From the NCBI GenBank assembly GCA_017448975.1, contig JAFSKN010000034.1, positions 1 to 53,207 of the forward strand: DNA of 53,207 bases, given 5' to 3'. Made by a program: the position numbers and the translations under genes. How positions within the stretch are numbered: position 1 is the first letter of the stretch; each line of letters begins with the position of its first letter. Shown piece after piece: positions 1 to 53,207 of the stretch. This DNA is from Clostridia bacterium (GTDB lineage: Bacteria > Bacillota > Clostridia > Christensenellales > Aristaeellaceae). A model generated the notes under the pieces. The model made no database searches. It was not told the DNA's origin and was given only the letters and a program-made list of their open reading frames with translations.

Positions 1-394
1 CCCCCGACCAGGGACGTGACGCCCCTGGACCCTCACTTGGCGAAGCAGCTTGCAAGGATATACCGAACAAACGCCGCCTGCCGCGCTGGGGTTTACGAAA
101 GTTTGACGGCTTCTGGCCCAAGAAAGCCGGGAAAATCCCCGGGAAAAAGCTCGCTTTTTCCCAAGGGATTATTCCCTGGCTTTCCCCGGATGCAAAGCAT
201 CCGGGTTGGCCGCCAATGGCGGCCGGGCCAGAAGCACAAGGCCGTCAAGTTTTGCTATCCTTTCCAATGCAACAGCGGGATCCAAGTCGTCTCAACGCAT
301 CGTGTTATTTCCGCAGGCGAGGGTCCAGGGAGATCATCTCCCTGGTGGGGTGCGGGGCAAAGCCCCGCTGGGTCTCTCCTCCACAAATCCCGAT
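1..394. repeat. Hairpin-rich intergenic element, copy A, with four-way-junction core
   Basis: No gene is supported here. The stretch is a chain of inverted repeats. A leading hairpin (CCAGGG/CCCTGG type) lies within 8-30. The core at 109-235 is closed by GCTTCTGGCC (109-118) with GGCCAGAAGC (226-235). It encloses a branched arm (gaaagcc at 122-128 with ggcttt at 178-183, tip GGGAAAAAGC/GCTTTTTCCC at 141-162), a second stem CCCGGATGC/GCATCCGGG (185-205) and a third GGCCGCC/GGCGGCC (208-224). A trailing hairpin CCAGGGAGAT/ATCTCCCTGG follows near 327-346, then GCGGGGC/GCCCCGC. The same plan recurs at 36530-36930 and 43265-43600. The short ORFs across it are consequences of the GC-rich palindromes. 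Confidence 0.8.
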
Positions 395-1909
<1,515 letters not shown>

Positions 1910-1946
1910 TCATGTGCCTTCATTTTTCCACGTTCAACCAGGAAAA

Positions 1947-1975
1947 ATTGTATCATTGAACCCATAAAAAAGCAA
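1947..1975 (-). promoter_or_regulatory. Sigma-A-type promoter for the GH51 gene
   Basis: On the minus strand, TTGCTT (1970-1975) is followed after 17 bases by TACAAT (1947-1952). It reads toward the start codon at 1894. No operator was recognised. Confidence 0.55.
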
Positions 1976-2139
1976 TGAATTTCACAAAAATATCGAGGGG
2001 ATTCTGTTGCGGTTTTGGTTGGCGAATTTCACATTTGGGACGGGAAAACGTATCGTTCGCGCGGCTTCCTCTTTCAGCGGAACGCGTTTCATGGTAGGAT
2101 GAATCCGTAAAGCATGGACAAAAGAAGGGAGGAACGGAT

Positions 2140-2400
2140 ATGCGCGGACAATTCATGACGGCCGGGGCGTCCCGGCTGCTGGACGTGGCGCTGTTTATCT
2201 ATATTCTGTCCTGCCATCCGATCCGCAATAAAATGTATGTTCCGCTGTTCTTTGCCTTTGCGGGCGTCGTTTTTTCGATCGCTGACGCCGCCGAGGGGAA
2301 GGATTGGACATCCACCGCCGAGATGGCCTGCGCTTTAGTTTACATCGTATCCCTTTGCATCCAAAATGCGGTGATGGACAGCAGAAGACGCAGGAAATAA
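2140..2400 (+). CDS. Small membrane protein of unknown function
   Basis: This 86-residue protein has two or three hydrophobic segments (about residues 10-24, 30-47 and 62-76) and ends in a basic tail, RRRRK, which suggests a cytoplasmic C-terminus. A good ribosome site (GGGAGG) stands about seven bases before the ATG. It is transcribed divergently from the GH51 gene and is followed by the hairpin at 2486-2530. I do not recognise the family. Codon use resembles its neighbours, so it is probably a real gene. Confidence 0.6.
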   Translation: MRGQFMTAGASRLLDVALFIYILSCHPIRNKMYVPLFFAFAGVVFSIADAAEGKDWTSTAEMACALVYIVSLCIQNAVMDSRRRRK

Positions 2401-2469
2401 ACAATAATAGCCCCGCGGCGTTGAACAATATCACGCACGGAGCTATTTTACTAACGTTTCCTTTGCGGC

Positions 2470-2530
2470 TTTCTCGGAAGGGGGTCTGGGGGAGACCACT
2501 CTTTGGCCCCCAAAGAGTGGTCTCCCCCAG
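2470..2530 (-). repeat. CCGCTCTTT-type intergenic hairpin, copy 1
   Basis: A 21-bp near-perfect stem (2486-2506 with 2510-2530) has a 3-base loop. Read on the minus strand it follows the stop codon of the SSB-like gene directly and is trailed by ACCCCCTTCCGAGAAAGCC, the same trailer found after the copy at 14741. It lacks a downstream T-run in that orientation, so it is not a textbook intrinsic terminator. Confidence 0.75.
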
Positions 2531-2540
2531 AAAAAACCTT

Positions 2541-3197
2541 TTACTGCACGGCGTTTTCCTGAACGGCTGCCGGGGCGGAAACCAGGGGCAGCTCGTGCAC
2601 GCAGGTCAGGCGGCTCAGGGACACCTCGTAGGCCATGCGGTTCATCACGGTGCCGTCGGGCATCTGTTTCTGGTATTCCCGGCTCTGGAAGCGGCCCTGT
2701 ACCTCCAGGCGGTCGCCAACGCTTAACCCGGCGGCGTAGCGGGCGGTGCGGCCCCAGGCGATGCAGGGGATATAATCGCTCTTGCCGAAGGCCCGGTTCA
2801 CCGCTAACATGAGATCGGCGATTTCCCGGCCAAAGGGCGTGGTGCGGAAGGCCGGGGGCTTGCAGATGGCCCCGGTCAGATGGATCATGTTGGGGTTTTC
2901 GCTGTCGTCCGGCGGCAGCAGCCGCTGAGCAAAGGCGGTGAGCAGCAGCCGTCCGGCCCCGCCCATGACTTTGTTATAGGAGCGCAATTGCCCCTGAATG
3001 GCGATGCGCACGCCGGGGGTCACCTGGCTGTTCATGAGCCGCTCGCTCACGGTGACGGGCAGCAGATCCTGGGCCCCGGACAGGCGGGGCACCTTGATAT
3101 CCATGCGGTAAAAATGCTCGCCGAAGACCTCGTGATCCAGCACCGGTTCGCTTTCGATCACGCCGCAGAGCGTCAGCTGATTGTTTTCCGTTTCCAT
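2541..3197 (-). CDS. Single-stranded-DNA-binding-like protein with two OB folds
   Basis: The 218-residue protein consists of two similar halves. Residues 5-95 form a divergent OB-fold-like domain. Residues 103-205 form an SSB/PriB-like OB fold with FRTTPFGREIADLMLAVNR, a run typical of SSB strand 1, and VGDRLEVQGRFQSREY, typical of the strand leading to the DNA-binding loop. Clostridia often carry such a protein besides the main SSB; a role in protecting single-stranded DNA in replication or repair is inferred. It lacks the acidic DDxPF tip of canonical SSB. It starts 7 bases after the deacetylase stop and its ribosome site overlaps that gene's end, so the two are co-transcribed. Confidence 0.75.
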   Translation of the reverse strand: METENNQLTLCGVIESEPVLDHEVFGEHFYRMDIKVPRLSGAQDLLPVTVSERLMNSQVTPGVRIAIQGQLRSYNKVMGGAGRLLLTAFAQRLLPPDDSENPNMIHLTGAICKPPAFRTTPFGREIADLMLAVNRAFGKSDYIPCIAWGRTARYAAGLSVGDRLEVQGRFQSREYQKQMPDGTVMNRMAYEVSLSRLTCVHELPLVSAPAAVQENAVQ

Positions 3198-3203
3198 GTT
3201 CCT

Positions 3204-4010
3204 TCACACCTCCGGTATTGTTGTGGGCGCGGGGTGCTGAATCCCCTGCGCGTCCAAAGTGGTTTCTCCGGTCAGCAGCAGTTCGGAAATGGGCACCACC
3301 GTGAACCCCTGCTCCCGATAGCTTTTGAGAATGGTGGGCAGCGCATCCAGGATATATTTGGAATCGTTGTGGAAAAGCACGATGTCGCCGCTTTTCACGT
3401 TTTTCGTGGCCCGGTCGATCAGGGGCTGTACGCCCTTGTTTTTCCAGTCCAGGGAATCCACGCTCCATTGGATGGGCTCGTAGCCCGCGTCCCTGGCGAT
3501 GAGCACCACGTCGTTGTTGTAATCCCCGTAGGGCGGACGGAACAGGGTGGGCCGCACGCCGGTGAGGGCCTGCACGTTGTCCGCCATGGTGTCCAGCTCC
3601 TGCCGGATCTTTTCCCGGCTCAGGGTGCTCATTTTGGGGTGCGTGGTGGAATGGTTGCCGATCTCGTGGCCCCGGGCGGCGATTTCCTTCACCAGGTCGG
3701 GAAACCGCTGGGTCCAGATATCCACCATAAAGAACGTGGTTTTCACCCCAAATTCATCCAATATATCCAGAATTTTTTCTGTTTTATCGCCGCCCCAGGC
3801 CGCGTCGAAGCTGATGGCGATTTTATTGTCGTCCCGGTCCACCGCGTAAATGGGCAGCTCCCGCTTCCGCGCCACCACCTCGGCGGTGCGCGTCCGGGCC
3901 GTGTAGAACACGCCCATGGCGCACAGCAGCAGCCCGGCGGCCAGCGTGCCTGCCGCCCACCGCTTCCTCTCCTTTCGTACCTCCTGGGTTCTTTCCACCC
4001 GTTTGATCAT
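3204..4010 (-). CDS. Membrane-anchored polysaccharide deacetylase (NodB/PdaB-like, CE4)
   Basis: The 268-residue protein has one N-terminal membrane segment and a CE4 deacetylase domain facing outside. The metal-binding Asp is in SFDAAWGG (canonical TFDDG is altered to FDAAW, as in PdaB-type proteins) and the His pair in HEIGNHSTTHP. RPPYGDYN and DIVLFHN supply the other conserved loops. Such enzymes remove acetyl groups from peptidoglycan sugars or related glycans. I chose the ATG at 4010, not the ATG 24 codons upstream, because AAAAGGAGG stands eight bases before it. First gene of a two-gene unit with the SSB-like protein. Substrate unknown. Confidence 0.87.
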   Translation of the reverse strand: MIKRVERTQEVRKERKRWAAGTLAAGLLLCAMGVFYTARTRTAEVVARKRELPIYAVDRDDNKIAISFDAAWGGDKTEKILDILDEFGVKTTFFMVDIWTQRFPDLVKEIAARGHEIGNHSTTHPKMSTLSREKIRQELDTMADNVQALTGVRPTLFRPPYGDYNNDVVLIARDAGYEPIQWSVDSLDWKNKGVQPLIDRATKNVKSGDIVLFHNDSKYILDALPTILKSYREQGFTVVPISELLLTGETTLDAQGIQHPAPTTIPEV

Positions 4011-4207
4011 GGGCTTCCGCCTCCTTTTCTGCCTGCTTCCACAGGGTATGCGGCAGGAAAAGGATTTAGAAGCTGAACCCATCCGGGGGCATTCGCCGTC
4101 TTCAAGCGTATGCGGAAAAGGAAAGAGATATGCCCGCTTCGACCAAACAAGCTAAGATTCAGCCGTATTTCCGAAAAATCGCGCTTTATTTTATATTGAA
4201 GGAACTA

Positions 4208-4236
4208 TTGAAAAAACGGTGAAAGCAGGTTACAAT
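4208..4236 (+). promoter_or_regulatory. Sigma-A-type promoter ahead of the isomerase/amylosucrase operon
   Basis: TTGAAA (4208-4213), 17-base spacer, TACAAT (4231-4236). It points toward the gene at 4416, leaving an unusually long leader of about 170 bases that contains palindromic repeat copy 1. Confidence 0.65.
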
Positions 4237-4280
4237 ATAAGGGAAGAAGCAGTGCAGTCGATTCAAGGACACTTTAAATC

Positions 4281-4390
4281 AGCGTGGAGCGTTAAGAGTG
4301 GAGAGTTGAGATCATATAGCGCCATCACGAGGGAATCCTATTTGACTGACTATATCAATCTCAGCTCTTCACGCTCAACTCTCAACTCTT
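4281..4390. repeat. AGAGTTGAG palindromic repeat, copy 1
   Basis: The left end reads TTAAGAGTGGAGAGTTGAGAT and the right end reads its approximate reverse complement (CTCAACTCTCAACTCTT). A variable AT-rich centre starts with atatag. The element lies between a promoter and the start of the isomerase gene. Other copies are at 17084, 21314 and 23354. Confidence 0.85.
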
Positions 4391-4415
4391 CAAAAACAAG
4401 AAAGGATGAATCCCC

Positions 4416-5267
4416 ATGAAACAGCCCAAAATCTATGCCTTTGCCGACGAAGCCAGCCCCATGATCGACCGTCAGATCATCGCCATGCAGCGCAACGGCC
4501 TGCAGGGCCTGGAAATCCGCAACGTGGACGGGGAGAGCGTGGCCGCCATTTCCCTGGACAAAGCCCGGGAAGTGCGGGCGAAAATGGACGCGGCGGGGCT
4601 GACCGTGTGGAGCATCGGTTCCCCCATCGGCAAGATCGATATCGAAAAGGACGATTTTGACGCCCATATGGATACCCTGCGCCACGTCATCGAGGTGGCA
4701 AAAATCTTGGGCGCGGAAAACATTCGCATGTTCTCCTTCTACATCCCGGCGGGCAGGAATCCTGCGGATTACCGGGACGAAGTGCTCCGGCGGCTGCACG
4801 TCATGGCCGACGCGGCGGAGGGCACCGGCGTGACCCTGTGCCACGAAAATGAAAAGGGCATCTACGGCGACATGGCGGACCGGTGCCTGGAAATCTTGGA
4901 GGCGGAGCCCCGTATCGTAGGCGTGTTCGACCCGGCCAATTTCGTCCAGTGCGGCCAGGATACCTGGGAAGCCTGGAAGCTGCTGGGCGATAAGATCAAG
5001 TACATGCACATCAAGGACGCGCTCTTTGCGGACAGCAGTGTGGTGCCCGCCGGAAAGGGCGACGGCCAGGTGGAAAAGATTTTGAAGGAATATTTGGCAA
5101 ACGGCGGCGAGTGCATGACCGTGGAACCCCACCTGACGGTGTTCGACGCCCTGAAAACCTTGGAGCGCGAAGGAGAAAAGAGCCGGGTGGGCGGCGCGTT
5201 CTCCTATCCTTCCAGCGACGCCGCCTTCGACGCCGCCTGCCAGGCCCTGCGGGAGCTGCTGGGTTAG
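4416..5267 (+). CDS. Sugar phosphate isomerase/epimerase, xylose-isomerase-like TIM barrel
   Basis: The 283-residue protein has the AP endonuclease family 2 / xylose-isomerase-like barrel. The conserved metal-site residues appear as CHENE (around 141-145), VFDPANF (around 169-175) and HIKDA (around 199-203), followed by the glutamate in TVEPH. Relatives isomerise or epimerise keto sugars, inositols or their phosphates; the substrate cannot be read from the sequence. The ribosome site is AAAGGATG with a short spacer. The amylosucrase-like gene begins 28 bases downstream, so the pair is probably one carbohydrate operon. Confidence 0.85.
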   Translation: MKQPKIYAFADEASPMIDRQIIAMQRNGLQGLEIRNVDGESVAAISLDKAREVRAKMDAAGLTVWSIGSPIGKIDIEKDDFDAHMDTLRHVIEVAKILGAENIRMFSFYIPAGRNPADYRDEVLRRLHVMADAAEGTGVTLCHENEKGIYGDMADRCLEILEAEPRIVGVFDPANFVQCGQDTWEAWKLLGDKIKYMHIKDALFADSSVVPAGKGDGQVEKILKEYLANGGECMTVEPHLTVFDALKTLEREGEKSRVGGAFSYPSSDAAFDAACQALRELLG

Positions 5268-5295
5268 GAAATAAATGCACAGGAGGAATGTCCCC

Positions 5296-7146
5296 ATGAA
5301 TCATCCGGAATGGAAACAGGAATTTGCCGTCCGCTTCCGCCGCCACGAGGACGAGCTGAAATGGCTGTACTGCGAGCTGTACCATAACGACATGCAGGCT
5401 TACAATTATTTTGTGAGCATGCTGTACCGCTGCTGGGAGGAACGCCCCGAGGATTTGAAGCTGATGGACCGCGCCCGGGAAACCTATCCCGACTGGTACA
5501 AAGGCCATGATCTGGTGGGCATGCTCATGTATGTGAACGCTTTCGCGGGCACCTTAAAGGGCGTGCAGGAAAAGCTGGATTACATCACCGACTGCGGCGT
5601 GAATTATCTGCATCTCATGCCCTTGCTGGAAAGCCCCAAGGGCCGCAGCGACGGCGGCTACGCGGTGAGCAATTTCCGCAAGGTGCAGCCCGAGCTGGGC
5701 ACCATGGAGGATCTGTACGAGCTGGCGGCCAAGTGCCACGAGCGGGGCATCGCGGTATGCCTGGATTTCGTGATGAACCACACCAGCGAAGATCACGAAT
5801 GGGCGAAAAAGGCCAAAGCCGGAGACATTGAATACCAGAACCGGTATTTCTTCTACGATAACTGGGATATTCCCAACGCCTACGAGCAGACGGTGCCCCA
5901 GGTGTTCCCCACCACCGCCCCGGGCAACTTTACCTGGTGCGACGAGGCGAAAAAGGTGGTCATGACCACCTTCTATCCCTACCAGTGGGATTTGAACTAC
6001 GCCAACCCCACCGTGTTCAACGATATGACGGACGACATGCTGAACCTGTGCAACCACGGCATCGACATCATCCGTCTGGACGCCACGCCCTATATCTGGA
6101 AAGCCCTGGGCACCCAGTGCCGGAACCTTTTGCAGGTGCACACCCTGGTGCGCATGATGCGCATGGTGTGCGAGATCGTGTGCCCCGGCACGCTGCTGCT
6201 GGGCGAAGTGGTCATGGAGCCCAGCAAGGTGGTACCCTACTTCGGCACGGTGGAAAAGCCCGAATGCCATATGCTGTACAACGTGACCACCATGGCCTCC
6301 ATCTGGCATACCGTGGCCACAAAGGACGCGCGGCTGCTGGCCCACCAGCTGGGGCAGGTGTTCGCCCTGCCCAGGGAATACACGTTCCTGAATTATCTGC
6401 GCTGCCACGACGACATCGGCTGGGGCCTGGACTATGACTTCCTGCGCCAGTTCGGCTGGGAGGAAGTGCCGCATAAGAAGTTCCTGAACGACTATTTCAC
6501 CGCCAAGTACCCGGACAGCCCGTCCCGCGGCGAACTGTACAACGACGATCCCCGGCTGGGCGACGCCCGCCTGTGCGGCACCACCGCCTCCCTGTGCGGC
6601 ATCGAGGCCGCCGAGGAGAAAAAGAACAAGGCCGCCCTGGAAAAGGCGGTGCGCCTGGATCTGATGCTGCACGCCTTTATGTTCACCTTGAGCGGCGTGC
6701 CGGTGCTGTACAGCGGCGACGAAATCGCCCAGAAGAGCGATAACGCCTATCACGACGATCCCCTCAAAGCGGAGGACAGCCGCTACCTGCACCGGGGCGA
6801 CCTGGACTGGAAGCGCGCGGCCCAGCGCACCAAAAAGGACACCGTGCCCGGAAAGGTGTTTTCCGGCATCCGGTTGCTGGAAAGCATCCGGGAGGAGCAT
6901 ATCGTGTTCGACGACAGCGCCGATACCTGGGTGCTGAACACAGGCAACGACCACGTGCTGGGCATCGGGCGCTACGCCCGGGGTGAAAAGCTGCTGGCCC
7001 TGTTCAATTTCGCGGACGGCGAGCAGACTGCCTTTGTGAACGATCCCACCATGTTCACTGACCTGATCGACGGCAAGATACAGCCCGCGGGCAACGTGGT
7101 GCTTCCCGGCGGCGGCTTCAAATGGCTGCTGCAAAAAATAAAGTAA
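5296..7146 (+). CDS. Amylosucrase-like alpha-glucan enzyme, GH13
   Basis: The 616-residue protein resembles amylosucrase (GH13 subfamily 4), which builds alpha-1,4-glucan from sucrose. It has the amylosucrase-type helical N-terminus, then YPDWYKGHDLVGMLMYVNAFAG, YLHLMPLLESPKGRSDGGYAV and the barrel. The catalytic residues are Asp262 (nucleophile, IIRLDATPY), Glu304 (acid/base, LLLGEVV) and Asp372 (RCHDDIGW). A C-terminal all-beta domain follows. There is no signal peptide, so it acts in the cytoplasm. The ATG at 5296 is preferred over one 21 bases upstream because AGGAGG (5281-5286) is correctly spaced for it. Whether it acts as a transferase, a sucrose hydrolase or a maltodextrin enzyme is not decided. 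Confidence 0.87.
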   Translation: MNHPEWKQEFAVRFRRHEDELKWLYCELYHNDMQAYNYFVSMLYRCWEERPEDLKLMDRARETYPDWYKGHDLVGMLMYVNAFAGTLKGVQEKLDYITDCGVNYLHLMPLLESPKGRSDGGYAVSNFRKVQPELGTMEDLYELAAKCHERGIAVCLDFVMNHTSEDHEWAKKAKAGDIEYQNRYFFYDNWDIPNAYEQTVPQVFPTTAPGNFTWCDEAKKVVMTTFYPYQWDLNYANPTVFNDMTDDMLNLCNHGIDIIRLDATPYIWKALGTQCRNLLQVHTLVRMMRMVCEIVCPGTLLLGEVVMEPSKVVPYFGTVEKPECHMLYNVTTMASIWHTVATKDARLLAHQLGQVFALPREYTFLNYLRCHDDIGWGLDYDFLRQFGWEEVPHKKFLNDYFTAKYPDSPSRGELYNDDPRLGDARLCGTTASLCGIEAAEEKKNKAALEKAVRLDLMLHAFMFTLSGVPVLYSGDEIAQKSDNAYHDDPLKAEDSRYLHRGDLDWKRAAQRTKKDTVPGKVFSGIRLLESIREEHIVFDDSADTWVLNTGNDHVLGIGRYARGEKLLALFNFADGEQTAFVNDPTMFTDLIDGKIQPAGNVVLPGGGFKWLLQKIK

Positions 7147-7174
7147 CGCGGGGAACGCGAAAGGAGGATGCAGG

Positions 7175-7849
7175 ATGAAAAGGATGCTCGCGCTGCTGGC
7201 GGCGGCGCTGCTGCTGTGCCAGGTTCCCCTGGCGCTGGCGGACAGCTGGTACTGCCCCCAGTGCGGACGGCTGAACGACAGCAACTACTGCCCCGTGGAC
7301 GGAACGGCGCGGCCCGCCAATACCCAAACCCAGTCCCAGACCTCCGGCAATTACACCCAGTACGCCTATGTGACCGGCACGCTGTCCATGAAGCTGGCCA
7401 CCCGCACGGGCCCCGGCACCCAGTACGACGAGCCGGGCAGCTTCCTGTCCGCCGGAAAACAGGTCACGGTGCTTTCCAAGGCGTATGACCAGCGCAATGA
7501 AATCTGGTGGGTGCAGGTGGAGTTTACGGCATCCGGCGCCACCTACCGCGCTTACACGGGCGTCAAGCGCTTCACCGGTCTGAACCTGAACCAGATCCCG
7601 GAGGAAAAGGTGATCGGCACATGCTCCCTGAACCAGTCCATCACCGGGTACTACGGGCCGGGGTACAATTATAAGGCCATCGGGAAAAAGGTGCCCGCTG
7701 GCGTGAGCTGCAAGATTTATGGCTACGCTTACGGCGGCGGTTCCGATTTCATCCAGATCGAGTTTTACGATTCAAACCAGGGCCGTTCCCGCCGCGCCTG
7801 GATTCCCGATTGGTACGCGGTTAATTATGTGATGTATTACGGCTTTTAA
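7175..7849 (+). CDS. Exported protein with zinc-ribbon-like N-terminus and two SH3-like segments
   Basis: The 224-residue protein has a signal peptide (about 1-22, ending LALA) and a short CPxCGRLNDSNYCP motif resembling a zinc ribbon. Two SH3b-like stretches follow (about 55-125 and 138-224), with the typical ATRTGPGTQYD and YYGPGYNYKAIG turns. SH3b modules usually bind cell-wall or surface ligands. A zinc ribbon on an exported protein is unusual. GGAGG stands about eight bases before the start. It follows the amylosucrase gene by 28 bases and precedes a terminator-like hairpin, so it may be the last gene of that operon. No enzymatic domain is seen. Confidence 0.65.
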   Translation: MKRMLALLAAALLLCQVPLALADSWYCPQCGRLNDSNYCPVDGTARPANTQTQSQTSGNYTQYAYVTGTLSMKLATRTGPGTQYDEPGSFLSAGKQVTVLSKAYDQRNEIWWVQVEFTASGATYRAYTGVKRFTGLNLNQIPEEKVIGTCSLNQSITGYYGPGYNYKAIGKKVPAGVSCKIYGYAYGGGSDFIQIEFYDSNQGRSRRAWIPDWYAVNYVMYYGF

Positions 7850-7870
7850 CAGGGCCGTCGCAAGCCAGCA

Positions 7871-7903
7871 AAAACCGCTCTTTGGATGCCAAAGAGCGGT
7901 TTT
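7871..7903 (+). terminator. Terminator-like hairpin, CCGCTCTTT family copy 2
   Basis: AAAACCGCTCTTTGG (7871-7885) pairs perfectly with CCAAAGAGCGGTTTT (7889-7903) around a 3-base loop. The stem ends in a T-run, so it can end transcription of the SH3-like gene. Its core is shared with the hairpins at 2486, 14741 and 40895. Confidence 0.75.
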
Positions 7904-7960
7904 CCGCAGGCCCGGGAAAGCAATAAAGGAAAGCTCATCTAAACAAGGAGAAACCGTGCA

Positions 7961-8527
7961 ATGAAACAGCCCATATTCTATTGTCAACTGGATTATGAAC
8001 ACATTCCCTATCCTTCCCCCACCAGCCCAAACGGCAATTTGGCGGACAACGGCTGCGGAGTGTGCGCCGCCTCCATGCTGGTGGAAAACCTGCTTGGCCT
8101 GCCTTTCCCCCTGGCGGAAAGCGCCCGGCTGGCCACATCCTGCGGCGCGCGGGAGGGCTTCGGCACGGATTTCTACATCTACGCCAAGGCCCTGGCGGAG
8201 CATTTCCCCCTGGACGTGTACGATACGGAGGACGCGGCGGAAGCGCTTTCTTTTCTCCAGGCCGGAAAGGGCATGGTGGTCGCCAATACCTACGGCGACC
8301 GGGAAGGGTACACCGGCGTGTTTTCCGACAGCGGGCATTATATCCTGCTGATCGCCGCCCAGGGAACTCAAACCGCCGTGCTGGATTCCTGCTACCGTCC
8401 GGGCCGGTACGACGTGCCAGGGCGAATCGGCAAGGTGCGCATGGAGGGCAGCGTGGCCTGGGCCGATTTTTCCGTGATCCGGGACGACTGCCGGGAAAGG
8501 CCCTTTTTCCTGTTCTCGAAGAAATAA
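7961..8527 (+). CDS. C39-like cysteine peptidase family protein
   Basis: The 188-residue protein has the papain-like C39_2 fold. The catalytic Cys is probably in DNGCGVCAASM (about residues 27-37), the His in SGHYILL and the Asp in VLDSCY. It lacks a signal peptide and a transporter domain, so it is not a bacteriocin-exporting peptidase. Relatives are poorly characterised bacterial peptidases. AAGGAG precedes the ATG. An inverted repeat and the AT-richer YitT gene lie downstream. Confidence 0.7.
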   Translation: MKQPIFYCQLDYEHIPYPSPTSPNGNLADNGCGVCAASMLVENLLGLPFPLAESARLATSCGAREGFGTDFYIYAKALAEHFPLDVYDTEDAAEALSFLQAGKGMVVANTYGDREGYTGVFSDSGHYILLIAAQGTQTAVLDSCYRPGRYDVPGRIGKVRMEGSVAWADFSVIRDDCRERPFFLFSKK

Positions 8528-8529
8528 TA

Positions 8530-8580
8530 CTGTTATGCGGCGACTGTTTTTCCTTTTGAAAATTGGGGGCCGCATAACAG
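8530..8580. repeat. 12-bp perfect inverted repeat between the C39-like gene and yitT
   Basis: CTGTTATGCGGC (8530-8541) is repeated exactly in inverted form as GCCGCATAACAG (8569-8580), with 27 bases between. It could form a stem downstream of the peptidase gene or be a regulator site for the YitT gene, which starts 22 bases later. Confidence 0.7.
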
Positions 8581-8601
8581 GATTTATGGAGGTAAGCAAG
8601 C

Positions 8602-9507
8602 ATGCGAACAACGAATAAAAAAGGCCGGTTTAAGGAAATCAGAGACCTTAGATTGAAATATTTTCTTGTGCTGACGCTTGCAGGCATCGTCAATTCGTTC
8701 GGCGTGTCTTTGTTCTTATTTCCCGTAAAGCTTTATGACAGCGGCATATCTGGTTTGTCCATGCTGTTGGATCAAATTACGCCATCACAGCTTACCCTAT
8801 CCCTTTTTCTGCTGCTTTTGAATATTCCGATTTTTCTGTTTGGTCTCAAAAAACAAGGTTTGCTCTTTACGATTTACTCCCTGTATACCATTCTTGTTTA
8901 TTCGCTGGCCTCGTTTCTCATCATGCACGTATTGCCCATCGACCTGGATTTTGTATCGCCGCTGGCGGGCTCGGACCTGCTTTTGTGCGCTGTGTTTGGC
9001 GGATTAATATCCGGCGTCGGCAGCGGTCTGACCATTCGATTTGGCGGCGCAATCGACGGGATAGATGTTTTGTCTGTTATCTTTGCGAAAAAACTGGGGA
9101 TTTCCCTTGGAACGTTTGTGCTGCTTTTTAATACGCTGCTTTATATTGTCTGCGGCATGGTGATCCATAGCTGGATTTTGCCGCTCTACTCCATCGTCAC
9201 CTATTTTGTCGGTTCAAAAACGGTTGACTTCATTGTGGAAGGCTTCGACAGGGCCATGTGCGCGATGATCGTCACAAACCAGGCGGAAAAGATTTCCCTT
9301 GCTCTTTCAGAAAACTTCAAGGCGGGCGGCACAATTGTCAACGCGGTTGGCGGATATTCCAAAAATGAAAAACAGATTCTTTACTTTATCACCAACCAGT
9401 TCCAGATCAACAAGCTGAAAAAAATCGTGACAGGAATCGATCAAAGCGCTTTTATCTCGCTCATGAACGTTGCTGATATCGTCCGAAAACCATCATCGGA
9501 ATCATGA
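8602..9507 (+). CDS. YitT family membrane protein
   Basis: The 301-residue protein has about five or six membrane segments in its first 190 residues and a C-terminal soluble domain (about 205-290) of the DUF2179 type, with AMCAMIVTNQAEKIS and TIVNAVGGYSKNEKQILYFITNQFQ. YitT proteins are widespread in Bacillota; their transport role is not settled. GGAGGT precedes the start. The gene is clearly richer in A+T than its neighbours, with TTT and AAA codons where they prefer GC-ending ones, which hints at transfer. Its last 6 bases overlap the end of the convergent addB. Confidence 0.85.
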   Translation: MRTTNKKGRFKEIRDLRLKYFLVLTLAGIVNSFGVSLFLFPVKLYDSGISGLSMLLDQITPSQLTLSLFLLLLNIPIFLFGLKKQGLLFTIYSLYTILVYSLASFLIMHVLPIDLDFVSPLAGSDLLLCAVFGGLISGVGSGLTIRFGGAIDGIDVLSVIFAKKLGISLGTFVLLFNTLLYIVCGMVIHSWILPLYSIVTYFVGSKTVDFIVEGFDRAMCAMIVTNQAEKISLALSENFKAGGTIVNAVGGYSKNEKQILYFITNQFQINKLKKIVTGIDQSAFISLMNVADIVRKPSSES

Positions 9508-12500
9508 CATGTTCCGGTTTGAATCTTTTGACTTGTTGATTGCTTCCAGCAGGGCGTCGAAGCGCATTTCCTGCATCAGCCGTGCGTTTTCCGGGGCGCG
9601 GGATACGTCCCTCCGGCAGATGGCGGCGTATTCGCAGTATTCGCAGGGACCTTTCAGCTTTTGATCGCACAGGGGAGAAGCGTTGATTTCGCCCGCCCGC
9701 ATTTTTTCGGCCCACTGGGCGGCCATTTCGCAGGCGTAGCCGATGAGGCCTTTCAGGTCCTCCAAGGTGGCCAGCATGGCCCGCTGATCGAAGTCCCCGC
9801 TGGCGGTCAGCACCTTGGGCAGGGTCAGGGGCGGCGTGCCGTCGTCCATGGCCCGCAGGATGGCGGCGTCCTTGAGGGCCACGCCCTTGAGGCACAGGGC
9901 GCGGGCCAAGGCGTCCTCCACCTGGACGGTGTCCTCCTGGTCGGGCAAAAGGGGATCGGCCACCCGCATGTAAAAGGCCCCGGCGGGCTGGGCGTTTTCC
10001 TCCTGGGACAGGGCGGCCCGGAGATACAGCAGCAATTGCAGCTGCGTTCCCCAGAAAATACGGGCAGCGTCTAACTTTTCCGCGCCGGATTTGTAGTCCA
10101 CCACCCGCAGGTACACCCCCCCGTCGCCCTCGTAGCGGTCGATGCGGTCGATGATGCCCCGCACGTACACGGCGGACCCGTCTTTCAGCGTCAGCGCCAC
10201 CGGGGGGATGCCCTCCCCATAGCCGAATTTCACCTCGGCGCTCTGGGGTGAAAAGGCGCTCTGCTTGGCTCCTCGGGTGAAGGTCCAGGCCACCCGTTTC
10301 AGCACCCGGCGGTATTTTTCTCCCTGGGCGCGCATGCGGGCGCTGTCGCCCATGACGCCGGATAAAAGCCGTTCAAACAGCGGCTCCGCCGCCTGATCCA
10401 CCATGGCGTCGCAGGTTTTTTTGTCGATCTTGGGCCAATGGGGAATGGTGGGCAGCAGGCGCGTAAAGCCCTCCAGGGCGCTGTGGTAAAAGTTGCCCGC
10501 GTCGATGGGCGTCAGCGTCCATTCCTTCCGGGGCTTGGGAGAAAGGCCCTGCTCCACAAAATGCCGATAGGGGCAGGCCGCGAAGCTCTCCAATCGGCTC
10601 ACCGACATGGTGCGTTCCATAAACAGGGACTGGGCAATTTCCGGAGGCAGCGGCGGGGCGTTATTTTCCGGCTCAAAGGCGGAAAGCAGCGCCTTTGCTT
10701 CCGTTTTCGTTTCCTCCGCCTGGCTCAAATACCGCCAGGCGTCTTTCCATTCGCCCTCCAGGGGGCCTTCCCGCATTTTCGCGCCCAAGGCGTCCAGGGC
10801 GGGGCGGGGCGCCAGAGGAAACTGGGCCGCAGCCCGCTGGGTCACGCCGCCCTCCTCCACCAGACCGGGGAAGATCATGCGAATCTGGGAAAGCCCGGCG
10901 AAGGGGCGCAGGGCACCGCCGTCCTGGGTGGCCTGGGCCCGGGAAAGGAACAGGTATTCCGTGGGGCTGGACAGGGTTTTCCATACGTCCAGCCGGGCCA
11001 GGGCGTCCTGGCCGTCCTCGTCCAGGGAAAGATAGGCGTGGAGGGATTTTTCCGCTTCCTCCTTTTCCTGGAGGGAGAGCAGGCCGGGGTTGGGAGCGGA
11101 AAGCAGCCCGTCCGTCATATTCATGAGGAACAGGACCCGGGGCCTTGCCAAGGGCAGATTGCCCACCTGGCCGCACACCACCGCCCCCGCCGTGGGGGGC
11201 AGGGAGGAAAGCTCGCAGGCTTCCAGGCCCGCTTCCAGCCAGGAGGACAGCTGCCGGGGAGACACCCGGCTGTCGGAAAGCAGGGCGTGGGCCTGGGACA
11301 AAAGCTGGGTCAGGGCTTCCCACACCTGCCGGCTCTGCATGGCCTCCGCCGCCATGTCATGGGAAAGCAGGGCGTCCGCCTGGGCGGTCAGCCGTTCGTA
11401 CAGCCCGGCGGCGGTGAGGTACTCGTACACGGCGGTCAAAACCTGCCCCGCGTTTTCCGCTTCCTTGAACGCCTGGCGCAGGGCCTGCAGGGGTTCCATG
11501 AGGGCCTGGCGGGCGTCCTCCACCTGGGCGCATTCCGAGGCGCTGCCCCGGGCGAAGGGAGAAAGCCACAGCTTGCCCCGGATGCCGTAGGAGAGGATGT
11601 AGTTTTCTAAATTCCAGGCGTCCTCCTGCGTAATGGGGGCGAAGCCGGATTTGATGACATTCAGCATTTCCGGGGCGCTGTATCCCTCCGCCACGGCCCG
11701 CAGGGAGGAGAGCAGAAAACGCACGGCCCCGTGGGTGACGATGGGCAATTTCCTCGCCACATAAGCCGGGATGCGGTAGGAACGCAGCACCGCGGCCAGC
11801 ACCCCGGAAAAACCGTTATCGCCCATGGCTACGGCCATATCGCCAAAGTCGACGCCCTGCTCGTGGAGCAGCACCATTTCCTGGGCGGCAAAGTGCGCCT
11901 CGAAATAGGGATTGGGGGCGGCGTAGAGCCGCAGGCCGGAAGGCACTCCCTCCCAGATTTGGGGCGGATTGCGCAGGTATTCCCGGGAAAGATGGGCCAG
12001 GGGAGCCGCTTGCCCGGAATAATCGAAGGGCAGCAGGGTCAGGCGGCAGGGAACGCCCGCTTCGTTTGCTTCCTTTTGCAGGCGGCTTACGCTGTCCCGC
12101 ACGGGGGAGAACGCTTCATCCTGCCCCATTGCGATCAGCACCCGCACGTCCTCGCTCTGCCGGGCCAGGGCAAGCAGCAGCCGGTTCATCTGCCCGGTGA
12201 GCACGTCGAAGCCGTATACCGCCGCCCGGGCGTCCCGGCCCACGCCGCTTTCCGGCAGGCGGCGCAGCATATCGTCCAATACGTCCTCCCCGTCCACGAA
12301 CTGGCCGGACAGGCGGTTTTCATATTCTTCGTACAGCAGGGCAAGATCGGTCAGCTTATCCTTGGACGCGCCCTCGTCCATGGCCTCCGCGTGCGCGCGC
12401 AGAGCCTCCGGCGTCGCCTGGGCCTGCTTGAAGGTGGCGATCAGGCGGCCCATGCGCTCAATAAATCCCTGCCGGTCTACGGCGCTTTCATAATATTTCA

Positions 12501-12792
12501 GTTCATTTTTGCATTTCAGCAAAGCCCGGGCCAGCGTCAGCTGCTTGCCCCGTGCGTCGATGCGCACTTGGCCGCCGGAACCCGCCAGGGCGAACACCCG
12601 CTCGGTGAGGCGGGAAGGAGAAAGCACCTCCAGGTCGAAAAAGCCGGGCAGGGCCAGCCCGTCCATCAATTCCCGTTCGGTTTGCAGGGTGTATTGTTCC
12701 GGCACGATCACCAGCATCCGCCCGCCTGGCGCCGCCATGCGCAGCAGTTCCCGCCGCAGGGCTTCCTGATTGCCGCCCAGGATGGTGAGCAT
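9502..12792 (-). CDS. addB: ATP-dependent helicase/nuclease subunit B, AddB (RexB-like)
   Basis: The 1096-residue protein is the AddB-type subunit of the double-strand-break resecting helicase-nuclease. It has an N-terminal inactive helicase-like region (VPEQYTLQTERELM) and a C-terminal RecB-family nuclease with IIDRIDRYEGD, VVDYKSG and QLQLLLYL. Four Cys for an iron-sulfur cluster are present: one in AACPYRHF and three in CEYCEYAAIC. The usual AddB Walker A motif (GxxGSGKT) is absent, as in RexB-type proteins. The start at 12792 has GGAGGG eight bases before it; the longer frame to 12849 has none. The partner addA normally lies next to addB but is not in this window. Confidence 0.92.
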   Translation of the reverse strand: MLTILGGNQEALRRELLRMAAPGGRMLVIVPEQYTLQTERELMDGLALPGFFDLEVLSPSRLTERVFALAGSGGQVRIDARGKQLTLARALLKCKNELKYYESAVDRQGFIERMGRLIATFKQAQATPEALRAHAEAMDEGASKDKLTDLALLYEEYENRLSGQFVDGEDVLDDMLRRLPESGVGRDARAAVYGFDVLTGQMNRLLLALARQSEDVRVLIAMGQDEAFSPVRDSVSRLQKEANEAGVPCRLTLLPFDYSGQAAPLAHLSREYLRNPPQIWEGVPSGLRLYAAPNPYFEAHFAAQEMVLLHEQGVDFGDMAVAMGDNGFSGVLAAVLRSYRIPAYVARKLPIVTHGAVRFLLSSLRAVAEGYSAPEMLNVIKSGFAPITQEDAWNLENYILSYGIRGKLWLSPFARGSASECAQVEDARQALMEPLQALRQAFKEAENAGQVLTAVYEYLTAAGLYERLTAQADALLSHDMAAEAMQSRQVWEALTQLLSQAHALLSDSRVSPRQLSSWLEAGLEACELSSLPPTAGAVVCGQVGNLPLARPRVLFLMNMTDGLLSAPNPGLLSLQEKEEAEKSLHAYLSLDEDGQDALARLDVWKTLSSPTEYLFLSRAQATQDGGALRPFAGLSQIRMIFPGLVEEGGVTQRAAAQFPLAPRPALDALGAKMREGPLEGEWKDAWRYLSQAEETKTEAKALLSAFEPENNAPPLPPEIAQSLFMERTMSVSRLESFAACPYRHFVEQGLSPKPRKEWTLTPIDAGNFYHSALEGFTRLLPTIPHWPKIDKKTCDAMVDQAAEPLFERLLSGVMGDSARMRAQGEKYRRVLKRVAWTFTRGAKQSAFSPQSAEVKFGYGEGIPPVALTLKDGSAVYVRGIIDRIDRYEGDGGVYLRVVDYKSGAEKLDAARIFWGTQLQLLLYLRAALSQEENAQPAGAFYMRVADPLLPDQEDTVQVEDALARALCLKGVALKDAAILRAMDDGTPPLTLPKVLTASGDFDQRAMLATLEDLKGLIGYACEMAAQWAEKMRAGEINASPLCDQKLKGPCEYCEYAAICRRDVSRAPENARLMQEMRFDALLEAINKSKDSNRNMS

Positions 12793-12998
12793 CGTGTTTC
12801 CCTCCGCTGTTCGTGTTCTGTCCCGGCCTGAAATAGACATTTTTATCATTAAAGCGTCAGGCGGGAGAATTTTTTATAGAATAACACACAAAACGATTCC
12901 CGGCAAGCAGTTTGAGCAGCTTTGCGCTGACCGGCCCGAGAACATGAAAAACAAGATTCATTTCATTTTCTTTCGCCGTAGAAATTTCATGGAACGGG

Positions 12999-13027
12999 TT
13001 GACAGGGGCTTTTTTTTGTTGTATGAT
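12999..13027 (+). promoter_or_regulatory. Consensus sigma-A promoter for the acyl-CoA synthetase-like gene
   Basis: TTGACA (12999-13004), 17 bases including a T-run, TATGAT (13022-13027). The leader to the ATG at 13092 is about 58 bases. This is one of the closest matches to consensus in the window and suggests strong expression. Confidence 0.85.
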
Positions 13028-13091
13028 TCTTTAGTGCATAAAAGCGATAAAGCGCGGAGCCGCCGCGCCATCGAGAAAGGACGAAAGCCCC

Positions 13092-14726
13092 ATGCCCATT
13101 ACCGATCTGCTGGAAAGAAACAGCAAGCTGTACGGAAACGAAGTCGCCCTGGTGGAAATGAACCCGGAGATTCAGGAGGAACCAAGAGTGACCTGGCGGG
13201 AATACGAGCTGATCCAGCCCACCACCGCCACCCCCTACCGCCGGGAAATCACCTGGAGCGTGTTTGACGAAAAGGCCAACCGGGTGGCCAATCTGCTTTT
13301 GTCCCGGGGCATCCGCAAGGGCCAGAAGGCGGCCATCCTGATGATGAACTGCCTGGAATGGCTGCCGGTCTATTTCGGCGTGCTCAAGTCCGGCGCCATC
13401 GCGGTGCCGCTGAATTTCCGCTATACTGCCGCTGAAATTGAATATTGCTTAAAGCTGGCCGACGCGGACGTGCTGTTCTTCGGCCCGGAATTCATCGGCC
13501 GGGTGGAGGATATTTTCCCCAAGATCAGCAAGGAAATGAACCTGTTCTTCGTGGGCGATAACAAGCCCTCCTTTGCGGAAAGCTACAACGAACTGGTAGC
13601 CAACTGCTCCTCCGCCGCCCCCAAGGTGCTCATTGAGGACACGGACGACGCCGCCATCTATTATTCCTCCGGCACCACCGGCTTCCCCAAGGCCATTTTG
13701 CTGGACCATACCGCCCTTTTGCAGTCCGCCCGCATGGAAGCCATGCACCACGAAACCACCCACAGCGACGTGTTCCTGTGCATCCCGCCGCTGTATCACA
13801 CCGGCGCGAAAATGCACTGGTTCGGCTCCCTCTTTACCGGCAGCCGGGCGGTGATTTTGAAGGGCAACAGCCCCAAGGCCGTGCTGAACGCGGTGAGTTG
13901 GGAAAAATGCACCATCGTATGGCTGCTGGTGCCCTGGGCGCAGGACATTTTGGCCGCCATCGAACGGGGCGACGTGAAATTGGAGGATTACCAGCTTTCC
14001 CAGTGGCGGCTGATGCACATCGGGGCCCAGCCCGTGCCCCCGTCCCTGATCCGGCACTGGCTGCAATACTTCCCCCATCACAAATACGACACCAACTACG
14101 GCCTCAGTGAATCCACCGGCCCCGGCTGCGTGCACTTGGGGCTCGAAAACGTGCGCAAGGTGGGCGCCATCGGCGTGCCCGGCTTCGGCTGGAAGTGCAA
14201 GATCGTGGACGAGCACGGCAACACCGTCACCCAGGGCGAGGTGGGCGAGCTGTGCGTGAAAGGCCCCGGCGTCATGAAGTGCTACTACCACGACCCCAAG
14301 GCCACCGCCGAAGTCCTGAAGGACGGCTGGCTCCACACCGGCGACATGGCCAAGCAGGACGACGAGGGCTTCATCTTCCTGGTGGACCGCAAGAAGGACG
14401 TGATCATCACCGGCGGCGAAAACCTGTATCCTGTGCAGATCGAGGACTTCTTAGCCGCCAACCCCAAGATCCACGACGTGGCCGTCATCGGCCTGCCCGA
14501 CCCGCGCCTGGGCGAAATCGCCGCCGCCATCATCCAGGTGAAAGAAGGTATGGAGTGCACCGAGGAGGAAATCAACCGCTTCTGCTTAGACCTGCCCCGC
14601 TACAAGCGGCCCCGGAAAATCATTTTCGCCAAGGTGCCCCGCAACCCCACCGGAAAGATCGAAAAGCCCAAGCTGCGTGAAACGTATTGCGGCGTGCGCC
14701 TGGTGGAAGCGCAGAATAACGGGTAA
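13092..14726 (+). CDS. Acyl-CoA synthetase-like AMP-forming ligase (ANL superfamily)
   Basis: The 544-residue protein is a class I adenylate-forming enzyme. The P-loop is YYSSGTTGFPK, the A5 motif is NYGLSESTGPG, the A7/A8 hinge is LHTGDMAKQDDEGFIFLVDRKKD, and the A10 lysine is in PTGKIEKPK. Such enzymes activate a carboxylic acid with ATP and usually pass it to CoA. The pattern resembles medium/long-chain acyl-CoA synthetases, but the acid is unknown. AAAGGA precedes the start. It is a single-gene unit with a strong promoter upstream and a hairpin plus a bidirectional terminator downstream. No beta-oxidation or lipid genes are adjacent. Confidence 0.88.
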   Translation: MPITDLLERNSKLYGNEVALVEMNPEIQEEPRVTWREYELIQPTTATPYRREITWSVFDEKANRVANLLLSRGIRKGQKAAILMMNCLEWLPVYFGVLKSGAIAVPLNFRYTAAEIEYCLKLADADVLFFGPEFIGRVEDIFPKISKEMNLFFVGDNKPSFAESYNELVANCSSAAPKVLIEDTDDAAIYYSSGTTGFPKAILLDHTALLQSARMEAMHHETTHSDVFLCIPPLYHTGAKMHWFGSLFTGSRAVILKGNSPKAVLNAVSWEKCTIVWLLVPWAQDILAAIERGDVKLEDYQLSQWRLMHIGAQPVPPSLIRHWLQYFPHHKYDTNYGLSESTGPGCVHLGLENVRKVGAIGVPGFGWKCKIVDEHGNTVTQGEVGELCVKGPGVMKCYYHDPKATAEVLKDGWLHTGDMAKQDDEGFIFLVDRKKDVIITGGENLYPVQIEDFLAANPKIHDVAVIGLPDPRLGEIAAAIIQVKEGMECTEEEINRFCLDLPRYKRPRKIIFAKVPRNPTGKIEKPKLRETYCGVRLVEAQNNG

Positions 14727-14740
14727 TTGCTTATTTTTCC

Positions 14741-14800
14741 GGGGGAAACCGCTCTTTCATGCTGAAAGAGCGGTTTCCCCCGCCCCCCCTTCCGAGAAAG
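14741..14800 (+). repeat. CCGCTCTTT-type intergenic hairpin, copy 3
   Basis: An 18-bp stem (14741-14758 with 14764-14781), GGGGGAAACCGCTCTTTC with its complement, has a 5-base loop. It is trailed by CCCCCCTTCCGAGAAAGCC. It stands 14 bases after the synthetase stop codon in the gene's orientation and lacks a T-run. Confidence 0.8.
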
Positions 14801-14816
14801 CCACCTATATAACTCT

Positions 14817-14874
14817 AAAAAATTCACGGCGTTCAGATACCGAATATCGGTCTGAACGCCGTGTTTTTCATTTT
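14817..14874. terminator. Bidirectional intrinsic terminator
   Basis: CACGGCGTTCAGA (14825-14837) pairs with TCTGAACGCCGTG (14851-14863), with a small inner CCGA/TCGG stem. A T-run follows on the plus strand (TGTTTTTCATTTT) and an A-run precedes, giving a T-run on the minus strand. It separates the synthetase gene from the convergent OhrR-like gene. Confidence 0.9.
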
Positions 14875-14877
14875 GCG

Positions 14878-15336
14878 TCAATCAAGCTGTTCCACCAGCC
14901 TGCGCAGCAGCTTATACAGGCAATAGGTGTCCTCATGGGTCATGGGGTTGCATTTGCTCACCTGAAAGGGCACGTTTTTCACCTGCTGGCGCAGATCCCA
15001 GCCCGATTCCGTCACCGTAATCGTGACCACCCGCTCGTCCTGCTTGGACCGGCTGCGGGCGATAAAGCCCGCCTCTTCCAATTTTTTCAACAGCGGGGTG
15101 ATGGTGCCGTTATCCAGGTACAGCCGACGGCACAGATCGCCCACCGTGGCGCTGCCGCTTTCCCATAGCGCCAGCAGCACGATATACTGGGTATATGTGA
15201 TGCCGAAGGGCTTGAGGTATGGGGTGTAGTGGTTCACCACCTTGCGCGCCGCGGCATACAGCGGAAAGCAAAGCTGGCTGTTCAATTGCAGCTGCGGGCA
15301 ATCCTCTGTCCCGGCTTGCGGCGGGTTATGTTCCAT
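14878..15336 (-). CDS. MarR-family regulator, OhrR-like
   Basis: The 152-residue protein is a winged-helix MarR regulator (helix-turn-helix about 60-110, SATVGDLCRRLYLDNGTITPLLKKLE; wing RSKQDERVVTITVTESG). Cys23 lies in LCFPLYAAAR, the position of the peroxide-sensing Cys of OhrR. This suggests a redox-responsive repressor, in keeping with the thioredoxin genes upstream in the same operon. The ATG at 15336 is preferred since AAGGAGG stands six bases before it; the frame extends 16 codons further without a ribosome site. Its targets are inferred only; no ohr gene is in the window. Confidence 0.82.
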   Translation of the reverse strand: MEHNPPQAGTEDCPQLQLNSQLCFPLYAAARKVVNHYTPYLKPFGITYTQYIVLLALWESGSATVGDLCRRLYLDNGTITPLLKKLEEAGFIARSRSKQDERVVTITVTESGWDLRQQVKNVPFQVSKCNPMTHEDTYCLYKLLRRLVEQLD

Positions 15337-15400
15337 AACGGCCTCCTTGGCGGAGTAGGGGCGGATATGATCCGCCCGCGGCAAACAATACGGCGGATTT

Positions 15401-15712
15401 TTACAGCTTGCTGTTGATCCAGTTCAAAAGCTGGGCTTCGGGCTTGAAGCCGATGGACTGATCCACGAACTGGCCCTGCTTCATCAGCACCAGACAGGGA
15501 ATGGAGCTGACCTTGTATTCCATCGCCAGAGCGGGTGCGTCGTCCACGTCCACGTTGTAGACATCCACCTTGCCCGCCAGCTTTTCGCTTAAGGCTTCCA
15601 CCACGGGGGCCAGCATCCGGCAGGGGCCGCACCAGGTCGCCGAGAAATCCACCAGCGCCACCGCGCTCTTTTTCGCTTCCGCGAACTGTTCCGCATTGAT
15701 CTTCTTGACCAT
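15401..15712 (-). CDS. trxA: Thioredoxin
   Basis: The 103-residue protein is a complete thioredoxin with the redox motif WCGPC (Cys28, Cys31), the buried Asp in VDFSATW and the cis-proline loop SSIPCLVLM. It reduces disulfides of cytoplasmic proteins such as peroxidases and reductases. An extra Cys follows the cis-proline (IPC). It sits 24 bases after the reductase-like gene, with AAAGGAGAG before the ATG, so the two are co-transcribed. The OhrR-like gene follows 64 bases later. Confidence 0.95.
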   Translation of the reverse strand: MVKKINAEQFAEAKKSAVALVDFSATWCGPCRMLAPVVEALSEKLAGKVDVYNVDVDDAPALAMEYKVSSIPCLVLMKQGQFVDQSIGFKPEAQLLNWINSKL

Positions 15713-15736
15713 TTTCTTTCTCTCCTTTTTGATTGT

Positions 15737-16594
15737 TTATTTCTGTCCGTCCAGGTATCTGACTGCGCTCAAAGCGGCCACGTTGCCTTCCCCCGCCGCC
15801 TTGATATACTGATAAGGGGTGCCGACGATGTCCCCGCAGGCGAACACGCCGGGGATGCTCGCCTCCATTTGGCGATTCACCGCCACATGGCTGCCGTCCG
15901 TTTCCAGTCCGGGCACCAGCTGCCCCGGCGCCACCGCTTCCCGCAGCACGAACGCGCCGTCCACAGTATACCCGTTTTCCGCGGTTTTGACCGCCACGCC
16001 CTCCTCCGTCTTTTCGATGCCGGTCACTTTTTCCCGGATCACGCGCACGGATTCCGGCAGGGCGGTTTCTTCCTTGTAGACGGGGAAATACAGCACCTCC
16101 GCGCAGACCTCCGAAAGGAACGCCGCTTCCGCCTCCTCCCGGGGGCTGTAACCGATCACGGCGGCCCGCCTGCCCCGGTACAGGGGCGCGTCGCAGGTGG
16201 CGCAGTAGCTGACGCCCTGGCCCAGCAGCTCTTCCTCGCCGGGCAAGGGCTTGGCCTGCACCACGCCGGTAGCCAGGATCACGGCGGAAGCCTCCAGCAT
16301 TTCTTCGCCGGACTGGAGAGCGAAATAATCGCCCATGGCGTACACGGCGTTGATCCGCTTTTCGGTGATCGCTATGCCCATTTGGGCCAGATGCCGCTGG
16401 AAAGCCGCCGCCAGCTCCGCGCCGGATACGGCGGGAAAGCCCGGATAGTTCTGGATGCGGTGGGCCTTTTGCAGCTTTGCGGTCAAATCCTTGCTGCCCA
16501 GCAGCAGCACCTTCTTGTTCCGGATGGCGGCCGTAATGGCGGCGGACACCCCCGCCGGGCCCGTGCCGATAATGGCGATATCGCAGCGATCCAT
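15737..16594 (-). CDS. Thioredoxin reductase-like flavoprotein lacking clear NADPH motifs
   Basis: The 285-residue protein has the thioredoxin reductase layout: FAD motif IIGTGPAGVSAA at 8-19, redox pair CATC at 131-134, and the C-terminal FAD motif VFACGDIVG. The central nucleotide domain departs from NADPH enzymes. Where GGGDSAxEEA is expected it reads IGYSPREEAEAAF, and the HRRxxxRA motif that grips the 2'-phosphate is replaced by PVYKEET. It may instead take electrons from ferredoxin, as flavin thioredoxin reductases of some Clostridia do, or have another partner. AAGGAG precedes the ATG at 16594. It leads the operon with trxA and the regulator. Confidence 0.85.
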   Translation of the reverse strand: MDRCDIAIIGTGPAGVSAAITAAIRNKKVLLLGSKDLTAKLQKAHRIQNYPGFPAVSGAELAAAFQRHLAQMGIAITEKRINAVYAMGDYFALQSGEEMLEASAVILATGVVQAKPLPGEEELLGQGVSYCATCDAPLYRGRRAAVIGYSPREEAEAAFLSEVCAEVLYFPVYKEETALPESVRVIREKVTGIEKTEEGVAVKTAENGYTVDGAFVLREAVAPGQLVPGLETDGSHVAVNRQMEASIPGVFACGDIVGTPYQYIKAAGEGNVAALSAVRYLDGQK

Positions 16595-16638
16595 GGCAAT
16601 CTCCTTCTTGCTTCCGCAAATGTCTTTTATCAAATCTT

Positions 16639-16667
16639 ATTTTACACCATAGAAAACCGATTGTCAA
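16639..16667 (-). promoter_or_regulatory. Consensus sigma-A promoter of the thioredoxin operon
   Basis: On the minus strand TTGACA (16662-16667), 17 bases, TAAAAT (16639-16644), reading toward the reductase-like start at 16594. Confidence 0.85.
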
Positions 16668-16733
16668 CCTTTATTTTACAATTCAGGAAGACAATTACTG
16701 TTTCGTTTTCCCCCGCGCCGCATAGAATACATG

Positions 16734-16765
16734 CAGGATGGTTTTTGCCATCCTGAAAAAGGAGG
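16734..16765 (+). promoter_or_regulatory. Leader hairpin abutting a ribosome site
   Basis: CAGGATGG (16734-16741) pairs with CCATCCTG (16748-16755), and the ribosome site AAAAAGGAGG follows at once (16756-16765). The hairpin could modulate initiation or RNA stability of the YeaQ-type gene. No promoter was confidently placed upstream. Confidence 0.5.
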
Positions 16766-16775
16766 AAATAAGGCC

Positions 16776-17033
16776 ATGAACATTCTTTTGTGGATCGTCT
16801 TGGGCGCGCTGGCCGGATGGCTGGCGGGGCTGATCATGGGCGGCGAAAAACGGGGCATTTTAGGCAATGTGGTGCTGGGCGTCTTGGGCAGCGTAGTGGG
16901 CGGTTTCGCCGCTTCGCTGCTGGGCCTGGGCGGCGTGGACGGCTTTAATGTGTACAGCCTGCTGATCGCGGTGGGCGGGGCGTGCCTGGTGCTGTGGATT
17001 TCCGGGCTGGCGCGGCGCGCGGCGAGACGGTAA
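16776..17033 (+). CDS. GlsB/YeaQ/YmgE family stress membrane protein
   Basis: The 85-residue protein has three glycine-rich membrane segments (about 2-20, 27-47 and 54-76) and a basic tail. The start MNILLWIVLGALAGWLAG and the RGILGNVVLGVLGSVVGG segment are typical of the transglycosylase-associated/YeaQ family, small proteins induced by envelope or acid stress in several bacteria. Exact function is unknown. AAGGAGG precedes the ATG at 16776. Single gene between its leader hairpin and a terminator. Confidence 0.85.
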   Translation: MNILLWIVLGALAGWLAGLIMGGEKRGILGNVVLGVLGSVVGGFAASLLGLGGVDGFNVYSLLIAVGGACLVLWISGLARRAARR

Positions 17034-17044
17034 GCCGTCGGACG

Positions 17045-17072
17045 GGATGCGAAAAAATTCGCATCCTTTTTT
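17045..17072 (+). terminator. Intrinsic terminator after the YeaQ-type gene
   Basis: GGATGCGAA (17045-17053) pairs with TTCGCATCC (17058-17066) around four A, followed by six T. Confidence 0.92.
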
Positions 17073-17083
17073 GTAAACCAGCA

Positions 17084-17209
17084 AGAGAGTTGGGAGTTTA
17101 GAGTTGAGATTTGAGATTGATTTTGTTTTTCGCTTTTACTCTGAAATTCAACGAACAAAAACGTGTGAACTAAATATATCTCAACTCTCCACTCTCAACT
17201 CTCAACTCT
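17084..17209. repeat. AGAGTTGAG palindromic repeat, copy 2
   Basis: Left end AGAGAGTTGGGAGTTTAGAG, right end CTCAACTCTCAACTCT preceded by aaatatatctcaactctcc. The centre is AT-rich. The copy lies between the YeaQ terminator and the gapA promoter and interrupts neither. Confidence 0.85.
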
Positions 17210-17293
17210 GGTTTAACCCGTCCTTTTCCCGCCCCGCCGCGAACTCGCCGGGTTTTCTTCCTCCCGCGGGCAGAAAATGTCCCGTCGCGGGGC

Positions 17294-17322
17294 TGGACAA
17301 ACCCGCCAAGATTCGGTATAAT
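17294..17322 (+). promoter_or_regulatory. Sigma-A promoter of gapA
   Basis: TGGACA (17294-17299), 17 bases, TATAAT (17317-17322), followed about 50 bases later by AAAGGAGGAG and the gapA ATG. Confidence 0.8.
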
Positions 17323-17375
17323 ACAACGTGGTGAAAAAAACACCCTTACCTGATTGATTAAAGGAGGAGTTTCCC

Positions 17376-18443
17376 ATGGTGAAAGTTGCTATCAACGGTT
17401 TTGGCCGCATTGGCCGTCTGGCCTTCCGGCAGATGTTCGGCGCCGAAGGTTACGACGTCGTCGCCATCAACGACCTGACCAGCCCCGCGATGCTGGCGCA
17501 CCTGCTCAAGTACGATACCGCCCAGAAGGGTTACTGCGGCGTGATCGGTGAAAACAAGCACACCGTTTCCTCCAAGGAACCCGTGTTTGAAGAAGACGGC
17601 AAGACCGTGAAGGTCCCCGGCTCCATCACCGTGGATGGCAAGGAAATCACCATCTATGCCGAGCCCAAGGCCGCTAACCTGCCCTGGAAAGCCCTGGATG
17701 TGGACGTGGTTCTGGAATGCACCGGTTTCTACACCAGCAAGGCCAAGGCCCAGGCGCATATCGACGCCGGCGCCAAGAAGGTCGTTATCTCCGCTCCCGC
17801 GGGCAACGATCTGCCCACCATCGTGTTCAACGTGAACCATGACACCCTGAAGCCCGAAGATACCATCATCTCCGCCGCTTCCTGCACCACCAACTGCCTG
17901 GCCCCCATGACCAAGGCCCTGAACGACACCTTCCCCATCGTGAGCGGCATCATGACCACTGTGCACGCCTACACCGGCGACCAGATGATCCTGGACGGCC
18001 CCCATCGGAAGGGCGACCTGCAGCGCGCTCGCGCTGGCGCGGCCAACATCGTGCCCAACAGCACCGGCGCCGCCAAGGCCATCGGCCTGGTCATCCCCTC
18101 TCTGAACGGCAAGCTGATCGGCTCCGCCCAGCGCGTGCCCGTGCCCACCGGCTCCACCACCATCCTGGTGGCTGTTGTCAAGGGTAAGGACATCACCAAG
18201 GAAGCCATCAACGCCGCCATGAAGGCCCAGAGCAGCGAATCCTTCGGCTACACCACCGAAAAGCTGGTGTCCAGCGACATCATCGGCATGACCTATGGCT
18301 CCCTGTTCGACGCCAACCAGACCATGGTGACCAAGATCGACGATGACACCGCTCAGGTGCAGGTCGTGTCCTGGTACGACAACGAGAACAGCTACACCAG
18401 CCAGATGGTCCGCACCATCAAGTACTTCGCCGAACTGAAGTAA
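17376..18443 (+). CDS. gapA: Glyceraldehyde-3-phosphate dehydrogenase
   Basis: The 355-residue protein is a type I phosphorylating GAPDH of glycolysis. The NAD-binding start is [13 protein letters not shown], the catalytic Cys170 is in [12 protein letters not shown], and the catalytic His197 in [10 protein letters not shown]. It is slightly longer than the common 335 residues, with extra residues in the NAD-domain loop near 60-80. Codon use is strongly biased, as expected for a highly expressed gene. It has its own promoter and a strong terminator (18470-18506). Copies of that terminator, and of the last codons of this gene, recur downstream. Confidence 0.97.
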
Positions 18444-18469
18444 TTGACAGCCCAGTAGAATAAAACCCC

Positions 18470-18506
18470 GCCCTTTCCCGCGCGCAAGCGTTGGAAAGGG
18501 CTTTTT
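18470..18506 (+). terminator. gapA terminator, copy 1 of a triplicated sequence
   Basis: GCCCTTTCC...GGAAAGGGC forms the stem, followed by TTTTTGCTG. Near-identical copies, including the trailing TTTTTGCTG(T/C)CTGAA, occur at 19289-19327 and 20242-20284. Confidence 0.9.
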
Positions 18507-18523
18507 GCTGCCTGAAATCGTCA

Positions 18524-18552
18524 TTGAATTTCACGGAAATATCGGGTATAAT
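18524..18552 (+). promoter_or_regulatory. Sigma-A promoter of the mntA-hepT pair
   Basis: TTGAAT (18524-18529), 17 bases, TATAAT (18547-18552), 25 bases before the mntA start. It begins directly after the duplicated gapA terminator. Confidence 0.8.
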
Positions 18553-18577
18553 GAAAGCAAGAAAGGGGGAAAGCAGC

Positions 18578-18859
18578 ATGCCAACGGTTGAAGCCATACG
18601 AAACACCGTGAACAGCCTGAAAGCGGACTATGCGCTGCGCAGGGTCAGTATTTTCGGTTCATACGCCGATGGCCGCGCCACCAGCGACAGCGATTTGGAT
18701 TTGCTGGTAGAATTTGATGCGCCCGCCGTTTCCCTGGTAAAGCTGAACGCCCTGAAATACGATTTGGAAGACGCCCTGGGCCTGCCGGTGGACGTGGTTC
18801 ACGCTCCCCTGCCCGTCGGGAGCATGATCACGGTTGGAAAGGTCGTGCGGGTGCTGTGA
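18578..18859 (+). CDS. mntA: MNT-domain nucleotidyltransferase antitoxin (MntA)
   Basis: The 93-residue protein is a minimal nucleotidyltransferase. The signature GSx10DxD is complete: Gly27-Ser28 in FGSYADGR, then Asp39 and Asp41. In known pairs MntA neutralises HepT by adding AMP to a Tyr of the HEPN toxin. The ATG at 18578 follows AAAGGGGG with normal spacing; the longer frame upstream runs over the promoter and is rejected. The hepT start overlaps the stop of this gene (GTGA), so translation is coupled. The pair sits between two copies of the gapA terminator. Confidence 0.9.
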   Translation: MPTVEAIRNTVNSLKADYALRRVSIFGSYADGRATSDSDLDLLVEFDAPAVSLVKLNALKYDLEDALGLPVDVVHAPLPVGSMITVGKVVRVL

Positions 18860-19194
18860 ATACACGGGATCGACAAATTTGTAATAAAATCCTGTCCGAA
18901 ATCGCCGTTGCGCGGGATTTGATGCAAGGCGTTTCATTGGAAAATTTTCAGACGGACGAACGCACAGCCCGCGCGGTCAGCATGACGCTGATCAACATTG
19001 GCGAATTAGTAAAGAACATCACACAAGATTTCAAGGACGAACACCGGGAAATTCCCTGGCGGGCCATCGCCGGGATGCGGGACGTGACCGCGCATAAGTA
19101 TCAAACGCTGCGCAAAGAGGACGTTTTCAGCACCTGCAAGGATGATTTGCCCGCCTTTGAAAAACAGATCGAAAAATTGATTTCAGAAGATTAA
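18856..19194 (+). CDS. hepT: HEPN-domain ribonuclease toxin (HepT)
   Basis: The 112-residue protein is an all-helical HEPN protein. It has the toxin motif RX4HXY (Arg75, His80, Tyr82 in RDVTAHKY). Tyr82 is the residue expected to be AMPylated by MntA. The usual IGELVKN segment of HepT is at 48-54 and PWRAIAGMRD at 67-76. HepT toxins cleave RNA, often tRNA, when not modified. The start is GTG and overlaps mntA by four bases. Toxin-antitoxin or anti-phage function is inferred from the family. Confidence 0.9.
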   Translation: MNTRDRQICNKILSEIAVARDLMQGVSLENFQTDERTARAVSMTLINIGELVKNITQDFKDEHREIPWRAIAGMRDVTAHKYQTLRKEDVFSTCKDDLPAFEKQIEKLISED

Positions 19195-19203
19195 ACATTT
19201 TCC

Positions 19204-19224
19204 CGCTGCCAACACATGGCAGCG
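19204..19224 (+). other. Short inverted repeat at the junction with the gapA remnant
   Basis: CGCTGCCA (19204-19211) pairs with TGGCAGCG (19217-19224). A related CCGCTGCCAAC...TTGGCGGCAG segment lies at 20412-20434, in the intergenic region after the XRE gene. Confidence 0.6.
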
Positions 19225-19288
19225 AGAACAGCCGCACCATCAAGTACTTCGCCGAATTGAAGCAATTGACGGCCCGGTAAAAAGCTCT
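19223..19288 (+). pseudogene. Remnant of the 3' end of gapA
   Basis: The sequence repeats the end of gapA: CGAGAACAGC matches 18383-18392, and CGCACCATCAAGTACTTCGC onward matches from 18411. An 18-base in-frame piece is missing between them. The gapA stop TAA has become CAA. The match continues through the spacer into the terminator. It translates in frame as [14 protein letters not shown], the carboxyl end of GapA. Nothing of the rest of gapA is present. Confidence 0.9.
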
Positions 19289-19327
19289 GCCCTTTCCCGC
19301 GCGTAAAACGTGGGAAAGGGCTTTTTG
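19289..19327 (+). terminator. gapA-type terminator, copy 2
   Basis: GCCCTTTCCC...GGGAAAGGGC with a TTTTTGCTGTCTGAA trailer. It follows the gapA remnant and ends transcription from hepT; the convergent gene stops 15 bases later. Confidence 0.88.
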
Positions 19328-19341
19328 CTGTCTGAATGGTA

Positions 19342-19752
19342 TCATTCCTCCAACGGTTTCAGCCTTTCGATCAGTATTTCCAGCTTTTTGACGTCAAAGC
19401 CCAATTCCTCCCGCCAGTCCGCTTCCTCGTTCGCGTCAAAGAGGGAATAAAACGTATCTCGGGCGTCTTCCAGGGCGGCCAGGATCGTGCCGATTTCGCC
19501 TTTTTCCAATGATACAGCCACCGTCTCCTGGCGGTGGTCTTTTTGATATTCCTGCCAATCCAATCCGATTCGGGCAATGCGCCTCAGGGCTCGGCGCACC
19601 TCCGCCGGGGATATCGCCATTTGCCGGGCCACCGCATCTACCGGCCATTCCAAATCCACATAATATTCCATCAGCCGCCGCTGCCGGGGCGTCAGCAGCG
19701 TTTCCCGGATGGCGTCCAGTTTCATACTTACCAGCACTGTGCGCAAATCCAT
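19342..19752 (-). CDS. Sigma-70 region-4-like helix-turn-helix protein
   Basis: The 136-residue protein has an N-terminal helix-turn-helix like sigma region 4 (LTPRQRRLMEYYVDLEWPVDAVARQMAISPAEVRRALRRI condensed at about 20-60) and a C-terminal acidic helical segment. It lacks region 2, so it is not a full sigma factor. It may be a small DNA-binding regulator. The start at 19752 follows AAGGGAG; an in-frame ATG 15 codons upstream lacks a good site. It is transcribed from a promoter that holds a perfect palindrome in its spacer and diverges from the XRE gene. Confidence 0.6.
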   Translation of the reverse strand: MDLRTVLVSMKLDAIRETLLTPRQRRLMEYYVDLEWPVDAVARQMAISPAEVRRALRRIARIGLDWQEYQKDHRQETVAVSLEKGEIGTILAALEDARDTFYSLFDANEEADWREELGFDVKKLEILIERLKPLEE

Positions 19753-19808
19753 TTTTCTCTCTCCCTTGCTTTCTTTTCCCTTCGTTCTACTGTGCAATTG
19801 CGTTTAAT

Positions 19809-19837
19809 ATTATATATTAGCTTAATATATTAAGCAA
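19809..19837 (-). promoter_or_regulatory. Sigma-A promoter with operator-like palindrome in its spacer
   Basis: Minus strand TTGCTT (19832-19837), 17 bases, TATAAT (19809-19814). The spacer contains GCTTAATATATTAAGC (19820-19835), a perfect 16-bp palindrome placed to block polymerase if bound. It lies between the sigma-like gene and the divergent XRE gene. Confidence 0.8.
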
Positions 19838-19908
19838 TAGCATTTTAAATTGTGCTGATGATGATTTGCGTTTTTCGTACAATACAATCAGGCGAAAGGA
19901 GGGGAAGC

Positions 19909-20169
19909 GTGTTGGCAACAGGAAAGAAATTTGAAAATCGGGATCGAATGCTTGAACTTGGTTTGGTCATTGGGACGATGAGAAGATCACAGGGCATGTC
20001 TCAGGAGCAGCTTGCAGAACGAGCGGGCATCAGTCGTTCTTTCCTGAGTATGATTGAAGCGCCAAACATGGTCACCTCCTTTTCAGTAGAGGTTCTTTTC
20101 AACATTGCCGACGCGCTGAACATTCGCCCCGGCGACCTGCTGAATACCACCCTGTTGGAAACAAAATAG
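19909..20169 (+). CDS. XRE-family helix-turn-helix regulator
   Basis: The 86-residue protein is a single HTH_3 domain: GLVIGTMRRSQGMSQEQLAERAGISRSFLSMIE, then a dimer helix region ADALNIRPGDLL. It probably binds an operator as a dimer; the palindrome at 19820-19835 is the obvious candidate. I take the GTG at 19909, six bases after AAGGAGGGG; TTG at 19912 is nearly as good, and the longer frame to 19852 has no ribosome site. The gene is richer in A+T than most of the window. It is followed by the third copy of the gapA terminator. Confidence 0.82.
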   Translation: MLATGKKFENRDRMLELGLVIGTMRRSQGMSQEQLAERAGISRSFLSMIEAPNMVTSFSVEVLFNIADALNIRPGDLLNTTLLETK

Positions 20170-20241
20170 CCATAGCTTAGATGGAGCACAGGGGGCAGTT
20201 CTCCGTGTTCTGCCGCAAGCACCTATTCAGCATAAAAAGCC

Positions 20242-20284
20242 GCCCTTTCCCGTGCGCAAGCGTTGGGAAAGGGCTTTTTGCTGT
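20242..20284 (+). terminator. gapA-type terminator, copy 3
   Basis: GCCCTTTCCC...GGGAAAGGGC with TTTTTGCTGTCTGAAA, closest to copy 1 in the loop (GTGCGCAAGCG) and to copy 2 in the trailer. The rest of 20285-20472 holds no gene that I can support, only the inverted repeat at 20415-20434. Confidence 0.88.
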
Positions 20285-20472
20285 CTGAAATTGTTTTTGT
20301 TCTCGCTCTCTTTTTTCTTGATTTTCTCCAGATAATGCACCATTATTGCAGTTGATGGTGAAAATACGACTAAAATGACTGTGAACGCAGTACGATCATT
20401 ATGCCTTTCCCCCGCTGCCAACGCTTGGCGGCAGGGATGCTTGTTTATATGCAGGAAGAGCGGCGGCACCCC

Positions 20473-20501
20473 TTGGCAGAAATCCCAAAAACGATTATAA
20501 T
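20473..20501 (+). promoter_or_regulatory. Sigma-A promoter of the biotin ligase gene
   Basis: TTGGCA (20473-20478), 17 bases, TATAAT (20496-20501), about 30 bases before the GTG start. Confidence 0.78.
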
Positions 20502-20531
20502 AGATGCAGCACAAAGGGGGAGGCGAAGGCG

Positions 20532-21299
20532 GTGGAACGAACGGAGGAAGCGATCCGGCAGGCGCTGGGAAGCAGATGGGGGCAGATTCCCGTGCGGGCG
20601 CTGACGGAAACGGATTCCACCAACCTGCGCCTGAAAGAAGCGTACCGGGCCGGAGAAATCGTCTCCCCCTGTCTTTTGACGGCGAACAGCCAGACGGCGG
20701 GCCGGGGACGGCTGGGGCGAAAGTTCGTATCCCCTCCCGGCACGGGGCTGTATATGAGCCTGCTGTCCTCCCCGCCGCCCGATACGGACTGCGGCCTGAT
20801 CACCATTTTGGCCGCCGTGGCGGTGTGCCGGGCCATCGAGGAAACCACCGATCTGCGGCCCAAGATCAAGTGGGTGAACGATCTGTTCGTTCGGGGAAAA
20901 AAGGTCTGCGGCATCCTGGCCGAAGGGATGGGCGGGCCGGTGATCATCGGCATCGGGGTGAATCTGCGCACGCCCTCGGGCGGCTTTCCCCCGGAGGCTG
21001 GCCCCGCCGGGGCGCTGGACGCGGATGTGGAGGCGTCTTTGCTGGCGGGCCGCATCGCCCGGTATATCTTAGACGGGCTGGAAAACCCCGGTGATCCAGC
21101 GATCATAGAAGCTTACCGCCAGCGCATGCCCCTGATCGGTCAAACCGTCCACTTTACGCAAAACGGGCAGGAAAAAACCGCCCGGGTCATTGGCGTGGCC
21201 CCGGACGGCGGCTTGATGATCGAAGACGAAACCGGCCCCCATACCCTGCGCACGGGGGAAGTGACGCTGGGGAGCGGAGCGTTTGAGGGGCTCTTGTAG
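20532..21299 (+). CDS. birA: Biotin--[acetyl-CoA-carboxylase] ligase
   Basis: The 255-residue protein attaches biotin to biotin-dependent carboxylases via biotinyl-AMP. TDSTN opens the catalytic domain, GRGRLGRKF is the biotinyl-AMP loop, and KWVNDLFV and GILAEGMGG follow, with a small C-terminal SH3-like domain (about 205-255). It lacks the N-terminal winged-helix of regulatory BirA, so it is probably not a repressor. The GTG start follows GGGGGAGG. Palindromic repeat copy 3 begins 15 bases after the stop. Confidence 0.92.
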   Translation: MERTEEAIRQALGSRWGQIPVRALTETDSTNLRLKEAYRAGEIVSPCLLTANSQTAGRGRLGRKFVSPPGTGLYMSLLSSPPPDTDCGLITILAAVAVCRAIEETTDLRPKIKWVNDLFVRGKKVCGILAEGMGGPVIIGIGVNLRTPSGGFPPEAGPAGALDADVEASLLAGRIARYILDGLENPGDPAIIEAYRQRMPLIGQTVHFTQNGQEKTARVIGVAPDGGLMIEDETGPHTLRTGEVTLGSGAFEGLL

Positions 21300-21313
21300 G
21301 CCAAGAGCGAAAT

Positions 21314-21433
21314 AGAGTTGAGAGTGGAGAGTTGGGAGTTGAGATTTATATAGTCGCTCCCTCCCCAATAAATCCATTGAACAGAATGCAGGGCTATGTA
21401 TATCTCAACTCTCAACTCTTAACTCTAAACTCT
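21314..21433. repeat. AGAGTTGAG palindromic repeat, copy 3
   Basis: Left end AGAGTTGAGAGTGGAGAGTT continuing through gggagttgag and tttatatagtc; right end tatatctcaactctcaactcttaactctaaactct is its approximate reverse complement. The right end overlaps the last 29 bases of queH. Confidence 0.9.
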
Positions 21434-22034
21434 GATTCTTAGCCGCCCTGCTGTACTGGCATCCGCAGTAATCCTGCCGGTACAAATCGTATTCCTTCGA
21501 CAGCTGCAGGGAGCGCAGATAGCCGTTTTTCTTTTTGAAATCGGCCATCAGGTATTTTACCCCTTCTTCTTTTCCAACAGTCTCCCCGATGCGGTTCACG
21601 TTGTCCGCGTTCTTGTGGGGGCTGACGGACAGGGTGGTGGTGAAGTATTCAAAGCCGTGAGCTTTGGCCTGGCGGGCGGTCTCCTTGAGCCGCAGAGCGA
21701 AGCAGGCAAGGCACCGGTCGCCCCCCTCCGGGCAGTCCGCCATGCCCTCCGCGAAGGCGGCAAAAGCGGCGTGATCGTATGCGCAGGGCAATAATGCCAC
21801 GTTCCCCGGCAGCAGGGACAAAAGCCGCTCCTGCTCGGACAGGCGGTGGCGGTATTCCTCCTCCGGCTCGATGTTGGGGTTGTAATACAGCACCGTCACC
21901 TGAAAATGCTCCACGAGCCTTTCCAGCACCGCGCTGGAGCAGGGCCCGCAGCAGCTGTGCAGCAGCAGCGTGGGCCGCCGCCCATTCAGGCGCTCAATTT
22001 CTTCTTCCATTTCGATCTGGTAATTGCGCTTCAT
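21405..22034 (-). CDS. queH: Epoxyqueuosine reductase QueH
   Basis: The 209-residue protein is of the QueH (DUF208) family, which performs the last step of queuosine synthesis in tRNA. The cluster/redox Cys are in HSCCGPCSS (Cys28, 29, 32) and DYCGCQYS near the C-terminus, with further Cys in CPEGGDRCLACF. YYNPNIEPEEEY and TTTLSVSPHKN are family-typical. GGAGG stands five bases before the ATG at 22034. The final ten residues (NQSLELRVES) and the stop codon are supplied by repeat copy 3. No other queuosine gene is in the window. Confidence 0.92.
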   Translation of the reverse strand: MKRNYQIEMEEEIERLNGRRPTLLLHSCCGPCSSAVLERLVEHFQVTVLYYNPNIEPEEEYRHRLSEQERLLSLLPGNVALLPCAYDHAAFAAFAEGMADCPEGGDRCLACFALRLKETARQAKAHGFEYFTTTLSVSPHKNADNVNRIGETVGKEEGVKYLMADFKKKNGYLRSLQLSKEYDLYRQDYCGCQYSRAAKNQSLELRVES

Positions 22035-22065
22035 AATGCCTCCACACGAAAGGAGTGTCTTTTCT

Positions 22066-22875
22066 TTGCAGGAAACCGTGATCCGGGATTGGGAGGGTTT
22101 GCAGTCCGCCATTTTTCAGGACGTTTGGGATCCCACCATCCTGCGCTACCGCAACAACTGCGTATACCGGGGCATGTCGGACATCCGGTGGGGTTTGCTG
22201 CCCAGCCTGAACCGGGCCTGCGGCCACGACCTGACGCTGGAAAAACCCATGCTGCGCTCCTTCAAAAAATACGGCTACGCCGACCTGCGCACCGTTTCCT
22301 CCTTCTGGCAGCTGCTGGCCATGGCCCAGCAATTCGGCCTGCCCACCCGCCTGCTGGACTGGACCTATTCGCCCCTGGTGGCAGCCCATTTCGCCACGGA
22401 AGATCAAAATGCCTACGACCGGGACGGGGTGATCTGGTGTGTGAACGTGGACCGGATGAACCTGCTGCTCCCCGACCGGCTCAAGGACATGCTGCGGGCG
22501 GAGCGCTGCAACATTTTCAGCATGGAAATGATGGACCGGGTCGGTGATGGGTTCGACGCGCTGAAGGCTGTTTCCTCCAATTCCTTCGGCCTATTTTTTG
22601 AGCCCGCCAGCGCCGTGAACCGCATCGCCAATCAATACGCCCTGTTTTCCCTGTGCAGCGACCCCACCACCACCCTGGACACCCTGCCCGGCGCCAGTCC
22701 CTGCTTTCGCCGCATCGTGATCCCCGCCAGGGTGAAGCTGGAAATTCGGGACAAGCTGGACTACATCAACATTTCCGAGCGCATGATCTATCCCGGTCTG
22801 GACGGCATCTGCAAGTGGATCACCCGGCGCTATGCCGCCTTAGGGCCGTTATATAACAGCAAAATGAATGATTAA
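22066..22875 (+). CDS. FRG domain-containing protein
   Basis: The 270-residue protein has the FRG domain: VYRGMSDIRWGLLPSLNR near the N-terminus (the F/Y-R-G motif) and LAMAQQFGLPTRLLDWTYSP with the conserved AxQHxGxPTxLLDWT pattern, here Gln for His. The C-terminal part has ERMIYPGLDGI, also typical. FRG proteins occur singly and in some defence or mobile loci; the biochemical role is unknown. I place the start at TTG 22066, eleven bases after AAGGAG; an in-frame ATG at 22036 would overlap the queH leader. A NUDIX gene follows 9 bases later, so the two are co-transcribed. Confidence 0.75.
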   Translation: MQETVIRDWEGLQSAIFQDVWDPTILRYRNNCVYRGMSDIRWGLLPSLNRACGHDLTLEKPMLRSFKKYGYADLRTVSSFWQLLAMAQQFGLPTRLLDWTYSPLVAAHFATEDQNAYDRDGVIWCVNVDRMNLLLPDRLKDMLRAERCNIFSMEMMDRVGDGFDALKAVSSNSFGLFFEPASAVNRIANQYALFSLCSDPTTTLDTLPGASPCFRRIVIPARVKLEIRDKLDYINISERMIYPGLDGICKWITRRYAALGPLYNSKMND

Positions 22876-22884
22876 GGAGCGCTT

Positions 22885-23334
22885 ATGAGCAGAACCAGCA
22901 CAGTGGAGCTGACGAACCTGTGCCTGATCTATCAGGAGGACAGGATTTTGGTGCAGGAAAAGGTCTGGCGGGATCAAAAGGGCATCATTTTCCCCGGCGG
23001 CCACGTGGAAAAGGACGAATCCCTTTTGGCCTCCGTGGTCCGGGAAATGCGGGAAGAAACGGGCCTGACCATCGAAGCCCCCATCCCCTGCGGCTTCAAG
23101 GACTGGATCAACGACGACGGCTCCCGCTATCTGGTGCTGCTGTATAAAACCAACCGGTTCAGCGGGGAACTGCGTTCCTCGGAGGAAGGCAGGGTGTTCT
23201 GGACCACAAGGGAGGAATTCAAACGCCTCCCCGTCATGTGGAACATGCGGGAGATCCTGCAAATCCTGGATTCGGACGATTACAGCGAGTTTTACTGGCC
23301 CCAGGGGGCGGATGAAGGCGTCCTGCTGGGGTAA
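22885..23334 (+). CDS. NUDIX hydrolase, MutT/8-oxo-dGTPase-like
   Basis: The 149-residue protein has a complete NUDIX box (GGHVEKDESLLASVVREM then REETGL), matching GX5EX7REUXEEXGU. The layout resembles 8-oxo-dGTP diphosphatases. It would hydrolyse a nucleoside diphosphate-X compound with Mg2+. AAGGAGC overlaps the end of the FRG gene. The substrate is not determined by sequence. Confidence 0.88.
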   Translation: MSRTSTVELTNLCLIYQEDRILVQEKVWRDQKGIIFPGGHVEKDESLLASVVREMREETGLTIEAPIPCGFKDWINDDGSRYLVLLYKTNRFSGELRSSEEGRVFWTTREEFKRLPVMWNMREILQILDSDDYSEFYWPQGADEGVLLG

Positions 23335-23353
23335 AGAAAACTTTTTAGTCGGA

Positions 23354-23460
23354 TAGAGAGTTGAGAGTGAAGAGTTGAAATATATATAGTCGATCAAATA
23401 AAGCCCTCTTGTGATAAACACTGTATATCTCAGCTCCCAACGCTTAACTCTCCACGCTAA
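23354..23460. repeat. AGAGTTGAG palindromic repeat, copy 4
   Basis: Left end AGAGAGTTGAGAGTGAAGAG with an atatatatagtc centre; right end ctgtatatctcagctcccaacgcttaactctcc. It shares the inner tatatagtcg and tgtatatctc with copy 3. It fills most of the gap between the NUDIX and rph genes. Confidence 0.88.
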
Positions 23461-23522
23461 CCTAAAACGTTCTTTGCTGAACAAGCGCGATTGCGAAACC
23501 ATTTACCAAGGAGGAATGAACC

Positions 23523-24839
23523 ATGTCCCGCCCCGACAACCGGAAACCCAACGAGCTGCGTCCCTGTGAAATCACCGTGGACTTTGTGGGCACCGCCGAC
23601 GGAAGCTGCCTGATCCGCTGCGGCGGCACGCGGGTGATCTGCACCGCGTCCGTTGACGAAAGCGTGCCCCCCTTCCTGAAAGGCAAAAACGTGGGCTGGC
23701 TCACCGCCGAATACAGCATGCTGCCCGCCTCCACGGGCCGCCGCAAGGCCCGGGACGGGGTCAAGAAGGACGGCCGGGGCGTGGAGATCAGCCGCCTCAT
23801 CGGCCGGGCGCTCCGGCAGGCGGTGGACCGCCGCTTCCTGGGCGAGCGCACCATCACCATCGACTGCGACGTGCTGGAGGCCGACGGCGGCACCCGCACC
23901 GCCTCCATCACCGGCGGGTTCGTGGCCCTGGTGTGCGCGGTGGACAAGCTGCTGAAACAGGGCAAGATCAAGGAAAGCCCCATCGTCCATCAGATCGCCG
24001 CCGTCAGCGCGGGCATCGTGGACGACGTGCCCTGCTTAGACCTGTGCTACTTGGAGGACAGCGCCGCCCAGACGGACATGAACTTCGTCATGGACGAAAC
24101 CGGGGCCTTTGTGGAATTGCAGGGCACCGGGGAGGGCCGGGCTTTCTCCCGGGGCGAATTGAACGAGATTTTGGCCCTGGGCGAAAAGGGCATCGACGAG
24201 CTGCACGAAAAGCAGCGGGAAGCCCTGGGCGACAGGACGCGCCACATCGCGCCCAAGCGCACCGTGGTGATCGCCAGCAACAACGCCCACAAGATCCAGG
24301 AAATTTCCCACATGCTGGAAGACCGGCTCAACGTGATCTCCATGGCCCAGGCGGGCTTTACGGAGGAAATCGACGAAAACGGCGAAACCTTTGAAGAAAA
24401 CGCCGCCATCAAGGCGCGCGCCGTAGCCAAGGCCACCGGCCTTTGCGCCTTAGGCGACGACAGCGGCCTTTCCGTGGACGCCCTGGACGGGGCCCCCGGC
24501 GTCCATTCCGCCCGATACTGCGGCCATCACGGGGACGATAAGGCCAACAACGATTTGCTGATCGCCAACATGGCGGACATCCCCGCCGAGGACCGCACGG
24601 CGGAATTCGTGTGCGCCATGGCGCTCTCCCTGCCCAACGGCGACGTGAAAACCGTGCGCGGTACCTGCCCCGGCGTGATCACCTTCACCCCCCGGGGCAC
24701 CGGCGGCTTCGGCTACGACCCTTATTTTGAGTATTTGAGCGGCGAAACCTTCGCGGAAATGGCCCAGGAGGAAAAGAACCAGATCAGCCACCGGGCCAAC
24801 GCCATGCGGCTGATGCTGCCCTATCTGGAGGAATTATAA
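23523..24839 (+). CDS. rph-rdgB: RNase PH fused to XTP/dITP pyrophosphatase (RdgB/Ham1)
   Basis: The 438-residue protein joins two enzymes. Residues 1-245 are RNase PH, a phosphorolytic exonuclease that trims tRNA 3' ends (RPDNRKPNELRP, GWLTAEYSMLP, DCDVLEADGGTRTASITGG). Residues 248-438 are RdgB, which hydrolyses non-canonical purine triphosphates (VIASNNAHKIQEI, ALGDDSGLSVDALDGAPGVHSARY, GFGYDPYF, SHRANA). Both active sites look intact, and the joint is a short linker (RTRHIAPKR). Such fusions are known in some Bacillota and Thermotogota. AAGGAGG precedes the ATG. The next gene overlaps its stop by one base. Confidence 0.95.
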   Translation: MSRPDNRKPNELRPCEITVDFVGTADGSCLIRCGGTRVICTASVDESVPPFLKGKNVGWLTAEYSMLPASTGRRKARDGVKKDGRGVEISRLIGRALRQAVDRRFLGERTITIDCDVLEADGGTRTASITGGFVALVCAVDKLLKQGKIKESPIVHQIAAVSAGIVDDVPCLDLCYLEDSAAQTDMNFVMDETGAFVELQGTGEGRAFSRGELNEILALGEKGIDELHEKQREALGDRTRHIAPKRTVVIASNNAHKIQEISHMLEDRLNVISMAQAGFTEEIDENGETFEENAAIKARAVAKATGLCALGDDSGLSVDALDGAPGVHSARYCGHHGDDKANNDLLIANMADIPAEDRTAEFVCAMALSLPNGDVKTVRGTCPGVITFTPRGTGGFGYDPYFEYLSGETFAEMAQEEKNQISHRANAMRLMLPYLEEL

Positions 24840-25300
24840 TGCGCGTGATCGTTTTGAGTGATTCCCACGGCGCGTTAGGACGCATGAACACCATTTTGAC
24901 CGTGGCGGAGCAGGACGGCCCCACGGACGCCATCATCCATTTGGGCGACGGGTACTGGGATTTGCGGGAGCTGAATTTCGATCTGCCCCCGGTGTACCAG
25001 GTGGCGGGCAACTGTGACCATTTCCGCAGCGATACCCTGGATTTCGTCACCCTGTCCGGCGCGAAAATCCTTTTGACCCACGGCCATTATCAGCACGTGC
25101 GGGAGGGCACCGACGATCTGCTGCAATTGGCGCGAGAGGAAAAATGCCACGCCGCCCTCTACGGCCACACCCATTATCAGAAAATGGAATGGCGAAACGG
25201 CATCCTGATCCTGAACCCCGGCGCGGTGAACGACGGCAAATACGCCGTGCTGAACATCAACCGCTTGGGGGCCATCGACCCGGAACTGTGCCATTTGTGA
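24839..25300 (+). CDS. YfcE/MJ0936-type metallophosphoesterase
   Basis: The 153-residue protein has the calcineurin-like metal-binding motifs: SDSHG (8-12), HLGDG (34-38), GNCD (55-58), THGHY (78-82) and GHTHY (107-111). The family includes manganese-dependent phosphodiesterases of unclear substrate. It overlaps the rph-rdgB stop by one base (TAATG), which suggests translational coupling, and often follows rph-rdgB in Clostridia. Confidence 0.9.
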   Translation: MRVIVLSDSHGALGRMNTILTVAEQDGPTDAIIHLGDGYWDLRELNFDLPPVYQVAGNCDHFRSDTLDFVTLSGAKILLTHGHYQHVREGTDDLLQLAREEKCHAALYGHTHYQKMEWRNGILILNPGAVNDGKYAVLNINRLGAIDPELCHL

Positions 25301-25317
25301 AAGAAAAGGAGGATTTC

Positions 25318-25779
25318 ATGCGCGCAACCTTTCAAATTTTAGCCCTCCCCTATCGGAAAAAGGGGGAAGCATGGGAATTCTGCGTATTTCATCGAACCGA
25401 GCCGGATGAATGGCAATTTACTTCCGGCGGCGGGGAGGACGACGAAACCCCGGAACAAGCCGCGCTGCGGGAAATTTGGGAGGAAACGGGATTTCACGCG
25501 GAACACCTGACCCGGCTTTCCTCCGTTTCTTATGTCCCCGCGAACGTGTTCCGGGAGGACGCCCGCGCCCATTGGCCCAAGGATATTTACGTGGTGCCGG
25601 AATACCATTTTGCCTATGAATGCACGCAGGAAATCGTGCTATCCCACGAGCACAGGGAATGCGTGTGGCTGACCTATCCCGACGCCCAGCGCCGCCTTAA
25701 ATGGGATTCCAACAAAACGGCGCTGTATGAGCTGTGGTGCCGTCTGAACGGACGGCTGGAAAAGACATTGGTCACATGA
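25318..25779 (+). CDS. NUDIX hydrolase, dihydroneopterin-triphosphatase-like
   Basis: The 153-residue protein has a full NUDIX box (GGGEDDETPEQAALREIW then EETGF). The N-terminal ILALPYRKKGEAWEFCVFHR and the C-terminal HRECVWLTYPDAQRRLKWDSNKTAL (shown by its parts) resemble NudB-type dihydroneopterin triphosphate pyrophosphatases of folate synthesis, but no folate gene is nearby. AAAGGAGG precedes the ATG at 25318. It is 17 bases after the phosphoesterase gene, in the same operon. Confidence 0.85.
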   Translation: MRATFQILALPYRKKGEAWEFCVFHRTEPDEWQFTSGGGEDDETPEQAALREIWEETGFHAEHLTRLSSVSYVPANVFREDARAHWPKDIYVVPEYHFAYECTQEIVLSHEHRECVWLTYPDAQRRLKWDSNKTALYELWCRLNGRLEKTLVT

Positions 25780-25804
25780 TATCTAAGGAAAGGATTGACA
25801 AAAA

Positions 25805-26725
25805 ATGACTCTGAATCAGCACATCAAGCTCTCCCCCAAGGTGGAAGCGGCTCTCAAAGAAGGCCGTCCCGTGATCGCCCTGGAAAGCACCATCATTTCC
25901 CACGGCATGCCCTATCCCCAGAACGTGGAAACGGCTCTGCGCTGCGAGGCCGCGGCCCGGGAATGCGGGGCGGAGCCCGCCACCATCGCCGTCATCGGCG
26001 GCAAGCTGTGCGCCGGGCTCACGGAAGAAGAAATCGACTACTTAGGCCGGGAGGGCACGAAAGTGACCAAGGCCAGCCGCCGCGACCTGCCCATTTTAGT
26101 GGCGAAAAAGGCCGACGGGGCCACCACCGTGGCGGCTACCATGATCATCGCCGCCCTGGCAGGCATCAAAATCTTCGCCACCGGCGGTATCGGCGGCGTA
26201 CACCGGGGCGCGGAAACCACCATGGATATTTCCGCCGACCTGGAAGAACTGGCCCATACCCCCGTGGCGGTCATCTGCGCCGGGGCCAAGTCCATCCTCG
26301 ATTTGGGCCTGACCCTGGAATACTTAGAAACCAAGGGCGTACCGGTACTGGGCTACCGGACCAAAGAGCTGCCCGCCTTCTACACCCCCCACAGCGGCTT
26401 TTCCGTGGATTACCGGGCGGATTCCCCCGCAGAAATCGCCGCCTTCATCCGTGCCCAGCGGGAAATGGATTACCCCGGCGGCATGCTGATCACCAACCCC
26501 ATCCCCGAGGAATACGCCATGCCTGCCGACACCATCAACGCCGCCATCGATCAGGCCCTGCGGGAAGCCAACGAGCAGCATGTGAAGGGCAAGGCCATCA
26601 CCCCCTTCCTGCTGGCCCGTGTCTGCGAGCTGACCGGCGGCGACTCCTTAGCCTCCAACATCCAGCTGGTGCTGAATAACGTGCGGCTCGCTTCCAAAAT
26701 CGCCGTGGAGCTGGCCAGCGTTTAA
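25805..26725 (+). CDS. psuG: Pseudouridine-5'-phosphate glycosidase
   Basis: The 306-residue protein matches PsuG through its length. PsuG splits the C-C bond of pseudouridine 5'-phosphate into uracil and ribose 5-phosphate, and in the reverse direction can form it. ALESTIISHGMPYPQN, GGKLCAGLT, VTKASRRDLP with the likely catalytic Lys, ATGGIGGVHRGAETT and LPAFYTP are family signatures. No pseudouridine kinase gene (psuK) lies next to it. It belongs to the run of rph-rdgB, phosphoesterase and NUDIX genes, suggesting nucleotide salvage. Confidence 0.95.
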   Translation: MTLNQHIKLSPKVEAALKEGRPVIALESTIISHGMPYPQNVETALRCEAAARECGAEPATIAVIGGKLCAGLTEEEIDYLGREGTKVTKASRRDLPILVAKKADGATTVAATMIIAALAGIKIFATGGIGGVHRGAETTMDISADLEELAHTPVAVICAGAKSILDLGLTLEYLETKGVPVLGYRTKELPAFYTPHSGFSVDYRADSPAEIAAFIRAQREMDYPGGMLITNPIPEEYAMPADTINAAIDQALREANEQHVKGKAITPFLLARVCELTGGDSLASNIQLVLNNVRLASKIAVELASV

Positions 26726-26757
26726 GCGGAAAAACAGCAAAAAACCGCGCTTTTTTC

Positions 26758-26786
26758 TTGCTCCATTTCCGGATTCGTGGTATAAT
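26758..26786 (+). promoter_or_regulatory. Sigma-A promoter (extended -10) of mscL
   Basis: TTGCTC (26758-26763), 17 bases, TGG-TATAAT with the hexamer at 26781-26786. The GCGG/CCGC stem with a T-run just upstream (26726-26757) may be a weak psuG terminator. Confidence 0.72.
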
Positions 26787-26824
26787 TTACGCAAGAAAAA
26801 ACCTGTGAAAGGAAGGATATACGC

Positions 26825-27232
26825 ATGTTCAAGAAGCTGATCAAGGAATTTAAAGAATTTGCCCTGAAGGGCAACGTGATCGACCTGGCCGTTGGCGTCA
26901 TCATCGGCGCCGCGTTCGGCAAGGTGGTCACCGCTGTGATCGATATCTTCCTCCAGCCCCTGCTGGACGCTCTGCCCAAGCTGGAAACCGGCGGCACAGG
27001 CTTTGCGGGCAGCCTCTTAAGCTTCTTAGGCGTACTGGTGGAATTCGTGCTCACCGCGCTGGTGCTGTTCGCCATCATCAAGGCCGTGAACGCCGCCAAG
27101 AACCTGAACAAGAAGCCCGAAGCGCCCGCCGCCCCCACCACCCGGGAATGCCCCTTCTGCTGCTCTTCCGTGAGCATCAAGGCCACCCGCTGCCCCCACT
27201 GCACCAGCGTGCTGCCTGAGTACAAGCCATGA
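26825..27232 (+). CDS. mscL: Large-conductance mechanosensitive channel with C-terminal zinc ribbon
   Basis: The 135-residue protein is MscL, a pore that opens under membrane tension on osmotic downshock. It has the N-terminal amphipathic helix (MFKKLIKEFKEF), the gate helix KGNVIDLAVGVIIGAAFGKVV and a second membrane helix (about 63-88). In place of the usual C-terminal helical bundle it carries a four-Cys zinc-ribbon motif (CPFC...CPHC, about 108-126). AAAGGAAGG precedes the ATG. The HAD gene overlaps the stop by four bases (ATGA). Confidence 0.9.
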   Translation: MFKKLIKEFKEFALKGNVIDLAVGVIIGAAFGKVVTAVIDIFLQPLLDALPKLETGGTGFAGSLLSFLGVLVEFVLTALVLFAIIKAVNAAKNLNKKPEAPAAPTTRECPFCCSSVSIKATRCPHCTSVLPEYKP

Positions 27233-27858
27233 TTTACCGTCACTTCTTCTGGGATTTTGACGGAACGCTGTACGATACCTATGCCCGCATCACCCGCGCC
27301 TGCGTTGCCGCCCTGCGGGACGTGGGAGCTTCGGCTTCCTATGACGCGGCATACCCTGTGGCAAAACGATCCCTGGACGCTTGCTATCGCACCTTCGCCG
27401 CCCCCTTGGGCGTGGAGAAGGATGTGTTTCTGGATGCCTATCATGTACACAGCGAGACGGAAGGCCCCGAATCCATCCGGCCCTATCCCGGCGTCAGGGA
27501 AACCCTGCAGGCCGTCATCGACGGCGGCGGATACAATTACCTGTACACCCACCGGGGCGCCAGCGCGGCCAAATGGCTGCAATACGACGGGCTGGAAGGC
27601 CTGTTTATCGACGCCGTAACCAGCCTGGACGGCTTCCCATCCAAGCCAGCGCCGGACGCCCTGAATTTCCTGATCCAAAAGCACGGCCTGGGCCGTGCGG
27701 AATGCGTGATGGTGGGCGACCGGGACATTGACCTGGATGCCGGGAAAAACGCGGGGATCGCCTGCGCCCTGTTCGACCCCGAGGGTTTCTATCCCGATTA
27801 CGATACCCCCTGGAAATTTACCGATATGGCCGCCCTGCGCAGGGCGCTGACAGCATAA
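27229..27858 (+). CDS. HAD-superfamily phosphatase, phosphoglycolate phosphatase-like
   Basis: The 209-residue protein has the four HAD motifs: nucleophile DFDGTLYDT (Asp9/Asp11), the Thr/Ser motif YLYTHRG, the Lys in SKPAPD and the acidic motif MVGDRDIDLDAGKNAG. The helical cap lies between motifs 1 and 2, as in Gph-type phosphatases. The substrate is unknown. It is translationally coupled to mscL by an ATGA overlap and ends at a strong terminator. Confidence 0.88.
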   Translation: MIYRHFFWDFDGTLYDTYARITRACVAALRDVGASASYDAAYPVAKRSLDACYRTFAAPLGVEKDVFLDAYHVHSETEGPESIRPYPGVRETLQAVIDGGGYNYLYTHRGASAAKWLQYDGLEGLFIDAVTSLDGFPSKPAPDALNFLIQKHGLGRAECVMVGDRDIDLDAGKNAGIACALFDPEGFYPDYDTPWKFTDMAALRRALTA

Positions 27859-27881
27859 AAAGCACGAACACCGTATATTTC

Positions 27882-27910
27882 GGCCGGGCATTTTTGCCTG
27901 GCCTTTTCTT
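27882..27910 (+). terminator. Intrinsic terminator after the HAD gene
   Basis: GGCCGGGCA (27882-27890) pairs with TGCCTGGCC (27895-27903), with a TTTT loop and TTTTCTT tail. Confidence 0.88.
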
Positions 27911-27973
27911 ATGCCAGATGATACATGTCTTTTTCTTGCAATTATATTGTAGAAACCCTTTCTTTTTCCCTGA

Positions 27974-30055
<2,082 letters not shown>

Positions 30056-30119
30056 TGGCCGGAAGTTTCCGGGGGAAGCTTTCCAAGAAAGCCATCTGTA
30101 TATAGGGGGGTATCAAAAA
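30056..30119 (+). other. Decayed copy of the intergenic hairpin family
   Basis: TTTCCGGGGGAAGCTTTCC followed by aagaaagccatctgtatata resembles the left edge and trailer of the hairpin at 14736-14815, with the stem deleted. A further scrap (GGGGGAAACCGCT) is at 31616-31628. No other signal is seen between gyrB and the next gene. Confidence 0.45.
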
Positions 30120-31607
30120 ATGAAGAAAATTCTTAGCATTTTCGTTTGTCTGTGTCTGCTTGTCCCCTGCGCCTTTGCGGAGGACCTTCCCCGCAATGTG
30201 GGAGAAACCGACCCCGCCTACGCCTGGCTGTATGAAAACAGCCTGACCGTGGCGGAGCGCTTTCAGTGGGGGCTGGACTGCACCTGGCATTCCTTCCTGC
30301 TGTCCGCCGCCAACGTGCCGGAACAGGAAATGCTGGACGCTCTGGCTCCTCTGCGCATGCAGGATTACACCCAGCCCACCAGTATGACCTTCGTGCGCGC
30401 CGATCACCTCCTGCCCGATGAAACGATCGAGGCCTGGCAGGCGGCGCTCAAAGCAGAGGAAGAAGCCAAAGCTGCCCGGGCGGCGCTTCGGTCGGCGGAG
30501 CTGGTCAACGAATTGGCCATCGTCAAATTAGCCAACGCGGAAGAGCAAATCTTAAAAGCGGCGGATGAAGCCGTGAAAGCGGCGGAAGAAGCCTTCCGGG
30601 CAGCGGAGGAAGCCGCCGGCCTGGCCGAAGGCGATGCCGTCCAGCCCGCGAAGGAAATCGCCGAAGCGGCGGAGAAAGCCTTCAAAGCAGCGGAAGACGC
30701 CGCCCAGGCGGTGGCAGATTTGGAAAAGGGCGAAGCCTTCCTGGCGGCGAAGGGAGCCGCCCAAGCGGCGAAGAAAACCAGCGATATGGTGAAGGAAGCC
30801 AAAAAAGCGGCGGATGAAGCCGCCCGGGCCGCCGCGGAAGAAGCCGAAGAAACGCCGGAAACGGAGAACGCCGCCGAATCCGCCGAGAAAACAGGGAAAA
30901 AAGAAAAGACCCCCGCGGAAGTAGCGGCGGAAGCAGCCGCCGCAAGGATCGAGGCGGCGGTCGCCGCGGCGGACAAAGCCTCGAAAGCAGCGGAGGAGGC
31001 TTTCAAGGCGGAAGCGAACGCCATCCAGGCCGCGCAGACATTAGCCGATCTCCGGGCGGGCAAGCTCACCCCGGACGTCGAAGACGACGCCGACCTGGAA
31101 TTCAGCGACGCCGAGGCATTGGAGGATGCTTCCACCCCGCCCTCCGACGACGGCGCCGAAACCGGCAGCGACGCGGACTATTGGGATCTGGATTGGGACA
31201 GCGGCCTGGACGGAACGGGCGCGTCCTCGGGCGACGATTGGGATCTGGACTGGGATTGGGACGACTGGGATTCGGGCAATGGCGAAAACAGCCCCGGCGA
31301 GCCCCAGCCGGAAAAGAAGAAAGTCTGGTTCATTGAAGAAGACCCCGAACGCGATCTGTACCATTGCGCGCCCCGGGTGCTGAATTACAACGCAGGCGAT
31401 ACCATGTTCAGCGCCGTTTCCGACGCCCTCCAGGTGACGGGCTTCTACCTCCGCGAAGAAACGCTGGACAGCCCCCATTACGCCGTGATGAATTACGGCG
31501 GGCTGTACGCCCTGCTGATCACTTATTACCCCTCCGGGGACGGTTTCGTCAGCGTGAACGCCCAGGTGATTTATACCCGTTCCGCCGATGAACTGATCAA
31601 GCCCTGA
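30120..31607 (+). CDS. Exported protein with Ala-rich helical segment and Asp-Trp-rich acidic segment
   Basis: The 495-residue protein has a signal peptide (1-20, ending AFA). A short N-terminal domain (about 25-100) and a C-terminal domain (about 400-495) together match the whole of the next protein. Shared marks are LRMQDYTQP near residue 80 and NYGGLYALLITYYPSGDGF near the end. Between them lie about 230 residues of KAAEEA-type Ala/Glu/Lys helix repeats and then an acidic stretch (about 352-390) with DYWDLDWDS and DWDLDWDWDDWDS. It has no membrane anchor or sorting motif. Placed between gyrB and gyrA in the same orientation. Function unknown. The ribosome site is weak. Confidence 0.72.
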   Translation: MKKILSIFVCLCLLVPCAFAEDLPRNVGETDPAYAWLYENSLTVAERFQWGLDCTWHSFLLSAANVPEQEMLDALAPLRMQDYTQPTSMTFVRADHLLPDETIEAWQAALKAEEEAKAARAALRSAELVNELAIVKLANAEEQILKAADEAVKAAEEAFRAAEEAAGLAEGDAVQPAKEIAEAAEKAFKAAEDAAQAVADLEKGEAFLAAKGAAQAAKKTSDMVKEAKKAADEAARAAAEEAEETPETENAAESAEKTGKKEKTPAEVAAEAAAARIEAAVAAADKASKAAEEAFKAEANAIQAAQTLADLRAGKLTPDVEDDADLEFSDAEALEDASTPPSDDGAETGSDADYWDLDWDSGLDGTGASSGDDWDLDWDWDDWDSGNGENSPGEPQPEKKKVWFIEEDPERDLYHCAPRVLNYNAGDTMFSAVSDALQVTGFYLREETLDSPHYAVMNYGGLYALLITYYPSGDGFVSVNAQVIYTRSADELIKP

Positions 31608-31660
31608 GAGATATTGGGGGAAACCGCTGCCTGGGAAAGGCATAATAGAGGAATTGAACC

Positions 31661-32281
31661 ATGAAAAAGCTCCTATGCGTTTTGCTTTGTCTCGTTCTGC
31701 TCGTTCCCTCCGCCCTGGCGGATACCGCGCCGGTGAAGCTCGCCGAGGACACCCCCCTTTATACTTCGCTGTATGAAAGAAGCATGGAGCTGGCAGGGCT
31801 GTTCAACGAAGCGCTGCACAGCGAAGCCTATCTTTCGTTTTTATCCATTCCGTCTGATTATCAGGAGGAATTGGCCCTGGTTCAGATGCAGGATTTCACC
31901 CAGCCCTGGGACGTGACCATCGTTTGCGGTGAAAACGCGCTTTCTTCCAACGACATCGGCGAGGTTTCCGTTCTGCTGGAGCAGGCCGGGCTTTCTCCCG
32001 CCCTGGCGGCGCTTACGCAGCAGCGGATTTATACAGGCATCGGCGCGATTCTGTTGAATCAAAGCGATATTGCCACGGTGGCCCTGTCCTCCGCCATGCG
32101 CCTGACGGACGCTTACATCAAGCCCGAGGAAATGTCCGCCCCCTGCTTTGTGGTCATGCAGTACGGCGGGCTGTACGCTTTCCTGGTCACCTTCTGTCCC
32201 ACGGCCAACGGCACGGTGACGGTCAACGCCCAGTTTATCCCTTCCCGCGCCGCGGACGCATTGAACATCCCCCTTGAATAA
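31661..32281 (+). CDS. Exported protein, shorter paralogue of the preceding gene product
   Basis: The 206-residue protein has a signal peptide (1-20, ending ALA). It then aligns with the two ends of the preceding protein: LVQMQDFTQPWDVTIV with its N-terminal domain, VVMQYGGLYAFLVTFCPTANGT and VNAQFIPSRAADAL with its C-terminal domain. It lacks the Ala-rich and Asp-Trp-rich middle. GAGG precedes the ATG. The two genes look like a tandem duplication in which one copy gained a long low-complexity insert, or the other lost it. Family unknown to me. Confidence 0.75.
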   Translation: MKKLLCVLLCLVLLVPSALADTAPVKLAEDTPLYTSLYERSMELAGLFNEALHSEAYLSFLSIPSDYQEELALVQMQDFTQPWDVTIVCGENALSSNDIGEVSVLLEQAGLSPALAALTQQRIYTGIGAILLNQSDIATVALSSAMRLTDAYIKPEEMSAPCFVVMQYGGLYAFLVTFCPTANGTVTVNAQFIPSRAADALNIPLE

Positions 32282-32319
32282 TGATCGAAAAAAATCACGC
32301 CTGAAAGGAAGTACCTTCC

Positions 32320-34854
32320 ATGAGCGATATTCAGGACAGACTGATCCCCACCGACTTAGAGCACGAAATGCGGCAGAGCTTCATCAGCTACGCCATGAGC
32401 GTGATCGTGGACCGCGCCCTGCCGGACGTGCGGGACGGCTTAAAGCCCGTGCACCGGCGCATTTTATACGATATGAACGAGCTGGGCATGACCCCGGATA
32501 AGCCCTACCGAAAGTCCGCCCGATTGGTGGGCGACGTGCTGGGCAAGTTCCACCCCCACGGGGACAGCAGCGTGTACGACGCCATGGTGCGTCTGGCCCA
32601 GGATTTCAACCTGCGCTACATGCTGGTGGACGGCCAGGGCAATTTCGGCTCCGTGGACGGGGACGGGGCTGCCGCCATGCGTTACACCGAAGCCCGCATG
32701 AGCAAAATTTGTACCTTCATGCTCCAGGACATCGACAAGGACACGGTGGATTTTTACCCAAACTTTGACGAAACCCTCATGCAGCCCGCCGTGCTGCCCG
32801 CCCGGTTCCCCAACCTCCTGGTGAACGGCACCAGCGGCATCGCCGTGGGCATGGCGACGAACATCCCGCCCCACAATTTGGGCGAGGTCATCGACGGCTG
32901 CATCTGCCTGATCGATAACCCCGACGCCACCCTGGACGACCTGATGGAGCACATCAAAGGCCCCGACTTCCCCACCGGCGGCATCATTTTGGGCCGCAGC
33001 GGCATCCGGGAAGCCTACCACACGGGCCGGGGCCGCATCGTGACGAGGACCAAGACGGAAATCGAAAGCATGTCCTCCGGCCGCGACCGCATCATCGTCA
33101 CCGAAATCCCCTACGCCGTCAACAAGGCCCGCTTGGTGGAAAAAATTGCCGAGCTGGTGCATGAAAAGCGGCTGGAGGGCATCAGCGATATCCGCGACGA
33201 GAGCGACCGCAACGGCATGCGCATCGTGATCGAACTCAAGCGCGACGTGCAGGCCCAGGTGGTGCTGAATTACCTATACAAGCACACCCAGATGCAGGAC
33301 ACCTTCGGCGTCATCATGCTGGCCCTGGTGAACGGGGAGCCGAAGGTGCTTTCCCTGCGGGACGCTTTGTATTATTACATCCTCCACCAGGAGGACGTGG
33401 TCACCCGCCGCACCAAATACGATCTTGACAAGTCCCTGGCCCGCGCCCACATTTTGGAGGGCCTGCTCAAAGCCCTGGACAACATCGACGAGATCGTGCA
33501 CATCATCCGCCACAGCCCGGACACCCCCACCGCCAAGCAAACCTTAATGGAGCGCTTCGACTTTTCCGACAAGCAGGCCCAGGCCATTCTGGATATGCGC
33601 TTGGCCCGCCTGACCGGCCTGGAGCGGGAAAAGCTGCTGGAAGAATATCAGGAATTGGAAAAGACCATCGCCTATCTCCAATCCCTTTTGGATGACAAGC
33701 AAAAGCTGCTGGGCGTCATCAAGGACGAGCTCACCGAAATCAAAAACAAGTTCGCCGATCCCCGGCGCACGGAGATTTCCGCCATCGAGGGCGAAATCGA
33801 CATCGCCGACCTGATCGCCGTGGACGATATGGTGGTCACGCTGACCCACTTTGGGTACGTGAAGCGCCTGCCCAAGTCCACCTACCGTGCCCAGGGCCGG
33901 GGCGGCAAGGGCGTCAGCGCCATGACCACCCGGGAGGACGACTACGCCGAGAACATCCGCATCGTCAATTCCCACGAGCCCATTTTGTTCTTTACCAACA
34001 AGGGCCGGGTGTACACCCTCACCTGCTATCAGATCCCCGAAGCGGGCCGCACGGCAAGGGGCACTGCCATCGTGAACCTGCTGCAACTGGCGGGGGGCGA
34101 AAAGGTGACCACCATGATCCCCATGCCCGAAATGGCGGAGGGCCGGTATCTCATCATGGCGACCCGTGAAGGTTTAATCAAGAAAACCGCCCTGTCCGAA
34201 TTCCAAAACCTGCGCAAGGCGGGCCTCATCGCCATCGTGCTCAACGATGGCGACGAATTGATCGGGGTTGAAATGTGCCACGACGGGGAAGAATTACTGT
34301 TGGGCACCCAGAAGGGCAAGGCCATCCGCTTTGCCGAGCGCCACGTGCGCGCCATGGGCCGCGCGAGCCACGGCGTCAAGAGCATGAATTTAGCCGAGGA
34401 CGATCGGGTGACCGACCTGTGCGTCATCGAGGACGATTGCCTGGTCATGTCCATCACTGAAAACGGCTACGGCAAGCGCACCGACCCCGATGCCTACCGG
34501 GAAACCAACCGGGGCGGCAAGGGCATCATCGCCATGAACCTGACTGAAAAGACCGGCGATCTGGTAGCCCAGCTCATGGTGCACGAGGATGAAGACATTC
34601 TGCTGATCACCGACGACGGCACGGTGATCCGCACCCCGGTTCAGGATATCCGCGTCTGCGGCCGCGCCACCCAGGGCGTGCGCCTCATGCGCGTGGCCGA
34701 AGGCAGCCGCATCGTGGCCGTGGCAAGAGCGGAAAAGGAAGAAGAAGCCGTGGAAGAAGAACCGGCGGAACTCCATCCCGACGCCCTGCCCGAGGACGGG
34801 ACCGGCGAATCCCCCACCCCCGAAACCGAACCCAACACCGATAACGACATTTGA
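32320..34854 (+). CDS. gyrA: DNA gyrase subunit A
   Basis: The 844-residue protein is the cleavage-religation subunit of gyrase. [25 protein letters not shown] opens the winged-helix region (given by its parts), the catalytic Tyr is in [10 protein letters not shown], and [17 protein letters not shown] is the quinolone-pocket segment. The GyrA-box QGRGGKG marks it as gyrase and not topoisomerase IV. The C-terminal beta-pinwheel ends in a long acidic tail of Glu, Pro and Asp. AAAGGAAG precedes the ATG. No promoter was found before it, so it may depend on read-through from gyrB. Confidence 0.96.
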
Positions 34855-34861
34855 TTTTCCT

Positions 34862-34883
34862 GCCTTCCCCGAATGGGGAAGGC
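34862..34883 (+). terminator. Strong hairpin between gyrA and the SpoVB-like gene
   Basis: GCCTTCCCC (34862-34870) pairs with GGGGAAGGC (34875-34883) around GAAT, followed by GGATTTTGG. The T-run is short, so termination may be partial. Confidence 0.65.
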
Positions 34884-34919
34884 GGATTTTGGATATTGGA
34901 AAAACAGCAAGGAGCTTTT

Positions 34920-36521
34920 ATGACCCAGAAACAAAAAACCCTGATCGGCGGCGTGTCCATTTTGGGCGTGGCGGGGATCATCTGCAAGGTGGTGGGGGTA
35001 CTGTACCGCATCCCCCTGGCGCACCTCATCGGGCCGGAGGGCATGGGGGTGTACCACAAGGTATTCCCAGCGTATAACCTGCTTTTGACCGTTTCCTCCG
35101 CCGGTCTGCCGGTGGCGATTTCCCGCATGGTGGCTCATTATGTAACGGTGGAAGACCCCAGGAACGCCCGTCGCATTTTCAAGTTAGCCATGCGCATGCT
35201 GTTCGTCTTAGGCCTGCTGACCACCCTGCTCATGCTGGTGTTTTCCGGGCAGCTTGCGGCATGGCAGGGCACGGCGCAGACGAAAGCGGGCTATATAGCG
35301 ATTGCCCCCAGCCTGTTCTTCGTGTGCACCATGAGCGCGTTCCGGGGCTTTTTGCAGGGACAAAGGAACATGCTGCCCACCGCCGTTTCCCAGCTCATCG
35401 AGCAGGTGGGGCGCGTCGCCATCGCTCTGCCCTTCGCCTACTGGGGCATGCGTCAGGGCGGCGTGGCCTTGGGCGCGGCGGGCGCACTGCTGGGCGGCAC
35501 CATCGCGGAGGGCGCGGCCCTGCTGTATATGCTGCTGCGGCATAAGCAGGCGGAAAAGGCCTTGAACCTGATCCCCCAGCGGCCCGACGGGGAAACGCTA
35601 TCCGACCGGTTCATTGCCCAGCGGCTGATCTTAGTAGCCGTGCCCATCACCTTAGGGGCCTGCATCGTGCCCCTGGCGGGGTTCATCGACAGCATCATGC
35701 TCACCCAGCTCATGGAGGAGGCGGGCATGACAAGCGAAGACGCCCTGATCCGCTACGGCGCGTATGCCGGGCCGGTGCTGACCCTGATCAACGTGCCCAC
35801 CGCCCTTGCCATGGCAATGAGCACCAACCTGGTGCCGGATATCGCCAGCGGGCTGGCCCGGGGCGAACGGGAATACGTCGCCAAGGAAACGGGCATCGGC
35901 CTGCGCATGGCGGCGGTCATCGGCTTTCCCTGCTCCGTGGGCATGAGCCTGCTGGCCCAGCCCATCCTGTACCTGTGCTACCGGGGCAGCTATACCGGCC
36001 CCCAGTTGGACGTGGCGGCGGAGCTTTTGCATATTTCCTCCCTGACCATCGTGCTCTTTACCATGGTGCAGGCCACCAGTGGCATCCTCCAGGGCGCAGG
36101 CAAGCAGCGTATTCCCATGTATACCCTGGTTGTCGGCGTGGTGATGAAAATCGCCCTGAACTATACCCTGGTGCGCATCCCCGGCGTGGACATCCACGGC
36201 GCGCCCTGGGCATCGCTGCTCTGCTACACCGCCAGCATGATCCCCAACCTGTACTTCGTGGGCAAGTATACCGGCTACCGCTTCAACTTCCTGGATGTGG
36301 CCATCAAGCCCTTTGCCTGCGCCGCCCTCATGGGAGGGGTGGTCTATGCCCTCTGGCATTTCGGCTTCGGCGATCCGGGGCAGCTGAACGGCTTTAAGCT
36401 CACCGCGGGCATCCTGCTCTGCGTGGGCCTGGGCGCCGCCGTCTATGTGTTCGCGGCCCTCAAAACGGGAGCCATCAGCAAAGAGGATTTTCCCGCGAAG
36501 GTCAGAAGGTTTATCAAGTAA
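34920..36521 (+). CDS. spoVB: SpoVB/MurJ-like polysaccharide flippase (MOP superfamily)
   Basis: The 533-residue membrane protein has about 14 transmembrane segments. The start, LIGGVSILGVAGIICKVVGVLYRIPLAHLIGPEGMGVY (in parts), is typical of SpoVB/YabM-type lipid-linked oligosaccharide transporters, which move wall or spore-cortex precursors across the membrane. AAGGAG precedes the ATG at 34920. In related Bacillota this family sits just upstream of mazG, as here. A vegetative or sporulation role cannot be told apart from sequence. Confidence 0.9.
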   Translation: MTQKQKTLIGGVSILGVAGIICKVVGVLYRIPLAHLIGPEGMGVYHKVFPAYNLLLTVSSAGLPVAISRMVAHYVTVEDPRNARRIFKLAMRMLFVLGLLTTLLMLVFSGQLAAWQGTAQTKAGYIAIAPSLFFVCTMSAFRGFLQGQRNMLPTAVSQLIEQVGRVAIALPFAYWGMRQGGVALGAAGALLGGTIAEGAALLYMLLRHKQAEKALNLIPQRPDGETLSDRFIAQRLILVAVPITLGACIVPLAGFIDSIMLTQLMEEAGMTSEDALIRYGAYAGPVLTLINVPTALAMAMSTNLVPDIASGLARGEREYVAKETGIGLRMAAVIGFPCSVGMSLLAQPILYLCYRGSYTGPQLDVAAELLHISSLTIVLFTMVQATSGILQGAGKQRIPMYTLVVGVVMKIALNYTLVRIPGVDIHGAPWASLLCYTASMIPNLYFVGKYTGYRFNFLDVAIKPFACAALMGGVVYALWHFGFGDPGQLNGFKLTAGILLCVGLGAAVYVFAALKTGAISKEDFPAKVRRFIK

Positions 36522-36947
36522 TGCGAAGCAGGGGGCTTCTTCAGCCCCCTAAACCCCTGAACCAGGGCCGCTTGGCCCTGGACCCATCCTGGCGAATTAA
36601 CTTGGATAGAAAAAACAAACGACATCCACCTGTTGCCGGGAGATACGAAAGTTTGATGGCTTCTGGCCCACAGAAAGCCGAGGAACAATCCCCAGGGGAA
36701 AGCGAGCTTTCCCCCTGGGATTTTCCCGGCTTTCCCCGGATGTTTTGCATCCGGGTTGGCCGCTTTCAGCGGCCGGGCCAGAAGCACACCGGCTGCAAGA
36801 TTGGCTGTTTCCTCCAAGCAACGGTGGGAAATTGCTTTCTCTCCGCGTTAAGTAATTTCCGCAAACGAGGGTCCAGGGAGATCATCTCCCTGGTGCGGGG
36901 TCTGGGGCCGCAGAGGCCCCAGGGGTTCTATTCATTTCTACGAACAG
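36522..36947. repeat. Hairpin-rich intergenic element, copy B, with four-way-junction core
   Basis: No gene is supported here. Head hairpin GGGGGCT/AGCCCCC (36531-36549), then CCAGGGCC/GGCCCTGG (36562-36581). The core spans 36659-36785, exactly as long as copy A: closing stem GCTTCTGGCC/GGCCAGAAGC, arm GAAAGCCG/CGGCTTTC (36673-36734) with an inner GGGGAAAGC-type tip, stem CCCGGATG/CATCCGGG (36735-36755) and stem GGCCGCT/AGCGGCC (36758-36774). Tail hairpins CCAGGGAGAT/ATCTCCCTGG and CTGGGGCC/GGCCCCAG follow. It lies between the flippase and mazG genes. Confidence 0.85.
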
Positions 36948-36956
36948 GTGATTATC

Positions 36957-38387
36957 GTGAATCAAATTACAGTAACTTCCCTTGGCCCCGGCAGTCGGGA
37001 TTATTTGACCCTGGGCACGATCAATGCCATCAAAAGCGCCGAAAAAGTGATCCTGCGCACGCGCCTGCGCTGCGACGCGGCGGATTATTTGGCGGAAATC
37101 GGGGTACAATTTGAAACGCTGGATTTTCTGCATGAGGCATGCGAGGATTTCGAGGAATTGAAGGAACGCGCCGTAGCGTATCTGCTGCAAGCGGCGGAGG
37201 AGCAGGCGATATGCTACGCGGTGTTCGACGCGTCCGCCGACGAGACGGTGGCCGCACTCTGCGCCCGGGCGGACGTGACCGTGCTGCCCGGCGTTTCCCT
37301 GTCCGCGCCTTTCCTGGCCGCCGCCCCGGCCCAGGAGAAGATCGAGATCCAGACCGCCAGCAGCCTTTCGATCACATCCATTCAAAACCCCCTGCTGATT
37401 CTGGAATGTGATTCCAAAATCCTCATGGGCGACTGCAAGCTGCAATTGCTGGACTGGTACGGCCCCGATCAGCCGGTGCTGTTCTTCCCGCCCTCCGATT
37501 CCCCTATCCGCAAGTACGTGGAAATCCCCCTTGCCGACCTGGACCGGCAGAAGAAATACGACCACACCTGCGCCGCCCTGCTGCCGCCCGTGGAGCTGAC
37601 CGCCCGGGAGCGCTTCGACTTTTACGATCTGGTGCGGGTCATGGCGATTTTGCGGGGAGAAAACGGCTGCCCCTGGGATAAGGAGCAAAATCACGAATCC
37701 CTGCGCAAGTACCTGATCGAGGAAGCCTACGAGACCGCCGCCGCCGTGGCGGAGGGCGACTGGGATCACGTGGCGGACGAACTGGGGGACGTGCTGCTGC
37801 AAGTGGTTTTCCAGGCCAACATCGGCCGCCAGTACGGCACCTTTGAGCTGTCCGACGTGACCAGCCACATTTGCCGCAAAATGATCGCCCGGCACCGCCA
37901 CATTTTCGGCACCGACCGCTGCGAGACCGCAGACGACGTGCTGAAAAACTGGGAAAAGATCAAGAAGGAGGAACGGGGCTTTAAAACCCAATCCGATGTG
38001 CTGCGGGGCGTTTCCCCCGGCCTTCCGCCCCTCATGCGCGCCGCCAAGGTGCAGAAGAAGGCACAGGACGTGGGCTTTTCCCACCCCGACGCCAAGAGCG
38101 CGCTGAAAAAGGTGTACGAGGAAGCCGACGAAGTACGCGCGGCGCTGGACAAGCCCGCCGGCGATCTGGAAGAAGTGCTGGGCGATTTGTTCTTTGCCTG
38201 CGTCAACGCCGCCCGTTTGGCGGGCATCGACGCCGGGGAAGCGCTGGAAAAAGCCACGAAAAAGTTCATAAATCGTTTTTCTGCCATGGAAACCGCGATT
38301 TTCCAGGCAGGAAAACGCTTTCAGGACTTGACAATATCAGAAATGGATGTATACTGGAATCGTAGCAAAACCCGCCCGCAGAATTAA
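36957..38387 (+). CDS. mazG: MazG nucleoside triphosphate pyrophosphohydrolase with N-terminal tetrapyrrole-methylase-like domain (YabN type)
   Basis: The 476-residue protein fuses two domains. Residues 1-210 resemble the SAM-dependent tetrapyrrole methylase fold (VTSLGPGSRDYLTLGTINAI), whose role in YabN is unknown. Residues 215-476 hold tandem MazG helical domains (CPWDKEQNHESLRKYLIEEAYE, ADELGDVLLQVVFQ, RRHRHIFG region; second EEADEVRAALD, EEVLGDLFFACVN). MazG hydrolyses abnormal nucleoside triphosphates. I take GTG at 36957, seven bases after AGGTGA; GTG at 36948 is also possible. The hup promoter lies within its 3' end. Confidence 0.92.
   Translation: MNQITVTSLGPGSRDYLTLGTINAIKSAEKVILRTRLRCDAADYLAEIGVQFETLDFLHEACEDFEELKERAVAYLLQAAEEQAICYAVFDASADETVAALCARADVTVLPGVSLSAPFLAAAPAQEKIEIQTASSLSITSIQNPLLILECDSKILMGDCKLQLLDWYGPDQPVLFFPPSDSPIRKYVEIPLADLDRQKKYDHTCAALLPPVELTARERFDFYDLVRVMAILRGENGCPWDKEQNHESLRKYLIEEAYETAAAVAEGDWDHVADELGDVLLQVVFQANIGRQYGTFELSDVTSHICRKMIARHRHIFGTDRCETADDVLKNWEKIKKEERGFKTQSDVLRGVSPGLPPLMRAAKVQKKAQDVGFSHPDAKSALKKVYEEADEVRAALDKPAGDLEEVLGDLFFACVNAARLAGIDAGEALEKATKKFINRFSAMETAIFQAGKRFQDLTISEMDVYWNRSKTRPQN
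38328..38355 (+). promoter_or_regulatory. Sigma-A promoter of hup inside the end of mazG
   Basis: TTGACA (38328-38333), 16 bases, TATACT (38350-38355), giving hup its own strong promoter inside the mazG coding region. Confidence 0.8.
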
Positions 38388-38426
38388 CTCCGGGCGAACA
38401 CAAAGAATGCAATGGAGGGTTTATTC

Positions 38427-38699
38427 ATGAACAAGTCCGAACTGATCGTTGCCCTGGCTCAGAAGGCCGAGCTGTCCAAGAAGGATGCTGAAAAAGCGCT
38501 GGGCGCTTTTGTAGATGTCGTTACCGAAACCCTGAAGGCTGGCGATAAGGTTCAGCTGGTCGGCTTTGGCACCTTTGAAAGCAAAGTCCGCCCCGCCCGC
38601 ACCGCCCGCAATCCCCGCACCGGCGAAGAAATCAAGATCGACGAAACCAAGACCGCCGCTTTCAAGGTTGGCAAGGCCCTGAAGGACAGCCTGAACTGA
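38427..38699 (+). CDS. hup: HU family DNA-binding protein
   Basis: The 90-residue protein is a complete HU: helices from NKSELIVALAQKAELSKKDAE, then the beta arm GFGTFESKVRPARTARNPRTGE (in parts) with the intercalating Pro, and FKVGKALKDSLN at the end. HU bends and compacts the chromosome as a dimer. GGAGGG precedes the ATG at 38427. Own promoter and terminator, so expression can be high and independent of mazG. Confidence 0.96.
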   Translation: MNKSELIVALAQKAELSKKDAEKALGAFVDVVTETLKAGDKVQLVGFGTFESKVRPARTARNPRTGEEIKIDETKTAAFKVGKALKDSLN

Positions 38700-38715
38700 T
38701 TCAAACCGCTATTGA

Positions 38716-38746
38716 GCCGTGCCTTCTGGCGCGGCTTTTCTTTTCT
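38716..38746 (+). terminator. Intrinsic terminator after hup
   Basis: GCCGTGCC (38716-38723) pairs with GGCGCGGC (38728-38735), one G-T wobble, with a TTTTCTTTTCT tail. Confidence 0.88.
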
Positions 38747-38749
38747 GTT

Positions 38750-38940
38750 ACTACTCATCCTTCGGATTCGTAGTAACCGCGGGCGGGGATTTCATCCCCC
38801 CCGCGTGCCCCTCGGGGCCTTCCGGCCCGGCCTCCGCTGAAAATATGCCCAAGGGCATATTTCCCGGGCGCTTCGGCCCTCCCGGCGTACATGCCGCCGG
38901 TACGGATTTCAGTCAAGGGGTGCCCCCTTGACGATCCCCC
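38750..38940. repeat. Hairpin-rich intergenic element E
   Basis: No gene is supported. Successive inverted repeats include ACTACTCATCC/GGATTCGTAGT, GCGGGCGGGGAT/ATCCCCCCGC, GGGGCC/GGCCC, AAATATGCCC/GGGCATATTT and GTCAAGGGG/CCCCTTGAC. It resembles elements A-C in density of stems but I could not find the same four-way core. Confidence 0.7.
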
Positions 38941-39015
38941 GTTGATGCCGTTACTCCGGCGTTTTTTTCACTGGAGACTGAATAATTTACTTTTTTCTTA
39001 TAGAGGTGAGTATTT

Positions 39016-39288
39016 TTGCGTCTGGATAAATATTTGAAGGTTTCCCGCATCATCAAGCGCCGCACCGTGGCCAAGGAAGCCTGCGACGGCGGCCGCGTCA
39101 CCATCAACGGCAAGGTCGCTAAGGCCGGGGCCGAAATCAAGGAAGGCGACGTCATGGAGATCCGCTTCGGCAACCGGGTGGGCCGCTATGAGATCACCGA
39201 CGTGAAAGAAGTGGTGCGCAAGGAAAACGCCGCCGAGATGTACCGGGTGCTGGAGGAAAGCCCCGAAATCGCCAAGGAGCGGGGCTGA
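39016..39288 (+). CDS. rqcP: S4-domain RNA-binding protein RqcP (YabO)
   Basis: The 90-residue protein is a single S4 domain: RLDKYLKVSRIIKRRTVAKEACDGGRV, then TINGKVAKAGAEIKEGDVMEIRFG. RqcP binds the stalled 50S-tRNA complex with RqcH in ribosome quality control, adding Ala tails. Position after mazG and hup matches the B. subtilis yabN-yabO order. The start is TTG, six bases after AGAGGTGAG. The downstream sporulation genes yabP and yabQ and the divIC gene, usual neighbours in spore formers, are absent here. Confidence 0.88.
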   Translation: MRLDKYLKVSRIIKRRTVAKEACDGGRVTINGKVAKAGAEIKEGDVMEIRFGNRVGRYEITDVKEVVRKENAAEMYRVLEESPEIAKERG

Positions 39289-39314
39289 TCCTTCTTCAGG
39301 GCGCTTTTTGAGCG

Positions 39315-39353
39315 AAAAAAACCTTGAAAGCGCATGGCTTTCAAGGTGCTTTT
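39315..39353. terminator. Bidirectional terminator between rqcP and thiT
   Basis: ACCTTGAAAGC (39321-39331) pairs with GCTTTCAAGGT (39337-39347); A-run before and T-run after serve the two converging genes. Confidence 0.88.
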
Positions 39354-39359
39354 CCCCGT

Positions 39360-40064
39360 TTATTTCGCTTTCATGATCTTCATCACCGGTTTTGCGATCA
39401 GCAGCGCAAGCAGCAGGCAGATGGCCACCTCGGGAATCAGGTATACGCCATTGTAAACGATGGAGTACAGAACGGGCGATGAAAACTCCATATTTCCGAT
39501 CTTCAGCCCGTAATCAAGGTACTCATAGGCCCACATAATGCCCGCTAAAATGGCGGAAACCGCGCGTCCGAGCACCGCGATGGGAATGGCGACGTACAGC
39601 CATTGGTCCTTCTTCTTCCACGCGATTCCAGCCAAGCCCAGGGCCGCAAAAGCGAGAAGATAATCAAAAATGAACTGCCATGTATTCAGCCATTGCGGAT
39701 CCTGGAAATACTGCAGTACCCCGTAAGCCAGCCCGGCCAACAGCCCGGGTCCCACGCCGTAGCAGGCGGAAAACAGCATGAGCGGCAGCATAGAGCCTGG
39801 GGTGACGCTGCCGTGCGTGGGCATCCTGAACAGCCGGATACAGCTGAGCACAAAGGACAGCGCAATGCTCAACGCGCCCATCGACAGCATTTTGGCATTG
39901 AAGCGCTTACTCGAGCGGGACACGGCGAACAGGATTGCCGCAATAGCCGCCAGCGCCGCCACCGCGATCCATACTTTGCCTGGCGTTTCTGTGAATTTTT
40001 CAACTAATTCCTCGCTCCAGGCAGGTGTTTCTTCGGCTAAAGCCGATCCAAGGAAAAGATTCAT
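39360..40064 (-). CDS. thiT: Energy-coupled thiamine transporter, ThiT
   Basis: The 234-residue membrane protein is the thiamine-binding S component of an ECF transporter. Six membrane segments are seen after an N-terminal extension that carries an extra hydrophobic helix (about 33-50). ALSIALSFVLSCIRLFRMPTHGSVTPGSMLPL, PGLLAGLAYGVLQYFQDP and GRAVSAILAGIMWAYEY (in parts) hold the residues that bind thiamine in this family. The ATG at 40064 follows GGAGGT; a longer frame runs back through the riboswitch and is rejected. A TPP riboswitch with promoter and terminator lies upstream. The ECF energising genes are not in the window. Confidence 0.93.
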   Translation of the reverse strand: MNLFLGSALAEETPAWSEELVEKFTETPGKVWIAVAALAAIAAILFAVSRSSKRFNAKMLSMGALSIALSFVLSCIRLFRMPTHGSVTPGSMLPLMLFSACYGVGPGLLAGLAYGVLQYFQDPQWLNTWQFIFDYLLAFAALGLAGIAWKKKDQWLYVAIPIAVLGRAVSAILAGIMWAYEYLDYGLKIGNMEFSSPVLYSIVYNGVYLIPEVAICLLLALLIAKPVMKIMKAK

Positions 40065-40104
40065 GTCTTCTACCTCCGTTTTTTTCTTTTGCCGCATCCG
40101 GCAT

Positions 40105-40137
40105 ACAAAAACCCACATGCTCATCTCGCATGTGGGG
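40105..40137 (-). terminator. Riboswitch-controlled terminator of thiT
   Basis: Minus strand CCCACATGC (40128-40136 region) pairs with GCATGTGGG (40112-40120 region), with a TTTTTGT tail. It lies between the TPP aptamer and the thiT start, so it is the expected expression platform. Confidence 0.88.
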
Positions 40138-40167
40138 AAGAACGAACAGCGGCCATCTCTGTCCGCG

Positions 40168-40246
40168 CGCCGCTTCCCTACGGTAGGATGATCTACACAG
40201 GTTCCAGGGGTGCTTCTCAGCCGCTTGCGCGGCGCCCCCAGCGGAT
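40168..40246 (-). ncRNA. TPP (THI-box) riboswitch
   Basis: On the minus strand the aptamer has the conserved pieces in order: GCTGGGGGCGCC, CGGCTGAGAAG, CACCCCTGGAACCTG, then CTACCGTAGGGAAGCG. These are the THI-box landmarks GGGGUGC, CUGAGA, ACC..GAACCUG and CGUAGGGAAGC. With thiamine pyrophosphate bound, the downstream terminator should form and thiT should be off. Confidence 0.95.
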
Positions 40247-40257
40247 GCGTTTCCATC

Positions 40258-40285
40258 ATTATATCATCTTCCCAACGTATGTCAA
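40258..40285 (-). promoter_or_regulatory. Sigma-A promoter of the thiT riboswitch transcript
   Basis: Minus strand TTGACA (40280-40285), 16 bases, TATAAT (40258-40263). Transcription would start about 8 bases before the aptamer. The -35 box overlaps the ribosome site of the divergent gene at 40298. Confidence 0.85.
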
Positions 40286-40297
40286 GGAGATATCACC

Positions 40298-40882
40298 ATG
40301 GAGCATCATTTTTTTGCCTACATCAACCGTATGAAATTTATTCACCGCTGGGGCCTCATGCGCAACACCCTGCCGGAAAACGATATGGAGCACGCTTTGC
40401 AAACCGCCATGATCGCCCACGCCATCGCCGTGATGGGCAATGTGCGCTATCAAAAGCATTACAACGCCGAATACGTGATGGCCCTCGCCATGTACCACGA
40501 CGCCAGCGAGGTCATCACCGGCGACCTGCCCACCCCCATCAAACACCATAACCCCGCCATCAAAACGGAATACAACAAGCTGGAGGACATCGCCGCCCAA
40601 AAGCTGATTTCCATGCTGCCCCCCGATCTGCGGGACTATTATACGCCCCTCATCGCCCACGACGAATCCACCGACGAATGGAAGCTCGTCAAGGCCGCCG
40701 ACCGCATTTGCGCCTACATCAAATGCTTAGAGGAACGGAAAAGCGGCAATCTGGAATTTGAATCCGCCCGCAAGTCCGTGAAAAAATTCCTGGATCAGGT
40801 CGATCTGCCCGAAGTCCAGGATTTCATGAGCCAGTGCGTCCCCGGCTTCGCCATGACCCTGGACGAAATTTCCGAGGAGTAA
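40298..40882 (+). CDS. HD-domain 5'-deoxynucleotidase, YfbR-like
   Basis: The 194-residue protein has the YfbR layout: HRWGLMRNTLPENDMEHA near the start with Arg-Asn and Glu-His, YHDASEVITGDLPTPIK with the HD metal pair, and VKAADRICAYIKC with the last metal Asp. YfbR removes phosphate from deoxynucleoside monophosphates, including dUMP in the thymidylate pathway. CAAGGAG precedes the ATG. It is followed by hairpin copy 4 and then the kinase-dUTPase gene, so a deoxynucleotide role fits the neighbourhood. Confidence 0.9.
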   Translation: MEHHFFAYINRMKFIHRWGLMRNTLPENDMEHALQTAMIAHAIAVMGNVRYQKHYNAEYVMALAMYHDASEVITGDLPTPIKHHNPAIKTEYNKLEDIAAQKLISMLPPDLRDYYTPLIAHDESTDEWKLVKAADRICAYIKCLEERKSGNLEFESARKSVKKFLDQVDLPEVQDFMSQCVPGFAMTLDEISEE

Positions 40883-40894
40883 AAAAGGGAGTTG

Positions 40895-40945
40895 CTGGGG
40901 GAACCGCTTTTGTGCCAAAAGCAGTTCCCCCAGACCCCTTCCGAA
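40895..40945 (+). repeat. CCGCTCTTT-type intergenic hairpin, copy 4
   Basis: CTGGGGGAACCGCTTTTG (40895-40912) pairs with CAAAAGCAGTTCCCCCAG (to 40932) with one mismatch. The trailer is ACCCCTTCCGAAAACCGCC. It lies 12 bases after the YfbR-like stop codon, in the gene's orientation. Confidence 0.78.
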
Positions 40946-41022
40946 AACCGCCTGCGAATGGAAAAGGCGGAGAAATTTGAAGCGGTTTCCCGCTGTTACA
41001 AAAAGTAAAGGTGCGGCATCAA

Positions 41023-41997
41023 ATGAATCAACGCTTTGGTATCGTCATATGCGGCCTGAACGGCTGCGGGAAATCTACCCTGACGCGGATTTTAGCCCAG
41101 GAATTGGGTTATCTTCGCATGGACGTGGAGGATTATTACTTTCAGCCCGCCGCCAATCCTTACGCTTCCAGCCGTACCAAGGAGGAAGTGCGGGCTTTGA
41201 TGCTTGCCGACATCCGGCGCTGTCCTCGCTTCGTGCTGGCCTCCGTCCGCGCCGATTGGGGAAAAGAAATCAATGATGCTTATGCTCTGGCCGTGGTACT
41301 CTCCGCGCCGAAGGAAACCCGCTTGCAGCGCATTGAAGGTCGGGAGATCGACAAATTCGGCAGCCGCGTGCTGCCCGGCGGGGACATGTACGCCCAGCAG
41401 CAGCGCTTCCGCGCCACCGTGGCAGACCGCACGGAGGATATGGTGGAGGAGGGGCTTCCGCGCCTTTCCTGCCCCATTCTTCGCTTGAACGCGGAAAACT
41501 CCGTACAAGACAACATCAAGGCCATCAAAAATGCGTATGAAAAGGTGATTGCCATGCAGGAAAACGCTCCCCTGACCATCCAGGTGCGTTATCACGCGGA
41601 TATTCCACCCCTGGAAAAGCTGCCCCAGGGGGATTGGATCGACCTGCGCGCGGCGGAAACCGTGGACATGAAAGCCGGGGAGTACCGGCTCATTTCCTTA
41701 GGCGTATCCATGAAGCTGCCCGCGGGCTATGAAGCCCACGTGGCCCCCCGCAGCTCCACCTTTAAAAAGTGGGGCATCCTGATGACCAACAGCGTGGGCG
41801 TCATCGATGAAAGCTATTGCGGAGACAACGATCTATGGTACTTTTCCGCCGTGGCCCTGCGGGACACCCATATCGAGCAGGGCGATCGCATCTGTCAATT
41901 CCGCCTCATGAAAAAAATGCCGGACGCGCGTCTTGAAACGGTGGAAATCCTGTCCGCGCCGGATCGGGGCGGCATCGGCTCCACGGGAGAAAGATAG
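41023..41997 (+). CDS. P-loop kinase-like domain fused to dUTPase
   Basis: The 324-residue protein has two parts. Residues 1-175 are a P-loop kinase or AAA_18-type domain with Walker [10 protein letters not shown] (11-19), a DVEDYYFQP segment and a lid-like [14 protein letters not shown]. Residues 182-324 are a trimeric-type dUTPase: motif I IDLRAAE, motif II PRSST, motif [15 protein letters not shown] with the catalytic Asp, motif [11 protein letters not shown] and motif [10 protein letters not shown]. dUTPase makes dUMP and keeps uracil out of DNA. The kinase substrate is unknown. The ATG at 41023 follows AAAGGTG. The YfbR-like and deoD genes flank it. Confidence 0.88.
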
Positions 41998-42062
41998 ATG
42001 AATTGGGACAAAATGCGCTATTATCTCCTGCTGGACGAATTCTTTTGACCTTCGGAAATTCC

Positions 42063-42091
42063 TTGCGAAAATGCCGGTTCCGGTTTATAAT
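42063..42091 (+). promoter_or_regulatory. Sigma-A promoter of deoD-tudS
   Basis: TTGCGA (42063-42068), 17 bases, TATAAT (42086-42091), 44 bases before the deoD ATG. Confidence 0.75.
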
Positions 42092-42134
42092 TGAAATCAA
42101 CAGCGACGATTTGCTATCAAAGGAGGACTTCCCC

Positions 42135-42839
42135 ATGCCCACCCTGCACAACAGCGCTCAGAAGGGGGATTTCGCCCCCACCGTGCTCATGCCCGGCGAT
42201 CCTTTGCGGGCCAAATTCATCGTGGATAATTACCTCACCAACGCTGTGCTGGTGAACAATATACGCGGCATTCAGGGCTACACCGGCGAATACAAGGGCA
42301 AGCGCGTGTCCGTCATGGCCAGCGGCATGGGCATGCCCTCTATCGGCATTTATTCCTATGAGCTGTTCAACCATTACGATGTGCAGAACATCATCCGCGT
42401 AGGCTCCGGCGGCATGATTTCCCCCCATCTGCATCTGCGCGGCGTGGTTGCGGGCATGAGCGCTTACACCAATTCCAATTACGGGGCGCAGTTCGGCTTC
42501 AAGGGCAATTTGGCTCCCTGCTGCTCCTTCGCGCTGCTGGAAAAGGCCGTGGCCGCGGCCCGGAAAATGGGTGTGGAAATGCTCGTGGGCCCCGTGTACT
42601 CCACCGATACCTTCTATGACCTGAGCGAACCCAAGCCCCCCGCCATCCTCAAGGATTTGGGCGTGCTGTGCGTGGAAATGGAAGCCTACGCCCTGTACCT
42701 GAACGCTGCCTGGGCGGGCAAGAACGCCCTGGCCCTGCTCTCCATTTCCGATGACGTATTCACCGGCGAAAGCCTGACCGCCCAGGAGGTGCGCGAAACC
42801 TTCACCCAGATGATGGAAATCGCGTTGGAAATCGCGTGA
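42135..42839 (+). CDS. deoD: Purine nucleoside phosphorylase, DeoD type
   Basis: The 234-residue protein is a hexameric DeoD-type phosphorylase, which splits purine (deoxy)nucleosides into base and (deoxy)ribose 1-phosphate. Signature stretches are VLMPGDPLRAKFI, ASGMGMPSIGIYSYEL, IIRVGSGGM (phosphate loop), CVEMEAYALYLNA and the catalytic Asp in SISDDVFTGE. AAAGGAGG precedes the ATG at 42135; the longer frame crosses the promoter and is rejected. The tudS gene overlaps its stop (GTGA). Confidence 0.95.
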   Translation: MPTLHNSAQKGDFAPTVLMPGDPLRAKFIVDNYLTNAVLVNNIRGIQGYTGEYKGKRVSVMASGMGMPSIGIYSYELFNHYDVQNIIRVGSGGMISPHLHLRGVVAGMSAYTNSNYGAQFGFKGNLAPCCSFALLEKAVAAARKMGVEMLVGPVYSTDTFYDLSEPKPPAILKDLGVLCVEMEAYALYLNAAWAGKNALALLSISDDVFTGESLTAQEVRETFTQMMEIALEIA

Positions 42840-43264
42840 GGATTCTGGTCAGCGCCTGCCTGCTGGGCCTGTGCTGCCGGTACGATGGGCAAAGCAAGCA
42901 AAACGACCGGGTGATGTGCCTTGCGGAAAAGCACGAATTGATTCCCGTTTGCCCGGAGCAGTTAGGCGGTCTGCCCACGCCCCGGCCGCCCGCTGAAATC
43001 AAAAACAGCCGGGTCATCAGCAATTTGGGCCGGGACGTGACCGCGCAATATGAAAAAGGCGCGGCGGAAGCCCTGCGCCTGTATGATCTATTGCATTGCG
43101 ACTGCGCCCTGCTCAAAGCCCGCAGCCCTTCCTGCGGCACGGATCGGGTGTACGACGGCACTTTCTCCGGCGCGCTCATTCCCGGCCAGGGAATCACCGC
43201 GAAGCTGCTTTCACAGCATCATGTCACCGTTCTGTCCGAAGAGACATTTGAGAGCTTCTTTTAA
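42836..43264 (+). CDS. DUF523 family protein, TudS-like thiouracil desulfurase
   Basis: The 142-residue protein is a complete DUF523 protein. Conserved Cys are in SACLLGLCCRYDG, in VCPEQLGGL and in ARSPSCG. Members of this family bind a [4Fe-4S] cluster, and TudS enzymes remove sulfur from 2-thiouracil. The GTG start overlaps deoD by four bases, so translation is coupled; a link to nucleobase salvage or detoxification is reasonable. It ends at element C. Confidence 0.85.
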   Translation: MRILVSACLLGLCCRYDGQSKQNDRVMCLAEKHELIPVCPEQLGGLPTPRPPAEIKNSRVISNLGRDVTAQYEKGAAEALRLYDLLHCDCALLKARSPSCGTDRVYDGTFSGALIPGQGITAKLLSQHHVTVLSEETFESFF

Positions 43265-43604
43265 AGACCCTCAGGGGCCTCTGCGGCCCCTGAAACCCCG
43301 CAGCAGGGGATACAATCCCCTGCACCCCATCAGGCGAACAACGAACACTCAAAAGCAAACAATTCGCGCCAGCTTGGGAAAAATAAATAGCAAGCTCCTG
43401 GGCAAAGAAAAACGAGGTATATGCCAGGGAAAAAGCGAGCTTTTTCCTGGTCATATCCTCGTTTTTCAGGTGCGCTTCGCGTACCGTGGGCGGCTTTGCC
43501 GCCCGCCCAGGAGCGATAATAGGCGACCTGGAGATGGGTCCAGGGCCCAGGCGGGCCCTGGTTCGGGGGCATGGGGGCTGAAGAAGCCCCCATAAGATTA
43601 CTTT
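43265..43604. repeat. Hairpin-rich intergenic element, copy C, with diverged four-way-junction core
   Basis: No gene is supported. The core at 43394-43514 is closed by GCTCCTGGGC/GCCCAGGAGC. It contains a long arm (GAAAAACGAGG 43407-43417 with CCTCGTTTTTC 43457-43467, tip AAAAAGC/GCTTTTT), stem GGTGCGC/GCGTACC (43469-43485) and stem GGGCGGC/GCCGCCC (43488-43504). Order and number of stems equal copies A and B though most bases differ. The flanks (AGGGGCC...GGCCCCT at 43275-43290, GGGGATACAATCCCC, CCAGGGCCC...GGGCCCTGG, GGGGGCT/AGCCCCC at 43573-43591) match those of B in reverse orientation. Confidence 0.85.
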
Positions 43605-44195
43605 CTAAATACCGTAATACGCGAAGTTTTGCAGCGGCCACACCCGCAGCACCACTTTGCCCATCAGTTCTTCCTTGCTGATGCAGCCGAAGGCCTGCAC
43701 GCGGCTGTCCACCGAGGAAGCGCGGTTATCGCCCATGACGAAAAGCTGCTCGGCGGGCACCGTATAGGGAAACTCGATATCGCACAGACCCAAATCATAG
43801 GTATGCACATAGGATTCATCCAGCACCAGACCGTTGACGGATACCCGGCCGTCCTCGTCGATTTCCAGCACGTCGCCGCCGGTAGCGATCACGCGCTTGA
43901 TGATCAGCTTGTTGTTATAGTAAAAGGAACACACGTCGCCGGGGGCGTATTCATTGGTTTTCAGGGCCACCAGCACATTGCCGGGAGCAAAATTGGGCTG
44001 CATGGAGGTGCCGGTCACGCGCAGCACGGGCAGGAAGATGGAAGCCACCAGCACCGCGATAGCCGCCACCACCACGATGGTACCGGCGGTGCTTTTCAGG
44101 GCCTGATGGTACTTGCTCTGGCTTTTGGCACGGCGCATTTCGTTCTGGATGGCGTCCAGATCGGGAAAGGGCGTTTGTTTTTTTCGCTTTGCCAT
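43605..44195 (-). CDS. lepB: Signal peptidase I
   Basis: The 196-residue protein is a type I signal peptidase with one N-terminal membrane helix (about 37-57) and an external catalytic domain. The catalytic Ser64 is in GTSMQP and the Lys100 in LIIKRVIATGGD. GDNRASSVDSR (155-165) is the conserved box. The active site is complete. GGGAG stands six bases before the ATG, inside the end of the coiled-coil gene. It is the last gene of the six-gene surface locus and the natural enzyme to process its exported proteins. Confidence 0.93.
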   Translation of the reverse strand: MAKRKKQTPFPDLDAIQNEMRRAKSQSKYHQALKSTAGTIVVVAAIAVLVASIFLPVLRVTGTSMQPNFAPGNVLVALKTNEYAPGDVCSFYYNNKLIIKRVIATGGDVLEIDEDGRVSVNGLVLDESYVHTYDLGLCDIEFPYTVPAEQLFVMGDNRASSVDSRVQAFGCISKEELMGKVVLRVWPLQNFAYYGI

Positions 44196-44198
44196 GGC

Positions 44199-44660
44199 TT
44201 ACTCCCTGCTTTCCCCGGGCTCACCGCCGCTTTCCAGGGGAAAGTCTGCTTCTTCCGCTTGGGGATCATCCGGGATCGCTGTCGGGGCGGGCTGTGGGGC
44301 GTTAAAATCGGGCAGGGGGAAGCATTCGGCCTGTTCATCTTCCTCGATGGCCGTCTTTTCCTGGCTTTCGTCCGCCTCATCCTTGCCCATGATCCGCTGG
44401 AACGCCATCATCCGTTCTTCGATTTCAAGCAGGCGTTTCTGCATCTCTTTGGCCGAGCCCTGCATACGAAGCTCGTCGATGCGCTGCACATACTCGGCCC
44501 GCACGGCTTCCACCCGCTGGTCGGCCTCTGTTTTCAGCTCCTCGATTTTCTTCTCCGCCGCTTCCAGGCGCTCGGTCAATTCCAGATTGGCCTTCCGCAT
44601 ATTGTAGATCAATTCCAGCAACTCGAAGCGGTCCATGCGCTTCAGCTTCGTTTTCGCCAC
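44199..44660 (-). CDS. Coiled-coil protein with acidic, Pro-rich tail
   Basis: The 153-residue protein begins with a basic patch (AKTKLKRMDRFELLELIYNMRKAN) of the length often seen before a coiled coil. A coiled coil follows over about 25-100 (LTERLEAAEKKIEELK and on), then a disordered acidic tail. There is no signal peptide, so it is cytoplasmic. I take the GTG at 44660, about nine bases after GGAGG; a TTG at 44702 overlapping the upstream stop and an ATG at 44669 with the ribosome site touching it are less likely. Role unknown; it may be an adaptor for the export locus. Confidence 0.65.
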   Translation of the reverse strand: MAKTKLKRMDRFELLELIYNMRKANLELTERLEAAEKKIEELKTEADQRVEAVRAEYVQRIDELRMQGSAKEMQKRLLEIEERMMAFQRIMGKDEADESQEKTAIEEDEQAECFPLPDFNAPQPAPTAIPDDPQAEEADFPLESGGEPGESRE

Positions 44661-44698
44661 TGTTCCCATCCTCCGTCTCTCCGTCAGGGAGATACCGA

Positions 44699-46801
44699 TC
44701 AATCGTCAAAGAGCATTTCGTCTTCGCCCAATTCTTCCTCGTCCCAATCGTCCCACGGGCTCGTCTCCGGAGCCAAACCGAAATAGGATTCCAAAATGGC
44801 CTGGGACCAGGTCACATGGGCGGTGATATAGTAATTCTGGAGATATTCCGTGTAGAAATCATAATAGATGTTGGAATAAATGGGGATGCAGGGCAGCACC
44901 TCATTGTACCGTTCCTGGAAGGAGATCCATTTGACCACATAGTCGTAAAGGGCTCCCGGAGGGGTTTTGCGCATGTCTACAGCCCGCTGGTACAGCTCCT
45001 CATCGTCGCTGTAGGTGTTGTTCCAGATCAGATGGTTGGGGGTGCTGTCGCAGCTGTACGTGATGGCCGGATCGACGACCACGTGGTAGTTGGTGGCCAG
45101 ATAGATCATATCCGTGGTGCGGGGCTTTTCCCGGTAGTAGGTGAGCAGCAGTTCTTCCATCTCCGTGGGCACCAGGGTGAGCAGGATGCCGCAGGCGTTC
45201 AGATTATCGATCATGTATTCCTGCATGTATTCGGCGATATGGTTGCCCGCCGGATACATCATGGACAGATTCAGGGCAATGAGCTCTCCGTCGATCACTT
45301 TGCAGCGCACGTCGTCCTCGCCGGGGCGGTAGGCTTCTCCCGCGCGGTTCAGGGTCCATCCCGCTTCGTCCAGCAATTGGTTGGCCCGGTCGGTATCCAC
45401 CGTATAGACGGTCAGGTTATCCAGGTTCAGGGCCTCCCATTGCTCGGTGAGCCTTTCCACTTCCTCGTCGGGCAGGGGATTATTGGGGTCATTGTCAATG
45501 GGGTAATCCAGCTGGCCGTTGATCAGCAGGTATTCCCACTGCTCGATGCCGTAATAGCCATCCACCCGCAGGCCGAAGTCCGAGCAGTAGGCCTTGGTGA
45601 GGGCGTCGCGGTCCATGCACCAGGCAATGGCCTGGCGAACTTTCTCTTCGTGCACCGTGGGCCAGTCGAAGGTAAAGGTCAGGAAGGCAAGACCGATGCG
45701 CGGATAAGGAGAGAAACGGAGGCCCTTACTGGGGCCGTTCTGCATGCCGTCCAGGATGGTGGGGCCGTATACCACCTTATTGACCAGGTGCAGTTCCCCG
45801 TCGGCCAATTGCTGGATCAGGGTATCATTATCCGCCACGGTGAAGCTGATGCGTTCGATGGTGGGGATCACGCCGTCCATGGTGCCCTTGAAATAGGGGT
45901 TCTTCTCAAAACAGGCGGTCACGCCGTCGTAAGACGTCATCACATAGGGACCGCACACCACGGAAGGATGGCTGTTATAGCCCGTTTCGGGATCCAGGAT
46001 GGTCCTGCGCAGCAGTTCGGCGGTGTAGACAGGCTCGGGATTGGACCTGTCCTCGTTTCCGATGTACACGCCGTAGCCGTCGTCGTACACCTTGCAGCCC
46101 GGGGCGATCACATGGATGGGATAGGGGCAGCAGAGCAGCAGGCCGATTTCAAAGAAATACGGCAGGAATTCGTGATCCAGGGTGATAGCCAGCTGGTAGG
46201 TATCCAGCACCTCCACGCCGCCTAAAGCGAAGGTTTGCCCGGTGATGTATTCGTTGTAGCCCAGGATATGCTCAGCCCGATAGATTTTGCCGCCGATCTG
46301 CTCGATCTCCGGGCTCATCATCAGCAGCAGGGAAAAGGCGTAATCCCAGGCTGTGATGGGCGTGCCGTCGGAGTAATACAGGTCTTCGTGCAGCGCCATG
46401 AAATAGGTGCGGTTCCCCGCAGCGTCGTCGTTGACGACCACGCGGGCAACTACGGAGGTATCGATCACATACGTGCCCTGCTCCTGATCCCAATTGACCA
46501 GATTGTAGCCGTGGATCAGCGCGCGCACGTCGATATCCGCCGTATCGTTGCCAAACATTTCCGTAAAGAAATCGCCCTTCATAACGGTTGGGTGGCCCAC
46601 CCGCAGTTCATCCGGAAACTCGATTTCTTCTTCTTCCGTTTCTTCCTCCGTTTGCGTATCCGAGGGTTCCCACAGATCCCATTCCTCCCAATCGTCCCAA
46701 CCGTCCTCGGCCAGCGCGGCAACGGGAAGCGCGGCAAGAAGAAGCGACAGAGCCAGCAACAGGCACAGAATTTTTTTCATGCCTTGATCGATTCTTTTCA
46801 T
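44699..46801 (-). CDS. Exported solute-binding protein, oligopeptide-binding (SBP_bac_5) family
   Basis: The 700-residue protein has a signal peptide (about 1-31, ending AALA) and an SBP_bac_5 domain (about 65-670), the family of DppA/OppA. Marks include LHEDLYYSDGTPITAWDYAFSLLLM, GPYVMTSYDG, KVRQAIAWCMDRDAL and TVYTVDTDRANQLLDEAGW (in parts). There is no lipobox Cys, so it is not a lipoprotein as would be expected in a Gram-positive. The mature ends are acidic and Trp-rich: GWDDWEEWDLWEPSD at the start and SPWDDWDEEELGEDE at the end. No permease or ATPase gene is nearby. Third-last gene of the surface locus. Confidence 0.85.
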   Translation of the reverse strand: MKRIDQGMKKILCLLLALSLLLAALPVAALAEDGWDDWEEWDLWEPSDTQTEEETEEEEIEFPDELRVGHPTVMKGDFFTEMFGNDTADIDVRALIHGYNLVNWDQEQGTYVIDTSVVARVVVNDDAAGNRTYFMALHEDLYYSDGTPITAWDYAFSLLLMMSPEIEQIGGKIYRAEHILGYNEYITGQTFALGGVEVLDTYQLAITLDHEFLPYFFEIGLLLCCPYPIHVIAPGCKVYDDGYGVYIGNEDRSNPEPVYTAELLRRTILDPETGYNSHPSVVCGPYVMTSYDGVTACFEKNPYFKGTMDGVIPTIERISFTVADNDTLIQQLADGELHLVNKVVYGPTILDGMQNGPSKGLRFSPYPRIGLAFLTFTFDWPTVHEEKVRQAIAWCMDRDALTKAYCSDFGLRVDGYYGIEQWEYLLINGQLDYPIDNDPNNPLPDEEVERLTEQWEALNLDNLTVYTVDTDRANQLLDEAGWTLNRAGEAYRPGEDDVRCKVIDGELIALNLSMMYPAGNHIAEYMQEYMIDNLNACGILLTLVPTEMEELLLTYYREKPRTTDMIYLATNYHVVVDPAITYSCDSTPNHLIWNNTYSDDEELYQRAVDMRKTPPGALYDYVVKWISFQERYNEVLPCIPIYSNIYYDFYTEYLQNYYITAHVTWSQAILESYFGLAPETSPWDDWDEEELGEDEMLFDD

Positions 46802-46830
46802 GGATCGTCACCCAATCCTTTCAGAAATAA

Positions 46831-47904
46831 TCAATCGAAACAGTCGCCCACATGATTGATGATCGCGCCAAGGCCCAAGGGGGTGTCGTAATCATCGATC
46901 GGAATGAGGGGATCGCCCCGGCCGGGCGGTGTGGGCTTCGGCGTTTCGCCGGGTTCCGGCGTGGGTGTGGGGGCGGGCGTTCTCTTTTCGATGGGGATAT
47001 AGGGGCTCGGCGTAGGTACCGGCGTGGGTGTGGCGTTCAGGTCCGGCGTCGGGGTCGGCGTGGGCCTGGGCGACGGCGTGGGCGTGACTGCGGGAACGAA
47101 GGTGGGCGTCGGCGTGGGCGACGGCCCGGGCGTCGGCGGCTCATCAGGTCCAGGCGTTTGGGTCGGCCCGGCCGGCGTTTCTGTGGGCGGCGGAGCCGTG
47201 ATCACCGGCGTAGGCGTGGGCGTTGGGGTTGGCCTGGGCGTCGGGGTCGGCGTGGGCGTACGGGTAGGCCGGGGCGTCGGCGTGCGTGTGGGCCTGGGTG
47301 TGGGGGTCGGCGTGGGGTTAGGCGTCGGGGTCGGCGTAGGCGTCGGCTCCTCGTCCTCAAATTTGGGCTTCACCGCCACATCGTACAGGATGCTCGTCTG
47401 CCCCTCGATGGTCAGGTAGAAGGGAATCGGCACCAGGGGGGACTGAATGAACAGCGTGTCCGGGCCTTCGCTCATTTCCACATAGTAAAGGCCGGAGGAA
47501 AGGCCGGTGAACTGGATCCTGCCCTTCTCCGTCATGGTGGACACGCGGCCCTGATACGGCGCGACGTTCTGGTTTTTGATGATCAGGGAGATAGAAGTAA
47601 TGACCTCGTCGATCATCTGGGAATTATCATTGCCGCTGCTCAGGTCTTCCATGATCTGCGTGATCTTGCCCGTCAGACCGGCGTACCGCTCCACGATGCC
47701 CCAGGAAACGCCGTTATTGGCGTCCACATAGCATTCGGCGATCTTATACAGGCTCATCTTCACCGTTTGATCCTTGTACTTCTCCGCCACGTTGGACGGC
47801 AGATCCATGGTCAGCGATCCAAGGCGATCCGCAGCCATCACAGGGAAGATGATTCCGATCGCCAGCAGGGCGATCAAAAGCCAAACCAGAAGCCTTTTCT
47901 TCAT
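46831..47904 (-). CDS. Pilin-like exported protein with Thr-Pro stalk and no LPXTG motif
   Basis: The 357-residue protein has a signal peptide (about 1-24). A SpaA/Cna-B pilin-like region (about 28-183) follows, with TVKMSLYKIA, GRIQFTGLSSGLYYVEM, a VPIPFYL strand and ILYDVAVKPK, all common in Gram-positive pilin subunits. About 150 residues of Thr-Pro repeats (187-334) make a likely wall-spanning stalk. The C-terminus ends DDYDTPLGLGAIINHVGDCFD with no LPXTG, no hydrophobic anchor and no basic tail, so a normal sortase could not attach it. It lies 4 bases after the pseudo-sortase gene. Name and function are inferred. Confidence 0.78.
   Translation of the reverse strand: MKKRLLVWLLIALLAIGIIFPVMAADRLGSLTMDLPSNVAEKYKDQTVKMSLYKIAECYVDANNGVSWGIVERYAGLTGKITQIMEDLSSGNDNSQMIDEVITSISLIIKNQNVAPYQGRVSTMTEKGRIQFTGLSSGLYYVEMSEGPDTLFIQSPLVPIPFYLTIEGQTSILYDVAVKPKFEDEEPTPTPTPTPNPTPTPTPRPTRTPTPRPTRTPTPTPTPRPTPTPTPTPVITAPPPTETPAGPTQTPGPDEPPTPGPSPTPTPTFVPAVTPTPSPRPTPTPTPDLNATPTPVPTPSPYIPIEKRTPAPTPTPEPGETPKPTPPGRGDPLIPIDDYDTPLGLGAIINHVGDCFD
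46902..47346 (-). repeat. Tandem Thr-Pro-coding repeats
   Basis: The plus strand shows many near-repeats of GGCGTGGGCGTCGG; in the minus-strand frame they code ACN-CCN (Thr-Pro), with Arg, Asn and Gly interruptions. Copy number is likely to vary between strains. Confidence 0.85.
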
Positions 47905-47908
47905 ACCC

Positions 47909-48787
47909 TCACCCCTCAGAACTGTTGCGCTTTTTGCTGTCAGCCGGCAGCCGGTAATGCCGCCGCCTGAACAATTCCACCAGTAACATGAACACCAGTC
48001 CCGCCGCCAGCACAGGCGAGCCGATCAGCAGAACGTTCGCCGCGTCCGACGGGATAGACGCGCCGTCGCCGTGTTCCAGCACGACGGAGTTGGCGGGAAG
48101 GCTCAGCCGTTTTCCGTAAACCAGCTGTCTCTCCTGCCCGCCCAGGTTGGTCATCACGGCCAGCCAGGCGTTTTCGCCCTCCGGCATGCGGATCTTCCCC
48201 GCCTGGGTCTTCTGGGTTTCCACCACCTCATAGGCTTGGGCGCCGCAGGGCGTGAACAGATACATGATGGTGCCCTGCTTTACCTGATCCAGCCGATGCA
48301 GCAGCTGCGCGCTGAACAGCTGAAATTTCTCCAGCCAGGGATCGATCCAGGGATTATCCAATTGGGTCAGCCGTCCGTTATTTCCGGCCAGCAGCGTGCG
48401 CGTTCCCTTTTCCCCGGTAGGCAGGGCGCTGGTGGCGGCGTGGATCACGCCCGTATCCCTGGCCTGGCTGTTTCCCGCGGGATACACCGGCAGGCGCACC
48501 CCGATCTCAGGGACTTCCAGCACGGCGATCAGCCCGTTCACCGTTTCGATTTCCGGAAGCTGCTTTTCTCCGGCGCCGGCGGCCAAAGCCTGATTGTACG
48601 CCTCCCAGGCGGCCCGGAAATCGGCGGCCTCATCATCGCTCATGGATTTTACCTGCTTTTCAAAGCTTTCTATCAGTGATATCTGCTGCGCCTGCTCCCT
48701 CTGATCGCTGAGATGAGGATACAGAACGAAAAACAGCACAGCCAGAACGGCCAGCAGACACGCCAGGTGACCAAAGAAGCTCTTCAT
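47909..48787 (-). CDS. Class C sortase homologue lacking catalytic His and Cys (pseudo-sortase)
   Basis: The 292-residue protein has class C sortase architecture: N-terminal membrane helix and LYPHLSD, a conserved YNQAL segment, a sortase barrel, and a C-terminal membrane helix with a basic tail (FRRRHYR). The match is clear at LIAVLEVPEIGVRLPVY and GVIHAATSALPTGEKGTRTLLAG. Where sortases have the catalytic His (AGHRG), it has Asn136-Asn137 (AGNNG). Where they have Cys (VTCTP), it has Met212 in AVMTN. The Arg (Arg220) is kept. The frame is intact. It cannot be a normal transpeptidase; scaffold or regulator is inferred. The ATG at 48787 follows AAGGGA. Confidence 0.85.
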   Translation of the reverse strand: MKSFFGHLACLLAVLAVLFFVLYPHLSDQREQAQQISLIESFEKQVKSMSDDEAADFRAAWEAYNQALAAGAGEKQLPEIETVNGLIAVLEVPEIGVRLPVYPAGNSQARDTGVIHAATSALPTGEKGTRTLLAGNNGRLTQLDNPWIDPWLEKFQLFSAQLLHRLDQVKQGTIMYLFTPCGAQAYEVVETQKTQAGKIRMPEGENAWLAVMTNLGGQERQLVYGKRLSLPANSVVLEHGDGASIPSDAANVLLIGSPVLAAGLVFMLLVELFRRRHYRLPADSKKRNSSEG

Positions 48788-48826
48788 CAATCTGTCCCTT
48801 CCACTTCATTTATCGCCCGGCGCACT

Positions 48827-49408
48827 TTACCGGATCTGTTTGCCGGCCCGGTGCAGCGGCCACAGCGTGTATTCCGCCACGCCCAGGATTTCTTCCGCTT
48901 TCACATAGCCGTAATCGGGGCTCCGGCTGTCCACGGACAGGCCGTATTCGTCCCCCAGCACATAAAAGGAATCTTCCGGCACCGTAATGGGCTGCAAAGC
49001 CAGCTGCGCATCATAGCCCGAAAAATCGCTTTTGAAATCGGCCACCGCCTTGCCGTTGATCCACAGCCTGCCATTTTGGCTCAGGGCCACGCTGTCGCCG
49101 CCCACGGCGGCCACGCGCTTGAACTGCCAGCCGCTGCCGTGCTCAAAGAGGATCACGTCGCCCACCCGGGGCCGTGCCCCATGGGTGCGACGGCAAAGCA
49201 CCACGCTGCCGCTGAGCAGGGTGCCATTCATGCCCGCGCCATCCACCACGGCCAGGGTATAAAACTGATTGAACACATACCAGCCCGAAGCGGCCGCCAG
49301 GGTAAACCAAATCAGCAAGCCCCAGGCCAGCCGCTTGCGCTTGCTTTTTCTTTTTACGCGCCGCATTTCCCGCAGCACTTCTTCTTCCGTTGGCCGGTAT
49401 AGCTCCAT
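48827..49408 (-). CDS. Signal peptidase I homologue lacking the catalytic Ser (pseudo-signal peptidase)
   Basis: The 193-residue protein has the fold and most motifs of signal peptidase I: one membrane helix (about 28-47), Lys97 in FKRVAAVGGD, and GDEYGLSVDSR (152-162). At the active-site serine, where GxSMxPTL is expected, it reads GAGMNGTL, so Ser is Gly59 and Pro is Gly62. It should be unable to cleave. It shares the basic amino end and overall size with the intact enzyme at 43605-44195. First gene of the leftward surface locus, with a promoter at 49496-49524. Confidence 0.83.
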   Translation of the reverse strand: MELYRPTEEEVLREMRRVKRKSKRKRLAWGLLIWFTLAAASGWYVFNQFYTLAVVDGAGMNGTLLSGSVVLCRRTHGARPRVGDVILFEHGSGWQFKRVAAVGGDSVALSQNGRLWINGKAVADFKSDFSGYDAQLALQPITVPEDSFYVLGDEYGLSVDSRSPDYGYVKAEEILGVAEYTLWPLHRAGKQIR

Positions 49409-49495
49409 GCCGTTTCCTCAGCTTTCCCTTCGTTACTGGTCCTCAGTTTTCCCATTGGAGGCCGCTATGCTGTCATTTGCTTAAACGCCGTTTAT

Positions 49496-49524
49496 ATTAT
49501 AGCATAAAACATGCGCCGAAACAA
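49496..49524 (-). promoter_or_regulatory. Sigma-A promoter of the surface locus
   Basis: Minus strand TTGTTT (49519-49524), 17 bases, TATAAT (49496-49501), about 80 bases before the first start codon at 49408. No comparable promoter was found inside the locus. Confidence 0.75.
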
Positions 49525-49595
49525 GAAAAACCACAGCAAAAGAGCCATAAAACGCGCAAATGCATGAAAAAAAAGTGAATTGGAATGTAATATAT

Positions 49596-50588
49596 TTACA
49601 TTTTTAAGCCTGCTGCCTCTGAATCGCGCGTCAGGCGAATGTCCCTGCCCTGAAAAAAGATGGCCATGCCGGTTCGGGTGTCCAGCAGGCGGGAAGACAC
49701 CCTTTCCGTATACCGGACCCGCAGCTCCTCCCGGCTCAGGTTGGTGCTCACGGCGGTATACAGCCCCCGGCTCAGGCGGGCGTTGAGCAGGTTGTAAATC
49801 TGCTCCACCGTGATGTTTTCCATCAGGGGCTCCATGCCGAGGTCATCGATCAAAAGCAGGGGCACGTCGAAGTATGCCTGGGCGCTCTCCCCGGCGCGGG
49901 AAAAAAAGGCGTTCCTTAAGGCGTGCAGCAGATCGTAGGCCGTGGTATACAGCGTGTCCACATGCTTTTCCCGGGCGGCGGTTTCCACGCACTCCAGCAG
50001 AAAGGTTTTCCCCAGTCCGCTGCCGCCGTGGAGCAGCAGGGTCTTCACCGGCCCATCCGGCACCCCGGCCGCATACTTTTCACACCGGTCCCGCACCACG
50101 CGCATGTATTCCCGCTGGGTCACGTCGGTGCCCGGCAGGGGAGTATCGGGAAAGCGGGCTTCGTCGAATCGGGCAAAGGACGCCTTATTCTCCCGCCCCT
50201 GTCCCCCTTCCGCCAGGGCCTTTTCATATATCGCCTGAAAGCACGCGCACCGGCGCATGATCGGGCCTTCGTACACGTACCCCGTATCGCCGCACAGGGG
50301 GCAAAGGCACACCGGGGTCAGGTAATCCGAAGGATAGCCTTTTTCCGCAAGCAGGGCGGCGATTTTTTCGTTGTATTCTTCCATGGCCCGTTCCGGGTGG
50401 TTGGGCACGGCCCCGGCAAAAGCGCCGCGCACCGAGCGCAGGATCATCTGGTGGCGCTCGGAAAGCAGCCGTTCCAGGTCGGGATGGTTTTGGGCGATCT
50501 CCTGCCGCCGCCGGTCTTCCTCCCGCCGGTTTTCCGCCTGCCGCTGTTCGTAGGCTTCCGCCACCCGTGCCAATACCTGATTATCCAC
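49596..50588 (-). CDS. DnaC/DnaI-like replicative helicase loader
   Basis: The 330-residue protein has an N-terminal helical region, a zinc motif (Cys96, Cys99, Cys114, Cys116; CPLCGDTG...CAC) and an AAA+ domain with Walker A GGSGLGKT (188-195) and Walker B LLLIDDLG (244-251). Clostridial relatives load the replicative helicase DnaB/DnaC at origins and forks. VSTNLSREEL (sensor 1) and YTERVSSRLLD (arginine finger region) are typical. It overlaps the dnaD-like gene by 8 bases and ends the operon. Confidence 0.92.
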   Translation of the reverse strand: MDNQVLARVAEAYEQRQAENRREEDRRRQEIAQNHPDLERLLSERHQMILRSVRGAFAGAVPNHPERAMEEYNEKIAALLAEKGYPSDYLTPVCLCPLCGDTGYVYEGPIMRRCACFQAIYEKALAEGGQGRENKASFARFDEARFPDTPLPGTDVTQREYMRVVRDRCEKYAAGVPDGPVKTLLLHGGSGLGKTFLLECVETAAREKHVDTLYTTAYDLLHALRNAFFSRAGESAQAYFDVPLLLIDDLGMEPLMENITVEQIYNLLNARLSRGLYTAVSTNLSREELRVRYTERVSSRLLDTRTGMAIFFQGRDIRLTRDSEAAGLKM

Positions 50589-52035
50589 GCTGCTTCCTCG
50601 CTTCCTCGATCAGATCGTCGGATACCGCCAGCAGCTCCGCTTCGGTATATTGCCGCTGGCCGTACTGCTGGGCGCTGACGGTTTTCGTTTTCGGCGCGGT
50701 TTGCTGCCTGCGCCTGCCCTGGGCCTGCTCCACGCTGGTGACGCCCGCGCCGTGCCAGATTTCCAGCACCTTGTCCAAATAGGCGATTTTGCCGCCCTCC
50801 GCATTCCTGGCCTGTTCCGCCGCGCAGCGGAGCAGCTCCGGGCCGTAGCCCCAGCCCCGCCATTTTTCGTACAGCTTCCTGTCGGCTTCCGTGGGCCTGC
50901 CGCTGTGGCCGCAGGCCTCGAACAGTTCCCGCAGGGCCAGGTTGGCTTCCCGGTACTTCTCCAGGTACTGGCGCACGGCTTCTTCCGAGGTCAATCCCCG
51001 GTTTCGCCAGGAGGCCAGCAGGGCTTTCATATCGTCCAATTTCTTGTGGGTGCGCAGGCATTCGTCCGCCGCCAGCAGCAGCACCCCGTGGGGCTGCTCC
51101 GAAAGCATAGAACGGTAAGCCGTCACGGCGGCGGGGCCGGAAATCTTCGCGCCCAAGCGGGAAAACACCTCCTGGGCCTTTTCCCGTTCTTCCTTTTCTT
51201 CGGCCAGCTTTTGGTTCATCCCTTCTCCCGTGCGGGCGTCCGTCTGGCCATGCAGCCGGTTCAGGATGCCGTCCAAGTACTTGAAGGAGGGATCGCCGCC
51301 GGTGGTTTCCCGGCAGGCGTCCAGCACGGCCTGGGGCTCGAAGCCCCATTCCCCGGTCCATTTTTCATACAGGGCCAATTCGTCCTCCGTCACGGCCCGG
51401 CGCTTGCCCATGCGGGACAGCACCTTTTTGGCCCCGTCCTGTACGTTCTGGCTGTGCTGCAAAAAATGCTCGGCGTCCTCCGGGCCGGTCACATTCGCTT
51501 CCCGCATGGCCACGGCCAGCTTTTCCGCCGACTTGAAGGAAAAATGCGCCCCCCGCTGGGCGATGCAGTGCTGCAAAAGCATCAGCACCGCTTCCTGGCT
51601 CAGCCCCACGTCCTGCACCCATTCCCAGGCCAGTGCGATTTCGGCGGGGCTCACCTTGCGCCGGTCGCCAAAGGCGGCGTACACACATTCCGCGAAAGAA
51701 ACGTAATCCGTATCCACCGAAAGCCCCCCGGCGGCCGCCGTCTGGCGCTGGTTGGGGGAATAAAAGCGATAGACCGGCGGATCGCCGCTGATCCGGGAAA
51801 CCAAAGCCCGCCGCTCCCAATACCGCAGGGCCGCTTCGATCTCCGGCACGGGCAGCTCCAGCTCCTCCGCCATGGCTTCCAGGGTATAATCCGGCCCCTT
51901 CCAGGCGCAGGCAAACAGCCCCCAAAGATACACCTTCACATAATCGCCCTTGGCGGCAGGCAGATAATCCAGGAGAAAGCGGTTTTCCACGGCGGTGACG
52001 CCATAGATACGGGCCTCCTGATCGAATTCAAACAT
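50581..52035 (-). CDS. DnaD-like primosome protein with two DnaB_2 domains
   Basis: The 484-residue protein has an N-terminal winged-helix domain (about 20-110, YTLEAMAEELELPVPEIEAAL) and several helical domains. Two of these look like the DnaD C-terminal (DnaB_2) fold: one with DELALYEKWTGEWGFEPQAVLDAC and FKYLDGILNRL (about 205-265), the other with DRKLYEKWRGWGYGPELLRCA and IAYLDKVLEIWHG (about 375-435). Usual DnaD has one such domain and is about half this length. With the loader it helps load helicase during initiation or restart. It overlaps both neighbours by 8 bases. Confidence 0.87.
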   Translation of the reverse strand: MFEFDQEARIYGVTAVENRFLLDYLPAAKGDYVKVYLWGLFACAWKGPDYTLEAMAEELELPVPEIEAALRYWERRALVSRISGDPPVYRFYSPNQRQTAAAGGLSVDTDYVSFAECVYAAFGDRRKVSPAEIALAWEWVQDVGLSQEAVLMLLQHCIAQRGAHFSFKSAEKLAVAMREANVTGPEDAEHFLQHSQNVQDGAKKVLSRMGKRRAVTEDELALYEKWTGEWGFEPQAVLDACRETTGGDPSFKYLDGILNRLHGQTDARTGEGMNQKLAEEKEEREKAQEVFSRLGAKISGPAAVTAYRSMLSEQPHGVLLLAADECLRTHKKLDDMKALLASWRNRGLTSEEAVRQYLEKYREANLALRELFEACGHSGRPTEADRKLYEKWRGWGYGPELLRCAAEQARNAEGGKIAYLDKVLEIWHGAGVTSVEQAQGRRRQQTAPKTKTVSAQQYGQRQYTEAELLAVSDDLIEEARKQRG

Positions 52036-52924
52036 GGCTTTCCTCCTTTTCGGGGATGAGCAGCGAGCCCAGCTGCGCCAGCAGCACCGCCGCCAGCATA
52101 AGGGCGCAGCCGATATAGCCCCGGCCGTCCATCCTCTCCCCCAGCAGCAGCGCCCCGGCGATCACGCAGAACACCGATTCCAGGGACAGGATCAGCGCCG
52201 CGAAGGCGGGCCGGGCGCCCCGCTGCCCCAAGGTCTGGCACAGATAGCCCACCCCCGTGGACATGATGCCGCAGTACGCCACCGGCACCAGGGCATGCAG
52301 CAGGTTTTCCCCCGACACCGTTTCAAACACCAGGGCGCACACCCAGTTGAGCGCCGCGCCGAACACGAACTGCGCCGCGCACAGCCGCAGGGGCGGCACG
52401 GAGCGGACGAAATGATCCGTAGCCAGGATATGGGCCGCCCAGAAAAACGCCCCCGCCAGCAGCAGCCCGTCCCACGGGGCCAGGGAAAAGGCTTCATTCT
52501 TGGGCACGCACAGCAGATACAAAGCGGGCAGGGCCAGCACCAGCGCCAGCCAGGTAGTGATCCTGGTCTTTTTGCCTATGAATACCCCCAGCACCGGCAC
52601 CAGCACCACATACAGGGCGGTGAGGAATCCCGCCTTGCCCGCCCCGGCTTCCCCCACGCCCGACTGCTGGAGCAGGGAGGCGAAAAAAAGGATCAGGCCC
52701 AGAACAGCGCCGGACAGTGCCTGACGTCCGGTAAAGGGCATGGCCTGCCGCTTGTTTTCCCGCAGCATCAGAGGCAGCACGGCCACGGCTCCCAAGGTAA
52801 AACGGCAGGCGTTAAAGGTAAAGGGCTGCAAATAGCGGCTGCCCTCCCGCTGGGCCGCCATGGCAAAGCCCCAGATAGCCGCCGTGAGAAACAGCAGCCC
52901 GGCGGAACGCAGTTCATTCTTCAT
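52028..52924 (-). CDS. EamA/DMT-superfamily membrane transporter
   Basis: The 298-residue protein has ten predicted membrane segments in two repeats of the EamA domain (about 8-140 and 150-290). AAIWGFAMAAQREGSRYLQPFTFNACRF and PALYVVLVPVLGVF-type segments (in parts) are typical of drug/metabolite exporters. The ligand is unknown. The ATG at 52924 is used since a longer frame would start inside the promoter. It leads the operon with the DnaD- and DnaI-like genes and overlaps the former by 8 bases, an unusual pairing that may only reflect tight packing. Confidence 0.87.
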   Translation of the reverse strand: MKNELRSAGLLFLTAAIWGFAMAAQREGSRYLQPFTFNACRFTLGAVAVLPLMLRENKRQAMPFTGRQALSGAVLGLILFFASLLQQSGVGEAGAGKAGFLTALYVVLVPVLGVFIGKKTRITTWLALVLALPALYLLCVPKNEAFSLAPWDGLLLAGAFFWAAHILATDHFVRSVPPLRLCAAQFVFGAALNWVCALVFETVSGENLLHALVPVAYCGIMSTGVGYLCQTLGQRGARPAFAALILSLESVFCVIAGALLLGERMDGRGYIGCALMLAAVLLAQLGSLLIPEKEESHV

Positions 52925-53006
52925 CGGTTCTTCATTCTTTCTTTTCCTGTTTGAAAAAGCGCCGGTCGCGGCGGCGACGGTCAAAGCCCGATCTTCCACC
53001 TTTCCT

Positions 53007-53035
53007 ATCATACCACAAACTTACCGGAAAGCCAA
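53007..53035 (-). promoter_or_regulatory. Sigma-A promoter of the transporter-dnaD-dnaI operon
   Basis: Minus strand TTGGCT (53030-53035), 17 bases, TGG-TATGAT with the hexamer at 53007-53012. Confidence 0.75.
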
Positions 53036-53071
53036 ATACATTCTTTCCAGGTGCAATTCGTAAATAAACAC

Positions 53072-53160
53072 TTTAAGTCACAAGGAAGCGAGGGCCTGTG
53101 CGGCCCTCGCGCACCTGCACCAGGAGGTTTCACCTCCTGGACCTCTTACCCGGAAGCCGC
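53072..53160. repeat. Hairpin-rich intergenic element D, cut by the window end
   Basis: GCGAGGGCC/GGCCCTCGC (about 53089-53111) and CCAGGAGGT/ACCTCCTGG (about 53120-53141) stand in tandem, with the linker GCACCTGCA, like the flanks of elements B and C. No gene is supported between 53012 and the end. Confidence 0.65.
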
Positions 53161-53207
53161 TTGAAAGGGAAAAGGAAGTTGGTTCCCGGTGATGCATGAA
53201 AGGACGC

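Follow-up and report, generated by a model that had tools for sequence, protein, structure and literature searches.

What can a signal peptidase and a sortase contribute to a cell-surface locus when both have lost catalytic residues? Pilus loci with a dead signal peptidase have been described, and what that protein does there is still debated; the locus described here adds a dead sortase. The window, meaning the whole stretch of DNA analysed (53,207 nucleotides of contig JAFSKN010000034.1, from a Clostridia bacterium of the Aristaeellaceae), belongs to an assembly of 3.08 Mb in 80 contigs that is 85% complete, and the close relatives of this genome include rumen-type MAGs (red deer, goat reticulum, RUG10975). 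Six tightly spaced genes lie on its minus strand between 43605 and 49408, where the sequence-only reading had placed them. The features of the locus are as follows.

49496..49524, minus strand: possible promoter, TTGTTT-17-TATAAT with an extended -10, found by eye
48827..49408, minus strand: gene 1, signal-peptidase-like (S26) protein with Gly for the catalytic Ser
47909..48787, minus strand: gene 2, class C sortase-like protein with Asn for His and Cys, Arg kept, two membrane segments
46831..47904, minus strand: gene 3, pilin-like surface protein with signal peptide, shaft-pilin D1-type domain, Pro-Thr stalk and C-terminal tail
46834..46902, minus strand: conserved C-terminal tail of gene 3, PIDDYDTPLGLGAIINHVGDCFD-COOH
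44699..46801, minus strand: gene 4, exported OppA-type (SBP_bac_5) protein without a lipobox, partner of tail-bearing proteins
44199..44660, minus strand: gene 5, predicted cytoplasmic coiled-coil protein, start set by alignment
43605..44195, minus strand: gene 6, signal peptidase I with an intact Ser-Lys dyad

Alignment with relatives set the start of gene 2 at ATG 48787 and that of gene 5 at GTG 44660 rather than TTG 44702. The suggestion that one promoter drives all six genes is plausible from the hexamers seen by eye, but a consensus scan lists no promoter on the minus strand. Gene 5 has no family match above any cut-off. Gene 6 matches signal peptidase I (8.5e-32) with both Ser and Lys present, as had been claimed, and is a second copy in this genome, the housekeeping signal peptidase being on contig C79.

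Gene 2, used as the query to trace the distribution of the locus, has matches in the genomes of 17 out of 120 relatives, eight of them in the window's genus, g1 (29 members), where the distribution is patchy. The full six-gene order was found in the window and 12 relatives from two genera, g1 (the window, G003, G004, G005, G006 and G010) and g27 (G141, G165, G185, G204, G220, G233 and G253). These 13 complete loci, together with four that are cut by contig ends and were left out of the complete-order count (G016, G025 on two contigs, G131 and G237), make up 17 loci of the six-gene type. Genes 1 and 2 are adjacent in all 17. The sequence-only reading had proposed looking for the same gene order in related genomes; the dead pair does co-occur there and the genes are not scattered. 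In G003, G004 and G006 none of the window's flanking genes was matched in the stretch compared and the six genes alone are common to them and the window, so the six genes hold together in differing surroundings.

Gene 1 matches Peptidase_S26 (2.1e-20) and has lost its catalytic Ser as reported earlier, with Gly at the Ser site and the Lys kept. The dyad is broken in all 17 copies from loci of the six-gene type: the Ser site holds Gly or Ala in 16, and the remaining copy, in G004, has Ser with Arg in place of Lys. Judged by the Ser-Lys dyad, gene 1 would not be an active signal peptidase I. The closest known case is SipA/LepA of Streptococcus pyogenes, a signal-peptidase fold lacking the Ser-Lys dyad in a pilus-type operon, which two reports describe as needed for pilus polymerisation and for which a chaperone role is proposed (PMC4049620, PMC7900414). 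Gene 1 resembles SipA/LepA of the FCT pilus loci in being a signal-peptidase fold without a dyad in a pilus-type locus. However, the partners of SipA are a live class B sortase and LPXTG-like pilins, and a true SipA-family relative sits not here but in other tail-bearing modules of the family. Against solved structures gene 1 scores 1.4e-6 with an active signal peptidase (4me8) and 4.3e-6 with SipA (4n31). Its sequence thus stands no nearer to SipA than to active signal peptidases, and catalysis was therefore probably lost separately from SipA.

Gene 2 matches the Pfam Sortase model at 29.5 bits, above the cut-off of 26.6, and the class C sortase model NF033745 at 7.2e-18, although its 65 bits there fall short of the cut-off of 160. 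The reported loss of His and Cys stands, Asn being at both sites in the window with the Arg kept. Among the 17 copies Cys is absent from all and His from 16, the distant G237 having a His in the aligned column without a GH motif, and Arg is kept in 14. Identity between members falls to about 25-30% across the two genera. The predicted structure (pLDDT 83.1) has a class C sortase fold, with SrtC of C. perfringens as its best PDB match (7d6t, E 2.9e-15, TM 0.83 by target length). Gene 2 thus appears, from its model, to be a class C sortase in fold, without the His-Cys-Arg active site. In a midpoint-rooted tree of 35 sortase rows, in which G237 and G136 are long branches, the copies of the six-gene type, G237 included, are split off by a branch with 98/96 support.

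The origin of the locus is indicated by a third genus, g17, and a few others, in which the trio gene 1 - gene 2 - gene 3 occurs inside LPXTG pilus-type loci. In all ten trio loci with the end of gene 3 in sequence, that end carries an LPXTG-like signal, a membrane segment and a basic tail (for example FDYGTPLWGGLLGTGDETP..), and there is no gene 4. The gene-2 homologue, a second sortase in these loci, is intact in two of the nine g17 LPXTG-type loci (G135 and G230), while G192 has the His with Gly for Cys; across eleven trio loci Cys is missing from nine and His from eight. Since these related loci are LPXTG pilus clusters, two of them with an intact second sortase, the six-gene locus is a modified sortase-pilus cluster. 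The two intact copies also make the loss an old one within the sortase-pilus lineage. It had been stated that relatives carrying the same locus with intact catalytic residues would point to recent inactivation. Within this locus type the outcome favours the earlier reading, as no relative with the full six genes has an intact sortase-like gene, but the two g17 loci, which are of another kind, do. The gene-1 homologues of the trio loci have a broken dyad in 12 of 12 cases, even beside an intact second sortase. Of the two independent losses first proposed, then, both are old and common to the whole group. From the sequences, gene 1 would have lost catalysis first and gene 2 later, with the tail replacing the LPXTG signal; the motif DYxTPL is common to both C-terminal signals and stands right before they diverge. 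The relatives therefore form a graded series, with the second sortase intact, with Cys lost and with both residues lost, which lets one ask what these folds do when unable to cut or join. The modelled folds of gene 2 and of the N-terminal domain of gene 3 are those of class C sortase pilus clusters (C. perfringens CppA/SrtC, Corynebacterium Spa), and the g17 loci are such clusters. In contrast to these, the window's locus has neither a live sortase nor LPXTG, and has an extra OppA-type protein and a new tail.

Gene 3 was described by the sequence-only reading as pilin-like without LPXTG. This is borne out, and the C-terminal membrane segment is also absent, the protein ending in NHVGDCFD. Its sole family match is weak, to the SpaH/EbpB pilin (3.8e-6). 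The structure predicted for its N-terminal domain is that of a shaft-pilin D1 domain (pLDDT 87.5), and in Foldseek it gives modest scores with pilins on top (best CppA, 5xcb, E 3.1e-5; 29 chains below 0.001). A Lys, a candidate for that of the pilin motif, closes this domain (VKPK) in the window as in many, though not all, of the relatives. Compared with a sortase-dependent pilin, gene 3 would have the N-terminal domain, as modelled, and lacks the LPXTG-like motif, membrane segment and basic tail. The term pilus-like therefore holds for descent and for the fold of the N-terminal domain. Covalent polymerisation, in contrast, is unlikely where LPXTG and a live sortase are both missing, as they are from the window's own locus.

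The strongest and most unusual signal of the locus did not appear in the sequence-only reading: gene 3 ends in a conserved tail, and the pairing of this tail with gene 4 is close to fixed. The tail has the pattern ..DYxTPLGxGxxxNHVGDCFD-COOH in the window, and all 15 loci of the six-gene type with the end of gene 3 in sequence fit (..)DYxTPLGxGxxxxHVG(D/V)C(F/Y)(D/E). Among 77 distinct tails, 76 have Gly at -5, 73 have Cys at -3 and all 77 have Asp or Glu at -1. The same tail closes very long surface proteins elsewhere in the family, whose open frames reach up to about 6,000 codons, and several tail proteins have Cna_B, FctA or SpaA domains. Among the genomes sampled full-length tails occur only in this bacterial family; two partial matches were found outside it, in G409 (among 396 genomes of the order) and G931 (among 391 of the class), both sets being samples from larger groups. 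Three tail proteins were scanned with the NCBIfam models, none of which covers the tail. Tail proteins searched with a simple profile gave no fused dead class C sortase; class B sortase domains were found instead.

Gene 4 is a solute-binding protein (SBP_bac_5, 4.5e-35) without a lipobox, in agreement with its earlier description as non-lipidated. Relatives of gene 4 (E up to 1e-60) are present in at least 89 of the 200 genomes of the family that were searched; the figure is a minimum, since five candidates were scored per genome. These were gathered by their own similarity and not via the tail. Sixty regions, taken roughly from the best E-value downward among the matches listed, held 61 relatives of gene 4, three of them at a contig edge. 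Among these listed matches, 56 of the 58 relatives with upstream sequence directly follow a tail gene on the same strand, the two without being L224 and L225. The tail end appears in only one of 1073 other ORFs of at least 100 codons in the same regions among the matches listed, and that one is a class B sortase gene of a tail module. The reverse pairing is weaker: in the near-complete g27 genomes G165, G204 and G233, 9 of 16 full-length tail genes adjoin a relative of gene 4, and the other seven have no locus component in the surrounding stretches compared. The pairing is thus one-sided, as these seven tails stand without a gene-4 neighbour. A receptor with several clients would fit the unpaired tails, and so would another use of the tail.

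A disulphide between the tail Cys and a Cys of gene 4 was also considered and is not supported by covariation. Where four tails lack Cys the partner gene 4 keeps its most conserved Cys (position 395, present in 81 of 88), and where seven relatives of gene 4 lack Cys 395 the tail Cys is still there.

The reading that we tentatively favour, at somewhat under an even chance, is that a sortase-pilus cluster has been rebuilt for surface display: the tail and gene 4 would retain the pilin-like protein, genes 1 and 2 would form a platform at the membrane, and the locus's own sortase would no longer be catalytic. Retention by tail and gene 4 is favoured because the locus's own catalytic routes are closed in the window and LPXTG is gone. 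While the genes, their conserved order, the loss of active sites, the tail with its link to gene 4 and purifying selection are observed, we infer each binding event, the retention function and a role for gene 5. Gene 3 would be exported by Sec and its signal peptide cut by gene 6 as a dedicated signal peptidase. The dyad of gene 6 is intact in all seven g1 copies and in G165, G220 and G256. Unexpectedly, it is lost in five of seven g27 copies (Ser to Asn, Lys to Arg), so this cleavage step would not be general. The dead proteins of genes 1 and 2, anchored in the membrane, might then hold the exported chain in their clefts as a platform or chaperone in the manner of SipA/LepA; by analogy a chaperone or scaffold role for dead enzymes is reasonable. 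The chain would be kept at the surface through its C-terminal tail, standing in for the LPXTG signal, with the OppA-type protein of gene 4 as the cognate receptor or escort of the tail. A wider form of this proposal is possible, though we place it well short of an even chance: the tail (..DYxTPLGxGxxxNxG[DE]CF[DE]-COOH) and the OppA-type protein would be signal and receptor, gripping the free C-terminus of very large adhesins, with LPXTG replaced and the former signal peptidase and sortase serving as a non-catalytic loading platform. In the literature searched on dead sortases, on Christensenellales sortases, on non-canonical sorting signals with binding proteins, and on rumen class B sortases with signal peptidases, the locus was not found. 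It may represent an undescribed means of keeping proteins at the cell surface. The tail and the OppA-type protein suggest that gut and rumen Clostridia display proteins by a route that LPXTG searches would miss.

The main rival is a sortase acting in trans. Here the locus would be of the SipA chaperone type, a live sortase from elsewhere would join the pilin-like protein covalently, and the tail would be a degenerate or non-standard sorting signal. SipA/LepA is a precedent, and candidate sortases are at hand: live class C sortases are close to six of the seven g27 loci and just upstream in 9 of 11 trio loci, and the window's genome has two other live sortases, on C40 and C53. Several modules elsewhere in the family encode, ahead of the tail gene, a class B sortase in which His and Cys are present. 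In 10 of 92-odd modules a class B sortase, whether as a gene or as a domain, lies next to a tail protein or is fused to it (fused in L100, L215 and L222), often behind a SipA-family protein. Most class B sortase modules also have a dead signal-peptidase-like protein, and the one compared with SipA/LepA matches it at 1.7e-21. The family thus has, elsewhere, modules in which a live sortase and a true SipA relative accompany a tail protein and an OppA-type protein, which supports a general theme of a dead signal peptidase with a tail protein and also speaks for a sortase in trans. However, the tail has no LPXTG-like stretch, membrane segment or basic end, and most tail modules compared have no adjoining sortase gene. 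The one tail gene of G000 has no sortase near it, and in G010, which has the locus in an assembly 88% complete, a PF04203 search finds no sortase other than the dead one. On balance a sortase in trans seems unlikely.

Less probable again is a role of gene 4 in nutrition or sensing as an ordinary peptide-binding protein, co-transcribed with surface proteins by chance, with the tail serving folding, secretion or some other purpose. Gene 4 is a clear member of SBP_bac_5, its nearest solved sequence is an OppA (9p48), and it has the fold family and signal peptide of OppA/DppA-type proteins. Unlike OppA/DppA, however, its relatives are mostly without a lipobox (81 of 88) and, in the neighbours sampled, are linked to tail-bearing surface proteins rather than permeases. 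The window's locus contains no transporter or permease, nor do ten genes sampled downstream of gene-4 relatives include one, so that of the features of an ABC-importer binding protein gene 4 has the SBP_bac_5 domain and lacks the lipoprotein anchor and a linked permease. The linkage to tail genes extends across many genera among the matches listed, which also argues against co-transcription by chance. Seven of the 88 relatives have a lipobox-like match, so the location of the gene 4 protein may vary. At the position that we take to be that of the Asp binding the peptide N-terminus in OppA, 74 of 88 relatives have Asn; a solved OppA relative also lacks the Asp, so we read nothing into the change.

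That the locus is a decaying pilus cluster, its enzymes dead by neglect, would account for the catalytic residues gone from two genes but is so improbable that we reject it, as frames and gene order are intact across two genera despite the divergence of gene 2, no member of this locus type retains an active site, and dN/dS is low. The latter was estimated by NG86 among G000, G005, G010 and G025. The sequence-only reading had called for this estimate on the dead pair, and the values of 0.15-0.21 for gene 1 and 0.08-0.24 for gene 2 are low beside 0.10-0.34 for four neighbouring control genes. Purifying selection on a pair that stays adjacent with its active sites broken throughout upholds the earlier argument for selected non-enzymatic roles. 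Gene 3 gave 0.20-0.23, gene 4 0.08-0.15 and gene 6 0.03-0.13; gene 5 is the least constrained of the six, at 0.21-0.52.

Gene 6 of the six-gene locus, a signal peptidase I with an intact Ser-Lys dyad in the window, was found to have lost this dyad in five of the seven loci of g27, the second genus carrying the locus. Ser is replaced by Asn and Lys by Arg (genome regions L170, L171, L173, L174 and L175), thus each of these five loci has two dead signal-peptidase-like proteins and one dead sortase.

Dead signal-peptidase-like proteins also occur in a second family. In modules L099, L195, L207 and L212 its member adjoins a class B sortase, a protein with the conserved C-terminal tail and an OppA-type protein, and further modules of this kind are L079, L100, L103, L215 and L222. 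Asp and Gly occupy the dyad positions of the L212 copy, which matched SipA/LepA, the Streptococcus pyogenes pilus-locus protein, at 1.7e-21. These replacements are identical to those described for SipA (PMC4049620, PMC7900414).

In the stretches fetched from three near-complete genomes, no OppA-type, sortase or signal-peptidase-like gene was found around seven tail-bearing surface genes (L275, L277, L279, L281, L283, L284 and L285).

Three tail-bearing surface proteins have an N-terminal class B sortase domain fused on, with ten Cna_B stretches following it in the L222 fusion.

Class B sortase-tail protein fusions (coordinates within each region)
L222 494-4423, domain with His and Cys
L215 238-2277, domain with His and Cys
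L100 9884-11734, domain with His and Cys

The conserved tail Cys is replaced by Thr in four tails (L188, L189, L079 and L226), the remaining tail residues being largely conserved. Two class B sortases (L195 3321-4133 and L099 4482-5312) themselves have tail-like C-termini, GECFE or GECLE, and this resemblance may be due to chance.
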